Below, piece by piece: positions 1-60,924 of a stretch of DNA of 60,924 nucleotides. The notes under the pieces are model-generated. The model did not search any database. It had not been told where the DNA came from and saw only the letters and a program-made list of their open reading frames with translations. A program made the translations under genes and the position numbers. Source of the DNA: Desulfobacterales bacterium (GTDB lineage: Bacteria; Desulfobacterota; Desulfobacteria; Desulfobacterales; UBA11574); contig JAQYVT010000010.1 in NCBI GenBank assembly GCA_030145345.1, positions 1-60,924 on the forward strand. The letters run 5' to 3'. How positions within the stretch are numbered: position 1 is the first letter of the stretch; each line of letters begins with the position of its first letter.

Positions 1-34
1 CTTTAGCTCACTTTAAACTTTAGTTCACTTCAAA
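1..34. repeat. Two tandem copies of a 17-bp unit at the left edge
   Basis: Positions 1-17 (CTTTAGCTCACTTTAAA) and 18-34 (CTTTAGTTCACTTCAAA) match at 15 of 17 bases. The array may continue beyond the left edge. No function is visible. Confidence 0.5.
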
Positions 35-73
35 CTCTTGCAGCATTTCTCCAGGCTGAGCCGGAGAACTCTG

Positions 74-98
74 ACCTGGTCCAGAGGACCAGGTTTTT
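74..98 (+). terminator. Rho-independent terminator for a gene left of the window
   Basis: A perfect 9-bp stem (ACCTGGTCC / GGACCAGGT) with a three-base loop AGA is followed directly by a run of T. It faces the plus strand, so it probably ends a transcript entering from the left. Confidence 0.8.
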
Positions 99-202
99 CA
101 AGATTAAATAAAAGGGATATGAATGTCATACGTTTTTCAAAAGCCTAAATCAATATTGATTTTTAAATTTGAATACCTCCTGCCTGAATCGGGGATAGTA
201 AA

Positions 203-218
203 GCCCCTTTGAAGGGGC
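203..218 (-). terminator. Hairpin downstream of the radical SAM gene
   Basis: GCCCCTT and AAGGGGC pair with a two-base loop. Read on the minus strand the hairpin is followed by TTTACTAT, a weak T-tract, so it could end the radical SAM transcript. Confidence 0.45.
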
Positions 219-276
219 ATCGCCGCGTTACATAACATCGTACCACGATTTTATTTTTCTACATAACACGTTCGGA

Positions 277-1146
277 TTAAAGCGCTCTAAAATATTCCGG
301 CTTGAGCGATATTTTACCTGCCAAAGCGTCATCAATAAGGCGAAGCGTCATCGCCTTGTCTTTGGGCAGCCTTGCCTTGATGGGAAGATAATTTGAAGCG
401 TGATTGGCATGGAAAAGCCCCTTGGAAAGATCCGTGGCGGCGATCATGCTTTTGAGCTCATTCAGCATCTCATCCGGTTTAAGAAGGGGAAATTCTCCAT
501 CGACGTAGTCCTGATATAACGGTGTCCCGGGAATGAGCATTAGGGTCAGTGCACCCACATATTCCGGGTCTATGGCGGAAAGTACCCGTCCGGTTTCCCG
601 GGCATGTATCAAAGATCGCTTTTTGCCGGCAATCCCCAGCAGCACCGTAATAGACAGTTTCATGTCTGCCGCCCGTGCCTTTATCCCCATTTGGATCATC
701 TCTTCCGATGTTGCACCTTTGTTGATTTTTTTCAATGTAATATCATCACCGGTTTCCAATCCCATGTAGAGGATACCCAGACCATGGGCTTTCAACGCTT
801 TGAGTTCGTCAAGGCTTTTCATTTTAAGGCTTTTGCAATTGGCATATGCACCCACCCGTGTTACCCAGGGAAGCTGTTTTTCAATTTCCATTAAAATATT
901 CATAAGTCTTTTCTGGGGAACAATCAACGCATCTCCGTCACAGAGAAATACCCGGCGCTGGCGGCGGCAATGATTTGAAGCAAACGCGATATCCTCCATA
1001 ATTACGGAATCCGGTTTTATGCGGAAACGCTCCCCTTTGTATGCGCCACAGAATGTACATTTGTTTCGAGAACACCCAACCGTTATCTGAAGCAGAATGC
1101 TGTTGGCTTCGCTGGGCGGCCGAATGATATTTCCCTCATAGTGCAT
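277..1146 (-). CDS. Radical SAM protein (Elp3/MiaB-like fold, function unknown)
   Basis: This 289-residue protein carries the cysteine cluster CSRNKCTFC at about residues 25-33 (C-x4-C-x2-C), which should bind the 4Fe-4S cluster that cleaves S-adenosylmethionine. Later segments such as MGLETGDD (about 128-135) fit the core barrel of this superfamily. No extra cluster, B12 or TRAM domain is visible, so the substrate cannot be named. The ATG is preceded by a GGGGAGA ribosome site at good spacing. It stands alone, with a palindromic repeat element upstream and a hairpin downstream. Confidence 0.8.
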   Translation of the reverse strand: MHYEGNIIRPPSEANSILLQITVGCSRNKCTFCGAYKGERFRIKPDSVIMEDIAFASNHCRRQRRVFLCDGDALIVPQKRLMNILMEIEKQLPWVTRVGAYANCKSLKMKSLDELKALKAHGLGILYMGLETGDDITLKKINKGATSEEMIQMGIKARAADMKLSITVLLGIAGKKRSLIHARETGRVLSAIDPEYVGALTLMLIPGTPLYQDYVDGEFPLLKPDEMLNELKSMIAATDLSKGLFHANHASNYLPIKARLPKDKAMTLRLIDDALAGKISLKPEYFRAL

Positions 1147-1194
1147 CGATGATTCTCCCCATCCGATTTCATGAACCCTGCAAAAACCTATTTA

Positions 1195-1373
1195 GTTTCC
1201 ATCCATAAATGGCCCTTTTCGCCCGGATCTGCGTTCTCCGCGGGTTTCCGGCTGCGGCATACAGAGAAGTATGCCTCACCGAAAACCCTTGTGCGGCCTT
1301 GATCCGGACAAAAATTGCTCATTTATGAATTGGAAACGTACCATGTCCATTTTACAATTGTGGATAGACACTA
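1195..1373 (+). mobile_element. MITE-like palindromic element, copy A
   Basis: The core 1195-1337 starts GTTTCCATCCATAAATG and ends CATTTATGAATTGGAAAC, so its ends form imperfect terminal inverted repeats of about 18 bp. The interior also folds back on itself (GGGTTTCCGG against CCGAAAACCC around ATAC/GTAT arms). It is nearly identical to the reverse complement of 58922-59099, including about 36 bases beyond the core that contain TTTACAATTGTGGAT. A diverged relative lies at 17857-18012. It holds no ORF, so any movement would need a transposase supplied from elsewhere. Confidence 0.75.
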
Positions 1374-1672
1374 TTTAATTTGGACAATACAACCCAACCG
1401 AAAATGAAATTTCGAAGTTTTTACCCTAAATCGAAACTTTTATGCAACCTTTTTTCTTAACCCGGATCGGCCGGAAAAAAAAGAATGTATCACCACACAA
1501 AGAAAAAATATTTATTTTCGTTCTTTGGCTATTTTCCCATTTCTATAGGCAGGTTGTGTCGTGCTGATGTCGTTTTGGGATGGATTTTATTTTTTTCGCT
1601 GAAGGGGTTACATTTATAGTGTAAGTTTGATACGAATATGGAAGTTAAGAGAATTTTTACCGGAGCTTCCAT

Positions 1673-2653
1673 ATGATACTCAATCTATCCCTTTTTGTAT
1701 TAGGGTTTTTACTGCTCTATTATGGCGCCAACTGGCTGGTAAAAGGATCTTCAAGCCTTGCACGAAATTTCGGTTTGAAACCCTTGGTTATCGGCTTGAC
1801 GGTCGTTGCATTCGGGACTTCAGCACCCGAGCTGCTTGTCAGCGTTGTATCTTCCATTAAAGATAAAAGCATGATCGCTGTGGGCAATGTCGTCGGAAGT
1901 AATATTTGCAACATTGCCCTGGTTCTCGGCCTGGCAGCCTTAATCCATCCGATAAAAAGTCACCGGTCGGTATTCCGTCGAGACATACCGATAATGTTCG
2001 GGGTATCCTTATATCTTTTGCTGATTTCTCTTAATTCGGAAATCAGTAGACTCGAAGGTGCGTCGCTTTTCTGTGGAATTGTCTTATACACATGCTTCAA
2101 TTATTACATTGCCGTTAAAGAATCCAGGCAGGCGTTAAAGGAAGAGAGTGTCGCTTTCGCCCATGCCGTGGAAGAAATTGAATATGTGCCGTCCAGAAGA
2201 CGGCAGATGGTATGGGTCTTTGCGGGAATTGTCGGGGTGGTTGTCGGTGCTGATATTTTTATTGAGGCCGCCGTAGCCATCATGAAAATATTCGGCGTCA
2301 GCGAAAAATTCATCGGTCTGACCATCGTGGCTCTGGGAACGTCTCTTCCGGAGCTGGCCACTTCTGTTGTTGCCGCATTTAGGAAAGAGATGGAAATCAG
2401 TATCGGCAACCTTGTGGGGAGCAATGTTTTTAACATTCTCAGTGTGCTCGGTGCAGCCGCGCTGGTGAGGCCCATTCCGATTCCCGGGGGATTCGTTGAA
2501 AGCGGCCTGCTTTTCGATTACATGGTAATGATTTTTGTCAGCATTCTGCCGTGGCTGATGATGAGAAAGACTTCCGTTGTGAATCGCAAGGACGGTGTTG
2601 TTCTTTTGGCCTGTTATGTGGGATACGTCGCTTATTTAATACTTAAATCTTAG
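1673..2653 (+). CDS. Calcium/sodium antiporter (CaCA family, YrbG-like)
   Basis: The 326-residue inner-membrane protein has the two inverted alpha-repeats of cation/Ca2+ exchangers. The first contains GTSAPELL (about 48-55) followed by GNVVGSNICNIA, and the second GTSLPELATS followed by GNLVGSNVFNI. These acidic and asparagine residues form the ion-binding site in the family. About ten membrane helices are expected, with a hydrophilic loop near residues 145-180. It should exchange Na+ for Ca2+. The ATG follows a GGAG site at seven bases. It is one of only three clear plus-strand genes in the window. Confidence 0.92.
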   Translation: MILNLSLFVLGFLLLYYGANWLVKGSSSLARNFGLKPLVIGLTVVAFGTSAPELLVSVVSSIKDKSMIAVGNVVGSNICNIALVLGLAALIHPIKSHRSVFRRDIPIMFGVSLYLLLISLNSEISRLEGASLFCGIVLYTCFNYYIAVKESRQALKEESVAFAHAVEEIEYVPSRRRQMVWVFAGIVGVVVGADIFIEAAVAIMKIFGVSEKFIGLTIVALGTSLPELATSVVAAFRKEMEISIGNLVGSNVFNILSVLGAAALVRPIPIPGGFVESGLLFDYMVMIFVSILPWLMMRKTSVVNRKDGVVLLACYVGYVAYLILKS

Positions 2654-2679
2654 CCCGAATTTTTTATGAAAAATACGAA

Positions 2680-3108
2680 CTAGCGCCAGCCGATGGTTTC
2701 ATAGCCCTTTTCTTGGAGGCATTTTTCAACATAACGGCGAAAGAGCGGATCAGCGTTCCCTGAACGGATCACACTATGCGTCAACACGCCGGCCCCGGCC
2801 CCGGCTGCACCCGCACCTGCAGCGCGTCCCACATTTTTGCCGAGCACGGCGCCGATCGCAGCGCCTGTGGCTGCACCGACGGCAGCACCGGTGGCCGTAT
2901 CTTTGGCGATCTTTCCGCCGACGTCCTCCTTGGCACCATACTCGGTGGCCAAACGCACACATTCATCGATATCGGCCTGGGCCTTTTCATTCCCGACGTT
3001 CTGCAGGTAGGGATTTGGGTAAAGGACCGGGCGCTGCTGGGCACAGCCCCAAAAGAATATTATCCAAACAATAACGATAAGCTTCGATATATGTGCTCTT
3101 TCCGCCAC
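2680..3108 (-). CDS. Glycine-zipper putative lipoprotein
   Basis: The protein starts at a GTG placed seven bases after GGAGG. An N-terminal hydrophobic segment ends in FFWGC, a plausible though not ideal lipobox, so the mature form may be a lipoprotein starting at Cys22. Residues about 70-110 form an Ala/Gly repeat (TGAAVGAATGAAIGAVLG) typical of glycine-zipper membrane-inserting segments. A pair of cysteines (about 50 and 133) could form a disulfide. It probably sits in the cell envelope; the exact role is unknown. It converges with the antiporter gene. Confidence 0.7.
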   Translation of the reverse strand: MAERAHISKLIVIVWIIFFWGCAQQRPVLYPNPYLQNVGNEKAQADIDECVRLATEYGAKEDVGGKIAKDTATGAAVGAATGAAIGAVLGKNVGRAAGAGAAGAGAGVLTHSVIRSGNADPLFRRYVEKCLQEKGYETIGWR

Positions 3109-3198
3109 TTTTCATCCTCCAGGGTTAAAACCGACGCATCAAAACCAAATCATTTGATAGTTTAGCTGCACGCGTTACCAATCGGTGCAAAACTTGAG

Positions 3199-5358
3199 TT
3201 ATTGTTTTGTTTCGGCAAGAAGTTCTGCAATATGTTTGACCTGAATCTTTCCGCCTCGTTTATTCATACCACCGCGAAGCTGAAGGACGCAACCCGGACA
3301 GTCCGTGACCAGAAGTTCGGCCGGGGTATCTTCCACGTTGTCCAGCTTCTTTTTTAGGATCTCGGCAGATATTTCAGGAAAATCGATTGAATAAGATCCG
3401 CCGAACCCGCAGCAGACATCTTCGTCTTTAGACCGTATATAGGTGTAGCCCGCCAATTGGATAAGTTTTCGGGGTTCCGTGGTAACCTGCAGGCCCCGGC
3501 ACAGATGACACGGGGCGTGATAGGCGACTTTTTTATGGGTTGCCTTAATTCCTTCTGAAGATACATCGAGCACATTGACCATAAAAGAACTGAAATCGAT
3601 GATCTTATCCGAAAATTCTTTTAGCTTTTCCAGCCAATCTGAATCTTTTTTGAATATCTTGAAACCATTGTGCTTGAGATGAGACGCGCAGGAAGCGCAC
3701 AGGGTAAGGATGTAATCATATTTTTCAGGCTGAACGGCCCGAATATTCTGGAGCGCCAGGTCCCGGGCCGTGGCCTCCTCGGCCGCCATCGATGCCGGTA
3801 ATCCGCAGCAGGTTTGATCCTTGGGAAACTCTACCTGAACACGGTGTCTTTCAAGTAGTGTAACCAGGGCTCTGGCGTGTTCAGGGTAGATGAAATCGAC
3901 GGCACATCCGGCAAAGAGCGCCACGGTATATTTCGGACGGACAAGGTGTTTGCGCAGGTGTTTCCATTGATCTCTAAACGGCGTTTCGGCGATCACCGGA
4001 AGGCTTCGAAATCCATGCCTTTTTTCAAAAAAGTTCGGCAAATGGCGAATCATGGGCCCTTTTCGGGCCAGCGGCTTCTGGGCAAGATGGGCTTGGCGGA
4101 GGATAAAATGAAACAGGCGGCGGTTCTTCATGACCCTGGAAAGAATGAAATTTTTTGCGGGCGTTTTCCCGTCTTGATCCAACACCGCACGATAGGTCTT
4201 TTTAATCAGATGGGGAAGATCGATGTCCACGGGACACACTTCTCTGCACGCTTGGCAGTTGATGCAGTTTTGTACGATCACCCGGTCATTTTCTATACCA
4301 TGGTAAAAAAGGGTTAGAATCAAACCGATTGCACCGATGTAGACATGGCCGTATTTATGGCCGCCCACCTTGCTGTAGACGGGGCAGACATTGGCACAGG
4401 CCCCGCATCGAATGCATCTTAGCGCCGGTGAAAAAACCGGGTCTTTGGCCAGGGCAAGACGTCCGTTGTCCAGAAATACGACATGCATGACCTTCCGGTT
4501 CGATGGAGAAGCGCCGCATTCCACAGCCCCCTTTATCCACGTGACATAAGAGGTGATGGCCTGACCGGTGGCGTTTCTGGGAAGAACTTTGAGGATTCGA
4601 AGCATCGTCTTTAAATTTGGAATCAACTTGTCATAACCCACCAGGGCCACGTGGACCCGCGGCATTGTGGTCACCAGACGCATATTCCCTTCATTGGTGA
4701 CCAGACCCAAAGATCCGGATTCCGCAATGGCGAAATTGGCCCCGCTGATCCCCATATCCGCCGCCAGATACGTGGGTCTGAGTTCTTGCCTGGCAACTTT
4801 GACCAGTTTGTCGATATCTTCAGAGTTTTGCTTTTTCCCGGTGACATCTGCAAACAGATCGCCCACCTGATGGCGGGAAAGGTGGATGGCCGGAAGCACC
4901 ATATGGGACGGTCCTTCTTTGCGAAGCTGGATAATCCATTCACCCAGATCCGTCTCCGTTACCGTAAAGCCCTCCTTTTCTAAATGGTCGTTGAGGAACG
5001 TCTCTTCAGCGGTCATCGATTTGGATTTGACGATTTTTTTTACATTATTTTCCTTTGCAATGGCAGTAATAATTTCATTGGCCTGCTGCGCATTTCTAGC
5101 AATATGAACTTTGGCACCGGCGGTTTCTGCATGGACCTTGAATTCTTCATACAGGTCTTCAAGATACGGGAGTGCGCCGTCTTTTTCGGTTGCGATCTCT
5201 TTTTTTATACTTTCAAAATCGATACCGTCATAAACTGCGGAGCGGTTTTCCCGATAGGCCGTATAAAAGTTGTCCAATGCAGTTCGAAGAAATTGATCGG
5301 AAAGGGCCTCTTTGAGCTGCTTTTTATACGATTTCATATCCTGGGCGGTTTTGATCAT
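3199..5358 (-). CDS. lutB: LutB/LldF-type iron-sulfur protein fused to a LutA/LldE-type cysteine-rich module
   Basis: The 719-residue protein has an N-terminal LUD domain (about 60-300), then two 4Fe-4S motifs, CIRCGACANVCP and CINCQACREVCP (about 315-380), then a C-terminal heterodisulfide-reductase-type CCG region with FAGC, CCGLPA, HAPCHLCRGL and DVCCGFGG. In Bacillus LutA and LutB are separate; here both are in one chain, as I recall for LldEF of Desulfovibrio. With the LutC-like protein next to it, it should form a flavin-independent L-lactate dehydrogenase complex feeding electrons from lactate to pyruvate oxidation. The start overlaps the upstream stop as ATGA, implying coupled translation. 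Confidence 0.85.
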   Translation of the reverse strand: MIKTAQDMKSYKKQLKEALSDQFLRTALDNFYTAYRENRSAVYDGIDFESIKKEIATEKDGALPYLEDLYEEFKVHAETAGAKVHIARNAQQANEIITAIAKENNVKKIVKSKSMTAEETFLNDHLEKEGFTVTETDLGEWIIQLRKEGPSHMVLPAIHLSRHQVGDLFADVTGKKQNSEDIDKLVKVARQELRPTYLAADMGISGANFAIAESGSLGLVTNEGNMRLVTTMPRVHVALVGYDKLIPNLKTMLRILKVLPRNATGQAITSYVTWIKGAVECGASPSNRKVMHVVFLDNGRLALAKDPVFSPALRCIRCGACANVCPVYSKVGGHKYGHVYIGAIGLILTLFYHGIENDRVIVQNCINCQACREVCPVDIDLPHLIKKTYRAVLDQDGKTPAKNFILSRVMKNRRLFHFILRQAHLAQKPLARKGPMIRHLPNFFEKRHGFRSLPVIAETPFRDQWKHLRKHLVRPKYTVALFAGCAVDFIYPEHARALVTLLERHRVQVEFPKDQTCCGLPASMAAEEATARDLALQNIRAVQPEKYDYILTLCASCASHLKHNGFKIFKKDSDWLEKLKEFSDKIIDFSSFMVNVLDVSSEGIKATHKKVAYHAPCHLCRGLQVTTEPRKLIQLAGYTYIRSKDEDVCCGFGGSYSIDFPEISAEILKKKLDNVEDTPAELLVTDCPGCVLQLRGGMNKRGGKIQVKHIAELLAETKQ

Positions 5359-5915
5359 TCGGAATCTTCCTCCACGATAAGAATATGCAACTCCTGGGGA
5401 CCGTGGACCCCGATGGCCAGCACCCTTTCGATATCCGCCGTTCTGCTGGCACCGGTAATGAACGCATAATAAGACGGGGTATCGGCCATGAGGACGGCAT
5501 TCAATTCCTTTTCCAAGCTTTCGCTGTCGGGTTTGATTTTTGAGGCCGGCAAAACAGCGATATGGGTTTCGGCCAGCATGGTGGCAATACGAACATCTTC
5601 CGAGGAAGAATCGATCACCAATGTTCCGGTTTCGGCAATCCCCCAGTCAACAGGCGTAAGAGATGTGTGAATCTCATGGGTATGAGACCTTAAGGGAAAT
5701 TCGAGCAACTCGAGTTCGGACGCTTCACACGCTTTTTTCAGAAGGCGCGATTCGCTGGGTTTTAATCCTGTAGCCGCAACGGTTTTGCCTCCCTGTTTTT
5801 GGGTCAAATCGATCGTGTACCGGAATGCTTGCTCCATATGATTAATTTTCGAAACAATAGCCTGTACGGTTTCTGCTTTTTCTTTCATAAGTTGGATGAA
5901 ATCTGAATGGGGCAT
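5355..5915 (-). CDS. lutC: LUD-domain protein, LutC/LldG-like
   Basis: This is a single LUD domain of about 186 residues, with the family pattern DWGIAETGTLVI and the C-terminal HGPQELHILIVE. It is the third component of the LutABC/LldEFG lactate oxidation system and sits directly upstream of the LutB-like gene with an ATGA overlap. An upstream in-frame TTG (5972) would add 19 residues but has no ribosome site; the ATG at 5915 is used here, although its own site is weak. A narrower role, for example lactate, glycolate or a related hydroxyacid, cannot be settled from sequence. Confidence 0.78.
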   Translation of the reverse strand: MPHSDFIQLMKEKAETVQAIVSKINHMEQAFRYTIDLTQKQGGKTVAATGLKPSESRLLKKACEASELELLEFPLRSHTHEIHTSLTPVDWGIAETGTLVIDSSSEDVRIATMLAETHIAVLPASKIKPDSESLEKELNAVLMADTPSYYAFITGASRTADIERVLAIGVHGPQELHILIVEEDSE

Positions 5916-6134
5916 GGCTTTTTCTGAAAGGTGATGGGTTAATCCGATGAAAAACGGATTATTTAAATGCAATTATTTATTTTAGGACCAACAAAATGAA
6001 GCCATAATCACCTGGCGAATAACGCTTTTATATCATCTTGTTAATATCTTAACTGCGGTTGTTTTAAAACGGTAATTGTTATTTTTTACCATTTATCGTT
6101 ATTTTGTTTGCGCTCATTTTGGGTATTATGTTTT

Positions 6135-7556
6135 TTATGGCTGAATATCTATCCTTGGATAGATGCCCTTTTGCGGGCCCTTCCGATAGGGATGAATGAT
6201 GTTGAATGAAATGTCCTGGGATTTCTGGGCATGCCCCATGTTTTGCCGGCCGTCAAAAAAAGCACCGTTGGCCTCTAAAATATGCTCGATTCGATGTTTA
6301 AAGGCCTGAACAAATTCAGCACCGCTGCCCTTAAATTTCATGGCACCCAGGTTGAATTTACCGTCAACCTCAGAGAGCGCTTTGATGGAAATGCTGTGTC
6401 GTGCAAGGTCCTCGGCGTTTCTGATGTAACCCCAAGCAATATGCCCTGCCGGAATCTTCAAGGGTGCATTCAGATCAATGATGGTGTGCGGCATAACAAT
6501 ACTTCTTTCCCCGATCTCCAAGGGAAAATCATGGGTTCCCCGAAGAAAAGAATTAAAGCCGACAAAAACATTTTCCCCCAGACGGGCGTGGATGACTTTA
6601 CCGCCATGGGCCGTAATGTTGTTGCCTTCAAGACGGGAATTGATGATGTAACAGTTCTCCTGGGCATTGGCACCCTTTCCCATCCATGCATTTCTCAGAT
6701 ATGCCCGCTGTGCCACCAGGACGTTTTCACTGATGTGGCTTTGTCCCCTGACCACAGCATAGCGATTCAAGGACGCACTGGGTGGAATGGCAATGGGAGC
6801 TTTAAGGTTCACGACATCAAAAATATTTTGAAAATCGGTTTTACGGGCCTTCACAAAGTCGATAAATATTCCCCTGGGCTTTTCTCCGGGCTCTATGGAA
6901 ATATAATCGTCGAGAACGTTTTTAGGAAACGCGTAACAAAACTCAAACAGTTCACCGGCTTTGATCCAGATCTTTCCGGGCTGTACACGTCGATGAGAAA
7001 GTTCACCGACTTGTACATAAGCGAAGGCTCCGATTATTGAGTCGTGAACAGTGGTCAGATCCACAGTACTGAAGGGTCCGATAAAACATCCTTCCACCGG
7101 AGATCCGTGAATATTGGCATAGTGCATGGATACCGTATTTTGGACCAAAAACTCTTCCAGTGATTCCGGATCGTGGGAATAACAGTGGACCAGGGTTTTG
7201 ATCAGACAGGCGTCTTTGATCCGGATGACTTCGTCATCATAAACTGGAAGTTCAGACCCCTGAAAATGAAACCGATCCCCTTTGGCCTTGAGTTCATCGC
7301 CCCGGACATCACTTTTATAAAGTACGGCGTTATCAACCATGCATTTGCCATAAAAATAGCTTCCGGCCAAATTTGAACGGCTGAAATGGAAGTGAATCGG
7401 ATGCTGGGGTGTAATTCCGCAAAAGGCATAGAATTTAAACAGTTGATTCACTGGAATCGTCTTGCGAACAAAAGGATCTGCATCGAACCCGAAATCCCGG
7501 AGGTTGATATTGATGCGTTCGACGATTCGTTCAATCAGATCACCAAGCTGTTTCAT
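6135..7556 (-). CDS. Large left-handed beta-helix (hexapeptide repeat) protein
   Basis: The 473-residue protein shows irregular hexapeptide repeats from about residue 145 to 400 (for example CFIGPFSTVDLTTVHDSIIGAFAYVQVG and later GENVFVGFNSFLRG), the signature of a left-handed beta-helix as in acyl- and nucleotidyl-transferases. The N-terminal 140 residues match nothing I can name. It could be a sugar-nucleotide or acyl transferase, or a scaffold lacking catalysis. The ATG at 7556 lies seven bases after AAGGTG; an upstream GTG at 7562 is less well placed. It is separated from the Lut genes by 160 bp without a recognisable promoter. Confidence 0.6.
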   Translation of the reverse strand: MKQLGDLIERIVERININLRDFGFDADPFVRKTIPVNQLFKFYAFCGITPQHPIHFHFSRSNLAGSYFYGKCMVDNAVLYKSDVRGDELKAKGDRFHFQGSELPVYDDEVIRIKDACLIKTLVHCYSHDPESLEEFLVQNTVSMHYANIHGSPVEGCFIGPFSTVDLTTVHDSIIGAFAYVQVGELSHRRVQPGKIWIKAGELFEFCYAFPKNVLDDYISIEPGEKPRGIFIDFVKARKTDFQNIFDVVNLKAPIAIPPSASLNRYAVVRGQSHISENVLVAQRAYLRNAWMGKGANAQENCYIINSRLEGNNITAHGGKVIHARLGENVFVGFNSFLRGTHDFPLEIGERSIVMPHTIIDLNAPLKIPAGHIAWGYIRNAEDLARHSISIKALSEVDGKFNLGAMKFKGSGAEFVQAFKHRIEHILEANGAFFDGRQNMGHAQKSQDISFNIIHPYRKGPQKGIYPRIDIQP

Positions 7557-7782
7557 ATTCACACCTTAAATTAGATTGTTTAAAGATGGCTGCCTTGTGA
7601 GAAGATAAAACGGATCGTTTCCCAGCAGCATAGACAAGAAGGCAACGATAAACTGATCTCTGCATTGAAAAGTCTAATAAAATAAAGGAAGTGGATCTTA
7701 TATATTGGGTTATGGTTCTAAATGTCAAGAATGATTTGTGAGTGAGTCCGGGGCCTACCCGGATAGGAAGTGGAGACTGAAT

Positions 7783-7806
7783 TACCCCGCAGCAAGCTAC
7801 GGGGTA
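7783..7806. repeat. REP-like palindrome (TACCCCG...CGGGGTA)
   Basis: TACCCCG (7783-7789) and CGGGGTA (7800-7806) form a 7-bp stem around CAGCAAGCTA. A second arm, AGCGGGGAATT, follows at about 7824 and can pair with the same CCCCGC, giving alternative hairpins. Related units lie at 20162-20186 and 45811-45838. It sits just beyond the porin stop codon, so it may also end that transcript. Confidence 0.55.
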
Positions 7807-7849
7807 TCCAACCAAGGAATAGCAGCGGGGAATTAAACTCCAAAAGAGA

Positions 7850-9238
7850 TTAAAACTTAAAGATGAAATCGGCCTGGAGCCGGTCTTCATGCATCCTGGA
7901 CTTGTTTTTGGAAAAAGTGACGGAACCGGTATCCCAATCGTTCAAAGGATCCGTATAGAAATAGGCCGTGGCAAATTGTAATCGATCTAAAAGCATATAG
8001 CGAAATTTTATTTTGTGCCCTTTACGGTTCGCACCGTAAAAATCCTGATCGTTCATTGAACCGATCAGCGCATCATTTTCTATCCGGGCATACTTGTACA
8101 AGAGAGACCAGTCTCCTTTTTGTTTTGTCTTTCCAAGTTGAAACCCCACAAAATACGCGGTGTCATTATCGCTGGGCACATCGTCTGCGGTGTTCACAAC
8201 ATAGTCAAAAATGAGCTTTGTGGGGACTGAACCCAATTTGAATTTGACAAATGAAATCCCCTCCCACAGTTTGTAGTCGTATGCGTACTGTAGATTCCCA
8301 TCGGCATCCAGTATGAATGTGTTGCCGCCGCCGCCCTTATAGTCTGCGGTATGAAGATACTTGGTATTTTCGAGGTCCGTCCAATCGTAGTAACTGCCGG
8401 CCAGGGTCCACGTGACAGGACCAATTTTCCAGTCAAAGCCTGCCTGGCTGATGAAGAGCCACGGGTCGTCCGTCTCATTTTTCACCTCGTTGACCACCAT
8501 CTGACCCAGGTGGGCAAAGGGCTTGAAATTTCCCCAACCCTGATACTGGTACCGCTCGTAGAAACCTTCAGGGTTCACGTCCGGATCCCACATGATATCG
8601 GTGTGCAAAAAAGTGTTCTTGAATTTTCCCCCCGCAAGTTCCAGCCCCTTCAGCCAGTTGGGTTTGTACGTCGCAAAAGCCCTGTGGAGGTAAATTCCCT
8701 TGTCGTTAAAATCATCGGAAAAACTCTGGTTGGTGGTGGTCGCCTCCTGCACCGTGTCCTGATTGGTGCAAAGCATAAAATGGGTGGATATTTCGTCGCT
8801 GATTTTACCGTCAAAAAAGAGTCTTGCCCGGATTCTAAACCTGTCCCGTGTTGGAAGATCTTGGGTTGAACCATCGGCTTGGAGCTCCTCTCGGTTGTAT
8901 ATCCCTTCGTATCGGAGCCTCAGATCTCCGGATACCTTTGTCTTTTTGATCCATTCGGGAATCATATCACGCCACTGCGTGGCCTTTTCTTCTGTTGCGA
9001 CTTCTACTTCCTTTTTAACTTCTTCCTTCTGAGTCTCCTGGACGTTTTCTATTTCCTTGCCCTGATTTTCCAACTGCTGTTTTAAGCTTTCTATTTCTTG
9101 TTGTTGACTCTGGATAATGTTGCTCAGTTCGTTAAGCTTTTTCAGGATTTCATCGTTGCTCTGTACCGCATAGGAAATTTGGGGCCGGAATAAAATGACT
9201 GCTGTGAATACAATGGCAAATATTTTGCAGGATCTCAT
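7850..9238 (-). CDS. Putative outer-membrane porin with N-terminal coiled coil
   Basis: The 462-residue protein begins at the ATG at 9238, eight bases after AGGAGG; an upstream ATG at 9268 would put ten residues before the signal peptide. Residues 1-24 form a signal peptide ending SYA. Residues about 28-95 are a Gln/Glu-rich coiled coil, probably a periplasmic stalk or peptidoglycan anchor. The rest is rich in alternating aromatic beta-strands and ends in a C-terminal Phe, as outer-membrane barrels do. It resembles the putative porin family PF16930. It lies downstream of the sensor/carrier genes and may admit their substrate. Confidence 0.75.
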   Translation of the reverse strand: MRSCKIFAIVFTAVILFRPQISYAVQSNDEILKKLNELSNIIQSQQQEIESLKQQLENQGKEIENVQETQKEEVKKEVEVATEEKATQWRDMIPEWIKKTKVSGDLRLRYEGIYNREELQADGSTQDLPTRDRFRIRARLFFDGKISDEISTHFMLCTNQDTVQEATTTNQSFSDDFNDKGIYLHRAFATYKPNWLKGLELAGGKFKNTFLHTDIMWDPDVNPEGFYERYQYQGWGNFKPFAHLGQMVVNEVKNETDDPWLFISQAGFDWKIGPVTWTLAGSYYDWTDLENTKYLHTADYKGGGGNTFILDADGNLQYAYDYKLWEGISFVKFKLGSVPTKLIFDYVVNTADDVPSDNDTAYFVGFQLGKTKQKGDWSLLYKYARIENDALIGSMNDQDFYGANRKGHKIKFRYMLLDRLQFATAYFYTDPLNDWDTGSVTFSKNKSRMHEDRLQADFIFKF

Positions 9239-9306
9239 TGGGGTTACCTCCTGTTTTAGACAAAACACTACTTTTACAATATGTTATCTTTAATCCCCTC
9301 CTTCCG

Positions 9307-9341
9307 GCACCTCTTGTCAGAGAGGCATTGCACAGAGGTGC
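9307..9341. other. Hairpin between the receiver gene and the porin gene
   Basis: GCACCTCT (9307-9314) pairs with AGAGGTGC (9334-9341), and an inner CCTCT/AGAGG pairing is also possible. It lies in the roughly 210-bp leader before the porin. No T-tract follows on either strand, so a regulatory or processing role is possible but unproven. Confidence 0.35.
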
Positions 9342-9452
9342 TAACCCTAAATACAATCGCCTTGAATTCCCGCGTTAGAGGTTGGCCGGGAAGGGACAGT
9401 GCCGGTGGTATTAGAAGCCGCTTCAAAACCGCCCATTCGTTGGCGTCTACCA

Positions 9453-9902
9453 TCAATCCTGATCAAAAACCCTTCCCGGGTGACGAATCAGTTGTTGTAT
9501 CTTTGCATCACGGATTTTTTTATCATGGGTCGACTTTTTCTCAAATGCGGCCGCCATTTTTTGTAAAAGTTCTTCAAATTTAATCGGTTTCAGACAATAA
9601 TCAAAAGCGCCCAGCTTCATCCCCTCAATACTTGTTTCAACTGAAGCATGTCCTGTCAGAAGAATAACTTCGATCAGGGGCTGAATCTTCTTGATTTCCC
9701 GCAACGTTTCTATGCCATCCATACCCCCGGGCATTTTGATATCGAGTATAATCACATCAAACAATTCTTCTTTTAAAAGAGCGACGGCTTCTTCTCCACT
9801 GGTAACACCGGTTGCATTTAGCTGTCTCTTTTGCAGTCTATTCACAACTGTCTCTAAAAAATCGACTTCGTCATCAACGACCATTATGCGAAACATATCC
9901 AT
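9453..9902 (-). CDS. Stand-alone response-regulator receiver
   Basis: The 149-residue protein is one CheY-like receiver with the acidic pair in VVDDE, phospho-acceptor Asp in VIILDIKMP, Thr in LLTGH and Lys in LKPI. There is no DNA-binding or enzymatic output. After the receiver comes a basic amphipathic helix (KKIRDAKIQQLIRHPG) shared with the receivers at 17362-17808 and 20605-21048. It starts at the ATG at 9902, five bases after AAGGAGA. It directly follows the Cache histidine kinase at 10011-11684, presumably its partner. Confidence 0.85.
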   Translation of the reverse strand: MDMFRIMVVDDEVDFLETVVNRLQKRQLNATGVTSGEEAVALLKEELFDVIILDIKMPGGMDGIETLREIKKIQPLIEVILLTGHASVETSIEGMKLGAFDYCLKPIKFEELLQKMAAAFEKKSTHDKKIRDAKIQQLIRHPGRVFDQD

Positions 9903-10010
9903 TTTAGTCTCCTTGTCCATGGGTTTTAACAACCTCTGATATTTGAGCTTCCGCCGAAAGGGGCGCTTTGGCTTAATAATAACATATTAATTTTCATTAT
10001 AAAACTATGA

Positions 10011-11684
10011 TTACTTTTTCCCCGGCATTACGATTGGAAGTTTAACGTTAAAAACAGTCCCTTCAGATACGATACTCTCAACGGTTATAGCACCGCCCAA
10101 TTTCTCAACAATGTTATAGCTCACCGACAAACCAAGGCCGGTCCCTTTACCGACATCTTTGGTGGTAAAAAAAGGATCAAAAATTTTATTCAAATGTTTT
10201 TCGGGGATACCCGGGCCGTTATCCTTTATGCGGACTTCAATTTGAGAATTCTCCTCCCGTGTTTCTACCTCGATCAATCCATCCTTTTGAATCGCATCGA
10301 TGGCATTATTCATCAGGTTCAAAAATACCTGTTGAAGCTGGGATTGATCACTGGCAATTATCGGAAGATCCGGCTGAAAATCTCTGCTTATTTGGATGTT
10401 GTTTATTTGAGCATGATTTTCCAAAAGCCCTATGGTTTGATTCAAAACAGTGTTAATATCAACATCATCTAAATGATGCTCCATCCTTCTGGCAAACCCG
10501 AGCATATTATGGGTCACTTTACGGGCCCTCTCCACGTGTTCTTCGATTTTATCGATTGAAGTTACATACTCTTTAAAATTCTCACTTTCCTGAAATTTTT
10601 CGTCAAGCAGCAAATCCTGCATCCATCCCGCCTTTTCACCGATGACCGCAAGGGGATTGTTGATTTCATGGGCAATTCCGGCAGCCATCTTTCCCAAAGC
10701 CGCCATTTTATCAGACTGAATCAGTTGTTCATTCAGTTCGCTGATCCCGTTGTCAGCATCCTCAAGCCGCCTGAAAATGATACGCATCGATAAAAAGGTG
10801 GCTGTAATTATTGCAAAACAGCCCAAAACAATAATTATGATTTCCATGCTTCTGGTGTTCAGTAACCCGCCAATCTCATCTCCGACATTCTGAGTGATCA
10901 CCAGGAGCCACTCATTATTTTTCAACCAGGTTCCGGCAACATGTTTTATTTGGCCGTTATCCTTAATTTTTTCGCCAACCGTAGTCCCTTCACCAAAACG
11001 TGTTAAGGTAATGTTTGATTTTCCAAGTATCTTTCCTGAAAAGCGAGGGGCTGTTTGATAAATTCCGTTTTTATTGATGATATAGGCATCGCCTGACTTA
11101 CCTGTCTGGGCGGTCCTGACAACTTTGTAAAATATGTCTGAATCGACCGTTGCCCTTAAAATCCAGATCCGACCGTTGCTGTATCCGCGCACAGCAATAA
11201 TAAAATGCGGTAATTGCCGGTAACCCATAAAAACATCACTGATATATTTGCCCTTACTAATAATCTCTTGAAACCAGGCCTGTTGGTAATAATTTAATCC
11301 TTTAAGATTATACGGCCCGGAATATGACAGGTGCTGGCCGGTATTGTCGATAACACCTAAATCAATCAGTCCGTCCGTACGCTGGCTGATGACCTTAAAT
11401 ATTCGGGCAAGATTCTCCTGTTGTTTCAATTCATCAAAAGAATGGGTATCCACAATTGTCGATAGAATAGCGGTTCGCTCCTTTAAAAAGATTTCCACCG
11501 CATCAGACTGGGACCTTGCCCGGTATTTGATCTGATCTTCAATTTTCGCTTCATATGTTCCCGCAAACCGATAATAGATGGTTTCTCCAAGAACGACCAA
11601 AGGAATAATGGCAACACACAGGATGATCAGCACGATCTTTCTTTGAAGTTTTATATATATCGGTTTTCGTTTATAGAGTCCCAT
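10011..11684 (-). CDS. Membrane sensor histidine kinase with periplasmic double Cache domain
   Basis: The 557-residue protein has TM1 at about 17-37, a periplasmic double-Cache-like sensor (about 40-275) with the motif [21 protein letters not shown]2 at about 280-300, then HisKA with the phospho-acceptor His in AHEINNP (about 339), and HATPase_c with [22 protein letters not shown]. It is paralogous to the kinases at 18086-19771 and 24458-26155. It should sense a small ligand outside the cytoplasm and phosphorylate the receiver immediately downstream. A DASS carrier gene precedes it. AAGGAAG lies before the ATG. Confidence 0.88.
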
Positions 11685-11905
11685 TAACGTCTTCCTTAAT
11701 CGCCCTTTAAAAAGGGGGATGATCTGAATGGAATGTTGGAGTGATGGAATATTAGAATAATAAGTATAAACGTTAAAGATAACCTTTTTATACTATACAA
11801 AATTCCTTTAAACCCATCATTTTTACCCAGTGAAACTTTTTTCTATTTCACCGGGGCCATAACTCCAGTATTCCAATTGCGGAGCGCATCGGACCTAACT
11901 GGGTC

Positions 11906-13549
11906 CTACCAGGATAAAAACTTCCAGTATCCGAATATCGCCCATCCCCAGAGGACAACCCATGCCAGAATGGTTACCGGCAGTCCGTATTTAACAAAAT
12001 CCATGACATCCAGCAACCTTTCACCGGTTTCAGGGTCCCGTCCCATGCCAAAAGCAATGGCATTGTTGGGAGTCCCCACCACCAGAAAATTCGCAAACGA
12101 GGAAGAAAAGGCGGTAATCAGCCCCACTTTCCACACATTCACATTGGCCAGTGTGGCCATGGGCAGAACAATCGGTCCCAGAGCCGCAACCGTGGCGCCG
12201 TCACTCATAAAATTGGTCATGGTTCCGGTGAGCAGGCTGACGCCCATAATCAGCCCATCACCTTTGGTTAAAAAATCCGGCAGGAAACCGACAAAGGTTT
12301 GGGCCAGCCAGAGGGCGCCGCCGGTAAACTTCAGGCCAACGCCCATGGCACAGGCGGCGGCATACAGGCCGACCACGTCAAATGCCACACCTGACTGGAT
12401 ATCCTCCCAGTCGATGATGCGACATAAAAACATGGCCGCCACCGCGTAAAGGGTCGGGCCGCCCAGACCGGCTTCTTCGCCCAGCACAATCCAGCCGATG
12501 ATTAAAAGGACTAAAATTACCCCCATCATGGCCTCTTTGCCGCCGAATTTCGGCATGTTCGCCACTTCAGCTTTAACCACCTCGCTGGGATTGACATCCG
12601 GCACCTTGAATTTCGGCTTAAAGCGAATATACATGTAGGCGCCGATGACCACTGCCATCACTGGGACAAACGGAAGGCCGTATTTCATCCATTCTAAAAA
12701 GGTAATCGGCGTCCCATATTCCATCAAATAGCCGACCATGATAGCGTTACGGCCCCCGGCCGCCGGAGAACCCGGGCCGCCGTGATTGGCCGCAAAACAG
12801 ACGCCCAGTAAAAGGAAAATGGCCAGAGCCCGGTCTTTTTTAACGCCGTGCATCTTACAGGTTACCTTATAAACTCCCATAAGAACAGGGATCAAAAGCG
12901 CCACCAGAGCGTGTTCGGATAAAAACCCGGCGGATATGGCCAGCATCGGAAAAAAGACAAAGGCAAAGCCTTTGGCGCTTTTAATGCGGCTCAAAAGTAT
13001 GAGGCCGATCCGTTTGTCCAGGCCGGTCTTGGCAACGCCCACGGCCACCGCCAGAATGCCGAAAATGAAAAAGACGGCGTCTTTCATATAGGCCCTGGAA
13101 ATATCATTGATCGGCAAGATGGCAAAAAGATAAATCAAGACCCCCACCAGAATATCCGTGGCACCCAGGGGCAGGGCTTCCGTTCCCCATAAAAAAGCGG
13201 CCAGCAACAAGATGCCAATCATCACCTTGGCCATCCTGGCGACTTCTTCGGCATTCAGCAGAGAATGTTCCTTTTCTGTTGATGAAACCGTCTTCCCGGG
13301 CTCGGATGCCGCAACGGCCTTGGGCCTTAACTTCTTGTTAACCGTTTCAACAATATTCGTGCAATCACTGCTAAGTTTATATCCCGGCGGGCTGATTTTG
13401 GTCACCATGTCAATCATACTTTGCGGCGGCGGTAGAACAACCAGGGTGGCAAAAACAATCGCCCCAATAACAAATAATATCGGCTTATATCCTGGTTTGT
13501 TTTTCCAGAAACTAGACGGGCTCTTACGGGTTTGTGTGTACTCTGCCAT
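11906..13549 (-). CDS. DASS/SLC13-type anion permease
   Basis: The 547-residue inner-membrane carrier has about 12 helices. After TM1 (about 22-42, ending VVLPPP) comes a polar region of about 75 residues, probably periplasmic. The second ion/substrate clamp motif VVGTPNNAIA is present, and GGPGSPAAGGRNAI stands at the first. At the two positions where VcINDY-type carriers have SNT this protein has SEH and SDG, so its coupling or substrate may differ. Dicarboxylate, sulfate or another anion is possible. It lies between a Cache kinase gene and a receiver-CBS gene. AAGGAGG precedes the ATG. Confidence 0.82.
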   Translation of the reverse strand: MAEYTQTRKSPSSFWKNKPGYKPILFVIGAIVFATLVVLPPPQSMIDMVTKISPPGYKLSSDCTNIVETVNKKLRPKAVAASEPGKTVSSTEKEHSLLNAEEVARMAKVMIGILLLAAFLWGTEALPLGATDILVGVLIYLFAILPINDISRAYMKDAVFFIFGILAVAVGVAKTGLDKRIGLILLSRIKSAKGFAFVFFPMLAISAGFLSEHALVALLIPVLMGVYKVTCKMHGVKKDRALAIFLLLGVCFAANHGGPGSPAAGGRNAIMVGYLMEYGTPITFLEWMKYGLPFVPVMAVVIGAYMYIRFKPKFKVPDVNPSEVVKAEVANMPKFGGKEAMMGVILVLLIIGWIVLGEEAGLGGPTLYAVAAMFLCRIIDWEDIQSGVAFDVVGLYAAACAMGVGLKFTGGALWLAQTFVGFLPDFLTKGDGLIMGVSLLTGTMTNFMSDGATVAALGPIVLPMATLANVNVWKVGLITAFSSSFANFLVVGTPNNAIAFGMGRDPETGERLLDVMDFVKYGLPVTILAWVVLWGWAIFGYWKFLSW

Positions 13550-13614
13550 ACATCCTCCTTAAACGAAATCAAAAGAAACCATTAAAACCAAAATCTTTTT
13601 GCGCTGTAATATTT

Positions 13615-14526
13615 CTACCCTCTCAAAATCTTCTCGATTTCCATGAACAGATCCTGCTCCCGAATTACGCCGGCAACCGCGCCTTTACTCATGACAACCA
13701 GTCGCCTTTTTTGATTGTCTACCATCATAAAGGCCGCTTCCATAAGATTGGCATCTGCATGGATGGTAAGCTGAACAGGAGACATGATATCTTTGATTTT
13801 TTTAGACGCCAGCTGTCTGACCTGTCGGGTAAACATGCCGCTCCAGAACATGGGCGAATACTGGATACTGTCTGCCATGGAAGGCTTGGGGGCGGAGAGG
13901 TAAGCCGGCATGATGACCGAAAAAAAGTTTGTAATGTCAACCATCCCTTTGACTTCGCCCCTTTCATTGAAGACCAGGACGGAGCGATGTCCGGTTTCCA
14001 TAAGGCGGCTGGTGGATATTTTGCCGTAAAAAGATTCACTCAATTTCTCAATTGCGTCCTGAACGGTGTTATCCTCGGTCAATGTGGTATAAGACTCGAT
14101 TGGAATCATCACCTCCGCAGCCGTCTTTTCCATACCGGGGACTGAAACATCATCGACTCTGACTTGACGATAGGCATCGGTAATCTTTCCGGCCAGAATA
14201 TCTATATCGCAGGGTTTTGAAAGGTAGTCTAAGGCACCTTCTGCAAGGGCTTCCCGTGCCGAAGGGCGATCGCCATGGCCGGTGAGCATGATCACCGGAA
14301 GATGGGGCGAACGTTTTTTGATCTCCCTTAAGGCCTCGTGGCCGTCTATGCCGGGCATTTTAATGTCGAGAATCACCACGTCCGGCTTTTCGGAAAGTTT
14401 TTCAATGGCCTCCTCGCCGCTTTCTGCCAAAATTGTATCGAATCCCCTCTTGTTCAGAATCTTTTTGGTTGTGGCTCGAAACTGCACTTCATCGTCGACC
14501 ATTAATACTTTTATTTTTTGACTCAT
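13615..14526 (-). CDS. Response regulator receiver fused to a CBS domain pair
   Basis: The 303-residue protein has a receiver (1-120; VDDE, VVILDIKMP, MLTGH, SKPC) and then two CBS motifs (about 137-200 and 240-300; for example AAEVMIP and IKDIMSPVQL) forming a Bateman module that would bind adenine nucleotides. This joins phosphorylation input with an energy-charge sensor. A segment of about 35 residues between the CBS motifs is unusual. It lies between a YIP1-family gene and the DASS carrier, so it may control carrier activity. AAAGGAGG is placed nine bases before the ATG. Confidence 0.85.
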   Translation of the reverse strand: MSQKIKVLMVDDEVQFRATTKKILNKRGFDTILAESGEEAIEKLSEKPDVVILDIKMPGIDGHEALREIKKRSPHLPVIMLTGHGDRPSAREALAEGALDYLSKPCDIDILAGKITDAYRQVRVDDVSVPGMEKTAAEVMIPIESYTTLTEDNTVQDAIEKLSESFYGKISTSRLMETGHRSVLVFNERGEVKGMVDITNFFSVIMPAYLSAPKPSMADSIQYSPMFWSGMFTRQVRQLASKKIKDIMSPVQLTIHADANLMEAAFMMVDNQKRRLVVMSKGAVAGVIREQDLFMEIEKILRG

Positions 14527-14591
14527 TTTGTATGCCTCCTTTTCGGCTATACCTGATACTTTGACGATTCAATCAGATCATTATTGTCATA

Positions 14592-15146
14592 TCATTGCCC
14601 CAGAATGGGTTTGAATAATTGAATCAAAAAAATCATTGCCGCTGCGGTACACAACAAACAGAAAAAAGCCTTTAGGTAACTTATACGACCTACTTTTACC
14701 ATGCCGAGACCGATCAGGCAAAACCTCAAAATTTCTGTCGGCCCTGCCAGACCCGGAATCCAGGAAATCAGAAGCGTTATGCTGGCATAGGCGGTGATCC
14801 CAAACAGGGTATTATAGGTAAACAGACCTTTGCACAATAACATGGCGACAAGATACAGAATGAACGCTGTGATAAAAGGCATGGAAAATGCATTTAAAAA
14901 GAACATCAGTCCGAAAAAGATCTTTTTTTGCAAGACAAACATGCTCGACGGAATTGTAAAAAGGATGCTGCATATAAAAAGGAAAACCAGCGGGGGGGTG
15001 TGCCCTCTTTCCCGCGGCAGCCCTTCATAAAAATCTCCGGGATGAAGCATCTTATATGCTGTTCTGAGAATTTGATGCACCGAAGTTCCCATGCGTCGAT
15101 CTCCATTACCTTTAATCACACTCTCCGGCTCTGACATAACGTTCAT
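14592..15146 (-). CDS. YIP1-family polytopic membrane protein
   Basis: The 184-residue protein has a polar N-terminus (about 1-50) with HPGDFYEGLPR, followed by five predicted membrane helices. This arrangement is typical of bacterial YIP1-domain (PF04893) proteins, whose biochemical role is unclear. It sits between two DASS carrier genes within the sensor/carrier cluster, suggesting a carrier-associated membrane factor. No strong ribosome site is visible before the ATG, and an ATG three codons later is an alternative. Confidence 0.65.
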   Translation of the reverse strand: MNVMSEPESVIKGNGDRRMGTSVHQILRTAYKMLHPGDFYEGLPRERGHTPPLVFLFICSILFTIPSSMFVLQKKIFFGLMFFLNAFSMPFITAFILYLVAMLLCKGLFTYNTLFGITAYASITLLISWIPGLAGPTEILRFCLIGLGMVKVGRISYLKAFFCLLCTAAAMIFLIQLFKPILGQ

Positions 15147-15210
15147 CTTTTTTTTGTTGAAATGTAATTATAATCCATTCGTTTTTTTTAAGTTTTTGCC
15201 ATCTTTTGAA

Positions 15211-17064
15211 CTAATACGGAACCAGCCCTGTCCAGCCCAAGAACCGCCAGTAGGTTGATGCCATTAACATAAATACTCCCAGATTGGTAAACCAGAGAAT
15301 CACGCCCACTCTCAGATAATCCTTTGGCTCCAGGTATCCGCTGGCATAGACAATGGCATTGGGCGGCGTTCCGATGATCAGACAGTAGGCGAGTGATGAG
15401 GCATAGGAGGTGCTCATCGCCATAAAGGGGATCATGGTGGTCCCCGGATGCACGATACCGGCCATGGATAGGGTTACAGGTCCGACCGCAGCGCACGCCG
15501 GGCCGTCAGCCATGAGCTGAGTAAGGAGGCCTGTGATCACATTCCCGGAGAGAAGGAGGCCGAGACCCTCGCTCAATCCAAGCGGATTTAGAAGACCGAC
15601 GAAGGATCTGGCAATCCAGTACGCACCCCCTGTCATGACAAGGACACGGCCGAAGATGATCGCTCCTGCGTAAAGCCAGACCACGCCCCAGTCGACCTTT
15701 GTCTGATAATCGCGCCAGTTGGCAATCCCTGCAAAGACATAGGCGATCGCTCCCATGACGGCGAGCACCCCGATACCGAACCTTATGCCTGTAAGATTGA
15801 GTATCAGATTTTTTTCCGTGATCCAGCAAAAAAACATTACCAGAAAGATCACAACGGTTATCTTCTGTTGTCTGGTCCAACCTCTTCCTGTCTTGGCCAC
15901 CTCGTTTTTAACATAATTCATGGACGCGCTCAGATCTGTATGCTGAGGCAGCGGTTTAAACCGGAAGTTGATTATAAACCAGGTAACAGGTATGGTAAAA
16001 ACCAACAACGGAACCATATAATACAACCATTCCCCGTATCCGATTGAAAGACCGAACATATCCTCGGCATAACCCATCATGATAAGGTTTCGAGCCGCGC
16101 CCGAAGGGGCCAGAGAACCGCCGAGGTTACAGGCCATGGCGATGGTGATCATAAGCATCTTGGCCAGTTCTGGGTCTTCCTTTCCCGATGCGGCCGTTGA
16201 TGTGGTATACAGGAGCATGCCGATGGGTAAAAACATAGCGGCCAGGGCATGGTCGGACATAAACATGGTAAGAGGAGCTATCACAAGGATGATCGTAAAG
16301 GTGACCAATTTGAGAGAAGGCTTTTTCAATCTACCGAACATCATCATGGCCATACGTTTATCCACCCCTGTTTTGACAAAGGCGACGGCAAACATCAGGC
16401 TCCCCATGATGAACCAGGTGGCGTCGGACCAGTAGAGCATGGCTACATTCTTCCTGGTCAAAATCCCGCAACACATGGCAAAGACCCCGATGCAGAAGGC
16501 CACCATGGGTAAAGGGATCGCCTCTGTGATGAAACAGATCACCACAAAAATAACGATTCCAACAGCCGCCTTGACATGAAATCCGGCTTTGTCGGCTTTC
16601 TTCTTCTCCTTATCCGTCAACATGTCGTAGGTAAGTCTATTTACCCTCAAATCGTAACCGTCTTCCATGAGCTTCTTAAATTTTTCAGGGGGTATCTCCT
16701 GTGCAAAAGCCTTCACCTGTTTCAGATGCACTGGTGTGGACGGTATCTTATTCTCCTTGCACCATTTCTCATCCCTTTTCAGAAATCCCTTTTGACCAAA
16801 AGAGGCCTTGCCCATACTAGCCTCCATCATCCTGACCGTCTGAACCTCCCACTGGGAAAGATCATCGACCGGTTTATCAAAGAGCTTTTTTGCAAAATGA
16901 TTCTTTACGTACTTGGAACCCATGGCGTATTCCACACCGACATCAAGCATGCTTTTAGGGGTCGGTATGAGCATCAATATAAAGACAAGTGTCAAAGGAA
17001 TAGCGAACAACTTCCAGTCAACATACTTGTCGTATCCTGTTGCTTTCTTTTTTTCCTCAGCCAT
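15211..17064 (-). CDS. DASS/SLC13-type anion permease with long periplasmic insert
   Basis: The 617-residue carrier has TM1 at about 17-34 (ending MLIPTP) and then a charged region of about 125 residues before TM2, the longest such insert of the three carriers here. The motifs GGSLAPSGAARN and IIGTPPNAIV are present. The canonical SNT positions read SDH and ADG. Upstream lie a 44-residue membrane protein and a receiver, downstream a YIP1 protein. The insert could contact the Cache kinase or a binding protein; this is inference. A GGAGG site precedes the ATG. Confidence 0.82.
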   Translation of the reverse strand: MAEEKKKATGYDKYVDWKLFAIPLTLVFILMLIPTPKSMLDVGVEYAMGSKYVKNHFAKKLFDKPVDDLSQWEVQTVRMMEASMGKASFGQKGFLKRDEKWCKENKIPSTPVHLKQVKAFAQEIPPEKFKKLMEDGYDLRVNRLTYDMLTDKEKKKADKAGFHVKAAVGIVIFVVICFITEAIPLPMVAFCIGVFAMCCGILTRKNVAMLYWSDATWFIMGSLMFAVAFVKTGVDKRMAMMMFGRLKKPSLKLVTFTIILVIAPLTMFMSDHALAAMFLPIGMLLYTTSTAASGKEDPELAKMLMITIAMACNLGGSLAPSGAARNLIMMGYAEDMFGLSIGYGEWLYYMVPLLVFTIPVTWFIINFRFKPLPQHTDLSASMNYVKNEVAKTGRGWTRQQKITVVIFLVMFFCWITEKNLILNLTGIRFGIGVLAVMGAIAYVFAGIANWRDYQTKVDWGVVWLYAGAIIFGRVLVMTGGAYWIARSFVGLLNPLGLSEGLGLLLSGNVITGLLTQLMADGPACAAVGPVTLSMAGIVHPGTTMIPFMAMSTSYASSLAYCLIIGTPPNAIVYASGYLEPKDYLRVGVILWFTNLGVFMLMASTYWRFLGWTGLVPY

Positions 17065-17156
17065 ATCTTTTCCTCCGATTTTTCGTTAGTTTCTTCCTCT
17101 CAAAAAGAGCCATGAAATAAAGAGCGATGCACACCGGATTTATGCTTAAATGCCGC

Positions 17157-17291
17157 TTAATTTCCGGACAGTTTTAAGCAGACAAAGAGAACAAACATGG
17201 CTATAGCGGCATAAAATAAAAATGTACGCTCCATCTCTTTCGAGTACCTTGTAATGTACCATTTATCCAAATCGTTTTTCCTTTTTTTCAT
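17157..17291 (-). CDS. Small single-pass membrane protein (44 residues)
   Basis: An ORF begins MKKRKNDLDKWY and continues to a hydrophobic helix at about residues 24-41 (containing FYAAIAMFVLFVCL), ending KLSGN. AAGGA lies six bases before the ATG. The basic N-terminus predicts an N-in topology. It is located between a receiver gene and a DASS carrier, 92 bp upstream of the carrier, in the same direction. Small proteins of this kind often act as accessory subunits of carriers; that is inference. Confidence 0.6.
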   Translation of the reverse strand: MKKRKNDLDKWYITRYSKEMERTFLFYAAIAMFVLFVCLKLSGN

Positions 17292-17361
17292 AGTTATCCT
17301 TTTCCTTGCCTGTTGGCTGAGACTTTTAGTCCTTATGATGGATTACCTTTTATTAAAGATT

Positions 17362-17808
17362 CTACGTCTCCTCGATAATTTCACGCGGAGACTTCATTAG
17401 CTTCCGCATCTGGGCCACCCGAATTTTTTCTTCCAGGCTCTGCCTCTTTTCAAATGCTTCCTCCGCCTTTAGGATAATTTCATCGATATCCGCAGGTTTC
17501 ATTAAATAATCGATGGCCCCTGATTTTAAACCGTCAATAGCCGATTCCATGGTGGCATGTCCGGTCAGCATGATCACCTCAACTAAAGGAAATTGCCTTT
17601 TGATCTCCTTTAAGGTGGCATTGCCGTCCATCCCGGGCATTTTGACATCAAGAATCACCACATGGATGTTTTGACCTCTGATTTTTTCCAGGGCCTCAGC
17701 CCCGCTTGGGGCTGTCACGACATCATAACCTCTTCTTTCGAGCAACTTTTTGGTGGTGGACAAAAATCTTTCCTCGTCGTCCACCACCATTAGTTTCATC
17801 TTTTCCAT
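17362..17808 (-). CDS. Stand-alone response-regulator receiver
   Basis: The 148-residue CheY-like receiver has VVDDE, VVILDVKMPG, MLTGH and KPAD for the active site. It ends with the shared helix EEKIRVAQMRKLMKSP, with no output domain. It is encoded downstream of the Cache kinase at 18086-19771 and upstream of the 44-residue protein and a DASS carrier. GGGAG precedes the ATG. The roughly 280-bp gap to the kinase holds a diverged palindromic element. Confidence 0.85.
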   Translation of the reverse strand: MEKMKLMVVDDEERFLSTTKKLLERRGYDVVTAPSGAEALEKIRGQNIHVVILDVKMPGMDGNATLKEIKRQFPLVEVIMLTGHATMESAIDGLKSGAIDYLMKPADIDEIILKAEEAFEKRQSLEEKIRVAQMRKLMKSPREIIEET

Positions 17809-17856
17809 AATTTTCTCCCTGTCATCTGGTTAAATGCTCTACTATTTGATGCGCCC

Positions 17857-18012
17857 GTTGATGAATGGTCTTTTTGCCCAATCTCTGCGTTATGCTCAAA
17901 ACATAATCCTTAGAATATCAAATATATGCACCCCAAGGGCATTTCCTGCGGGGCACCTGCGATTATTTTTTCCGCATGCCTTGATCTTGAACGAAAATCC
18001 TCATTAATCAAC
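17857..18012. mobile_element. MITE-like palindromic element, diverged copy C
   Basis: This 156-bp unit begins GTTGATGAATGG and ends CTCATTAATCAAC, giving terminal inverted repeats. Its arms match those of copies A and B in order: AATGG, a TTTTnGCCC stretch, CTGCGTT on the left; CTTGATC, a GAnnAAAA stretch and CTCATT on the right. The centre differs. It occupies most of the space between a histidine kinase gene and its receiver, without an ORF. Confidence 0.6.
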
Positions 18013-18085
18013 AAACGCATTTGATTCGCTTAAATTTAGATTCTAAAACCTTGTCGACCCATAGTATTTTTATTCTTTCCATTGT

Positions 18086-19771
18086 TTAAACCATAGCCGG
18101 TAATCGTAACGTAAAGGTCGTTCCGACACCCTCTTCACTGCCGACCTCCATAGTTCCGCGCATGCTATCGATAATCCCATAGCAGATCGAAAGTCCCAAT
18201 CCGGTCCCTTTTCCAACCGATTTGGTGCTAAAAAACGGAGAGAATATTTTATTTAAATTTTCAGGACTGATCCCGCCGCCGTTGTCCTTGATGACGATTT
18301 CCACCGTGTTTTTTTCTTTTGGCCCGGCGCTGACAATCAGTTTCCCCCCTGAGGTTCCATGGTGTTCGAGAATGGCATCCATTGCATTGTTATACAGGTT
18401 CACTAAAACCTGCTGCAATTGGGTGGGATCTCCATGTATCGGATACGTATTTTCGGCAATATCCTGCTCGATGGAAATTCCGTGGACAACAGCCTTTTGA
18501 GCCACCATGCCGGTGACTTCCGGAATGAACGCTCGAAGGTCTATATTTTGAGGTTTAGGCTCATCCTGCCTGCCGAATTTTAAAATCGCCTGGGTAATAT
18601 TGGCACAACGGGAAATCTGAAGTTTGATCTGATCCATGGAATCCTCGAGTTCTGTCAAAGACGCCGATTCCTTTAGCTGGTCTTTTTCTTTCATGTCCGC
18701 CAGGATCATTTCGATGAGGGATTGCTCGCTTTTTATGATCTGAAGGGGATTGTTAATTTCATGGGCAAACCCGGCCGACATTTCACCCAGTTCCGCAAGT
18801 CGGCTTGCTCCGATGAGCTGCTGGTTTAGGCGGTCCTTTTCAGTGTCCATTTTTTCCATTCGTCCGACAATGTGATTCGTAAGGTAAAACGCAACAGAAA
18901 GGATAGCGGCCCCGCCAATAACCAAAACGAGAATGATCATGTAAACGGCTGAAGTCAGTGCTTTGAACGCATCTGCTCTCTCCTGCCTGACCACCAGCAG
19001 CCACTTTTTATTTTGCAGCCAGGTGGTGGTGTAGAGATATTTTACCCCCTTTACATCCTTATCCATGAAAGTTTCGACACCGGTATGGGATGACGGATAT
19101 TTAATCTTGTCCGGATATTTTTCCATCAATTTCCCGCCGGAGCGCGGTTTTGTCTGCAGTAAGCCGTTTACATTAAGGATATAGGCCTCTCCTGTCTTGC
19201 CAATGCGGATACTTTCTACAATGTTATTGAATGTCGCCGTATCAATACTTGCGCGAACCACCCACTTCTTACCCGCTTCCGCCTTGGTAACAGCGATAAC
19301 AAAGTGCGGCACCTGCCGGTAACCTAAAAATATGTCGCTGATATAGTAATTGTGTTCCATCACCTCCCTAAACCATGTCGCATCTTTATATACCTTGCCG
19401 ACCAAACGGTATGGTCCGTGATAGGCAACATGCACACCGGCTTCGTTAAAAACCCCCAGATCAACGAAGGCCTGAGATCCTCTTTGTAGATGATCAAACA
19501 CGGTATCCAAGGTTTCAGATCGACGGAGATCTTCGAATCTATAGGAATTAAGAATAAATTCTAAATCGTGCTTTCGCTCCCCGAGAAAAGACTCGATCAT
19601 ATGTCGGTGATCTCCGACGATTCTTTTCATGCTTGCAACCGTGCTGTTCTCCAATGATGTTGCGAAATGATAATAGCCGATGCCCAAGGCCAGGATAAAG
19701 GGGATTAACGGAACAAGGATCATACAGGCAAAAAGGATTCTTCTTATTGTTGAAAAATGGTTCGGCTTCAT
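18086..19771 (-). CDS. Membrane sensor histidine kinase with periplasmic double Cache domain
   Basis: The protein is about 561 residues from the ATG at 19771. An upstream ATG at 19822 is rejected because a sigma-54 promoter (19814-19828) would start transcription near 19803, after that codon; GGGAG lies just before ATGATG at 19774/19771. TM1 is at about 10-32, then the Cache sensor with YISDIFLGYRQVPHFVIAV, TM2, HisKA with AHEINNP, and HATPase_c with DNGGGIS and [14 protein letters not shown]. It is paralogous to the other two Cache kinases here and probably signals to the receiver at 17362-17808. Confidence 0.88.
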   Translation of the reverse strand: MKPNHFSTIRRILFACMILVPLIPFILALGIGYYHFATSLENSTVASMKRIVGDHRHMIESFLGERKHDLEFILNSYRFEDLRRSETLDTVFDHLQRGSQAFVDLGVFNEAGVHVAYHGPYRLVGKVYKDATWFREVMEHNYYISDIFLGYRQVPHFVIAVTKAEAGKKWVVRASIDTATFNNIVESIRIGKTGEAYILNVNGLLQTKPRSGGKLMEKYPDKIKYPSSHTGVETFMDKDVKGVKYLYTTTWLQNKKWLLVVRQERADAFKALTSAVYMIILVLVIGGAAILSVAFYLTNHIVGRMEKMDTEKDRLNQQLIGASRLAELGEMSAGFAHEINNPLQIIKSEQSLIEMILADMKEKDQLKESASLTELEDSMDQIKLQISRCANITQAILKFGRQDEPKPQNIDLRAFIPEVTGMVAQKAVVHGISIEQDIAENTYPIHGDPTQLQQVLVNLYNNAMDAILEHHGTSGGKLIVSAGPKEKNTVEIVIKDNGGGISPENLNKIFSPFFSTKSVGKGTGLGLSICYGIIDSMRGTMEVGSEEGVGTTFTLRLPAMV

Positions 19772-19813
19772 CATCTTCTCCCGGAAAGCGCGCCTTGGAC
19801 TCCTAAAAAGAGA

Positions 19814-19828
19814 GCAATTCACATGCCA
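19814..19828 (-). promoter_or_regulatory. Sigma-54 promoter for the kinase operon at 19771
   Basis: On the minus strand it reads TGGCAT-GTGAA-TTGC followed by T, matching the -24/-12 consensus TGGCAC-N5-TTGC with one change. Transcription would begin near 19803, some 32 bases before the corrected start. The matching dyad site is centred 120 bp upstream. Confidence 0.8.
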
Positions 19829-19922
19829 AATACACCGACAAAGGGGATTTCGACTAATATTCTAAATTAATTGATTTTTTATAATTACGAAAAATTTTTA
19901 AGATGAAAATCGAAAGGGGCTA

Positions 19923-19948
19923 TGTCAGGATTATTTACAGGTTGTAAA
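19923..19948 (-). promoter_or_regulatory. Upstream activator dyad, site a
   Basis: TGTCAG lies at 19923-19928 and the dyad TTTACA-GGT-TGTAAA at 19934-19948. TGTCAG is on the promoter side. The centre is 120 bp from the sigma-54 promoter at 19814-19828. Confidence 0.75.
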
Positions 19949-20161
19949 AAAACCGGAACAGCGTGGCGCATAAAGGTGCACCCTTTACTTGAAACCGGGC
20001 CCACGTCTACTAACCCTGAAGCCCCGGTGCTTTGCGGGTTTTTATTTTTCTCTTTGTGCAGGATGGCATGATCTGAAGTGATTGGCTGTCTGTATCGCAG
20101 ATGACCAGGAGATTCGCTATGGGAGAATTGACGCAATGGCGTTTTGGATTGAAGAAAGAAC

Positions 20162-20186
20162 TACCCCGCAGGAGAGCTGCGAGGTA
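20162..20186. repeat. REP-like palindrome (TACCCCGCAG...CTGCGAGGTA)
   Basis: TACCCCGCAG pairs with CTGCGAGGTA around a short GAGAG loop. It is related to the units at 7783-7806 and 45811-45838. Confidence 0.55.
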
Positions 20187-20218
20187 TCAAAATGATTCGG
20201 TTTTTAATCGATACCCTG

Positions 20219-20283
20219 CCGGTGAAATAGGCGTTGCCCCAGAGGAATAGGCTTCGCATTCCACGGGGTAAACATTTCACCGG
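20219..20283. repeat. Nested long hairpin with AGGCTTCGC loop
   Basis: Three nested stems are present: CCGGTGAAAT with ATTTCACCGG (outer, 10 bp), CCCC with GGGG, and GGAAT with ATTCC around the loop AGGCTTCGC. The same loop with GTGAAAT/ATTTCAC arms recurs at 32342-32375, so this is a repeated family rather than a lone terminator. Confidence 0.6.
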
Positions 20284-20604
20284 ACAGACAGATTCAAGGC
20301 ATCCGGTACGAAGTCCGGCTGATAAAGCGGGATAAACCGCCGTCTTCTACTGCGAGCCGTTGATAACCCGCCTGAGGCGGACAAGCGTAGGAGATGGGGT
20401 ATCATCAGCTTGTCCGCCGCCGGAGGGCTTTCCCGAAGGCCAAACAAAACGGGATGGTATTAGAAGATTTATATCTCATCTATAGAAGCGTTATGAAAAA
20501 CCATTGGTATCCACAAAATATATAGAAAACTGAACACTTATAACATCTCTTTCAGTTTGTTTACGATCAATTGGGGTATTAAACCCGTCGGAAATGGTAT
20601 GATG

Positions 20605-21048
20605 TCAGGAAAGCCCACCGCTTTTTCTGACCAATAGCTTGACTTCAGCTTTTCGGATTCGCTCTTCCTGTTCGTCTTTTCTCTTTCGGGCCCCTTCCAG
20701 CTTGGCGGAAAGATCACCGAAATCCGCCGGCTTCATCAGGTAATCGAATGCCCCTAATTTCATCCCTTCGACGGCGGTTTCGGTACTCCCGTGTCCTGTA
20801 AGCATAATGACTTCCACCAGGGGAAATTGTTTCTTTATTTCTCTTAATGTTTCGATACCATCCATACCGGGCATCTTGATATCCAGAATAACCACATCAA
20901 TGGGCGTCGTTACCAGTGTATCGAGTCCTTCCTGTCCACTGTAGGCTATGGAAACTTTTTCACCCAATTCCTTTAATCTTAGAGAAAGCATTTCCACAAA
21001 ATCTTCCTCATCGTCGACCAAGAGTACCTTTGTGGGTATCTTTATCAT
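20605..21048 (-). CDS. Stand-alone response-regulator receiver
   Basis: The 147-residue CheY-like receiver has LVDDEED, VVILDIKMPG, MLTGHGS and MKPAD. It ends with the shared basic helix (EERIRKAEVKLLVRKSGG), with no output domain. It lies 21 bp downstream of the receiver-kinase fusion gene and is the last gene of the operon that starts at 26582. AAAGGAGA precedes the ATG. Confidence 0.85.
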   Translation of the reverse strand: MIKIPTKVLLVDDEEDFVEMLSLRLKELGEKVSIAYSGQEGLDTLVTTPIDVVILDIKMPGMDGIETLREIKKQFPLVEVIMLTGHGSTETAVEGMKLGAFDYLMKPADFGDLSAKLEGARKRKDEQEERIRKAEVKLLVRKSGGLS

Positions 21049-21069
21049 GTTTTTGTCTCCTTTATATAC

Positions 21070-22272
21070 TTATGGTGTTGATTTGCTTTTATTTGCCAAA
21101 CGGTCTAAAAATCGGATGCGTTCGTCCTGATCGAGATCTTCTTTTATTTTACAATATCTCGGCAAGTTGACATAAAAACTGGTGCCGTCACCCAACCGGC
21201 TTTCCACGTCTATGGTCCCACACAGCTTTTCAACAATACCGCGGGTAACAAACAGTCCAAGACCCGTCCCCTCACTCGGTGGTTTGGTGCTGAAAAACGG
21301 TTCGAATATCTTCTTCATATTCTCTTTTGGGATGCCTTGTCCGTTGTCCCTTACCGTGAGTTTTACCGTATCACCCACAGCTTCAAGAATAACCGTAATT
21401 CTGCCTCCGGCATCGGTTGCGTAAATGGCATTGGTCAAAAGATTGATCAGCACCTGCCGAAACTGATAGGCGTCACTCCAGATGGTTCCGGTGTCGGGGG
21501 CTATTTCACGCACAATTTGGATATCTTTGTTCGTTGCTTCCCTTTTTACCAGATGAACCGCCTCTTCCGCGAGTTCCACAAGATCTACTTCAGCGAAGAC
21601 GGAATCATCTTTTTTAGCGAACCCCAGAAGCTGGACGGTAATTCTTTTGGCCCTCTCTACGCCTTTCTCTATTTTGTCGAGGGCCTTTTCAAAGTCCTTT
21701 TTGCGAGGTATCCCCGCCATTTCTTGTTTGCTTAGAATCAGCTTCAGCCATCCCGCCGACTCGTTAATAATTGCCAGTGGATTATTAATTTCATGGGCCA
21801 CACCCGCGGCCAGTGTTCCCAGAGAAGCCAGTCTTTCAGTGGTCATCATCTGCTCTTCCATGTATTTCCTGAATTCAGCTTCTTCGAATTTTTCTTCTTC
21901 TCGCTTGATTTTTTCATACGCCTGTTTGATTTTGCCAAACAGATGTTCGAATTCTATGGGCTTACTCAGATAATCAAATGCGCCGGTTTTAATTCCCTCG
22001 ACACCGTCCTGTGTCGCTGCATGACCGGTTAAAAAAATGACTTCTGTTTTCGGATATTTTTCCTTGATGTGCCCAAGAACCGCAATGCCGTCCATTCCGG
22101 GCATTTTAACATCCAATACCACGACATCGACTCGTTTATTTTCAAGAATGGCCAGCGCTTTTTCTCCATTTTCCGCCTGCAAAGGAGAGATGCCTTTTTT
22201 TATCAGACGCTTGGCAAGGGTATTGCGAAAATCGTCTTCGTCGTCAACAAGAAGAAGGTGTATGTTTTGCAT
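21070..22272 (-). CDS. Receiver-histidine kinase fusion (soluble)
   Basis: The 400-residue cytoplasmic protein has an N-terminal receiver (1-120; LVDDEDDF, VVVLDVKMPG, FLTGH, SKPI), a helical linker (EEEKFEEAEFRKYMEEQ), HisKA with AHEINNP at about 165, and HATPase_c with DNGQGIP and STKPPSEGTGLGLF. The linker matches the C-terminal tail of the lone receivers nearby, suggesting a shared ancestor. It may take phosphate from the Cache kinase and pass it to the receiver at 20605-21048 in a relay. It follows the DASS carrier gene. Confidence 0.85.
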   Translation of the reverse strand: MQNIHLLLVDDEDDFRNTLAKRLIKKGISPLQAENGEKALAILENKRVDVVVLDVKMPGMDGIAVLGHIKEKYPKTEVIFLTGHAATQDGVEGIKTGAFDYLSKPIEFEHLFGKIKQAYEKIKREEEKFEEAEFRKYMEEQMMTTERLASLGTLAAGVAHEINNPLAIINESAGWLKLILSKQEMAGIPRKKDFEKALDKIEKGVERAKRITVQLLGFAKKDDSVFAEVDLVELAEEAVHLVKREATNKDIQIVREIAPDTGTIWSDAYQFRQVLINLLTNAIYATDAGGRITVILEAVGDTVKLTVRDNGQGIPKENMKKIFEPFFSTKPPSEGTGLGLFVTRGIVEKLCGTIDVESRLGDGTSFYVNLPRYCKIKEDLDQDERIRFLDRLANKSKSTP

Positions 22273-22373
22273 ATTTGTTTACTCCGCTCGGAAATGACGT
22301 TCTACAAATATCATTTTTTTCCTCAACCATGTTCCACACTGCGATTTTCCGATATGTGAAATCGAAGATTTGA

Positions 22374-23954
22374 CTACACCAGCCCCAATATTTTCCACCA
22401 CGTGGATGCCACTATTATCAAAATGAGCAATAAAATCGGCGTGGCAACAAGTCCTACTTTCGTGAGATCCGATGCCTTAAAATACCGATAGCTGTAAGCA
22501 ATGGCATTGGGCGGACAACCGATCACCAAAAGCATGGCAAAAGAAGTGGCCAAACCCAGGCAGAGTGCAATAACCGTGGGGTCTACCCCCTCTAACCTGG
22601 CCATGGGAATTACGATGGGCAAAATCAAGGCTGCAGCCGCCACGTTGGCCATGGCATTGGTAACCAAGGCCCCGAAAACAGCAACACCGGCAAACAACAA
22701 CAGCCAACCGCCCCCCTGTACCAGGGGAAAGAACAGGTTTGCAAAATAAGTGGCCGCACCGGAGTAGCCCATGGCCAAGCCAAGGGAAATGCCGCCGCCG
22801 AAAATAAAAAGAGCGGTTCCCCACTCCAGATTATCATTTATATCTTCCCATTTCAAGATGCCAAAAAGAACCAGGGCACCAACGCCCAACATTCCGGTCA
22901 CCGAGTAATGAATACCATGAAAACCTTTGGTTAACCACAGCGCAAATGTCAACCCTATGATAATCAATGCCTTTTTTTCCAGAGGGCTCCATGGACCGAT
23001 TTCCTCATCAAATACAGGTAGTTGATATTTCGGATTCGGCCGAAAAACCAGATAAACGATGGATACCGCTACCGGTACGCAAATAATCGCCGCCGGCATG
23101 GCGTATTTTATCCAATCGAAAAAGCTGATTTCAAGTCCGGTAAATTCCTTAAGAAACGCAGCCGCTACCATACAGCGACCGCCGCCGATCAAGGATCCCA
23201 TCCCGCCGCAAGAACAGGCAAAGGGAAGTGACAGCATCATGAATTTGGCCGTCCTCGAGTGGGGCTCAATACCGGCAGCCCGCATCAAGGGGAGCATGGT
23301 GATAATTCCGATGGCGCATGCCGCGGCATCATGCATAAACGACGAAGATATTCCTAAACTGACGGCAATAATAAAAGTAAACTTGGTAACACTGGTCCCT
23401 GCTTTTTTGACAATAAAATGTCCAAGTCGTTTGGTAATCCCGGCTTTATCCAGGGAGATGGCAAAGATCAAACAACACATGATAAAAACCACCACCGGAT
23501 GCATATACGGTGCCCAGGCGTCTTTGACGTCACTGATGCCCATAAAGACGAGAAAAACGCCAATACAAATGGCCGTAATCTCCAGAGGAATCGGTTCCGC
23601 AACAAAAAGAAAAATAAGCACAACCAGCACCGCTAAAAATCGCTTGGCTTTTGGCGAAAGACCATTGATATAATCGACCTCGACGCCTTTCATTTTCAGT
23701 TGGTCCGCCGTTTCCATCAGAAATTGTGCTGTGGATTCCGGACGTTCGGGTTGTATTGCTTCTAAAACATATTCTTTTGCATCCGTCTTTTCAGCAGCCG
23801 ATAAGGTGAAGTAACTGTTTACATTCTGAAACAATAACCGGTTATCATCACCGGTTATTTTAAATTTTGTTCCCTCCGGTCTGGGTAACAGCAAAACGAT
23901 GATACCAAGCGCTAACGCAAAACATAACTGGAACGTTTTCGTCTTAATAAACAT
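22374..23954 (-). CDS. DASS/SLC13-type anion permease
   Basis: The 526-residue carrier starts at the ATG at 23954; an upstream TTG is rejected because the ribosome site AAAGGAGA lies between the two. TM1 is followed by LLLPRPEG and about 80 polar residues, then about 11 more helices. GGMGSLIGGGRC and VIGCPPNAIA mark the clamp regions. The SNT positions read HDA and ANV, further from the norm than in the other two carriers. It lies between a receiver gene and the receiver-kinase fusion gene. Confidence 0.82.
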   Translation of the reverse strand: MFIKTKTFQLCFALALGIIVLLLPRPEGTKFKITGDDNRLLFQNVNSYFTLSAAEKTDAKEYVLEAIQPERPESTAQFLMETADQLKMKGVEVDYINGLSPKAKRFLAVLVVLIFLFVAEPIPLEITAICIGVFLVFMGISDVKDAWAPYMHPVVVFIMCCLIFAISLDKAGITKRLGHFIVKKAGTSVTKFTFIIAVSLGISSSFMHDAAACAIGIITMLPLMRAAGIEPHSRTAKFMMLSLPFACSCGGMGSLIGGGRCMVAAAFLKEFTGLEISFFDWIKYAMPAAIICVPVAVSIVYLVFRPNPKYQLPVFDEEIGPWSPLEKKALIIIGLTFALWLTKGFHGIHYSVTGMLGVGALVLFGILKWEDINDNLEWGTALFIFGGGISLGLAMGYSGAATYFANLFFPLVQGGGWLLLFAGVAVFGALVTNAMANVAAAALILPIVIPMARLEGVDPTVIALCLGLATSFAMLLVIGCPPNAIAYSYRYFKASDLTKVGLVATPILLLILIIVASTWWKILGLV

Positions 23955-23965
23955 TTCTTCTCCTT

Positions 23966-24352
23966 TCAAATCCGTTGTTGATACGCTTCTTTGATCTTGA
24001 CCATCAATTCCTCAAAATCACAGGGTTTTGTCAGATAATCAAAAGCGCCGAATCGAACACCGTCTCTGGCCGCTTCTTCGGACCCGTGCCCTGTCAGCAT
24101 AATGACCGGAAGATCTGGGGCTATTTTTTTGAAAATTTTCAAAATTTCGATGCCGTCCATATCTTCCATCTTCAAATCGAGGACCGTCACATCAAAGTCT
24201 TCCTTCCTCAGGGCTTGCAAAGCCTCTGTACCGCTGTATGCCCGGGTAACCTCAATGTTCCGTTTGGACATCCGCTTTGAAATAACGTCCACAAAGCCTC
24301 TTTCATCATCCACGAGAAGGATCTTTATCGGTTTGTTTTTGTCTTCAAACAT
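23966..24352 (-). CDS. Stand-alone response-regulator receiver
   Basis: From the ATG at 24352, nine bases after AGGA, the protein has 128 residues and is purely a receiver: LVDDERGF, VTVLDLKMEDMDG, MLTGHGS and TKPC. An ORF extension upstream of this start lacks a ribosome site. Unlike the other lone receivers it has no C-terminal helix. It is encoded between the Cache kinase and the DASS carrier. Confidence 0.83.
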   Translation of the reverse strand: MFEDKNKPIKILLVDDERGFVDVISKRMSKRNIEVTRAYSGTEALQALRKEDFDVTVLDLKMEDMDGIEILKIFKKIAPDLPVIMLTGHGSEEAARDGVRFGAFDYLTKPCDFEELMVKIKEAYQQRI

Positions 24353-24457
24353 GATATTTTTCCTGTAATATGTTAGAGAAAAATAGCGCTGAAGGTAACT
24401 TCTCAATACGTTGTAAATAGAGATCCTTCTTTACGTTTCGTTTTGAGCTTCCAGCGC

Positions 24458-26155
24458 TCAACGCTCCGGAGGACCTTTTACCGGAAGACGGATGTGAAAC
24501 GTGGTTCCCGAATCGATAACGCTTTCCACCTCTATTTGGCCCCCTATTTTTTGAATAATGCCGTAACAAATGGACAATCCGAGACCGGTTCCTTTCCCCA
24601 CCGGCTTGGTGGTGAAAAACGGTTCAAATATTCTGGAAAGGTTGGCTTCCGGAATCCCGCGTCCGTTGTCAGACACTTCAATACCGATACCATCCCCTTC
24701 AGAATACGTGGTTATGGTTAATTCACCGCCCGTTATTTCCATGGCATCTACAGAATTGTTGATCAGGTTTAAAAGGATCTGCTGCATTTCCGACTGGGCC
24801 AGATACGTAATGGGCAGATTATTTTCTAAATTTGTATGAATCGTTATCTTGCTGTATTTTGCTCTCTGTTCCGAAAGTGCGACCAGTTCCTTAACCAAAT
24901 CGTTGATCTGTGTTTCCTGAATCCTGGAGTCGGTCTTTCTTGCAAAACTGAGCAGCTTGTGCGTAATTTCTTTGCAGCGCTGTCCCTGGGTTTTAATCTG
25001 TTTCAATGCCCTTTCAAATTCTTCCAGGTTCTCACTTTTATGGAACTCTTCTTCCTCCAGCAAATCTTTAATCCAGCCGGCTTCTTCCACCATAATGGCC
25101 ACAGGATTGTTGATTTCATGGGCGATACCGGCGGCCAGTTTTCCTACGGATGCCAGTTTACCGGTTTCAACAATCTGTTTGTTCATCATCTCTTTTTCGT
25201 GATCGGCCATGGCGATGCGGTTGACCATCCGTTTCGAAAGGAACAATGCGGCAAAGACAATTCCAATGGCGCCGAACACGATAATCGTAATGGCTACGAT
25301 AATCGTTCTATTAAGATCTAAATAAGCGTCACGATGATTTTGTTGATACACCAACAGCCAATCGCCATTCTTTAGAAACGCCGCCACATAAATTATTTTT
25401 TTGCCCGAATCATCGGCCTTTTCAACGATATGAACTTTTTGTGGATCATCTTCCTCTATCTTTAAAAATTCCCGATAAGGCCTTTTTTTCGGCGCGATAT
25501 CGAAGAAAGGTTTGGTTTGAAAATTTCCGTCTCTGTTGAGGATGTATGCAAACCCTGTTTCGCCGATACGGACATTCTTGACGAAGTCATTAAAGGCCAC
25601 AAAATCAATGGTCGCCCTCAGGATAAAGGGTTCACCCATCCAGTTATCTTTCACCGCCACGATAAAATGAGGGAGCCCCCGTAGACCCAAAAACACATCA
25701 CTGATGAAATACCGGGTCTGCATGGCCTTTTTGAACCAGTCCGCCTCAAAGTATAATGCTTTTCCGAGTCGAAAAGGGCCTGCATACGCCACCTGGAGTC
25801 CCTGTGAAGTTACGACACCCAGGTCTACGAAAACAGGGCCAAAAGACTGTTGAAGCATTTCCAATCTGTCCTGAAGAAAAGATGCTTCCTTCAACTCATC
25901 AAAACAGAATGTTTCCGCAAGGAATCGGATATCTGCTAATTTCTCTTTTAAAAAATTGTCGATATTCTGTTTATGCTTCAGGACCAGTTCATTTAAGTGA
26001 GCTTGAACTTTTTCATGGTAGGACGTATGGTACTGGTAAAGGATGATACTGCTGACCAGGATCATGGGTGTCAGTGAAACCATGATGATGGTCAGGATCA
26101 TTTTTCGAGTTAACAATCGGTAATAGGCGTTGTTTTTAGTTTTTGCTTGTTCCAT
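24458..26155 (-). CDS. Membrane sensor histidine kinase with periplasmic double Cache domain
   Basis: The 565-residue protein has TM1 at about 16-38, the Cache sensor with [22 protein letters not shown]2 at about 280-305, HisKA with [11 protein letters not shown], and HATPase_c with DNGRGIP and [14 protein letters not shown]. It is the third Cache paralogue. It begins two bases after the stop of the preceding gene, so the two are co-transcribed from the sigma-54 promoter at 26671-26685. The receiver at 23966-24352 is its likely partner. Confidence 0.88.
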
Positions 26156-26156
26156 G

Positions 26157-26582
26157 TCAGATCGTCTCTTTAAAACGTTTTGGGTCCTCAGATGTTTTGA
26201 ACCTTTTGGGATAACATTTTAAGAGGAGTTCACTGACTAAATTTTTCAGGGTTTCGCTACTGTTTCCCTGTTTTGGAACAAACATCACCGGCTTCAATCT
26301 CAGGGAATATTCGAGATAATCAAAGAAATAACCGTGGATTACAAGCGGCAACGCGGGGATACGGTCTTCAAGGCTTTTAAACAAATTCAATTCGCTTGCA
26401 CCCGGAAGATCCGGATCTAAAATAAGGAGATCAATCGGTGCGGAGCTGTAAACCAACTTCAATACTTCCCTGCTGTTTTTTGCCAATTGAACATTGTAGC
26501 CTTCGGTGACCATTTCCCGCCTTAAAAACTCTCTGATATGGGGATTTCGCTCACCGATTAATATGTTAAATTTCTGTTTCAT
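26157..26582 (-). CDS. Degenerate receiver-domain protein
   Basis: The 141-residue protein follows the receiver fold with Asp in LLILDPDLPG, but the usual acidic pair is replaced by GER (LIGERNPHI), the Thr/Ser position reads IHGYF, and the loop before Lys is altered (FVPKQG). Mg2+ binding and phosphorylation may be impaired, so it could act as a pseudo-receiver binding partner. It is the first gene of the sigma-54 operon that continues through the Cache kinase, receiver and carrier to 20605. Its ribosome site is weak. Confidence 0.65.
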   Translation of the reverse strand: MKQKFNILIGERNPHIREFLRREMVTEGYNVQLAKNSREVLKLVYSSAPIDLLILDPDLPGASELNLFKSLEDRIPALPLVIHGYFFDYLEYSLRLKPVMFVPKQGNSSETLKNLVSELLLKCYPKRFKTSEDPKRFKETI

Positions 26583-26670
26583 GAATTATTTTTGGTTATT
26601 TTAAAAAAGACGGTTTTATTAACGCTCCAGAAAACCATAATCTTTCGACAATGATGCACGATCTTAAAAA

Positions 26671-26685
26671 GCAATGTTTGTGCCA
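26671..26685 (-). promoter_or_regulatory. Sigma-54 promoter for the operon starting at 26582
   Basis: On the minus strand it reads TGGCAC-AAACA-TTGC followed by T, a perfect -24/-12 match. Transcription should start near 26660. The dyad site lies 121 bp upstream, centre to centre. Confidence 0.88.
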
Positions 26686-26780
26686 GAAAAAGGTGAGAAA
26701 AATATATCTTTAACCCACTAATATTTCTAATATTTATCTTAGAGAAACGGACTATAAAAATTATTGTAAAAAACGATTTG

Positions 26781-26807
26781 TGTCAGATATTTTTACACTA
26801 TGTAAAA
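26781..26807 (-). promoter_or_regulatory. Upstream activator dyad, site b
   Basis: TGTCAG at 26781-26786 is followed by the extended dyad TTTTACA-CTA-TGTAAAA (26791-26807). TGTCAG is on the promoter side. The rest of the gap to 27038 shows no gene. Confidence 0.8.
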
Positions 26808-27038
26808 GGCAGATCGTATAGATCATCAAACAGGTCTTTAAGTTAATGGAAAATGAGGTGCCGGTGTGTTGAGATATTTGGGGACATCTGAATTACAAAC
26901 TGGGACTTGAGACATCCCAATACTTCAACCAAAACCTAAAGATTTCAATGTATACCGCACACTTCGATATTTGCCTTCCGAATGGGGTTAAAGCCACTCG
27001 ACATTGAGAGAATTTCCTGAAGCGGCATTGCACCCGGG

Positions 27039-27716
27039 CTAAAAGGTCTCACGACTGATTTCACGGCGATCGACCATGTAAAGAAGTGTCGCTTTTTTTC
27101 TAAGCGCTTCTTTGAGATTGTTGAGTTTGAATCGGTCAATACCGTACATGCGAATATACACCCGGCGAAATCCTTTGGGGGATAAATCGTAAGAAGTCAA
27201 AATACTCGCCATACGCCCGCCGTATTCTCGAATCGTGTCGGCGACCTCTTTGACGGATCCCGGCTGATCTTCTACTTCCAGGCCGAATTGAATCCCCCTT
27301 CTTTCTGAACCGGTCAGTGAAATTATCACTCTGAAAACGTCATTTTGAGTGATCGCGCCGAGGATATCACCGTACGGATCGATGACCGGCGCTCCGGATA
27401 TTTTATGCTTCAAAAGTATCTCCGCAGTCTCTTCTATGGTATAGTCGAAAGGAATCGTGATGGGATTCTTCGTCATGATTTCCTTAAGTTTAATGTTCGA
27501 AATTAAATATAAAAGTTCATGAATTTCCAGGCTGGTGGCCTCGGAAGCGGACGCCCTTTTGAGATCCCGATCGGTCACGATTCCAACGAGCTTGCCCTTT
27601 TTCATAACCGGCAACATTTTAATATCATGTTTTTTTAACAATTTGATTGCATCGTTCATGGAATCGTTTTCATCGACGGTGATCGCCGGTTTACTCATCC
27701 AATTCTTTACTAACAT
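27039..27716 (-). CDS. CBS-domain pair with C-terminal ACT-like domain (AcuB-like)
   Basis: The 225-residue protein has two CBS motifs (about 1-60, VKNWMSKPAITV, and 75-135, LKEIMTKNPITI) and then an ACT-like regulatory domain (about 143-215, GIQFGLEVEDQPGSVKEVAD). The arrangement matches AcuB-type proteins, which respond to adenine nucleotides and amino acids and are linked to acetoin or acetyl-CoA metabolism. It lies 143 bp downstream of the synthetase-acetyltransferase gene, possibly on the same transcript. AAAGGAG precedes the ATG. Confidence 0.8.
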   Translation of the reverse strand: MLVKNWMSKPAITVDENDSMNDAIKLLKKHDIKMLPVMKKGKLVGIVTDRDLKRASASEATSLEIHELLYLISNIKLKEIMTKNPITIPFDYTIEETAEILLKHKISGAPVIDPYGDILGAITQNDVFRVIISLTGSERRGIQFGLEVEDQPGSVKEVADTIREYGGRMASILTSYDLSPKGFRRVYIRMYGIDRFKLNNLKEALRKKATLLYMVDRREISRETF

Positions 27717-27811
27717 GATGACGCTCCTTTCATTTCATCGTAATTCCTTAATAAAATCCTGAAAAAACAAAGAATATTCATTAAACTGTCTGATAATGCT
27801 AACAATTTTAT

Positions 27812-27848
27812 GTCAATGAAGCTCCCCGCCCCAAGGGGACGGGGTTTT
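27812..27848. other. GC-rich hairpin between two genes
   Basis: CCCCG-CCCCAAGGGG-A-CGGGG folds as a nested hairpin near 27823-27844. It is followed by TTTTG on the plus strand only, whereas the flanking genes run on the minus strand, so it is not a clear terminator for them. It could stabilise or process the mRNA between the synthetase and CBS genes. Confidence 0.4.
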
Positions 27849-27859
27849 GAAAATCGTAA

Positions 27860-30340
27860 TCAAAGGTTTGCCAGATCGATACTCAATTTATATTCACTTT
27901 CCCCGGTAACCCTTTTGGCGCTGAAACCTAATTTTTCCCCCAGTGCCAACATTTGTGTGTTCTCAGGCAAAACAATTCCTGCCACGGTTTCGATTCCCCG
28001 TTCTTTTGAAATTGACAGACAGCCCCTAAGCAGTTCGGCTCCAATACCTTTTCCGTGCCAGGAATCTGCTACGATCACTGAGAATTCCGCGTGTTTTTGG
28101 TTGTAAACATCCGTGATCACACGGGCAACACCCAACATCTTTTCATTGGGTTCCGCTCCCCAAAGCGCCACCAGTGCAATTTCCCTGTCATAATCAATTT
28201 GAGTGAAACGCGCGAGCATGCGATGCGGAAGTATTTTTAGAGGGCTGAAAAATCGAAAATAAACACTTTGCGGTGAAAGGGAATCAAAAAGCTGTACCAA
28301 AAGCGGCGCGTCCTCAGGTCTTATGGGGCGGATGAATAATTCTCCGATACCTTCCCGTACGGTTCGCGTTTCATACTGGTTGGGATAAGGACTTATAACC
28401 AGATGATGGGGCGCCGTAACGTTGGCCGGTTTCAAAAGGATTCGGACATCCATGGCACAAACATCGTTTTTTCTGACCACCAGGGGGTTGATGTCGATTT
28501 CCTCTATTTCCGGAAAATCGGTTACCAGCTGGGCCAGTCGAATCAGAATTTCTTCAATCCACGTCAACTTCTCAGGCGAATGGATCTCGAATCCTTTGAG
28601 CAGGTGATAGATCTTTGATTTTTCCATAAGCCGTCTGGCCAGGAGCCGATTTAGCGGCGGAAGAGCAACCGCTCGATCTTGTATGACTTCGGCCACGATT
28701 CCCCCGGCTCCAAAGAAAATAACCGGCCCGAAATCCCGATCCTTTTTTGACCCTATGGCCAGTTCATATTTTAAAACATCCTGTTCTGAGCTAGTGTCAG
28801 AACAAGATGTTTTTGTTTTATCAACCGGTATTCCGTAAGCGGTAAGCAAGTCTTTCGCCGCCTCTGGAGTAAGGGGCAAATTTCCTCTTAACAGCCCTTT
28901 TTTAACTAAGGCAGATGCCTTTTCATGGTCAAAATCCATCTTTCTGGGAAGTTTGGGTGGAATCTCATGAAGCAATTCAAAGTTTTCCGAATACCGATAA
29001 AGATCCATAAATGCCCTGACTGCCCGCTCCGGCGTGTCGAAGGTTGGGATCCCTTTACGTTTGAAGATTTCCCGTCCATCGTCCATACGCTTCCCCCCCA
29101 TCCATGAAGTGAAAATTGGATAGGGTTTTCCTTTAAGAAAGTCGGCCAGAGATTCAGCCATATCTGTGGGCCGGGTCATGGCTTGGGGGGCGAGTATTAT
29201 CAAAAACCCGTTCACTTGGGGATCTTTTAGACAGACGTCTACCACTTTTTTGTAGTCTTCAGGAGCGGCGTCTCCCAGAATATCGACCGGGTTTGTACGG
29301 CTCCAGCCGGAAGGAAGAAATTCATCTAGTTTTTGGATGGTCTCGGGTTTCAGTAACGCCGGATCGAAACCATAATCAGAAAGGGCATCTACAGCCATAA
29401 CTCCCGGGCTTCCGGCATTGGTAACAATCGCCAGCCCGGGCTTTAAAGGCCGCGGCCGCTTGCCCAGAAGCTCTGCACAGTCGAAAAGTTCTTCAAAGGT
29501 TTTTACTCTAACAATTCCGGCACGTTCAAAGGCGGCATCATATACCGTATCTTCTCCGCCAAGCCTGCCGGTATGAGAAGCAATCGCCAAAGCCCCCGCC
29601 TTCGTGCGACCGGATTTGAGGGCGATAATCGGTTTTATTCGTGAAACTGCCCGGGCCGCACTCATGAAATTCCTAATTCGGCCGAAGCTTTCTAAATAGA
29701 GTACAATACCGCCGACATTGTAATCTCCTCCCAAATAATCTATCATATCACCGAAATCCACATCCATCATGGTTCCGAGACTCACAAAATAGCCAAAACC
29801 CACATGTTCTCTGATGGAGAGATCGAGAACAGACATGCAAATGGATCCGCTTTGTGATACAAAAGCCATTTTACCGGAAGGCGGCATGTGACGTGTCAAA
29901 CTGGCATTCAGCTTTGACTGGGTGCAGACGAACCCGAGACAATCGGGTCCGATAACCCGAATACCTGCATTTTTGGCTCTATTTATTTCGGCCCGATCAA
30001 GCTCTTGGCCTGCTGCCCCAACCACGTTGCCTCCGCCTGAAATCATGACCAGTCCTTTCACACCGGCCTCAATACATTCTGTGACAATTTGAGATGCCGA
30101 CGCCACAGGTTCGGCCAGAACGGCAAGATCGACTTGGGCTTTAAGCTCCAAAAGTGAAGGATAGACAGATCGCTTTCTTATGGTTCTTAGGTGCGGATTA
30201 ACCGGATAAACTTCCCCGGAATATCCGCCATCGATCAAGTTTTCCACAAGGGTTGAAAAAATGAACCCATTGGATTGACCGTTTCCGATGACAGCGATGG
30301 ATTTTGGTTGAAATATTTTGTCCAGGTTGACTGCACTCAT
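27860..30340 (-). CDS. ADP-forming acyl-CoA synthetase-like protein with truncated ATP-grasp and C-terminal GNAT acetyltransferase
   Basis: From the ATG at 30340 the protein has 826 residues. A CoA-binding Rossmann domain (1-130, PKSIAVIG) and a CoA-ligase domain with the phospho-histidine segment IASHTGRLGGEDTVYDAAF (about 250-270) form the alpha part. The ATP-grasp part runs from LLTAYGIPV almost directly into DFGPVIFFGAGG; about 75 residues of the ATP lobe usual in this family are missing. The C-terminal GNAT domain (about 660-826) keeps the acetyl-CoA loop HGKGIGAELL. It probably acts as a CoA-sensing protein acetyltransferase (Pat-like) rather than an ATP-making enzyme. The upstream start at 30397 lies inside the sigma-54 promoter and is rejected. 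Confidence 0.82.
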   Translation of the reverse strand: MSAVNLDKIFQPKSIAVIGNGQSNGFIFSTLVENLIDGGYSGEVYPVNPHLRTIRKRSVYPSLLELKAQVDLAVLAEPVASASQIVTECIEAGVKGLVMISGGGNVVGAAGQELDRAEINRAKNAGIRVIGPDCLGFVCTQSKLNASLTRHMPPSGKMAFVSQSGSICMSVLDLSIREHVGFGYFVSLGTMMDVDFGDMIDYLGGDYNVGGIVLYLESFGRIRNFMSAARAVSRIKPIIALKSGRTKAGALAIASHTGRLGGEDTVYDAAFERAGIVRVKTFEELFDCAELLGKRPRPLKPGLAIVTNAGSPGVMAVDALSDYGFDPALLKPETIQKLDEFLPSGWSRTNPVDILGDAAPEDYKKVVDVCLKDPQVNGFLIILAPQAMTRPTDMAESLADFLKGKPYPIFTSWMGGKRMDDGREIFKRKGIPTFDTPERAVRAFMDLYRYSENFELLHEIPPKLPRKMDFDHEKASALVKKGLLRGNLPLTPEAAKDLLTAYGIPVDKTKTSCSDTSSEQDVLKYELAIGSKKDRDFGPVIFFGAGGIVAEVIQDRAVALPPLNRLLARRLMEKSKIYHLLKGFEIHSPEKLTWIEEILIRLAQLVTDFPEIEEIDINPLVVRKNDVCAMDVRILLKPANVTAPHHLVISPYPNQYETRTVREGIGELFIRPIRPEDAPLLVQLFDSLSPQSVYFRFFSPLKILPHRMLARFTQIDYDREIALVALWGAEPNEKMLGVARVITDVYNQKHAEFSVIVADSWHGKGIGAELLRGCLSISKERGIETVAGIVLPENTQMLALGEKLGFSAKRVTGESEYKLSIDLANL

Positions 30341-30393
30341 GATTGAAATGTTTCCGTATAAAACAATAAAGGTGATATGATTCATCAAATAGA

Positions 30394-30408
30394 GCAAACC
30401 ACGTGCCA
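30394..30408 (-). promoter_or_regulatory. Sigma-54 promoter for the synthetase-acetyltransferase gene
   Basis: On the minus strand it reads TGGCAC-GTGGT-TTGC followed by T, a perfect -24/-12 match. Transcription should start near 30383. The dyad is centred 123 bp upstream. Confidence 0.88.
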
Positions 30409-30505
30409 GAGCAGACCATTATCTGAATCTGTGAACAACCAACTGAAATAATAATATTATCTAAAAAAGCAGATGATATTGGAAAAAAGAAGTAAAGAAA
30501 ATAGA

Positions 30506-30532
30506 TGTCGATTTTTTTTACAAGGTGTAAAA
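30506..30532 (-). promoter_or_regulatory. Upstream activator dyad, site c
   Basis: TGTCG (30506-30510) precedes TTTTACA-AGG-TGTAAAA (30516-30532). It is the same orientation and distance as the other sites. It lies just past the end of the SDR gene, which stops at 30587. Confidence 0.78.
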
Positions 30533-30586
30533 GATGGCGCACCGCGAAAAATATCCGGGATAGCCTCAATAATGCTTCGACATTTT

Positions 30587-32275
30587 TTAATCAATGGAGT
30601 TGGTTAATTTTATTGAAACGCCGTAAGGTTTGAACTCTACAACACTGTCCCGTTGATATTGCTGTGAATCGTCTCGGATATCCTCAAGCCCCCGAATAAT
30701 CCGCTTAAGATTTTCACTGCTTGTGAGGGGTTCATCTTCTTCGATTGAAGTCGTATGCTCCGGCAATCGTGCTTCAAGAGTTTCATAGGTGTCTTCGAAT
30801 TCATCCGCAGCGAGCTGTGACGTCAAAATGATATGGTCATCCACGCGCTGTTTCGAACCTTTCAATTCAGGCGTTTCAAGAAGAAAAGCCTCCATTGTCT
30901 TTCCGGTTAAAATCATCAAATCTTTGATTTCTCTTACCTCGAATCCTTCACTGTATCTTAAAAAGGCAATTTCTTTTGAATAGTTTGGTATCATGGATCT
31001 GTCTCTGTTTCTCACTGCTGATGCAATCAGCTGATAGTTCAGAGTGACATTCCAAATAAGCAGCTCGCGATACATTTTTCGGTAATTGGAAAAACGCCGC
31101 TCATTTTCGGGTCTCATCACTTGCGCCACGATTTTTTCAACGATTGATTCACGCAATTCGGTCAGAATATCGTAAATCATCGTGCTTTTTCTGTAAGCAA
31201 CCCTTTGTAGCAGCAATTCATTGCGGTACCGCCAGTCGTTTGGATGGGTGATCATGTTTTCGGTTAAAAATAATAACCGCCGTAATATATGATACCGCGG
31301 TGTCGGCTTCCAGCCCAGCGCATTGAAAGTTGCAGAAGCATCGATATTCAATTTTTTATCGATATATTCCGCCATCCACGGCTTCTCTATGGACTCCTTG
31401 CCGGTCAGCCAACCCGAGAACGACAACATAGCCAAACCCAACCTTGCCAGAATCTTTGGTATTCGAAATGGTTTTACATCATGTCCGTGATAATACCTTG
31501 TAGCGGTTTTAAAAAGCTCGTTATGTGATACACTTCCCTGGGGGCTTGCATTATATATTTTCAGACTTGGCAGGATTTCGGAAATCTCGATAATCCGTAA
31601 GAATAATTTTATAAGATCTTTAACATGAATATAGGGTACGGCGGATTGGCCGTGCCCGGTCACAATTTTCGACATGAACCTGTTTTTAGACAGCCAGTAC
31701 TTAAGCAGCATATACAACATGGGATATTCACACCAGTCACTGTACACCGCAGCCAGCCGGACAATGGAACACGGGAAGTCTTCAGCGTATTCTTTAATAA
31801 TTGCTTCAGCCCGTCTTTTACTTTGTGCATAGGGGAAATCAGCATCAGAAGGACTCTCTTCCGTTAATGCTTCGTCAAGGGGAGGAAATTTGCAGGCCGC
31901 CAGGGAACTGGAAAAAATAAAACGCTTTATTCCCAGCAGCTTTGACAAGTCAAGAACATAGCGAGTGCCGGTTACATTGACCTGATCATATACGGGGTTA
32001 TTTTTCTGGGTGAAATCATAATAACCGGCAAGATGTAAAACAAAATCCGCACCGCCATGATCTTTAATATATTCAAAAACATTCAGCAAATCTTTCCACT
32101 TTGTTATATCGGCCTGCAGCCAGTGTGTATTATCGTTATGCGGGACACCGGCCTCTTTTTGACTGCGGCGTGCGATACAGAACAAGCGAAATTTTCCGGA
32201 TACAGCGATGACAAAATGCCTTCCGATAAAACCGGACGCTCCGGTAACAACAATCGTTGGTAACCTTTTATTCAT
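30587..32275 (-). CDS. NAD-dependent epimerase/dehydratase (extended SDR) with C-terminal helical domain
   Basis: The 562-residue protein starts at an ATG at 32275 just before the Rossmann fold; an in-frame extension to 32410 has no domain content. The NAD-binding TGASGFIGRHF is near residue 10 and the catalytic YAQSKRRAE near 155. The SDR part ends at about 315. The C-terminal 200 residues are helical and charged, beginning ILTELRESIVEKIVAQV, which recalls the RsbRD/RsbR N-terminal domain of stress-signalling proteins; this match is tentative. A fusion of a nucleotide-sugar or sterol-type SDR with a signalling helix bundle is unusual. Confidence 0.68.
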   Translation of the reverse strand: MNKRLPTIVVTGASGFIGRHFVIAVSGKFRLFCIARRSQKEAGVPHNDNTHWLQADITKWKDLLNVFEYIKDHGGADFVLHLAGYYDFTQKNNPVYDQVNVTGTRYVLDLSKLLGIKRFIFSSSLAACKFPPLDEALTEESPSDADFPYAQSKRRAEAIIKEYAEDFPCSIVRLAAVYSDWCEYPMLYMLLKYWLSKNRFMSKIVTGHGQSAVPYIHVKDLIKLFLRIIEISEILPSLKIYNASPQGSVSHNELFKTATRYYHGHDVKPFRIPKILARLGLAMLSFSGWLTGKESIEKPWMAEYIDKKLNIDASATFNALGWKPTPRYHILRRLLFLTENMITHPNDWRYRNELLLQRVAYRKSTMIYDILTELRESIVEKIVAQVMRPENERRFSNYRKMYRELLIWNVTLNYQLIASAVRNRDRSMIPNYSKEIAFLRYSEGFEVREIKDLMILTGKTMEAFLLETPELKGSKQRVDDHIILTSQLAADEFEDTYETLEARLPEHTTSIEEDEPLTSSENLKRIIRGLEDIRDDSQQYQRDSVVEFKPYGVSIKLTNSID

Positions 32276-32341
32276 CTTACTGTAGGTGTTGCTGTAGATT
32301 GTATGAGAGTTCACCCTGACGTTGCAAAAGTCGAAGATGCC

Positions 32342-32375
32342 GCCCGGGTGAAATAGGCTTCGCATTTCACAGGGC
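32342..32375. repeat. REP-like hairpin with AGGCTTCGC loop
   Basis: GCCC, GTGAAAT, loop AGGCTTCGC, ATTTCAC and GGGC form a hairpin related to 20219-20283. A second hairpin, GATCCC-CCGCAAGC-GGGATC, follows at 32381-32400. Both lie upstream of the SDR gene; the remainder of 32276-32570 shows no gene. Confidence 0.55.
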
Positions 32376-32570
32376 AGGCAGATCCCCCGCAAGCGGGATC
32401 TACGTTTCACTACGACCAGGCGCCGAAGGTGAAGCCCTAGTAATTTACCAGCGAACCTTTTGCCATGTTATTTATGCAACGATGGGGTTCAGTGAGTCCC
32501 GTAACGCCATAAAAAATCATCGGCCCTCCAATCCCGTCCCCCATTCTGAACAAACCGATGGAAAAAGGGT

Positions 32571-34067
32571 TCAAACATCTCCAATCTTTAAATCAGGAAG
32601 CATTGCACCGTGCTCCAATAGATTGCGATGCAGTTCGAAGCACCTGGATAGATCATGGCGAATGTGAGCGGGCCTGGCATCTTTTATATACTGTCGAAGG
32701 TAATCCCGATATGCCGGGTGCGCGCATCGCTCGATGATTATTTCGGCCCGCTGCATAGGACCCAGCCCTCTTAGATCCGCCAGCCCCTGCTCAGTTACGA
32801 CAATCTGAACAGAGTGTTCGTTGTTGTCAACATGGGGACACATTGGGACTATTGCAGAAATCCTCCCGCCTTTTGCTACGGATGGTGTCATGAAGACGGA
32901 CAGGTATCCGTTTCTCGTAAACTCACCGCTGCCGCCGATGCCGTTCACGATATCCATTCCGTATAAATGCGAAGAATTTACATTCCCGTAAATATCGATC
33001 TCAAGCGCCGTATTTATCCCAATGACACCCAGGCGCCGTATTACCCCTGGATGGTTTGAAATTTCCTGGGGCCGCAGCACGATTCGTTTGGCGAAAAAGT
33101 CAATGTTGTCAACGATTCTTTTCAAGTTGTCGGATGTTATGGTCAGGCTCGTGGCACTGGCACCAAGTAGTTTCTTAGCAAACATCAGATCTACCATAGC
33201 ATCCTGAAAAACTTCCGAGTACATATTAAAGGGGGGAATTTCGGGGTGGTCGCCCAGAGCCGCCAGCACCCCGTTGGCCACCTTGCCGATCCCTGCCTGG
33301 AGCGGTAGGAAGTTTTTGGGAATCCGGCCCTCGTGCATCTCATTCAATAAAAACTTTACCACATGGTCCGCGATATGATCGGTGATTTTATCAGGTGCTG
33401 ATAACGCCTCCACATGGTCGGGCTCGTCGGTTTCCACAATGCCGATTATTTTTTTGGGGTCAACCAATGCATACGGCACGCCGATAGGGGTCATCGGCTC
33501 GTAGATATGAATTGGGTATCGGTTTGGCGGCGTCGGCATAACGAAAATGTCCGCCATTTCTCTGAGCCGGGGAGAGTGATGTCTGTTGAGTTCAATGATC
33601 ACCTTTTTGGCATGGTGAAGATATGTGGGAGACGCGCCGATGGATGTTGTTAGATAAACCCGTCCATCCGCCGTAATTTCGGTGGCCTCCACGATGGCAA
33701 AGTCGATTTGTCCGAAAAAACCTTCGGCAACGGTCTGAGGCAGATGGGAAAGGTGCATGTCCACATACTCGACTTCCTGGCGATTGATCTGCCCTCGCAA
33801 AGTAGGTCCCGACTGGTAAGGCGCCCGCCATGAAACAGCTTCTGCCACGGCCAGTTCCTCGTCAATGATACGGCCGCTGGAAGCACCGGTAAGAACTCGT
33901 ATTTTGAAACGACGCATTTTTGCATGTTCTTCATGGGCATGAGCGGCGATGGCTGCCGGAACCGCCTTTGCCGCGCCGGCGGGACTAAACCCGCTAAACG
34001 AAACCGTATCCCCGTCCTTTATCAGCAATGCGGTCTCGTCTGCCGTCAAAATAGGATAAAAACCCAT
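32571..34067 (-). CDS. Acetyl-CoA hydrolase/transferase family protein, probably succinyl-CoA:acetate CoA-transferase
   Basis: The 498-residue length and motifs fit the succinate/acetate CoA-transferase subfamily: GFSPAGAAKAVP near the N-terminus, QAGIGKVANGV, the likely catalytic Glu in MYSEVFQD, the glycine loop GIGGSGEF, and NEHSVQIVVTEQGLADLRGL near the C-terminus. It would move CoA between acetyl- and succinyl-CoA, connecting acetate and the TCA cycle, a fitting role in an organism that oxidises or excretes acetate. The ATG has GGGAG 12 bases upstream, a loose spacing. Confidence 0.86.
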   Translation of the reverse strand: MGFYPILTADETALLIKDGDTVSFSGFSPAGAAKAVPAAIAAHAHEEHAKMRRFKIRVLTGASSGRIIDEELAVAEAVSWRAPYQSGPTLRGQINRQEVEYVDMHLSHLPQTVAEGFFGQIDFAIVEATEITADGRVYLTTSIGASPTYLHHAKKVIIELNRHHSPRLREMADIFVMPTPPNRYPIHIYEPMTPIGVPYALVDPKKIIGIVETDEPDHVEALSAPDKITDHIADHVVKFLLNEMHEGRIPKNFLPLQAGIGKVANGVLAALGDHPEIPPFNMYSEVFQDAMVDLMFAKKLLGASATSLTITSDNLKRIVDNIDFFAKRIVLRPQEISNHPGVIRRLGVIGINTALEIDIYGNVNSSHLYGMDIVNGIGGSGEFTRNGYLSVFMTPSVAKGGRISAIVPMCPHVDNNEHSVQIVVTEQGLADLRGLGPMQRAEIIIERCAHPAYRDYLRQYIKDARPAHIRHDLSRCFELHRNLLEHGAMLPDLKIGDV

Positions 34068-34252
34068 TGTTGTCGAACGCTCCCTTCTTTAGGGTGTAAA
34101 ATACTAACCCGATTGTCCCCGCAGGAATTTGTCTCGGTTTTTGCGCTAACACAGAATCATTTTAAATGTTTTTGAAACCCGGATATCCGGACGTGTTTTC
34201 TGTTTTCAATGGGTGGGACATCAACCGATAAGAATATTTGAAAACATCTGCG

Positions 34253-35188
34253 TCAGGCCACCATCCATACGGCCCGGTTTCGAATCGTGTGAATGACCTT
34301 ATTGCTTACGCTCCCCAAAAAAAATTCTTGAACTTTGGATAAACCTCTTCTGCCCAAAACGATGGTGCCGTAATTTCCCTCTCTTGCTTCATGGACAATA
34401 GATCCTGCGCGGCTATGGGCCTTTAAAATCAGCGTGGTGTCTATCTGGTTTGATTTGAATCCTGCATCGATCAAACAACGTTTTGCTGTATCAAAAACTA
34501 TATTGATCTCTTTTTTAGCACTTTCAACGTCGGCCTTGGGTAAAAAAAGATCCGGAATTTCTGCCTGAAAATACCGGGCGCCACGGATTACATGAAGCAA
34601 GGTTACATTGAAGTCGAAGCCGCCCAGTGTTTTTGCCACATAATCTACAGCCAGCATAGCATTTTCCGAGCTGTCGAGGGCGATCAGAATGTTTTGATTA
34701 AGGGGGATTTTGTCAATGATCAAAACAGGAAGGAACGTCAGTTTCTCTATGATTTTTGTCGCGATGCTCCCCACAATAATCTCTTTATAGCTGCCCGTGC
34801 CCCTTCGTCCGACAATCACAGAATCGTAGCCATTTTTGGCTTCCTGAATGATATCCCGGGCAATTCCTCTTTTTCTATTATGGATGTTTACAACGACGGC
34901 GTTCTCGGGAAAGCCCGAGCGAATTAGGATCTCCTTCGCAGTATCCATGTATTCCTGCATCGATTTTCTTTTTTGCATCTCCCAAGCCCTGACTTCTCTG
35001 ATGGCTTTGGCAAATTGAGGTTCTTTATCATGATTCCGATAAGACTCCGGTATCCCACTGAAAACATTGAATAGAACCACCTTCTTATTATGAAACGGAT
35101 CAAGTTTACTTACATACCGCACCGCACCTAAGGCATCTTCAGATCCATCGACAGGCAACAATATTTTTTTTTGAGTTTGATGGGGCAT
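34253..35188 (-). CDS. Tandem universal stress protein
   Basis: The 311-residue protein contains two UspA domains (about 1-150 and 158-311). Each keeps the ATP-binding pattern G-x2-G-x9-G-S: GRRGTGSYKEIIVGS and GRRGLSKVQEFFLGS. Such proteins bind ATP and help survival during growth arrest. The ATG at 35188 is preferred over a GTG one codon earlier because AAGG is seven bases ahead. It is driven by the sigma-54 promoter at 35296-35310. Confidence 0.88.
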   Translation of the reverse strand: MPHQTQKKILLPVDGSEDALGAVRYVSKLDPFHNKKVVLFNVFSGIPESYRNHDKEPQFAKAIREVRAWEMQKRKSMQEYMDTAKEILIRSGFPENAVVVNIHNRKRGIARDIIQEAKNGYDSVIVGRRGTGSYKEIIVGSIATKIIEKLTFLPVLIIDKIPLNQNILIALDSSENAMLAVDYVAKTLGGFDFNVTLLHVIRGARYFQAEIPDLFLPKADVESAKKEINIVFDTAKRCLIDAGFKSNQIDTTLILKAHSRAGSIVHEAREGNYGTIVLGRRGLSKVQEFFLGSVSNKVIHTIRNRAVWMVA

Positions 35189-35295
35189 CACAAAACCTTC
35201 CTTTCTATATTGTCGGGTGTTTTAGAAAGTTTCTGAATGGATGGGTTCTTGGGCACTAAAATTTTTCCATTTTAGTACATCTAATATTGTAATTA

Positions 35296-35310
35296 GCAAC
35301 AGTTGTGCCA
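35296..35310 (-). promoter_or_regulatory. Sigma-54 promoter for the tandem USP gene
   Basis: On the minus strand it reads TGGCAC-AACTG-TTGC followed by T, a perfect -24/-12 match. The transcript should start near 35285, giving a leader of about 97 bases. The dyad lies 122 bp upstream. Confidence 0.9.
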
Positions 35311-35406
35311 AAAAAGGAAAGGATGCATGAGCCCCCTTAAAATATTGTAACTATTATATTTTAAATTGTATGCATGAAGGATTTATAAAATTTTGGCATT
35401 CCCCCC

Positions 35407-35432
35407 TGTCAGTTATTTTTACAAATTGTAAA
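35407..35432 (-). promoter_or_regulatory. Upstream activator dyad, site d
   Basis: TGTCAG (35407-35412) and TTTACA-AAT-TGTAAA (35418-35432) serve the leftward promoter at 35296-35310. Confidence 0.82.
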
Positions 35433-35487
35433 GGGAAAACAAAAAATTATGTTTGATGTTCTTCATGAAAAATTCAAACCAATCTCA

Positions 35488-35514
35488 TTTACACGGTGTA
35501 AAAAATACTGACAT
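35488..35514 (+). promoter_or_regulatory. Upstream activator dyad, site e (reversed)
   Basis: TTTACA-CGG-TGTAAA (35488-35502) is followed by CTGACA (35509-35514), the reverse of TGTCA. The site is inverted relative to site d and points at the rightward promoter 119 bp away. Confidence 0.82.
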
Positions 35515-35606
35515 GTCCATCTCCCACGTTTTGTAAGAGATTCCACCCCAAACAATAATAAACCGTCAAATCAAACGGTTAGGATTCTTAACCGTCCATT
35601 GTCGAT

Positions 35607-35621
35607 TGGTACATTTTTTGC
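35607..35621 (+). promoter_or_regulatory. Sigma-54 promoter for the first cytidylate-kinase-like gene
   Basis: It reads TGGTAC-ATTTT-TTGC followed by TT; one base differs from the -24 consensus. The transcript should start near 35633, leaving a leader of about 150 bases. Confidence 0.78.
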
Positions 35622-35783
35622 TTTTCTATTAACTTTAGCAACTTAACGCCAGATCCACCGGATTGAGGTCATTCCAGTGTTAAGAATAAATTATTCAGAT
35701 GTGGGATCACTGGAAAAATATTTAACTCCGAAGTTGAGGTTAATATCCAACAGGCTCAAAGCATCTGGATAAAGGAGGCTAAA

Positions 35784-36524
35784 ATGGTCAAAAATATAAA
35801 AGATTTTGAATACGTACCAGGGCTTTATACGAAAAAGAAGCCGAGAATAGCTGAGTTGACCCATCGCTATATTCGGGAGTGGGATGAAGAACGGCTTAAG
35901 AGAGAAAAGACCACCCTTACGCCGGAAAAACTTTCTCCCACCATCTGTTTTTCCCGCATAATAGGTGTCGGGGCTGTGGAAATCGCGGATATTTTGGCAA
36001 AGAAAATCGGCTGTCGAATGGTTGAGCGACAGATACTGGAACATATCACCGGTGAAATGAAATTGATGGATATGACAACTGCGTCTTTTGATGGACGTTA
36101 TCCGGGAAAAATGAGTGTATATTTATCACGCCTTTTCAAAGAAACGACGTTTCCGGATAATGAATATAACCGGCATCTGTTCGCTACGATTTTTGCGGTT
36201 GCCGGATTAGGACCGACAATCTTTGTCGGCTGGGGAACACACCTCGTATTACCCCGTGACCGGGTGCTGGCCGTGAGACTGATTTGTTCAAAAGAATACC
36301 GGACCCGGCGTTTGGCCATGATATTTAAAGTAAACGAGGAAAATATCGAAAGGAAATTAGAGGAAAACGATTTAACTCAGAGGTATTTTTATAAAAAAGT
36401 CTATAATCTTGAGAAAGCTTCGAGTCACGAGTTTGATCTGGTTATCAATTGTGATTTCATCCAAGATCCCGAAGATGCAGCGGCGATTGTTGAACTGGCC
36501 TTTAAGAAAAAGTTTGATATTTAA
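35784..36524 (+). CDS. Cytidylate kinase-like family protein, paralogue 1
   Basis: The 246-residue protein has an N-terminal extension of about 45 residues (YVPGLYTKKKPRI) and then a P-loop-kinase-like fold of the AAA_18/cytidylate kinase 2 type: ICFSRIIGVGAVEIADILAKKIGCR, later VGWGTHLVLPRDRVLAVRLI and a C-terminal VINCDFIQDPEDAAAIVELAF. The Walker A GxxxxGK(S/T) is not present; GVGAVEI stands in its place, so ATP binding may be altered. It is about half identical to 38234-38980. AAAGGAGG is close before the ATG. It is under sigma-54 control. Confidence 0.75.
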   Translation: MVKNIKDFEYVPGLYTKKKPRIAELTHRYIREWDEERLKREKTTLTPEKLSPTICFSRIIGVGAVEIADILAKKIGCRMVERQILEHITGEMKLMDMTTASFDGRYPGKMSVYLSRLFKETTFPDNEYNRHLFATIFAVAGLGPTIFVGWGTHLVLPRDRVLAVRLICSKEYRTRRLAMIFKVNEENIERKLEENDLTQRYFYKKVYNLEKASSHEFDLVINCDFIQDPEDAAAIVELAFKKKFDI

Positions 36525-36939
36525 GGGACAATCTCAACACCGGACACAGGAAAATTTATCCCGCTTTGAAAGGATATGGATTTCGCATTCAGGGAACCGT
36601 ATCTTGAGGTGTGTTATCAGGCCCTTTAATTTTTCCGGTAAGAGAAGTATCTTTTTCATTAAGATACTGTGATACCCCCCTGCTTCTCGAAATCTATGCC
36701 GTTGTTACCCATAAGCACATTAACTTTCCTAAGTTTAATTATATCCCCTCGTCGAAAGGATTTTGTTCTCCCGGGCAAAATGAAAAGGGATGGGAACTAA
36801 ACTGCCGGCGTTGCCCATCCCTCATTAAGTCGAACCTATAAAATTTTCCTTTTATAGCGCGGAAAAGCCACCCGCTTCGCGAGCGAAAGCTCTATGTGCA
36901 GAGCTTGCATGGAACCGCAAAGCGATTTATAATTTGTTA
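36525..36939. other. Gene-free convergent interval with hairpins
   Basis: No credible coding sequence is present. Inverted repeats include AGTATCTT/AAGATACT near 36637-36660, AGGGATGGG (36786-36794) with CCCATCCCT (36814-36822), and AAGCTCT/AGAGCTT near 36888-36907. The second and third probably end the converging transcripts, although T-tracts are poor. Confidence 0.45.
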
Positions 36940-37149
36940 TTATTTTTCATATTTAAAGGAAAGATTTACCCGGGCTCGATAAGCAACCACTTTCCCATTT
37001 TCCATTCTCAGGTCTAACTTGGTGATCTCTGCGATTCTAAGATCTTTAAGTGTTTTGGATGCTGTTTCTATAGCATTTTTAGCAGCCTCCTCCCAAGAAG
37101 AAGCGCTGGTTCCCACCAACTCAATAATTTTATAAACGCTCTCCGTCAT
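36940..37149 (-). CDS. Dodecin (flavin-binding protein)
   Basis: The 69-residue protein MTESVYKIIELVG... has the dodecin pattern SSWEEAAKNAIETASKT, with the tryptophan that stacks on the flavin isoalloxazine ring, and a beta-strand end (VVAYRARVNLSFKYE). Dodecins form dodecamers that store or buffer riboflavin/FMN or CoA. The ATG at 37149 is six bases after AAGGAGG; a longer reading frame upstream has no support. It follows the cNMP-binding gene by about 50 bp and probably shares its sigma-54 promoter. Confidence 0.88.
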   Translation of the reverse strand: MTESVYKIIELVGTSASSWEEAAKNAIETASKTLKDLRIAEITKLDLRMENGKVVAYRARVNLSFKYEK

Positions 37150-37200
37150 GACGATCCTCCTTTCTTTTGAGACCGATGTTCTCACGATCAATAAAATCGT

Positions 37201-37683
37201 TTACCCGGGCCGAGCAGTTATAATCGTGGGAGCTTTGACCATCGCATGAATTTGCCTTTTAGCGACTTTATAACGTTCAAAATAGATTTTTGCGACCTCT
37301 TTCATGAATTTATACCCCAGGTCAGGATCTTTTTGAACGAGTTCGAATAACTTGTCGGCGTCGATGCTCAAGACCTCAGATTCCTGCATACAAATAGCAT
37401 TCAACGTATACTTCCGGGGTTCCATGAAGCAGGCAGCGCCAAACAGGCCCCCCCTATCCCTTTTCTCAAAAGAAATGCCTATTTTTTCCCCTGGATCGAT
37501 TTTATTGAGGGTCACCAAGCCGTTGATTACCAGAAAAACCTGATTGGCCCGATCATCTTCCTGGTAGATCTGAGCCCCCTTTTCGAAGGTTATAGTCTTT
37601 GTAATCTTCGAAAGTTCTGTCAACTGATCTTCTGAAAAAACACTAAATGTATCGAATTTTTTAAAATCGTCAATCCCCACCAT
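37201..37683 (-). CDS. Cyclic-nucleotide-binding domain protein without DNA-binding domain
   Basis: The 160-residue protein is a single cNMP-binding (Crp-type) beta-roll: FEKGAQIYQEDDRANQVFLVINGLV then the phosphate-binding-cassette region GGLFGAACFMEPRKYT. The usual Crp C-terminal helix-turn-helix is absent; it ends with a short helical tail. The canonical Arg-Ser phosphate contact of Crp is not evident, so ligand binding is uncertain. AGGAGG lies six bases before the ATG at 37683. It begins the pair with dodecin. Confidence 0.82.
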   Translation of the reverse strand: MVGIDDFKKFDTFSVFSEDQLTELSKITKTITFEKGAQIYQEDDRANQVFLVINGLVTLNKIDPGEKIGISFEKRDRGGLFGAACFMEPRKYTLNAICMQESEVLSIDADKLFELVQKDPDLGYKFMKEVAKIYFERYKVAKRQIHAMVKAPTIITARPG

Positions 37684-37766
37684 AATGATCCTCCTTTCCA
37701 TTGAAACATTTATTAACAATCATTTCAATTTAGATTCTGGTTGCAACCCCACTGCCCTCTTTCAAA

Positions 37767-37781
37767 GCAACAACCGTACCA
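37767..37781 (-). promoter_or_regulatory. Sigma-54 promoter for the cNMP-binding/dodecin pair
   Basis: On the minus strand it reads TGGTAC-GGTTG-TTGC followed by T. The transcript should start near 37756. The dyad is centred 123 bp upstream. Confidence 0.8.
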
Positions 37782-37878
37782 AAACAAAACCTTTGGAGAT
37801 ATATTGGATAACCTTCTGTAATGATATAAATTTTATATTTAAATAGAGATAAAATGATAAAGTTTGGAATAGAATAGT

Positions 37879-37904
37879 GTCAGTCTTTTTTACAGGTTGT
37901 AAAG
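37879..37904 (-). promoter_or_regulatory. Upstream activator dyad, site f
   Basis: TGTCAG (37879-37884) and TTTACA-GGT-TGTAAA (37890-37904) point at the leftward promoter at 37767-37781. Confidence 0.82.
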
Positions 37905-37950
37905 CTGAAATGCGTGCCTGGCCCTATAGGATTTATCACCCAAAAATCTC

Positions 37951-37990
37951 TGTCTTCTTTTTACAGCATGTAAAAAAACCGGACAGATGT
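37951..37990 (+). promoter_or_regulatory. Upstream activator dyad, site g
   Basis: The dyad TTTACA-GCA-TGTAAA is at 37960-37974 and is flanked on the promoter side by CGGACA (37980-37985), whose reverse is TGTCCG. It lies 121 bp from the rightward promoter at 38081-38095. TGTC also occurs on the other flank, so the site is nearly symmetrical. Confidence 0.75.
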
Positions 37991-38080
37991 CTTTAGCAGT
38001 TTTGAAGCCGTTCTTTTTTCTAGTGTAAAAAATTTGTTTTAAATCGAGAGGTTAACATGTATTTCTCATTCAGCCCCCCA

Positions 38081-38095
38081 TGGCATAATAGTTGC
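38081..38095 (+). promoter_or_regulatory. Sigma-54 promoter for the second cytidylate-kinase-like gene
   Basis: It reads TGGCAT-AATAG-TTGC followed by A. The transcript should start near 38107, with a leader of about 127 bases. Confidence 0.82.
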
Positions 38096-38233
38096 AAAAC
38101 AGTAGTTATAACGAAAATATCTCCGGTTCTTCAGCGTCGAAGATTCGAGGAGATTGGCTTATAGTGTTATCTTTTTATAAATCTCTACCCTGTTGTTGAT
38201 ACAACTTTAGGGTAAAAAAAAGGGGGGATTATT

Positions 38234-38980
38234 ATGGCTGAAAAAATTGGGAATGTAAAATACGTACCGGGAAGGTACGAAAAAAAACGACCCACCGGGC
38301 AACAGCAGGCTGCCAAATATTTCCGAGATTTGGATAAAAAAATAATTGAAAAAAAGCGGAGAGAAAAAAAACCGGAGATTTATCCCACGATCTCTTTTTC
38401 TCGAAAAATCGGTGTCGGCGCCTTGGAAATTGCAGATATTTTAGCAGAAAAGATCGACTATGAAGTGGTGGACAGAAAACTTCTTGAGGCTATCGCTCAA
38501 GAGGCCAAATTGAGCCAAAAAACGGTCGCCTATTTTGATGAACGATATCCAGGCGTTTTAAACGAATTTGCAAAACTTCTCTTTGGTGAAAAATCATTTA
38601 TCAAGAGTGACTTTAACCGTCACCTTTTTAACGTTGTGCTTTCCATCGCCGGTATAAAGCCCACTTTGTTTGTCGGGAGGGGAACACATTTAATCATTCC
38701 CCGAGACCGGGTTCTGGCGGTTCGATTTATCTGTTCAGACGAGCATCGAATTAACCGCCTGTCCAGAATTCTTAAGGTGAAAAAAAAGGAGGCTGCCGAC
38801 AAATTACCGCAAATCGATAAGGAACAAAGCAGATTTTTTAAAAAGGCTTTTGGGAAAAAGGATGCTGTGCCGTATGAGTTTGATATGGTCATTAATTGTG
38901 ATCATATCAATAAACCCCATGATGCAGCGGAGATTGTTGAACTGGCCTTTAAGAAAAAATTTGCCGAAGAACTTTCCTAA
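38234..38980 (+). CDS. Cytidylate kinase-like family protein, paralogue 2
   Basis: The 248-residue protein parallels 35784-36524 along its whole length: N-terminal VKYVPGRYEKKRP, the altered P-loop SRKIGVGALEIADIL, VGRGTHLIIPRDRVLAVRFI and the end HDAAEIVELAFKKKF. The shared N-terminal YVPG motif and basic stretch suggest a binding function beyond the kinase fold. The genes also share promoter type, activator site spacing and orientation, so the gene and its control region were probably duplicated together. AGGGGGG precedes the ATG. Confidence 0.75.
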   Translation: MAEKIGNVKYVPGRYEKKRPTGQQQAAKYFRDLDKKIIEKKRREKKPEIYPTISFSRKIGVGALEIADILAEKIDYEVVDRKLLEAIAQEAKLSQKTVAYFDERYPGVLNEFAKLLFGEKSFIKSDFNRHLFNVVLSIAGIKPTLFVGRGTHLIIPRDRVLAVRFICSDEHRINRLSRILKVKKKEAADKLPQIDKEQSRFFKKAFGKKDAVPYEFDMVINCDHINKPHDAAEIVELAFKKKFAEELS

Positions 38981-39001
38981 CCCGGACACGTCTGAAAATC
39001 A

Positions 39002-39035
39002 AAAGCACGAAAACGTTAAAATTTCGTGCTTTTTC
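39002..39035 (+). terminator. Rho-independent terminator after the second kinase-like gene
   Basis: AAAGCACGAAA (39002-39012) pairs perfectly with TTTCGTGCTTT (39022-39032), an 11-bp stem with a 9-base loop, ending in TTTTT. It is 22 bases past the stop codon. Confidence 0.88.
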
Positions 39036-39362
39036 CATTTTTGCCGGCCCCGCATCACCTTTCGGGGTCCCTGGGTGGAAAGGACCTGTCGTACCGGGAA
39101 TTTCTGATCCGGCGAGAACTTGTCTGAAGGATCGGGGCGTTTTTCTTTATTATACCGCTCCGATCCCTCAAGTATCTATGGGATGTTTTTTTATCTTGCC
39201 CGTCCGTTTGTCAATCTCGTTTTTCGAGTATGATCCTACCGTTTCAAGAAAGGCATCGCGTCCCGCCATATTTGAAATACATTTTTTATGACTTCGATAA
39301 ATGCCCATGAGGGGAGAAAAAAATCTTCTATTTTCAGTTTCAATTGCGGCTGAAAAACGGCT
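39036..39362. other. Gene-free interval
   Basis: No gene is evident. An imperfect inverted repeat GGATCGGGGCG / CGCTCCGATCC flanks a T-rich loop at about 39129-39166 and may end the leftward GNAT transcript or be a repeat. Confidence 0.4.
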
Positions 39363-39941
39363 TTAGAAATCATAGTCATATTCGTCGTCGTGGGCCGGTT
39401 TTATATCTTTCGTCATCACAACCACATCCAGCGGTCTGTTTTCCCGATCCTTAACCAAATTCGGTATCACCGCAACACGAGAAAATCCGTTCTTATTAAA
39501 AGCATTTATCGCAGCAGTGTTAATTTCCGGGATCTCGACAATGAGTTTTTCAAGCGCGAGTTTGTAAGCGATTTGGCCAACTTCTTCAATCATTAGCCGC
39601 CCCAAACCAACCTTTCGAAAATCTTTATGCACAAAAATCCGTACGGTACCCAAATGCCATTTCCAGCCGGATCGTCGACGATTGATCGTGGCATCGGCAA
39701 CAATGGCGCCATTCTTTACCGCCAAAATGGGAAGTGTCTTGGTATAATCGAGGTTTTTTGCCCATTTTTCAACAAGAAGCCTGCTGGCAACATCATCCCG
39801 CAAATACCGCGAATCTTCTCTGGGAACTCCTTTGAAAAACTCATACAAAGCATCTTGGTCTTCTGCCACCATGGGTCGAAGAAGAATTTTGGTCCCGTCT
39901 TTAAGCGTTGCCTCTTTTCGATACGTATTAATATCAAACAT
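39363..39941 (-). CDS. GNAT-family N-acetyltransferase
   Basis: The 192-residue protein has the GNAT fold with acetyl-CoA loop RKVGLGRLMIEE (about residues 110-121) and AAINAFNKNGF near the end, plus an acidic tail (HDDEYDYDF). It resembles the acyltransferase part of the protein at 27860-30340 in type but is separate. The ATG at 39941 is chosen because AAAGGAGG precedes it; a GTG nine bases earlier is too close. It lies downstream of the glycogen synthase gene and might acetylate a protein or small molecule. Confidence 0.8.
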   Translation of the reverse strand: MFDINTYRKEATLKDGTKILLRPMVAEDQDALYEFFKGVPREDSRYLRDDVASRLLVEKWAKNLDYTKTLPILAVKNGAIVADATINRRRSGWKWHLGTVRIFVHKDFRKVGLGRLMIEEVGQIAYKLALEKLIVEIPEINTAAINAFNKNGFSRVAVIPNLVKDRENRPLDVVVMTKDIKPAHDDEYDYDF

Positions 39942-40027
39942 CAAAACCACCTCCTTTCAATACTTGAGATACGTTGATAGGGTTTTCTTTCCTCATGTAT
40001 AAATCTTTGATTCAAAATGCCTGCAAA

Positions 40028-41701
40028 TTAATATGAAAAAGATTCCAACTTTCTTTCCGGCAAACGGATAATATTCTGAGCATCTGAATCATCTGATATA
40101 ACACTGTATGTCTTCGAATGCGAAGTATTGGGTGCATCGCGATTTTTTTTGCCGGAATGTTTACGCATCCCAAAGGAATGGGTATTCTGACCGTTAATAA
40201 GGGGCCGTCGCAACATCTTCTCATAAAGATCGATATAATGTTGCGCTGTAATATGATGACTAAATTCAACAGCGCTTTGAATCATGACGCGCTCGATTTG
40301 TCGTTTTTTTACTTCTTGGGAAAGGTTATAAAAACCCATGGCCTCTTTGATGCCCCAAAACAGTCCCGTCGTATCATGGTGTTCAAAAAGAAACCCATTC
40401 CCCGTATGACCATCGACATCCATTTGGACGACGGTGTCGTGCAATCCTCCGGTATCGTATGCCACCGGAAGCGTTCCATACAGAGGGCCTATCATTTGCG
40501 GAAAACCACAGGGTTCAAAACGTGACGGCATCAGCACAAAATCAGAAGCCCCATAAGCCAGTCGCGACAAGCTTTCTTCAAAGTCACATACGGCCACACG
40601 GTCGTTCATCTGGTGAGACATGACCATATCATTAAAGTGCTTTTTGAACTCCCCATCGGCCACAAAGACGACTTGAAGGTTTTGATCCCGATACCTGCAA
40701 ACAACCTCGTAAAGGATCTCGGCCAGCAACCCGCACCCTTTCTGGATCGTATCAAGACGGGAAGGCCAAAAGAAAATCGGCGCCCGGGAGTCCACAATCA
40801 GGCCCAGCTTTTCCTGAAGAAACAGTTTGTTGTATTGTTTGGCCAGATAATGGTTTTTTGCACTGTATTTGCGAAACAGCGCTCGATCCGTCAATGGATT
40901 AAAAGAAGGGTCCGGTGCATTGAGAATTCCCGCAGCGCATCCGGCTCTCTGTTTATTGTAAAGTTCCCGTTGAAGATGAAGGTTCACCCGGTTGTGTCGA
41001 CCTTCAATCATCTCCTCTAAGAAAGTTGGACTGACGGTGTTGACAAAATGCGCGCCAAAAACACCGCTTGCAAGAAAATCCACCGGATTTGAGTCCCGGG
41101 ATTCCTCATATTTTGATGGATAGCGCTCATAAAAAAGATTCTGCCAAAAAGCGGCGGCATCGATTCCGATATCCTCGATGTAGGACAGCAGACACTTCTC
41201 TGTGTAAATATTATGGATGGTAAACAGGCAGGGGATGCCCGCTTGCCGGGTCATGGCTGGAATTAAGCCGGTCATCCAATCATTGCAATGGATAAGATCC
41301 GGTTGAACCCGGGGAACAATACTGTTGATGACCTCCCGCTGAAAGTTCAGCGCAATCTTTGTATTTTTGGGTCCATTACCGTAGGATACACTGTCTAAAT
41401 AGAAAAAACCCCTGTCTTTGGCAAGATGGATTCTGCCTTGGGGCAGTCCGTTTCTGATGGCGTCAAACTCCCTTTTCATAATCGAAGGTAGTTTCTGACG
41501 AAAAATCTTTCGATAATCCGGAATCGCCACGTGGACGTCCACCCCCTGTTCAAAAAGGGATCGGATAAGGCCTGCCGAAACATCGGCAACCCCGCCTGCC
41601 TTTACGCTAAGATAGTTGGACAAATTGCCCATACCCGAGGGCAGATAGGTAACTTCCGGGGTCACAATCAGAACTCGGGGATTGGTTGAGGGATTGGTCA
41701 T
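40028..41701 (-). CDS. glgA: Glycogen/starch synthase (GT5 family)
   Basis: The 557-residue protein has the N-terminal starch-synthase domain with KAGGVADVSAGL (about 34-45), the family's KxGGLADV loop that contacts the nucleotide-sugar and glucan, and a GT1-type C-terminal domain with VLMPSRFEPCGFPQMIGPLYG. It should extend alpha-1,4-glucan from ADP- or UDP-glucose. About 45 C-terminal residues after VLRRPL appear unstructured and Ser/His-rich. It is one part of a glycogen set with 42744-43037 and 52128-54677. A GGAGA site precedes the ATG. Confidence 0.87.
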   Translation of the reverse strand: MTNPSTNPRVLIVTPEVTYLPSGMGNLSNYLSVKAGGVADVSAGLIRSLFEQGVDVHVAIPDYRKIFRQKLPSIMKREFDAIRNGLPQGRIHLAKDRGFFYLDSVSYGNGPKNTKIALNFQREVINSIVPRVQPDLIHCNDWMTGLIPAMTRQAGIPCLFTIHNIYTEKCLLSYIEDIGIDAAAFWQNLFYERYPSKYEESRDSNPVDFLASGVFGAHFVNTVSPTFLEEMIEGRHNRVNLHLQRELYNKQRAGCAAGILNAPDPSFNPLTDRALFRKYSAKNHYLAKQYNKLFLQEKLGLIVDSRAPIFFWPSRLDTIQKGCGLLAEILYEVVCRYRDQNLQVVFVADGEFKKHFNDMVMSHQMNDRVAVCDFEESLSRLAYGASDFVLMPSRFEPCGFPQMIGPLYGTLPVAYDTGGLHDTVVQMDVDGHTGNGFLFEHHDTTGLFWGIKEAMGFYNLSQEVKKRQIERVMIQSAVEFSHHITAQHYIDLYEKMLRRPLINGQNTHSFGMRKHSGKKNRDAPNTSHSKTYSVISDDSDAQNIIRLPERKLESFSY

Positions 41702-41950
41702 GATCTCCTTCTTTTATGTATCTACACCTAAATAGTTTTAGATTGAAACAATATAGCCCGATCAATACAAAATATGGGATGTAAAGACGGAATGGGTGCC
41801 GCCTTTCCTTGGGCAAGAGATTTAGCCTTCCGTACACGTTTAACCTTACATCATCAGATCGAGGGCAAAGTCTATTTCATCGGGAGGGGGCATCCTAAAC
41901 TTTCGCTCGATTGGGGTTATATTCATCTCTTTGAGTTTATCTATATTTCT

Positions 41951-42349
41951 TTAGGCTGATAAAGCCTTTGAAAATCTAAACTCCGATTTTCTACAATCTA
42001 GGATGTCTTCGGCTTCCTCGATATTCGACGCGATCTCTACCGGGATAAAGGGTTGAATGTAAAATCGACGTAACCAGGATACACTGCTTTTATCGTTGGG
42101 TTTTTTTACGTACACAATTTTACCGGCCCCATAAGCCGAAATTAAATCTGTAGTACTGAAAAGTAGATCTTTGTCTTTCTGGTGGATTAACCCATTTTTT
42201 CGCAAAACCATCAGACAAGAAAAACCAGAAGATAGTCGCCCGCAAGCGGATTCGATATTTTGAACATATGTAAACATATTGGTCTGATCCCTATCTTCTA
42301 TGGAAATGTAAAGTCTGTTTTTAAAGACATTCGCTTTGACATCCGGCAT
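41951..42349 (-). CDS. Hypothetical small protein, possibly STAS-like
   Basis: The 132-residue protein has a pattern of strand-helix segments (NVFKNRLYISIEDRD, later LLFSTTDLISAYGAGKIVYVKK) that recalls SpoIIAA/STAS-like folds. No catalytic residue can be assigned. AAGGGGGT lies before the ATG at 42349. It is near a second small STAS-like gene and a CBM48 gene and upstream of glycogen synthase. I do not recognise the family with certainty. Confidence 0.45.
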   Translation of the reverse strand: MPDVKANVFKNRLYISIEDRDQTNMFTYVQNIESACGRLSSGFSCLMVLRKNGLIHQKDKDLLFSTTDLISAYGAGKIVYVKKPNDKSSVSWLRRFYIQPFIPVEIASNIEEAEDILDCRKSEFRFSKALSA

Positions 42350-42445
42350 GAACACCCCCTTTCAAATATTAGAGAGATAATGAATCACGTTTAATACACA
42401 ATAACTCCGAAACCAATCCGAACAATCGATGCAACGGCGCCTAAT

Positions 42446-42715
42446 TTAAGCTAATTTTAGTCCATTTTCTCCAATGAAGATGAAGTTGTTGAATTTCTGT
42501 TTGAACGTACCGAGTTTTTTTTGAAACACTTCCCTGCCGAATGGATGGATGGTTTTAAGGTCATTGGTATCAATAAAGATCTGATAATAAATGCTGCCAT
42601 ACTTTTTTAGAGTTTCGAGCAATTCGTAGGCGGATGTTCCATCAAAATCGCCGGTTAATTGTAGATGAAGACTATCTCTGGTTTTATAAGAGAACATATG
42701 GAAATTTGATGCCAT
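42446..42715 (-). CDS. Small STAS-like protein
   Basis: The 89-residue protein (LHLQLTGDFDGTSAYELLETLKK, then QIFIDTNDLKTIHPFGREVFQKKL) follows the STAS domain layout, where a strand-turn with a Ser/Thr would be the phosphorylation site; here the segment reads TIHPFG. It may be an anti-sigma antagonist-like or scaffold protein. AAGGAGG precedes the ATG. It lies 28 bp downstream of the CBM48 gene. Confidence 0.5.
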   Translation of the reverse strand: MASNFHMFSYKTRDSLHLQLTGDFDGTSAYELLETLKKYGSIYYQIFIDTNDLKTIHPFGREVFQKKLGTFKQKFNNFIFIGENGLKLA

Positions 42716-42743
42716 TGAAAACCTCCTTAATGTCAGGACCGTT

Positions 42744-43037
42744 CTAAGATATGGTTAATTCAAGAAGGTTGTTTTGAGTCCCAAAGCAGTTCGGGCACAA
42801 TCGGTCGTTTCGAGGGTCTTCTCTCCATTGCCCATCCACCAGAAACTTGTATTCATATTTTCCGGGAGAAAGCATCACCGTCTTATTCCACATTCCATTT
42901 TCATCCCTTTTCATGGGGTGCTTTTTCAGATTCCAATCGTTAAAATTTCCCATCAGGATGACCTCTTTTGCCTCAGTCGCTTCAAATGAAAACGTCACCC
43001 TCCGATTTTTTATTTTCTGTTTTGATTTGCTCGACAT
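42744..43037 (-). CDS. CBM48-type glycogen-binding protein (AMPK-beta-like)
   Basis: The 97-residue protein is almost only an early-set/CBM48 domain: VTFSFEATEAKEVILMGNFNDWN and PGKYEYKFLVDGQWREDP, with the tryptophans that stack on glucan. Similar domains in AMPK-beta bind glycogen. It could tether other proteins to glycogen granules. The ATG at 43037 follows TAGGGGG; an upstream ATG at 43082 has no ribosome site. It is co-directional with glycogen synthase downstream. Confidence 0.83.
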   Translation of the reverse strand: MSSKSKQKIKNRRVTFSFEATEAKEVILMGNFNDWNLKKHPMKRDENGMWNKTVMLSPGKYEYKFLVDGQWREDPRNDRLCPNCFGTQNNLLELTIS

Positions 43038-43217
43038 ATTATACCCCCTAACTAAATTTTGTTTTAAGGATTTATGCCCCATTTAATTAGTGCCAATTGT
43101 CATCTTTCGATTTTGATTCCATTGGCTTCAATAAAATAAAAAGTTTTTCGGGCAGCGTGTTTGACAGAAAACACATCTATTTCTTTTGATCCCCGCCCAT
43201 CTCCATTTCCGATCTTT

Positions 43218-43394
43218 TTATTTTTCTTTCAGGCAAAATTCACGCCAGGCACAGTCCAAACGATCACAGTTCCCGTCTGCCCTGTCAAAACAATCCGGGT
43301 TTCCCTCAATATTCTGAATGCTTCGAATGAGGTGTGTCAAATCCGGGAAACAGTCTTTTGAATTTTTTGAGTTATTGTCGATCTCGTCTGCCAT
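43218..43394 (-). CDS. Small four-cysteine protein, copy 1
   Basis: A 58-residue ORF begins MADEIDNNSKNSKDCF and ends WREFCLKEK. Its four cysteines (C-x7-C-x4-C-x5-C, in CFDRADGNC and LDCAWREFC) are conserved in the copy at 51226-51441, and LIRSIQNIEGNPDC is nearly identical. Purifying selection on this pattern suggests metal binding or redox function. It lies downstream of the NarL-type regulator. The ribosome site is weak. No family is known to me. Confidence 0.6.
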   Translation of the reverse strand: MADEIDNNSKNSKDCFPDLTHLIRSIQNIEGNPDCFDRADGNCDRLDCAWREFCLKEK

Positions 43395-43673
43395 TTTTCT
43401 CTACTTTGACTTTTGGCTTACTTTCAGCTAACTATCTGATCACACGGCATTTAGCCTAAAGCCAGAAATCGAAGCTTTATCTTGAAAGAGGTCCGCACGA
43501 AAACAGATGATTTTCCAGAACCAAATGGAATTGATCGATGAATTATCTATTACCGAACTTGTTCGTTTTGTCCATAGGGGAGTAGCTTCATTTTTTCTGG
43601 GGAAATTTCCTATATGAGGGTTCCCCCCCACAAGTTGGATAAGGCATACGAGGAATCAAGCATTGAGGAGGGA

Positions 43674-44351
43674 TTATTTTATCCAAAGATCCATGTCGAT
43701 GAGGCCGATCTTTGCAGCATAGCGCACCAATTCAATGGTGCTGTGTATTTGGAGTTTCCGCATTATACTGGAGCGATGGTTTTCAGCCGTTTTGGGGCTG
43801 ATAAACAGCTTATCAGCAATCTGGTTTGTAGACATCCCTTCAGCCAGCAAGGCCATGATCTCTTGCTCCCGGGGAGTTAGGGAGTCATAGCTGTCAGCAG
43901 CCACCATCGTTTCGTGTTTAGGAATTCCAACAAGTTTTTTGACCACCTTCTGGGAAACCTTGGTGTCCATATAATAATCGCCTTTTAAGACACAATCAAT
44001 TCCCTCAAGAAGCATATCTGCAGCCGATTCCTTCACCAAATACCCGGTGGCGCCAGCTTGAAATGCTTTAACGATATAGTCTACTTTTGAATGCATGCTG
44101 ACGATCAAAATACGAATTTCGGATGAGAAGTTTAGAATATCACGGGTCAGTTCAATGCCGCTTTGATCCGGCAGGGACATGTCCACCAAAACCAGATCGG
44201 GTTTGAGTTTTTTTGCCATTTGAAGTCCTTGCCGTCCGGTGCCTGCTTCTCCAACCAGTTCATACTTGGAGGTGTTTTCTATGATTCTTTTAATGCCTTC
44301 CCGAAAAAGAGGATGGTCGTCAATGACTATTATGCTTTTTTTCTGAGTCAC
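43674..44351 (-). CDS. NarL/FixJ-family response regulator
   Basis: The 225-residue protein has a receiver (IDDHPLFREG; phospho-Asp in LVLVDMSLPDQ; KES) and a LuxR-type helix-turn-helix (LTPREQEIMALLAEGMSTNQIADKLFISPKTAENHRSSIMRKL). It starts at a GTG with AAGGA upstream and overlaps the end of the sensor kinase gene by 32 bases, so the two are translationally linked. It is expected to bind DNA when phosphorylated. A deleted paralogue lies at 51719-51901. Confidence 0.93.
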   Translation of the reverse strand: MTQKKSIIVIDDHPLFREGIKRIIENTSKYELVGEAGTGRQGLQMAKKLKPDLVLVDMSLPDQSGIELTRDILNFSSEIRILIVSMHSKVDYIVKAFQAGATGYLVKESAADMLLEGIDCVLKGDYYMDTKVSQKVVKKLVGIPKHETMVAADSYDSLTPREQEIMALLAEGMSTNQIADKLFISPKTAENHRSSIMRKLQIHSTIELVRYAAKIGLIDMDLWIK

Positions 44352-45783
44352 TGTTTTTTTCCTTAAAAGGTAATTTAATGAATATGTTGGTGCCTTTCAT
44401 CAGGCGTGATTGAATCGTTATTTCGCCTCCGAGCAGGTTGACCCTTTCTTTCATGCTTCGAAGTCCCATCCGTTTTTCTTTTCCCAACGCAAGCTCTCGC
44501 TCCCTTACATCAAAACCTTTACCGTTGTCTTTAACGCGAAGAATGATATTCGGGGACGCGCCGACCAGTTTTATGATCGCACCGTCTGCATCGGCATGCT
44601 TCTGAATATTGTTCAGCCCTTCCTGGATCAACCGATAAAGATGGATTTTGATATCATCGTCTAAATCTAATTTATGCATGCCGGCCGATTGAAATTCGAC
44701 TTTCAATCCGCTTTTTTCGGAAAACTCTTCACAATATATTTCAATCGCCGTAACCAGGCCCATTTCATCTATGCCGGGAGGCCGTAAATCATAGGACAAA
44801 TCTCGAACGGCAATAATGATTTGTTCGATTTCATGGGATAAATTGAATTTTTTCTCTTTTAATTCAGGAGATATGTTTGGTTGATCGTCGAACAGAAGGT
44901 CACAGCCCATCTTCAGCGAGGAAAGGCTTTGGGCGATCCGGTCATGCAGTTCATAGGAAATCATCTGGCGCTCTCGTTCCTGTGCTTGCATCATTATGTG
45001 AGAAAGGTTACGGATATTTTTTATGGCAAGCCTGCGCTTAGTGACATCAGAAAGGAAATTCAGTGTGCCCGGATTGCCCTCCCATGAAACCAAAACCCCT
45101 TTATTCTCCATCCATATTGTTTTACCGTCTTTTCTGATAATTCTAAACATATATGTGGCGGGAACCTCATCGCCTTTAATCCTATTAACGTGGAGTTCCT
45201 CTATCATCGTTCGATCATCCGTATGGACAAAATCAGGAAACGGCCTTGAGGTTAATTCAGCCTCCGAGTATCCAGACAGTCTCGAGGCTTCAGGGTTAAC
45301 AAATTTGAGAACCCCGTCCTGATTCACCACAATGGCCAGGGGTGCGTTGTCCACCAAAAGACGGTATTTTTTCTCAGATTCGTGCAGGGATTGTTTAAGC
45401 TTCTCCTGGTGAACCACTTTCTCGATGACGCTGGGCAGCAAGGCAAAAAATTGCCCCGTTTTAACCAAATAATCTTTGGCGCCCAATTTCATGGCGTGAG
45501 CAGCAACATTCTCGTCCCCCTGACCCGTGATCATAATAACCGGAAAATCTCTATTCTGTTGATTTAACATCTCCAATAATTCGATACCATTCATGCCGGG
45601 CATGAGGTAATCCGTTAGGATGACGGTGGGTATAATTTCATCGAGCCTTTTCAGGCAGGCGGTTGCCTCCAAGAAATGATACACCGAAGCATATGGATAC
45701 TCCTTGACTATGGCACGCTTCATGAGGTTGAAATGCGCTTCCTCATCTTCAATGATTACAATCGTTAACGTTTCCACGATCAA
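44320..45783 (-). CDS. Receiver-PAS histidine kinase (HPK7/NarX type)
   Basis: The 487-residue cytoplasmic protein has a receiver (1-120, VIIEDEEAHF, TDYLMPGMNG), a PAS domain (about 135-255, LLVDNAPLAIVVNQDG), a HisKA_3 dimerisation helix with His in ELHDRIAQSL (about 280), and HATPase_c with DNGKGFDV. HisKA_3 kinases pair with NarL-type regulators, as the gene order here shows. The signal is internal and could be redox, gas or a metabolite bound by PAS. Confidence 0.9.
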   Translation of the reverse strand: MIVETLTIVIIEDEEAHFNLMKRAIVKEYPYASVYHFLEATACLKRLDEIIPTVILTDYLMPGMNGIELLEMLNQQNRDFPVIMITGQGDENVAAHAMKLGAKDYLVKTGQFFALLPSVIEKVVHQEKLKQSLHESEKKYRLLVDNAPLAIVVNQDGVLKFVNPEASRLSGYSEAELTSRPFPDFVHTDDRTMIEELHVNRIKGDEVPATYMFRIIRKDGKTIWMENKGVLVSWEGNPGTLNFLSDVTKRRLAIKNIRNLSHIMMQAQERERQMISYELHDRIAQSLSSLKMGCDLLFDDQPNISPELKEKKFNLSHEIEQIIIAVRDLSYDLRPPGIDEMGLVTAIEIYCEEFSEKSGLKVEFQSAGMHKLDLDDDIKIHLYRLIQEGLNNIQKHADADGAIIKLVGASPNIILRVKDNGKGFDVRERELALGKEKRMGLRSMKERVNLLGGEITIQSRLMKGTNIFIKLPFKEKNSDSEKKHNSH

Positions 45784-45810
45784 AACTTCTCAATTTTTCC
45801 TTCTCGGTTA

Positions 45811-45838
45811 TGCTCCCCGAAGCAAGCTGCGGGGCATA
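45811..45838. repeat. REP-like palindrome (ATGCTCCCCG...CGGGGCAT)
   Basis: ATGC(T)CCCCG pairs with CGGGGCAT around AAGCAAGCTG. It is related to the units at 7783-7806 and 20162-20186. It lies between the kinase at 44320-45783 and the receiver at 45855-46304. Confidence 0.55.
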
Positions 45839-45854
45839 CGCCCGCTGTTGCAGT

Positions 45855-46304
45855 TCAACTTCCAAGAATTGGCGGTTCATTGAGGATCATCCAGTAAAGA
45901 TCAATTTGTCTGATCTTATCTTCAAACTCTTTGAATCCTACAGGCTTGGTCAGGTAGCTATTGGCATAATGTTCATAGGAATTGACAATATCCTCCTCCC
46001 GTTCCGACGTGGTCAGCATGATCACCGGAATTCTTTTCAGGGTGGGATCTTTTTTGATTTTCGCCAGAACTTCTATCCCATCGATACCGGGAAGCTTAAT
46101 ATCCAGCAAAATCAATCCCGGAGCAGGATATTTTTCTTTATCTTTAAACTTATCGCGATTGTAAAGGTAGTCGAGTGCCTCTTCTCCATTGATAACAATA
46201 TCGACCCGGTTTGCGTTTCCTGCCTTTCGAATTGCCCTTTTGGTAAGTTCCGCATGCGGTGCTTCATCTTCCACAAGCAAAATGTTCGAAGGTTCATAAT
46301 ACAT
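45855..46304 (-). CDS. Rcp1-type stand-alone response regulator
   Basis: The 149-residue receiver has LLVEDEAPHAELTKRAI, an extended loop before the phospho-Asp (LILLDIKLPGIDG) and LTTSEREEDI, SYLTKPVGF; this is the Rcp1 subfamily that usually partners bacteriophytochrome- or CHASE-type kinases. It starts right after the CHASE kinase gene (four bases apart), with AAGGAGG before the ATG. It has no output domain. Confidence 0.9.
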   Translation of the reverse strand: MYYEPSNILLVEDEAPHAELTKRAIRKAGNANRVDIVINGEEALDYLYNRDKFKDKEKYPAPGLILLDIKLPGIDGIEVLAKIKKDPTLKRIPVIMLTTSEREEDIVNSYEHYANSYLTKPVGFKEFEDKIRQIDLYWMILNEPPILGS

Positions 46305-46308
46305 ATTT

Positions 46309-47958
46309 TCAAGCCTCCTTGTCTTTCAGGGTAAAGAAAAATGTGGCCCCTTTCCCTATATCGGATTCCAGCCAGACTTGGCCGCCATGGTGTTCGATGA
46401 TCCGTTTTACAATTGCCAGTCCGATGCCGGTTCCTTCTCCAATCTTTTTTGCCGCCGGCAGCCGTTGGAACACCTCGAAAATCTTTTCAAAATATTTCTC
46501 CTCAATACCGACGCCGTTATCCCTGACAAAGAATACCTTTTGATCTTCGTTCTCTCGGACGCCCACCTCAATACGTGGAGAAGGGTTTTCCTTTCCAAGA
46601 TATTTAACCGCATTAGATACCAGGTTTTCCATGATCTGAGCCAATCGTTTTTTTTCACCGTAAACCAAGGGAAGCTTTTCATCAACATTTACCTGAATAC
46701 CTCTTTCCTCGATCTGGGGTCCAAGCGTTTTAAGAACGTCTGATATCAGATCGGCAAAGGGAAATTCGGTCTTTTTTACCCTTAAACGCCCGATTCGGGA
46801 AAGTTCCAGCAAGTCGTTAATCAAAAGCTCCATCTTTCGGGCAGCATCGCCGATATAATCCAGGTATTTTTCGCCGTCTTTTGAGATCAGGTTTCCAAAA
46901 TCTTCACGCAGGGCACCGCTAAAACCTTCAATGGTAACAATGGGCGTTTTCAGGTCATGGGAGACCGAGTACACAAATGTTTCGAGTTCCGCGTTTTTGG
47001 CGGCGAGTTCAGCAAGCAAGGCCTCTAATTTCCTTTCATTTTCCTTTAACGCCGCTTCGGCACGTTTTCGTTCGGTGACTTCCTGAAGGGCATGGTCTCT
47101 GGCCTGCCGATACATTTGCATTCGCTCAAGGAGGAGATGAAGGAGCAATGAGAGGGTTGCTGAAACCACAAGGCCAAAAATGAGAACGGAAACCTTCCAG
47201 GCCATCCCCGACGGATAGACGATCGTCTTTGGAAAAAGCTCCAACTTCCAGATTTTACCGGGGAATTGAACCTCTCGAAGTATTCGCAACCCATTCTTTC
47301 CCGGATTGCCGTCACTTTGATTTTCATTCGTGTAAATCAGTCGATCCGCTTCGTAGAGCCGGATCCAAAAGTTTTTGAGAATGTCTTTGCCCAGACTGGT
47401 GTCCACAATTTGGTTAACCTGGAATACGCCGTTCAGATAACCTTGCACCGTACCGCTATAGATCAGCGGCCAGAATGTGTTGAAACCGAGCCCCCCCTGA
47501 ATAAGTTCCACACAAGGGGTTACGATATTTTGGCCGGTGTGAAGTATTTGAATTTTTTTTTGCACCCGGGAATCTTGATGTTCAAAGATCGGCGTATCGA
47601 TGACACGTTCATTGCTGTTTTGGGGAAAAACCCATCGAACGACGCCCGTGGTATCAATCCAGTTGATTCCCATAAAGCCGGGGTAATGGGAATAAAATAT
47701 CTCGGCAAAATCAAGAAAACGCTTCCGGCTGAAATCCGGCGGAACCCTTTCAACCCATCTTTCAGCCAGTAATTCAAGAGAAGCCATGCGAGAATTCATC
47801 AGACCTTCGACACGAATCCGTATCTGTTCCGAAGACGTATCCGTATGCCGAAAGACAAGCTCCCGTTCGTATCTGTTTTGATTATGCCACAGCAACACGG
47901 CAATGCTGGCAAAAAGCAAGAATGCGAAAAAAGGGGCCAATTTTTTCAAATGGAACAT
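46309..47958 (-). CDS. CHASE-domain membrane histidine kinase
   Basis: The 549-residue protein starts at the ATG at 47958, eight bases after GGAAGAG. TM1 (about 8-24) is followed by a CHASE-like extracellular sensor (about 30-250, with YPGFMGINWIDTTGVVRWVFP), TM2 (about 265-290), a coiled linker, HisKA with SVSHDLKTPIV, and HATPase_c with DNGVGIEE and GEGTGIGLAI. It is paired with the Rcp1-type receiver directly downstream. Confidence 0.88.
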   Translation of the reverse strand: MFHLKKLAPFFAFLLFASIAVLLWHNQNRYERELVFRHTDTSSEQIRIRVEGLMNSRMASLELLAERWVERVPPDFSRKRFLDFAEIFYSHYPGFMGINWIDTTGVVRWVFPQNSNERVIDTPIFEHQDSRVQKKIQILHTGQNIVTPCVELIQGGLGFNTFWPLIYSGTVQGYLNGVFQVNQIVDTSLGKDILKNFWIRLYEADRLIYTNENQSDGNPGKNGLRILREVQFPGKIWKLELFPKTIVYPSGMAWKVSVLIFGLVVSATLSLLLHLLLERMQMYRQARDHALQEVTERKRAEAALKENERKLEALLAELAAKNAELETFVYSVSHDLKTPIVTIEGFSGALREDFGNLISKDGEKYLDYIGDAARKMELLINDLLELSRIGRLRVKKTEFPFADLISDVLKTLGPQIEERGIQVNVDEKLPLVYGEKKRLAQIMENLVSNAVKYLGKENPSPRIEVGVRENEDQKVFFVRDNGVGIEEKYFEKIFEVFQRLPAAKKIGEGTGIGLAIVKRIIEHHGGQVWLESDIGKGATFFFTLKDKEA

Positions 47959-48150
47959 TGAATTCTCTTCCAAAAAATTCTTTTTGGGTTCCGGTTTATC
48001 CGAATTCGGGCCTAAATATGAGTCTTGCTCAGGTAACAACCACATTTTTCAGTATGTTCACATTTCAATATCAACAAAAGTTATTAACAAATTCGATCAG
48101 TTTAGTCTACCTTAAAATCTATTTTAACCGTTGGCCACAATGCCCAATAT

Positions 48151-48195
48151 AAAAAAAGTGAGAATGTATGAATTTCAACCTCTCACCTTTTTTAT
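48151..48195 (-). terminator. Terminator after the cfa/hsp20-remnant transcript
   Basis: AAAAAA-GTGAGA and TCTCAC-CTTTTTT flank a loop of about 16 bases. The A/T arms make it usable on both strands. It lies about 80 bp downstream of the Hsp20 remnant and ahead of the CHASE kinase. Confidence 0.7.
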
Positions 48196-48275
48196 CTTTT
48201 GAGAAATAAAATCGTCTTTCGCCCGCATGGCTCATAAACCGAGTTTGCTGTAACTGCAAAGAAATGACCTTCGGG

Positions 48276-48482
48276 TTATGTAACTTTAATCTTAATCTGT
48301 TTTTTCTTGACGTTCTCTACCTTGGGAAGTGTTATCGTTAAGATACCTGTATCAAAGACCGCTTCTGTTTTATCTTCTTCAATACTGGCTGGCAAATCGA
48401 TGACACGTTGATACGCCCCAGAGTATCTTTCTGAGCGATAAAAATTCTGAAATTTAGCGTCATTGATTTCTTCAAAATTCAC
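48276..48482 (-). pseudogene. Truncated small heat-shock protein (Hsp20 C-terminal part)
   Basis: The 68 residues carry the end of the alpha-crystallin domain, YRSERYSGAYQRVIDLP, then GILTITLPKVE and the tail KKKQIKIKV. Hsp20 proteins have about 140 residues; the N-terminal arm and first strands are lacking, and the upstream bases belong to the cfa gene. The only start is a GTG with no ribosome site. A decayed remnant is the likeliest explanation. Confidence 0.7.
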
Positions 48483-48491
48483 CCATAGTGA

Positions 48492-49679
48492 TTATTCATG
48501 ATACATATACGCTCGGGTTGTTGGCAAAGCATTGTTCAATCCGTTGGAAAAAAGAGTCTGAAACAATCGAGACTCACCGTACTTAAACCCGGCTGCGGCA
48601 CTGTTTAAAAACAGACGCCATTGTCTTACAAACGCGTCGTCAAACAATTCCCTGACTCTCGCTACATTTCCCTCGTAATTTTCTGCCCATTTTTCAAGCG
48701 TTTTGGCATAGTGCAATCGCAAGTTTTCTACATCTAGTACGCAAAAACCGGCTTTCCCCATTTCCTGTGTGATTTCGTGGAGGGTGGGAAGGTAGGCTCC
48801 CGGAAAGATATAATTAAACGTCCAGGGATCACTGGCAGACGGGACATCTTTCCCAATCGTATGCAAGAGACCCAGCCCACCGGGTTTCAATAAATCCGAA
48901 ACTTTTTGCATAAAGATAGGGATAAATTTTTGCCCTACATGCTCAAACATACCGATGGAAACCATTTTATCGAACTTACCGCTTAAATGTCGGTAATCTC
49001 GATACTGAACCTCAATCCGATCTTGGAGCCCCAATTCCCTAATTTTACGGTTGGCATACTCGTACTGATTTTGCGACAGCGTATTTCCAACCCCGGTTAT
49101 ACCGAATTTTTGTGCGGCATAGATGAGCATTCCGCCCCATCCACAGCCAATATCGAGTAAGGACTCATCCGGTTTAAGTAATAGTTTGCGACAAATATGC
49201 TCGTATTTATTTAATTGCGCCTGTTCCAGGGAATCGTCTTCCCTTTTAAAATACGCGCAGGAGTATGCCATGGTTGTGTCAAGATAGAGTGCATAGAATT
49301 CATTGCCCCGGTCATAATGGAAAGAGATATTTTGGGGAGTACGCCGTAGCGTATCCCGGTTTAGTAGCGAAAGGATAAAAAACCGATATTTTTGCCAAAA
49401 AGACAAATGATAATCGTCAAAATTAATGGCAAACCCCAGGCGGAGAAGCTCCTTCAAATCGTTATCTACTTCCAGATCTCCCATCATATATGACTCGCCA
49501 AACCCTAAGAAACCTTTTTCGATGATCCTTTTGGCGCAACGTTTGGTTTTTAAGCGTAAGGTTACCCCGGGTAAATTTCCGAAACGTATGACATCACCAT
49601 CCCAAAAATCGATGTTGAAGCATGCCTGTGGATCAGAATGATGCATCATCTGACCGATATTCTTTATCGCTTTTTTCAC
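48492..49679 (-). CDS. cfa: Cyclopropane-fatty-acyl-phospholipid synthase
   Basis: The protein has the SAM-binding motif LDIGCGWGGML (about 165-175), preceded by NISFHYDRGNEFYALYLD and followed by GMFEHVGQKF, all typical of Cfa. It adds a methylene bridge to unsaturated acyl chains of membrane lipids, often on entry to stationary phase. The start is uncertain: a GTG at 49679 has GAGAG five bases upstream (395 residues), while a TTG at 49778 would add 33 residues without a ribosome site. Confidence 0.88.
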   Translation of the reverse strand: MKKAIKNIGQMMHHSDPQACFNIDFWDGDVIRFGNLPGVTLRLKTKRCAKRIIEKGFLGFGESYMMGDLEVDNDLKELLRLGFAINFDDYHLSFWQKYRFFILSLLNRDTLRRTPQNISFHYDRGNEFYALYLDTTMAYSCAYFKREDDSLEQAQLNKYEHICRKLLLKPDESLLDIGCGWGGMLIYAAQKFGITGVGNTLSQNQYEYANRKIRELGLQDRIEVQYRDYRHLSGKFDKMVSIGMFEHVGQKFIPIFMQKVSDLLKPGGLGLLHTIGKDVPSASDPWTFNYIFPGAYLPTLHEITQEMGKAGFCVLDVENLRLHYAKTLEKWAENYEGNVARVRELFDDAFVRQWRLFLNSAAAGFKYGESRLFQTLFSNGLNNALPTTRAYMYHE

Positions 49680-49979
49680 AACAACTCTCTTTTTCTCGTT
49701 TTCGATTCTATCCCTGTATACTAAATTTATTGAGCGGTGGGTGGGGGCTTTATTATAAAAACTTATTGATGAGCCCAATGGTGATCTTTGTTAAAAACGT
49801 GTACTGTTTGATTGGGTTAGGGCTCGTCTGTTTTTTCTTTACGTACCTTTAACCCCAAGGCTTTCCCGCCTCCGGAGGGTTTAGACGATTTGGAAAAAGC
49901 ATAATCCAGACCGTGATTAAACAGGTAAACGCTCCCCGACCTTTGGGTTATTTACCTTTAGTTTTAAAGCGATATATTT
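49680..49979. other. Interval without a clear gene
   Basis: Part of it may encode the N-terminus of the cyclopropane synthase if the TTG start is used. A GC-rich inverted segment (CCCGCCTCCGGAGGG) lies near 49866-49880. No promoter consensus was recognised. Confidence 0.4.
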
Positions 49980-50549
49980 CTACACCCTGGACACATTGTA
50001 ATTTTCGACAAAATGCTTCAGCTTCATCATTGCAGCCGGTTCCAGTCTTTCAAACTGCACCCGATTCAACCGCATCTTAAAAGAGTTGATCGCGAATCCG
50101 TCATCCATTTCAAAATCGGCAATGTTTTTAAACGTCAAATTTTCAAGGTAAAAACCAGAATCAGCCACCAATATATCCAGAACCAGCGATGGGTGGGATC
50201 GCTCCTCGCCGGTAATATAACGAAACGAAAGCCCACCCATGCTTATGTTATCGATTCTGCCGAACCTGACCGGTTTCGATCGGTATACGGCACATGCGAT
50301 CTCTGCCATACTTCTATCTGCCACGCTGAGTTGTCCGGCAGCATCGGGCCGGATCAACGCAAATGCGTCTTTACTAATCTGAAGTCGTTTGTGTGCTCTT
50401 TGCTCATCTCTTTTTTCCAAGTTTTGATCGATCAATTTAAACCATGCTAAGCTGTTCATACTCGCGACATCATGATCCGCGTCAGACAATTCATGTGCAT
50501 AATGCATCCGGTTTGTTTGATTATCGTCAAAAAAATGATTTTTATCCAT
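49980..50549 (-). CDS. PilZ-domain protein (putative c-di-GMP receptor)
   Basis: The 189-residue protein has a helical N-terminus (1-50), then a PilZ domain with the RxxxR motif in RAHKR (about 51-55) and the second motif DNISMGG (about 101-107). Both bind c-di-GMP in this family. It may alter motility, adhesion or an enzyme partner. AGGAGA precedes the ATG. It lies downstream of a stand-alone receiver. Confidence 0.83.
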   Translation of the reverse strand: MDKNHFFDDNQTNRMHYAHELSDADHDVASMNSLAWFKLIDQNLEKRDEQRAHKRLQISKDAFALIRPDAAGQLSVADRSMAEIACAVYRSKPVRFGRIDNISMGGLSFRYITGEERSHPSLVLDILVADSGFYLENLTFKNIADFEMDDGFAINSFKMRLNRVQFERLEPAAMMKLKHFVENYNVSRV

Positions 50550-50761
50550 GTTATCTCCTGAGACCTATGGTTTAGTTACTTTGAGTTTGGTATTTTCAAC
50601 GATCCCAGATTTATCTGAAACCCGTTTTCGAACCTATTTGGATCGCACATAATTAAGATGCCGGCCGGTTTGTCCTTTTTCTTATCTTCAGGCGAGGATT
50701 CGGATACTAGTACTCCGGCGCGTAATATTTAACGCCGGCTTCGTAAGGGGAGAAAATTTCA

Positions 50762-51229
50762 TCATGGTTTTGAACTGCAATGGGAATCCACGCCGTCTCC
50801 TCTCGAATGTGTCATAAAAAATTTCTCTACAGTGTATTGAATGTCTTTTAAGCCAAATGGCTTAAACAGCAAATAGTCGATGCAACAACCTTCCTTTTTG
50901 TCCGGTGGATCTTCTCTGGTCTGGCCGACCAGCATAACAACGGGTGTTTCGGGGGATATCGCCTTAATATGATAGGCCAGACTGAAGCCATCGCTGCAAA
51001 TCATTTTAAAATCCGTGAATACGAGATCGTAATCGCTTTTGACAAACAGATTCAAACCTTTAATACCACTGGCAGCGGTATCAACTTGAAATCCCAGTTT
51101 AAATATCAGATCGGAGAGGAATTCCAAGTTGTCATTTTCATTGTCAACGACTAAAATTCGTCTATGATCTCTTGGGATATGTTCGAACAACCAATGAGTC
51201 TTATCGCACATTACAGCGTTTGCATTCAT
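50762..51229 (-). CDS. Stand-alone receiver-domain protein
   Basis: The 155-residue protein has a receiver with LVVDNENDN (acidic residues only partly conserved), phospho-Asp in LVFTDFKM, a VMLVGQ replacement of the Thr region and LLFKPFG for Lys. The N-terminal 22 residues are an extension with a cysteine. It starts at an ATG overlapping the stop of the four-cysteine gene, implying coupled translation and a possible joint function. Confidence 0.75.
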   Translation of the reverse strand: MNANAVMCDKTHWLFEHIPRDHRRILVVDNENDNLEFLSDLIFKLGFQVDTAASGIKGLNLFVKSDYDLVFTDFKMICSDGFSLAYHIKAISPETPVVMLVGQTREDPPDKKEGCCIDYLLFKPFGLKDIQYTVEKFFMTHSRGDGVDSHCSSKP

Positions 51230-51441
51230 TTCTGCAGATCACCACCCTCTGTCTTTGATCGATCTTTTTGTGATTCATTCAGGCAGTATTCACGCCAGGC
51301 ACAGTCCAAATGGTCACAGTCCTCGTGGATTGTTTCGAAACAATCCGGGTTTCCCTCTATTTTCTGAATGCTTCGAATGAGGCGTGTTAACTCCGGGAAA
51401 TTATTTCTTGCGTTATTGTCCATCTTGTTTGCCGTTTCCAT
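51226..51441 (-). CDS. Small four-cysteine protein, copy 2
   Basis: The 71-residue protein (METANKMDNNARNNFPE...) matches the copy at 43218-43394 through LIRSI, IEGNPDCF and LDCAWREYC, with the same C-x7-C-x4-C-x5-C spacing. It has an extra charged C-terminal tail. The start at 51441 is chosen by alignment with copy 1; a longer frame to 51489 is possible. It is translationally coupled to the receiver at 50762-51229. Confidence 0.6.
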   Translation of the reverse strand: METANKMDNNARNNFPELTRLIRSIQKIEGNPDCFETIHEDCDHLDCAWREYCLNESQKDRSKTEGGDLQK

Positions 51442-51718
51442 CCATCCAGGTTCCCGGCGTACTTTGCCAGCCATCTGATCATACATCATTTAATCGGAAA
51501 GCCGGGAATCGAAGCCTTTCTCCCAAAAACGATCCGATGAAAATATGTGACTTTTATGTAATAAATGGAGTTGTTAACAATTATAGATTATTTATTACCG
51601 ACTTTACTCGGTCTGTCCATAGGGCAAAAGCTTCATTTTTTCTGAGAAAATCTCCTATATGAGAATTCCCCCCATACGATGAATGGGATATCCAAGGCCA
51701 GGGAGCATTAATGAGGGA

Positions 51719-51901
51719 TTATTTTATCCAAAGATCCATATCGACAAGACCGATCTTTCCAGCATCGCGCACCCATTCAAGGGTGCTGTGTATTTCGAGT
51801 TTGCGCATAATACTGGAGCGGTGGTTTTCAGCTGTTTTGGGGATGAAAATTTTTAGAATATCACAGGTCAGTTCAATGCTGCTCAGGTCCGGCAGGGACA
51901 T
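51719..51901 (-). pseudogene. Remnant of a NarL-family response regulator
   Basis: The 60 codons join the receiver piece MSLPDLSSIELTCDILK directly to the recognition part of the helix-turn-helix, IPKTAENHRSSIMRKLEIHS, ending GLVDMDLWIK like 43674-44351. About 110 residues between them are gone, as is the N-terminus. It is thus an internally deleted copy. Confidence 0.82.
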
Positions 51902-51909
51902 ATTTTTTG

Positions 51910-52025
51910 GGAAAACGCTTCACAATACATTTCAATGGCCGTAATAAAACCCATTTCAACCATGCCGGGAGGTCGCAAATCATAGGACAGGTCTCGAACG
52001 GCGATAATGATTTTTCGATTAGTTT
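51910..52025 (-). pseudogene. Remnant of a HisKA_3 sensor kinase
   Basis: The DNA closely follows the part of 44320-45783 that encodes RDLSYDLRPPGIDEMG and the following IYCEEF (about 44715-44830). It has no intact frame of its own. It sits directly upstream of the NarL remnant, so both come from one duplicated block. Confidence 0.75.
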
Positions 52026-52127
52026 GGAAAATTCTCCAATATTTCCTATACCCCAAACGGGCTATAAAGTGTGGCCGTATCGTTTTATTTTTCCCTTATG
52101 TTTGGCGTTCTTCATCAAAATTTCGGG

Positions 52128-54677
52128 CTAAGACCAGGTGATCAAGCGGGGCAAATATTTCAAATAATCGTCACCTCCGGGCGTGGCCCTGACCGTAAAT
52201 CCATAACGGCCGGACAGTCGACAAGGAACCTGGCAACCGTAACGATAATTTCCATTGCCCAAATGTTCAACGACGGTCATAGGGATCGTACTGATACCCT
52301 CCAGCGCATCCACCGCTTTCATGTGCCCATTGTAAAGTTCCACACAGACTTCTTCGGAATTGAGTTCTCCCAGATCGACCTCTACCGTAACTTCAAAGGT
52401 TTCCCCGACGCGAAAAGGACCCTTTCGGGTCTGGACCGACAACCCGATGCGGATGTCCTTCCACAGGTTCTGCAGCCGCTGTTCTTGAAGCGCCAGGTTG
52501 CGGGCTTCCAGACCGTTTTTCTTCAGCAGTGTTTTCAACTGGTGGATGATGGGAACATAATAAAGCGATTCATATTCACCCACCATTTTCAGGCTGCAAA
52601 AATCCTTCATGGCCATTTTCATGGAGGCCTTCATCATTTGAATCCAGCGCCTGGGGAGTTCACCTTCTTGTTTTTCGTAGAAGCAAGGGATTACTTCATT
52701 TTCCAAAACATTGTATAAGGCCTGGCTCTCGGTGGCGTCCTGGTAGTCGTAATCGAAATATTCTTCGCCGTCACCGATCCGCCACCCCCGTTCTTCGCAA
52801 TAGCCTTCACACCACCATCCGTCTAAAATACTGACGTTGAGAACGCCATTGATGGCGGCTTTCATACCGGATGTGCCGCAGGCTTCGAATGGCCTTCGGG
52901 GGGTATTGAGCCAGACATCGGCGCCCTGAACCAGACACCGTGCCAGTGCCATGTCGTAGCCCTCAATAAATACCGCCCGTTGCCGAATTTCCGGTCGGCG
53001 GACAAATTCAATCAGGTGTTTGATGATTTCCTTGCCTTCTTTGTCCTGAGGATGCGCTTTCCCGGCAAAAATAATTTGCACCGGACGCGTTTCGTTGTTG
53101 AGAATGGCCGCCAGCCGATCCGGGTCCTGAAGCAAAAGATGAGCCCGTTTGTATGTAGCAAACCTGCGGGCAAAGGCAATGGTTAACACTTCAGGATCCA
53201 GGAGTGTTTGGATCTTGTCGATGACGCTTTTGGGCGCGTTGCGTCTTTCGTATTGCTTTTTCATCAATTCCCGGCAGGTTCGGATCAACCGGGTACGGCT
53301 CATCTCATGGGCCCGCCAGAGCTCATCGTCGTAAATTTCATCAATACGGCTAATGTTTTCCGGTCTTCGGGAGCTCATGTACCATTCCGGTCCCAGGTAG
53401 CGTTCAAACAACGGCCAGATTTCCTGAGAAATAAAAGTGGAGACATGAATACCGTTGGTCACGTGCGAAATCGGGATTTCGTCTTCCGGACGGCCCGGCC
53501 ACATATGTGCCCACGTCTTTCGGGCGGTGCGGCCGTGAAGACTACTGACGCCGTTACGATACTGAGACATTCGAAGGCCCATAATGAACATGGAAAGCGG
53601 CGCGTTTTTATTGAAGCCCGCAGGCTGCCCCCAGGATATAATTTCTTCTTCACCGGCCCCCAAGCGATCTTTCAAAGGCCGAATCCAGGGCTTGACCCAA
53701 TCAGGGGGGAAGGAATCATGACCGGCAGCGACCGGAGTATGGGTGGTAAACACGGTACAGCGGGGAATAATTTGCAAGGCGGTTTTCAGATCGATGCGAT
53801 ACTTCTCCATAAACATTGCAAGGCGTTCCAGGGCGGAGAAGGCCGAATGTCCTTCATTCATATGGCAAATGGAAGGAAAGATGTTCATGGCTGCCAGTGC
53901 CCGCATGCCGCCGATGCCCAGCAGCACTTCCTGCGCCAATCGGATTTTGGGCTCGGCGACGTAAAGTCGGGCCGTAATTTCCCGGGCCTCGGGCGTATTT
54001 TCAGGCAGATTCGTATCGAGCAAAAACAGTGGGGTGCGGCCCACCCGGACTCTCCAGACAAACGCTTGAATCTTGCCTTGAGGCCCGGCAATTGATATCG
54101 TGATTTCGTTGCCTCGGGAATCCCGGGCGCGCTCCAGCGGAAGACAGAAAAATTGGAGTTCCGGATATTCTTCCTGCTGCACACCCTCTTGATCGAGATA
54201 CTGGCGAAAATAGCCCTTGCGATACAGCAGTCCGACGCCGACGAGGGGCAGGGCCATGTTGGAGGCGGCTTTCAAGTAGTCTCCGGCAAGGACACCCAGG
54301 CCACCGGCGAAAATGGGGATGCTTTCGTGGATACCAAATTCCATTGAGAAATAGGCCACCGGCCCAATTTCCTCGTAAATGGCTCGTGACGGTTCCACAT
54401 TTTCGACAACCCGCTTGGTGTAGCGATCTTTGACCCGTTGCAGATGGGCCAAAAAACTGTCATCCGCAGCCAGTTCCTCCAGACGCGTTTGGCTGACATT
54501 GGACAACAGGTAAATCGGGTTTTGTCTGGATTCTTTCCAGAGTTCCGGTTCAACGCGTCGAAACAGGGTTACCGCATCCTGTTTCCAGCACCACCAGAGG
54601 TTTCGAGACAGCACTTCTAAAAAGGCCAGCGAATCCGGTATAGCGGGATAAACCTGGTAGGTAAGAATTCGGTTCAT
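52128..54677 (-). CDS. glgP: Alpha-glucan (glycogen) phosphorylase
   Basis: From the ATG at 54677 the protein has 849 residues and belongs to the shorter-N-terminus phosphorylase type (TIGR02094-like). It has FSMEFGIHES and GGLGVLAGDYLKAASN, and the cofactor region EACGTSGMKAAINGVLN, where the Lys should bind pyridoxal phosphate, followed by DGWW. It releases glucose-1-phosphate from glycogen. AAAGGG is located before the ATG. It follows the protein-kinase-like and USP genes, probably in one operon. Confidence 0.9.
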   Translation of the reverse strand: MNRILTYQVYPAIPDSLAFLEVLSRNLWWCWKQDAVTLFRRVEPELWKESRQNPIYLLSNVSQTRLEELAADDSFLAHLQRVKDRYTKRVVENVEPSRAIYEEIGPVAYFSMEFGIHESIPIFAGGLGVLAGDYLKAASNMALPLVGVGLLYRKGYFRQYLDQEGVQQEEYPELQFFCLPLERARDSRGNEITISIAGPQGKIQAFVWRVRVGRTPLFLLDTNLPENTPEAREITARLYVAEPKIRLAQEVLLGIGGMRALAAMNIFPSICHMNEGHSAFSALERLAMFMEKYRIDLKTALQIIPRCTVFTTHTPVAAGHDSFPPDWVKPWIRPLKDRLGAGEEEIISWGQPAGFNKNAPLSMFIMGLRMSQYRNGVSSLHGRTARKTWAHMWPGRPEDEIPISHVTNGIHVSTFISQEIWPLFERYLGPEWYMSSRRPENISRIDEIYDDELWRAHEMSRTRLIRTCRELMKKQYERRNAPKSVIDKIQTLLDPEVLTIAFARRFATYKRAHLLLQDPDRLAAILNNETRPVQIIFAGKAHPQDKEGKEIIKHLIEFVRRPEIRQRAVFIEGYDMALARCLVQGADVWLNTPRRPFEACGTSGMKAAINGVLNVSILDGWWCEGYCEERGWRIGDGEEYFDYDYQDATESQALYNVLENEVIPCFYEKQEGELPRRWIQMMKASMKMAMKDFCSLKMVGEYESLYYVPIIHQLKTLLKKNGLEARNLALQEQRLQNLWKDIRIGLSVQTRKGPFRVGETFEVTVEVDLGELNSEEVCVELYNGHMKAVDALEGISTIPMTVVEHLGNGNYRYGCQVPCRLSGRYGFTVRATPGGDDYLKYLPRLITWS

Positions 54678-54697
54678 GGCTGTTTCCCTTTCTATTA

Positions 54698-55168
54698 CTA
54701 TTCCACAACCCAGACCGTGCAATGTTTGGCATTGCTGACAATCTTGCTGGATATGCTGCCGAATAAAATTTCCTCGCTTCGAGATACGTCATGCCTGCCG
54801 ACAACAACGGTGCCGCAGCCCAATCGATTTCGTTCCTCCAGGATGCATTCGACTATTGAGGGACGATAACGAAGCGTTGTTTTCAGGGCAAGCGCTTTCG
54901 GATCAAAACCTTCCTGAATAAGGATCTGTCGATATCCCTTGAGGAACCTGTCAATTTCAATTCGATGCTGCTGCATCCATTCTTCTTGCTCTGACCGGCA
55001 GGAGAAGTAGTCCTCTTCAGGCGGGTTGATCACGTGCAGGAAAATTACATAAAACCCGGAGAGACCTCCCAGCATCCGCGACACATGGGATACCGCCCTG
55101 CGAGAGTTTTCGGATGCATCGACGACAACCAAGAATTTTTTGTTATTGTTGTGGGCTGTCTCGTTCAT
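54698..55168 (-). CDS. Universal stress protein
   Basis: The 156-residue single UspA domain starts FLVVVDASENS and keeps the ATP motif GRHDVSRSEEILFGSIS. It overlaps the kinase-like gene by ATGA and lies 21 bp from the phosphorylase, so the three are probably co-translated. It may adjust glycogen use or energy state; that is inference. Confidence 0.87.
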   Translation of the reverse strand: MNETAHNNNKKFLVVVDASENSRRAVSHVSRMLGGLSGFYVIFLHVINPPEEDYFSCRSEQEEWMQQHRIEIDRFLKGYRQILIQEGFDPKALALKTTLRYRPSIVECILEERNRLGCGTVVVGRHDVSRSEEILFGSISSKIVSNAKHCTVWVVE

Positions 55169-56220
55169 CGGCGATCCTTCCCTTCAAACATATCTTCGAA
55201 GGTTTCGCATTCGGTCTCGTTGTCTCGCCCTTCAAAAGAGCTTCCATTCCGTCCCACAGACTTGCGGTAGCCTTCGAGATCTTCCAGAAATTGATCGGCG
55301 CTTTCGTAAAACCAGTTGGCGCCCTTGGAGAAATGCAGCAAAATTCGGTTGAGACTCTCGGGTATATAAGGATAAATTTTTCTCAGATTGGCGACGCGCC
55401 TACGGAAAACGATGTTTGCATCATCCGCCCGGATTCGGTGCAGGGCCGGATGTTTTTCCCGGCTGAGATTCGACAGCAGCACATCGCCTTTGCCGACAAG
55501 AAACATCAAAATATTGCCCAGGCCGAAAAGATCGTAACTGAAAATACTCTCCCTCTGGCGATAGTTGAAATCAAAGTCAATCCATCGGTAATGGCCGCTT
55601 TCCCGATCGATGATAATATGATCCCTTCTGATATCTCCATGATTTTCTTCATGTTCGTGCAGGAATCGGATCCCCTGGATGCACTCGATATAGCGTTCCA
55701 AAATCGCCGGAAACATCCTATGAAAATAGGTTTCATGATCCAGTCGGATGTCTTGTACCATAATCGAAAGTGGTTTGCCGTAGATAAAGTCGAGGACTCG
55801 AACAATATTGCCCTTTTCATCGGTTATCGCATAACCGTGCATGAAATTTTTATGGTCCCCCGCAAGTTCGAGAATCCGTGCTTCTTTTCTGGGACTGCGA
55901 AAACACTCGAACTCGATATCTCCGATAAGAGTTTTAAATCGCTCGTGAAAGACGAGCTTGATAATTTTACGGCTCCCGTCCTCCAGATCGAAAGCCCGTT
56001 TAACCCAGAATTTTTCTTCATCATCCAGCCCGAAGCGACCTTCCTTGGCATTTTGCCGGATGAAATAGGCCCTCTCACCAAGGACAACGACATCATCATA
56101 GTTCAGTCGAAAGAAATCTGTCGTGTCACTGTGGATCTCAACTAAACGGTCATTGGGAAAGTTCGGGAACCACCGCTGGATCATACGGCGAGTGGAATTC
56201 TGATTCGGCATCGTCTTCAT
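55165..56220 (-). CDS. Protein-kinase-like protein
   Basis: The 351-residue protein has a kinase-type catalytic loop HGDIRRDHIIIDRE (HxD...) at about 210-224, an IDFDF metal-binding segment (about 230), and upstream lysine candidates (WVKRAFDL, RKIIKLVF). The N-terminal 60 residues and the extended loop are not typical. It probably phosphorylates a protein or a small molecule. Clustering with USP and glycogen phosphorylase suggests control of glycogen breakdown, by analogy to phosphorylase kinase, but this is unproven. The AAAGGAG before the ATG is 13 bases away. Confidence 0.68.
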   Translation of the reverse strand: MKTMPNQNSTRRMIQRWFPNFPNDRLVEIHSDTTDFFRLNYDDVVVLGERAYFIRQNAKEGRFGLDDEEKFWVKRAFDLEDGSRKIIKLVFHERFKTLIGDIEFECFRSPRKEARILELAGDHKNFMHGYAITDEKGNIVRVLDFIYGKPLSIMVQDIRLDHETYFHRMFPAILERYIECIQGIRFLHEHEENHGDIRRDHIIIDRESGHYRWIDFDFNYRQRESIFSYDLFGLGNILMFLVGKGDVLLSNLSREKHPALHRIRADDANIVFRRRVANLRKIYPYIPESLNRILLHFSKGANWFYESADQFLEDLEGYRKSVGRNGSSFEGRDNETECETFEDMFEGKDRR

Positions 56221-56385
56221 GGTCGATAGGACACTCCTTTCGAAAAGTTATTATTCCTAATTTTTCCAACTCCAAACCCTATGGATATGGATTCTTTACA
56301 CATCTGTATTATGGGTACCAAAGAAAATAAATATTTTTTTTATCGATTTTATTTACCCGCATTCAGGGTTATTTATTTCATCGCC

Positions 56386-56664
56386 CTAAGCTGTCTCCGG
56401 TCGTTTTAACACGGCGTTCAAAATGGGCGGCGGCAAAATGGTGGTGAACATAAATACAATAACCATCATAGAAAAAATATCATCCGGAAAAACACCGAGG
56501 GCTTTTCCGGTTGCGGCAAAAATCAAACCAAAACTAACTGCCAAAATAAGTTTCATGCCGGTATTGAGTCTGTTTCTCCCAAGTTCCCCGGCAAGCGCAT
56601 CGGCAAGAGGGAAGGAAAAGATCAGAACGGTCGTCACAACTGATAGGAAACCAATTGCCCTCAT
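56386..56664 (-). pseudogene. Fragment of a CPA2-type cation/proton antiporter
   Basis: The 92-residue hydrophobic protein has about three helices. Its end, PDDIFSMMVIVFMFTTILPPPILNAVLKR, resembles the last helix of Na+/H+ antiporters of the CPA2 family, as does GLIFAATGKALGV. A full member has about 380 residues, so nine or more helices are missing. No other part is nearby. Either a remnant or a small self-standing protein. Confidence 0.5.
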
Positions 56665-56753
56665 CTCTTTTTATAACTCCGTTCGACAACTCAAAGAAGT
56701 CACAATGGTGAATTCGTAAAAAGCCGAGTCCATGATGTTTTGCTTTCAATGAC

Positions 56754-57203
56754 CTATTCGACTCTGCGGGTTCTGATGATCAGCAATGGACGGTCAATTT
56801 TTTGTAGTACCCCTGCAGTTACACTGCCATAAAAGGTTCGGGGCAAACCGCTAAGACCGTGACTTGCCATTACAATGATATCCGCATCCATTTCTTCGGC
56901 TGCGGTTAATATCGATTTCACCACTGGGCCATGGACCACGCGTGCATTGGCGCTAATACCTTTTTCTTGGAACTCCTTTTTATGTTTCTCCAGATAAGAC
57001 TCTGCTTTTCTTTTTCGCTGATTGAACTCTGCAAGACATTTCGATAAATCCACGACTTCATCCCACCCAAGCATGACTTGCAATTCATCCACAAGAAGAA
57101 AAATTATTCCAGCACCATATCGATTCGCCATTTCCTCTGCATGGGGCAAAACCGCTTCTGCTCGTTTCGACCCGTCGAGAGGGACCAGTATTTTATTATA
57201 CAT
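56754..57203 (-). CDS. Universal stress protein
   Basis: The 149-residue UspA domain begins MYNKILVPLDGSKRAEAVLP and includes DIIVMASHGLSGLPRTFYGSVTAGVL, the ATP-type loop. The ATG at 57203 has AAAGGAG six bases upstream; an extended frame to 57245 is not supported. It is driven by the sigma-54 promoter at 57319-57333. Confidence 0.9.
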   Translation of the reverse strand: MYNKILVPLDGSKRAEAVLPHAEEMANRYGAGIIFLLVDELQVMLGWDEVVDLSKCLAEFNQRKRKAESYLEKHKKEFQEKGISANARVVHGPVVKSILTAAEEMDADIIVMASHGLSGLPRTFYGSVTAGVLQKIDRPLLIIRTRRVE

Positions 57204-57318
57204 GACAGGCTCCTTTGATAACCCAATTTCATAGATGTTCAACAAAAGTGGCCAAGATAAATAGCATCATGAGCATTTTCTCTGATTATACGATGTGGTA
57301 TAAACAATTTCATTTAAA

Positions 57319-57333
57319 GCAATCGTTATGCCA
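57319..57333 (-). promoter_or_regulatory. Sigma-54 promoter for the USP gene at 57203
   Basis: On the minus strand it reads TGGCAT-AACGA-TTGC followed by TTT. The transcript should start near 57308. The dyad is centred 123 bp upstream. Confidence 0.82.
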
Positions 57334-57430
57334 ATATGGGCCCTCAACATAGAAACGTTATAACAGGTTGAGATAAAGGTATAATTTCAAAAAATAGGGG
57401 GGAAATGTTATGAGACGACAATGAATTTGA

Positions 57431-57456
57431 CGTCAGTTTTTTTAACAGAATGTAAA
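57431..57456 (-). promoter_or_regulatory. Upstream activator dyad, site h
   Basis: CGTCAG (57431-57436) and TTAACA-GAA-TGTAAA (57442-57456) form the weakest copy, but the distance and orientation to the promoter at 57319-57333 are kept. It overlaps the end of the oxidoreductase remnant. Confidence 0.68.
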
Positions 57457-57612
57457 ATTGGCAGTCGGAGAAGAAGTGCGCAACGGATGCGTGGCAATTG
57501 GCATCATTTCTACGACATGGATTTCAGCATCAGAATCTCGAGCGAATTCATCTTCAAATTCCGAACCGATGAATCCACCCCCAAGTATTCGCGCTTTCGC
57601 GGCCATTTTCAT
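57442..57612 (-). pseudogene. Remnant of a pyridine nucleotide-disulfide oxidoreductase
   Basis: A 56-residue ORF includes the NAD-binding ARILGGGFIGSEFEDEFAR and EIHVVEMMP, the GxGxxG strand-helix-strand of FAD/NAD disulfide reductases (as in CoA-disulfide reductase or NADH oxidase). Nothing else of the roughly 440-residue enzyme is seen. It begins just after the DctM stop, with no ribosome site, and ends at a TAA inside activator site h. Confidence 0.68.
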
Positions 57613-57613
57613 C

Positions 57614-58894
57614 TTAGAAAAAGACCAGGCTCAACCATGGGACCAGCATGATCGTAATCCAGGCGGTAAATACAAAGATTAGATATGGCGGCACCCATTT
57701 GATTAGCTTGTCATAAGGAATTCCCGTTATTCCGGAAGCGACGAAAAGATCCAGACCAAACGGCGGCGTGATAAAGCCGATGGACAGACCCACGATAAAC
57801 GTGATGCCCCAATGAATCGGGTTCAGGCCGATGGATACGGCAATGGGCGCCAGGATCGGGGCCAGAATGATGCACACGGATATGGATTCCATGATGGCGC
57901 CGGCCAGGACAATGCTGAGCATCATGGCGCCGATCATCAGAATACGGATTCCAAAAGAATGGACAAAGTCAGAGACAACATCATGAACACCCAAGATGGA
58001 AAAGACCTGCTGCAGCACGATGGAAACCGAGACCACCGGCGCCAGCAACCCGTTGACCCGTCCGCTGGAAAGAAATATGCTCGGAATGTCCTTGAGCTTA
58101 ATTTCACGGGTCAGCAGCACGCCGGCAAGCAGGCAGTAGGCGGCGGCAATGCCGGAGGCTTCTGTGGGTGAAGCAATACCGCCGTATACAATGATTAGAA
58201 TAAGGGCCACGGCGATAATCCCGAGCTTGGCATTCCAGATCGAACGGACAACTTCTTTCGTTATAAAGGGTTCCGGCCGCCCCCAGTCATACTTGCGGCA
58301 CCAGAATCGGGCGCCACCCATTAACGCGCAACTGACCAAAAGCCCGGGAATGACGCCCGCTTTGAAAAGGTCCAGAACACTCAAATTTACCGTGAAACCG
58401 TAAACGATCATCAGGATGCTGGGCGGTATCAAGATCCCCACGATCCCTCCGGCCGCCACGGTAGTTGCAGCAAATTCATCGTTATACCCCTGTTCTTTCA
58501 GCTCAGGGATCATGATTCTTCCGATGGTCGCCACGGTGGCGGAGTTGGAGCCGGAAATGGCGGAAAATAAGCTGCAGGTGGCAACCGCAGCCATGGCCAG
58601 CCCCCCTCTGAGCGGGGCCAATACCCGTCGCGCCATCACGGATAATTTTTTTGCGATTCCACCGGCACCGATAAGGTCTCCGGTGAGAATAAACAGCGGC
58701 ATGGCCAGCAGCGCGTAACTGCTGATGCCCTGGTAGGATGTAATCCCGATGTTCTGGATGGTAAAGTCGATAGCGATCGAGGCCATTGTGGCCCAGAAGG
58801 CCACACATAAAAAAATCGGCACACCAACGACAAAAAAAATCCCGGTAATAATGGAAATGATCCAAATGGCTACATCTTCGGGTATTCCGAACAT
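57614..58894 (-). CDS. dctM: TRAP transporter large permease subunit (DctM)
   Basis: The 426-residue protein has about 12 helices and motifs of the family, such as GGIVGILIPPSI and FITPPFGLDLFV. It forms the Na+-driven channel of a tripartite ATP-independent periplasmic transporter. The gene is downstream of DctQ, with a repeat element in the gap. No strong ribosome site is visible; the start lies directly after GGGGGGAGA. Confidence 0.93.
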   Translation of the reverse strand: MFGIPEDVAIWIISIITGIFFVVGVPIFLCVAFWATMASIAIDFTIQNIGITSYQGISSYALLAMPLFILTGDLIGAGGIAKKLSVMARRVLAPLRGGLAMAAVATCSLFSAISGSNSATVATIGRIMIPELKEQGYNDEFAATTVAAGGIVGILIPPSILMIVYGFTVNLSVLDLFKAGVIPGLLVSCALMGGARFWCRKYDWGRPEPFITKEVVRSIWNAKLGIIAVALILIIVYGGIASPTEASGIAAAYCLLAGVLLTREIKLKDIPSIFLSSGRVNGLLAPVVSVSIVLQQVFSILGVHDVVSDFVHSFGIRILMIGAMMLSIVLAGAIMESISVCIILAPILAPIAVSIGLNPIHWGITFIVGLSIGFITPPFGLDLFVASGITGIPYDKLIKWVPPYLIFVFTAWITIMLVPWLSLVFF

Positions 58895-58921
58895 TCTCCC
58901 CCCAATAAAATTTGGTTTAGC

Positions 58922-59099
58922 TAGTGCCCATCCACAATTGTAAAAAAGGCACGGTGCGTTTCCAATTCATAAATGAGCAATTTTTGTTCGGATCAAGGCC
59001 GCACAAGGGTTTCCGGTGAGGTATACTCCCTGTATGCCGCAGCCGGAAACCCGCGGAGAACGCAGATCCGGGCAAAAAGGGCCATTTATGGATGGAAAC
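58922..59099 (-). mobile_element. MITE-like palindromic element, copy B
   Basis: The 178-bp element is the reverse complement of 1195-1373 with about 90-95% agreement in the core. Its ends are GTTTCCAATTCATAAATG and CATTTATGGATGGAAAC. It occupies the gap between the DctM and DctQ genes, which normally adjoin, so it was probably inserted there and must allow read-through for operon expression. Confidence 0.75.
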
Positions 59100-59109
59100 T
59101 GGGTGAGGT

Positions 59110-59658
59110 TTATTCCATGGTCACCGTTGGATCCATTTTCAGCGGTTCATTGCGAATATACGCTTTGATATCTTGTATTGCGCATTGGATGACTCTGAAA
59201 ACCAAAACCGTAAACGAAGCGGGGATACACGCAGGAACCACCCATTTCGGTATGGTTTCCGTGCCGTATATCAATGCCCCGACTTCATGCAGCCGAATAA
59301 TCTGAAGCATAGAATAGTAGGATACAATAATCGCGAAGGCGATCCAGAGCGTATAATCGAGCATCAGAAGACATAGCTGCACGCCACGCGGCAGTCTGTT
59401 TCGTAACGCCGCCAGCCGGAGATGCGCCCGTTCCTTGACGTTCCAGGAGCACCCCAGCCAGGAAAACCACACAAACAAGGCGATACAGACATAAACCGCC
59501 CAGTGAAACGAGGTTTTGAACACAAAACGTTGCACCACCCCGACGGCCATAATCGCCATCATTAAAAAATACATCGGGAAAATCAGGACATTTTCTATAT
59601 GTTCATCAAGCCAGTATAAGATCTTTTTTGCCATTGGCCTTACCATGTCTTGGAACAA
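59110..59658 (-). CDS. dctQ: TRAP transporter small permease subunit (DctQ)
   Basis: The protein of up to 182 residues has four helices and a family segment FVWFSWLGCSWNVKERAHLRL, where charged residues after the second helix are typical of DctQ. It links the binding protein and DctM. The start is uncertain: TTG at 59658, ATG at 59646 and ATG at 59634 are in frame. About 85 bp separate it from DctP. Confidence 0.88.
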   Translation of the reverse strand: MFQDMVRPMAKKILYWLDEHIENVLIFPMYFLMMAIMAVGVVQRFVFKTSFHWAVYVCIALFVWFSWLGCSWNVKERAHLRLAALRNRLPRGVQLCLLMLDYTLWIAFAIIVSYYSMLQIIRLHEVGALIYGTETIPKWVVPACIPASFTVLVFRVIQCAIQDIKAYIRNEPLKMDPTVTME

Positions 59659-59741
59659 TTTTCCGACTGAGTCATTAAAAGGGCCGAAAGCGACCGCCTT
59701 CTTTGGTAAGGAAGCGATCGCTGTTGGCTTTTAGAACGAAA

Positions 59742-60924
59742 TTAGGTCTTTTTCTTCGTACTTTTCACATAATAGCCTTCGCCCCGTTTCCATTCGCCGT
59801 CCTTCCACCATGGCGGGTTGGGCTTCCACCAGCGATGGGGCGCAACGTCCATGGCATAGGCGCCCCGGGGAACTTCACGGGCAATGGCGTACATCTTCTC
59901 AAAAATATCACCCCGCCCGTACAACTTGTTCTGTTTTTTCATCTGCCCGGCCCACGCATCCGGATTATACTTGGGTGAAATGAGCTTCTCCAGCTTATCC
60001 ATTTCCGCGTCGGACCAGAGAACGTTGGTGATGTCGTTTTTCCAGTGCTCGCTGCCCACCGGCGGTTCCTCCTGGTCTGCACCGGACCTGATGGCAATGG
60101 AGGCTTCCTCCTTGCCGAGAACACCGACCTGGGTCAGATAGGCCGATTCCATGATGGCTTCCTGGAGACGCTCGGGCATTTTTTTAAGCTTTCTATGGTT
60201 CATGCCGGTCACCCAGTTGCCCGAGCAGTATTTCAGGTACAGAAATTGGCCGGTATATTCCGTGAAGTGGATCATGCTGAAGGGAATCTCCCAGGCTTCG
60301 GCGCCGTCGATGGCCCCCTGTCTGACCGCATCCACAACTTCCTCAAAAGAGATCGCCACCGGATTGACGCCCATCAGTCTCATGCTGATGAGGCCGAAAT
60401 AGGTGCCGGTGGTTCGGATCTTGGCACCGGTGGCCCGGAGCTTGGCCAGGGTGTCCACAATGGGCTTGCCCTTTCCAAACTTCCGTTTGCTCATGAAAAA
60501 ACCGCGAAGCCCATAGTCCCCGAACAGCATCTCCAGGCCGTAGAGTCTCCGCATGGGCTCCCGGAAGAGATCCTCGCTTCGGTGATCGAATGCAAAGGAA
60601 TACAGGGCGGCCCGGTTCGGCCAGAGGGCGCCCCAATCCAGATTGAGTAAATACGGACAGATGGTCGATGAATTATTCGTGGAAGCGACATAAAAGTCGA
60701 CGATTCCCTGGACGCATTTTTCAGCGCAGGTCATTTCACCGCAGATGGAGTTGGATCCAAGATGTTCGATGCGAATTTCCCCGTCGGTTCTTTCTTCAAC
60801 TTCCCGGACAAAATCCATCGTTCCGATCTTGGCCACCCACATGGTGTCGACACTGTGCCCGGCAGCCCCATAACGGAATTTGTACTTGGGTTTGGCCTTG
60901 TAACGTGCGTCCTGGATATTCTTG
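59742..60924 (-). CDS. dctP: TRAP transporter solute-binding protein (DctP), partial at right edge
   Basis: The reading frame is open to the edge; 393 residues are visible and the signal peptide is outside. It contains VDTMWVAKIGTMDFVREVEER, LRATGAKIRTTG and FEEVVDAVRQGAIDGAE, which fit the DctP fold, with the last motif typical of substrate-contact and helix 9 regions. The substrate is probably an organic acid, but the subgroup is not clear. The C-terminal tail is lysine-rich. Confidence 0.88.
   Translation of the reverse strand, partial: KNIQDARYKAKPKYKFRYGAAGHSVDTMWVAKIGTMDFVREVEERTDGEIRIEHLGSNSICGEMTCAEKCVQGIVDFYVASTNNSSTICPYLLNLDWGALWPNRAALYSFAFDHRSEDLFREPMRRLYGLEMLFGDYGLRGFFMSKRKFGKGKPIVDTLAKLRATGAKIRTTGTYFGLISMRLMGVNPVAISFEEVVDAVRQGAIDGAEAWEIPFSMIHFTEYTGQFLYLKYCSGNWVTGMNHRKLKKMPERLQEAIMESAYLTQVGVLGKEEASIAIRSGADQEEPPVGSEHWKNDITNVLWSDAEMDKLEKLISPKYNPDAWAGQMKKQNKLYGRGDIFEKMYAIAREVPRGAYAMDVAPHRWWKPNPPWWKDGEWKRGEGYYVKSTKKKT

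Follow-up and report, generated by a model that had tools for sequence, protein, structure and literature searches.

Type I Pat-like acetyltransferase fusions without the ATP-grasp lid in Desulfobacterales and their phylum

In the type I Pats of Salmonella and E. coli, the synthetase module that is joined to the GNAT acetyltransferase domain is accepted to work as an acyl-CoA sensor, and in Salmonella Pat it has a high affinity for acetyl-CoA and drives the protein to oligomerise (PMC8556138). The module, approximately 640 residues long, is pictured as catalytically inactive (PMC8556138), which fits E. coli PatZ. ADP-forming synthetases themselves employ an established two-histidine mechanism (PMC11494057). 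In the Nitrosopumilus 4-hydroxybutyryl-CoA synthetase Nmar_0206, subdomain 3 (residues 503-577) is the ATP-grasp lid, which forms an insertion in subdomain 4 and shows no order in the absence of ligand; it bears H535, the histidine that receives the phosphate first, and Gly311 of the same enzyme contacts the phosphate (PMC11494057). In Bacilli, AcuB is an adenylate-binding protein that, in combination with AMP, inhibits the deacetylase AcuC (PMC13121692).

Here, a stretch of 60,924 nucleotides from a Desulfobacterales bacterium (the window) was analyzed, which encodes a type I Pat-like protein that lacks the lid. We consider it likely that the gene specifies a type I Pat, a protein lysine acyltransferase under sigma-54 control, in which acyl-CoA is sensed by a synthetase module that is itself catalytically dead. 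As such sensing is already accepted for type I Pats, the proposal of an initial sequence-only reading that the module could sense CoA or acyl-CoA is sound but not new. The central mechanism is of a known kind, and the new elements are the recurrent loss of the lid and the complete relatives that kept their catalytic histidines and look catalytically competent. No earlier description of lid-less Pats was found in the literature searched, which misses most subscription journals.

Domain layout and extent of the deletion

The gene product joins a CoA-synthetase module to a GNAT acetyltransferase at the C-terminus (Table 1). Pfam matches to CoA_binding_2, Succ_CoA_lig, Ligase_CoA_2, a partial ATP-grasp_5 and GNAT agree with the initial description of a complete alpha part and GNAT domain. 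The likely start is the ATG at 30340, and the alternative TTG at 30397 falls within the sigma-54 site. The GNAT domain contains the P-loop-type CoA-binding motif HGKGIGAEL and the catalytic glutamate E752. In the AlphaFold2 model of the 826-residue protein (pLDDT 82.5, pTM 0.84), subdomain 4 is folded and residues 511-522 of the scar are disordered.

Table 1. Features of the lid-less pat locus and their positions in the window
Feature	Position	Strand	Basis or remark
Lid-less type I Pat-like protein, 826 aa	27860..30340	minus	ATG 30340, stop ends 27860
Subdomain 1, CoA-binding Rossmann domain, aa 1-140	29921..30340	minus	Pfam CoA_binding_2/CoA_binding; AF2 model; PatZ/8wzu fold match
Subdomain 2, flavodoxin-like, bears swinging loop, aa 141-293	29462..29920	minus	Pfam Succ_CoA_lig; clade dN/dS 0.05-0.15
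His256, swinging-loop phosphohistidine (= Nmar H256; E. coli PatZ Leu244)	29573..29575	minus	Invariant in 5-species clade
Subdomain 5, CoA-ligase domain, aa 294-455	28976..29461	minus	Pfam Ligase_CoA_2
Ser311 replacing phosphate-contacting Gly (Nmar G311)	29408..29410	minus	Ser in 5/5 clade; at least 95% Gly in 40 full-lid Pats
Deletion scar, aa 509-525, site of missing subdomain 3	28766..28816	minus	Alignment; pLDDT <50 at 511-522; dN/dS up to ~1.4
Subdomain 4, C-terminal ATP-grasp half, aa 526-637	28430..28765	minus	Pfam ATP-grasp_5 109-220; folded in model
GNAT domain, aa 660-820, catalytic Glu752 (= PatZ Glu809)	27881..28363	minus	Pfam; conserved columns 100% kept in clade
Sigma-54 -24/-12 site TGGCACGTGGTTTGCT	30393..30408	minus	Perfect consensus, 52 bp upstream of ATG
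AcuB-like CBS-CBS-ACT protein, next gene downstream	27039..27716	minus	AcuB structure matches E 8e-21, 4e-18

The sequence-only reading had counted about 30 residues between the segments LLTAYGIPV and DFGPVIFFG, where about 100 are usual, and alignment with complete homologues gave exactly 29 versus 95. Over the same alignment columns, the window protein has 91 residues and the complete homologues have 157, which leaves 66 residues missing, and the ATP-grasp_5 match is confined to positions 109-220 of the 221-position profile. Among solved structures, the closest are those of E. coli PatZ (9it0, 9isq) and Nmar_0206 (8wzu). Gaps in the PDB alignments place PatZ chain residues 503-584 opposite residues 512-526 of the window protein and Nmar_0206 residues 512-586 opposite residues 517-526. 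The missing segment corresponds exactly to subdomain 3, with the HK[ST]D motif and the first catalytic histidine. The loss had been ascribed to the ATP lobe; as subdomain 4, which makes up the remainder of the ATP-grasp, is present and folded in the model, it is better named a loss of the ATP-grasp lid. With the lid missing, including its histidine and lysine, the ADP-forming reaction should not run. The earlier view that ATP cannot be made from acyl-CoA thus follows from the two-histidine mechanism, and the genome contains no detectable stand-alone lid or ACD beta subunit that could act in trans.

Lid loss in five species and across the phylum

The deletion is common to the window and to four other genomes from its bacterial family, the named relatives being Desulfobacterales MAGs. 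Identity to the window protein is 87% in G002, 76% (partial sequence) in G018, 72% in G016 and 69% in G013, and the scars of the five species can be aligned and match in length. In a tree computed without the lid columns, the five lid-less species form one clade (support 100) with a branch length of approximately 0.8 substitutions per site, nested among the family's full-lid homologues (support 99). Between the window gene and that of G002, dN/dS (NG86) is lowest in the GNAT domain (0.065), intermediate in subdomains 2, 5 and 4C (0.11, 0.15 and 0.26, respectively) and far higher in the scar (1.3). Throughout the clade the ratio is approximately 0.05-0.4 outside the linker and the scar, and the reading frame is open. 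Judged from these substitution ratios, all domains of the lid-less gene are under purifying selection and drift is confined to the scar. The probability that the gene is decaying or an assembly artefact is practically negligible: even though the source is a MAG assembly and the full-lid relative in G017 does carry internal stops, five species, each assembled separately, share an open frame and low dN/dS values, with 69-87% identity between the window protein and its four counterparts. A one-off deletion or an assembly error, either of which had been named as fatal to the initial proposal, is ruled out by the four additional species. The pat gene of G017 (L067, 5027-7565) is broken by stop codons near the GNAT domain, which reflects gene decay or sequencing error.

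Searches of 389 genomes of the order and 395 genomes of the phylum identified many further Pats with a contiguous match over the junction and frames near 820-850 codons. In a large aligned sample of these, the lid is absent from all, either wholly or (G047, L073) largely, and linker lengths vary; in L084-L086, the swinging-loop His has disappeared too, together with a large part of subdomain 5. A tree with 24 lid-less rows requires at least eight changes, and a single lid-less clade, as expected for one ancient lineage, was rejected by the AU test (p-AU 1.2e-9). A tree with 38 lid-less and 42 full-lid rows, the latter including two synthetases without GNAT, requires at least nine changes. As the trees come from quick searches, have no branch support other than SH-aLRT and place several lid-less rows on long branches, this figure is a parsimony minimum rather than an exact number. 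On these trees, lid-less Pats arose at least nine times in the phylum. Clean losses with full-lid sisters are found at L057 (two copies, G033), in L119-L121 compared with L127, and in L112-L116 compared with L124/L128. In G033, one lid-less and one full-lid Pat lie near each other (L057, 5389-7941 and 9897-12650), and copies of both kinds coexist in G575, G583, G483, G664 and G396 as well.

Sigma-54 site, gene neighbourhood and genome content

Three perfect sigma-54 sites were found in the window, compared with 0.04 expected, and all lie within 9 kb. Genome-wide, 16 such sites were detected versus none for the reversed control, and RpoN is encoded in the genome. The site upstream of the lid-less pat is conserved in L063, L061 and L060; among the four clade loci with upstream DNA, the window included, it is perfect in two and reads TGGCAT in two. 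The perfect upstream site, its conservation in the clade and the presence of RpoN uphold the predicted membership of the gene in the sigma-54 regulon, which the sequence-only reading had stated. At the full-lid loci L064-L067, a sigma-54 site is located ahead of the universal-stress (Usp) gene that directly precedes pat, which indicates that sigma-54 control is older than the loss of the lid and rules out that such a site is peculiar to the lid-less clade. The two other perfect sites in the window, at 26670-26685 (before response regulator and cache histidine kinase genes) and 35295-35310 (before a universal-stress gene), recur in related genomes.

The gene order that is shared, to the contig ends, is CoA-transferase, epimerase, pat, CBS-ACT, response regulator, cache histidine kinase and response regulator. 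The AcuB-like gene adjoins the lid-less pat in all clade members; as it adjoins full-lid Pats too, it was rejected as a hallmark of the lid-less form. The genome further contains five Hist_deacetyl matches and many AMP-forming ligases. No match to AcsA over the family cut-off was obtained in the genome. This best-known target of Pat is therefore either absent or divergent, a point against the preferred reading, and was discarded as the substrate of acetylation. Two more fusions of a CoA enzyme with a GNAT domain are present in the same genome (L005, 1486-3411, minus strand; L009, 142-2019, plus strand; contigs C122 and C32). Both consist of an acetyl-CoA hydrolase-like CoA-transferase with a C-terminal GNAT, a domain call made by eye plus a GNAT match.

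Retained residues, proposed function and comparison with known systems

Retention was followed in columns that are at least 95% conserved among 40 full-lid Pats. The GNAT domain keeps 100% of these columns in the window clade and 99% in the other lid-less Pats, and the glutamate equivalent to E752 and PatZ E809 is retained in 34 of the 37 lid-less rows with data. The window clade keeps 95% in subdomain 2, 92% in subdomain 5 and 95% in subdomain 4C, compared with 81%, 76% and 74% in the other lid-less Pats, an erosion to 74-81% that applies outside subdomain 1. The swinging-loop His is found in 38/40 full-lid Pats versus 15/38 lid-less ones, including all five of the window clade. Unlike E. coli PatZ, 38 of the 40 full-lid Pats (e.g. 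L020, L022, L091) possess both catalytic histidines, and their sequences suggest that they may be bifunctional enzymes. Among the complete family Pats L064, L065 and L066, several have HKSN or HKTE instead of HKSD, and the full-lid sister clade (L064, L065, L067) has HKSN or HKTN at the lid histidine, possibly an early sign of decay.

Within the window clade, His256 and the SHTG motif are unchanged in all five members and the motif is followed by Arg259 throughout (SHTGR). The phosphate-binding glycine of the power helices is replaced in 5/5 members (G311S) and asparagine 133 of GPN has become D, H or G, so the phosphoryl chemistry appears to be unravelling despite the retained His256. The changes at Asn133 and Gly311 could mean that the acyl/CoA pocket itself is altered. 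A pure CoA sensor has no obvious need of His256 and SHTG, and their retention counts against the sensor reading.

We infer a protein that has lost synthetase activity, senses acyl-CoA and acetylates other proteins. The clean excision of subdomain 3 would have turned an ADP-forming acyl-CoA synthetase module into a regulatory pseudo-enzyme, removing ATP binding and any ATP cost and leaving a sensor or scaffold. The CoA/acyl-CoA pocket would still be formed by subdomains 1, 2 and 5, probably across a dimer interface, and its occupancy by acyl-CoA would set the oligomeric state and the activity of the GNAT domain. With Glu752 as the base, the latter would acetylate metabolic enzymes such as AMP-forming acyl-CoA ligases, and the matching deacetylases are probably linked to adenylate charge through the AcuB-like protein of the adjacent gene.

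We regard it as unlikely that the module has sensed nothing since the loss and is kept for GNAT folding and oligomerisation. Such a role as a scaffold would agree with the inactivity of the isolated E. coli PatZ GNAT and the importance of the N-terminal module for structural integrity (PMC8556138), as well as with L084 and L086, in which the GNAT is intact without the swinging loop and much of subdomain 5. However, subdomains 2 and 5 of the window clade evolve at a dN/dS of approximately 0.1-0.15 and keep 92-95% of the conserved columns, and the retained columns include pocket residues that a scaffold does not need. Another possibility is that His256 is still phosphorylated, by acyl-CoA plus phosphate or by acetyl phosphate, and that its state gates the GNAT. 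The invariance of His256 and SHTG in five species over approximately 0.8 substitutions per site, the strong constraint on subdomain 2 and the clade-wide Arg259 speak for this model, but all five carry Ser in place of the phosphate-contacting G311 as well as a replaced Asn133, other lid-less lineages lost the swinging-loop His, and in a clade this young His256 may simply not have decayed yet, which together make it very unlikely. A broader variant combines a recurrent, phylum-wide lid-less class, repeatedly descended from bifunctional synthetase-acetyltransferase fusions with both histidines intact, with a rewiring of the His256 loop in the window clade as a phosphate- or acyl-CoA-driven acetylation switch, and is judged to be quite improbable.

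That another synthetase lends its lid, and the resulting hetero-oligomer still works as a synthetase, is extremely improbable. Three complete synthetases of the same superfamily are present in the genome, and lid-less and full-lid Pat paralogues coexist in some other genomes; against this stand the altered phosphate site and the window genome itself, in which, besides the missing lid and beta subunit, no full-lid Pat paralogue was found. Acyl-CoA sensing by a dead synthetase module remains the preferred reading. Lineages that independently dropped the ATP lid and kept the CoA pocket and an unchanged GNAT represent a natural experiment, which suggests that the ATP chemistry is dispensable and that selection keeps acyl-CoA sensing or scaffolding. 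The repeated loss suggests that the fused half now serves as a fuel gauge rather than an enzyme. The complete relatives with both histidines raise a testable question that is hidden by the textbook view of an inactive module, namely whether some Pats have remained functional synthetases, in which case acyl-CoA would be made or consumed by the very protein that reads its level. Together, the lid-less variant and its competent-looking relatives make the function of the synthetase half directly testable.

Among known systems, B. subtilis acuABC also places an acetyltransferase gene beside an AcuB-like CBS-ACT gene, but AcuA has no synthetase module, and acuC is absent from the window locus, the five deacetylase-family genes lying elsewhere in the genome. 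The complete family Pats L064, L065 and L066 are 61-64% identical to the window protein over residues 1-530 and 70-76% over residues 524-826, and have the sigma-54/Usp/two-component locus in common with it; the lid, absent from the window protein, is present in L064-L066. Subdomains 1-2-5-4 superpose on Nmar_0206 (TM 0.93 on target) with H256 at the same number, whereas the window protein is without the lid and the second His, has Ser in place of Gly311 and has gained a GNAT domain. It has one feature of active ADP-forming synthetases, the swinging-loop His256, and lacks two others, a lid with the HK[ST]D histidine and the phosphate-binding glycine at the power helices. E. coli PatZ and Salmonella Pat (type I GNAT) have the same subdomain order 1-2-5-4 followed by a C-terminal GNAT. 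The model matches liganded PatZ with a TM of 0.86 at approximately 30% identity, Glu809 being equivalent to Glu752. The PatZ gene in MG1655, unlike the window gene, has no adjoining CBS-ACT gene, and the two modules differ in opposite ways: PatZ kept the lid and lost the swinging-loop His (Leu244), whereas the window protein lost the lid and kept the His.
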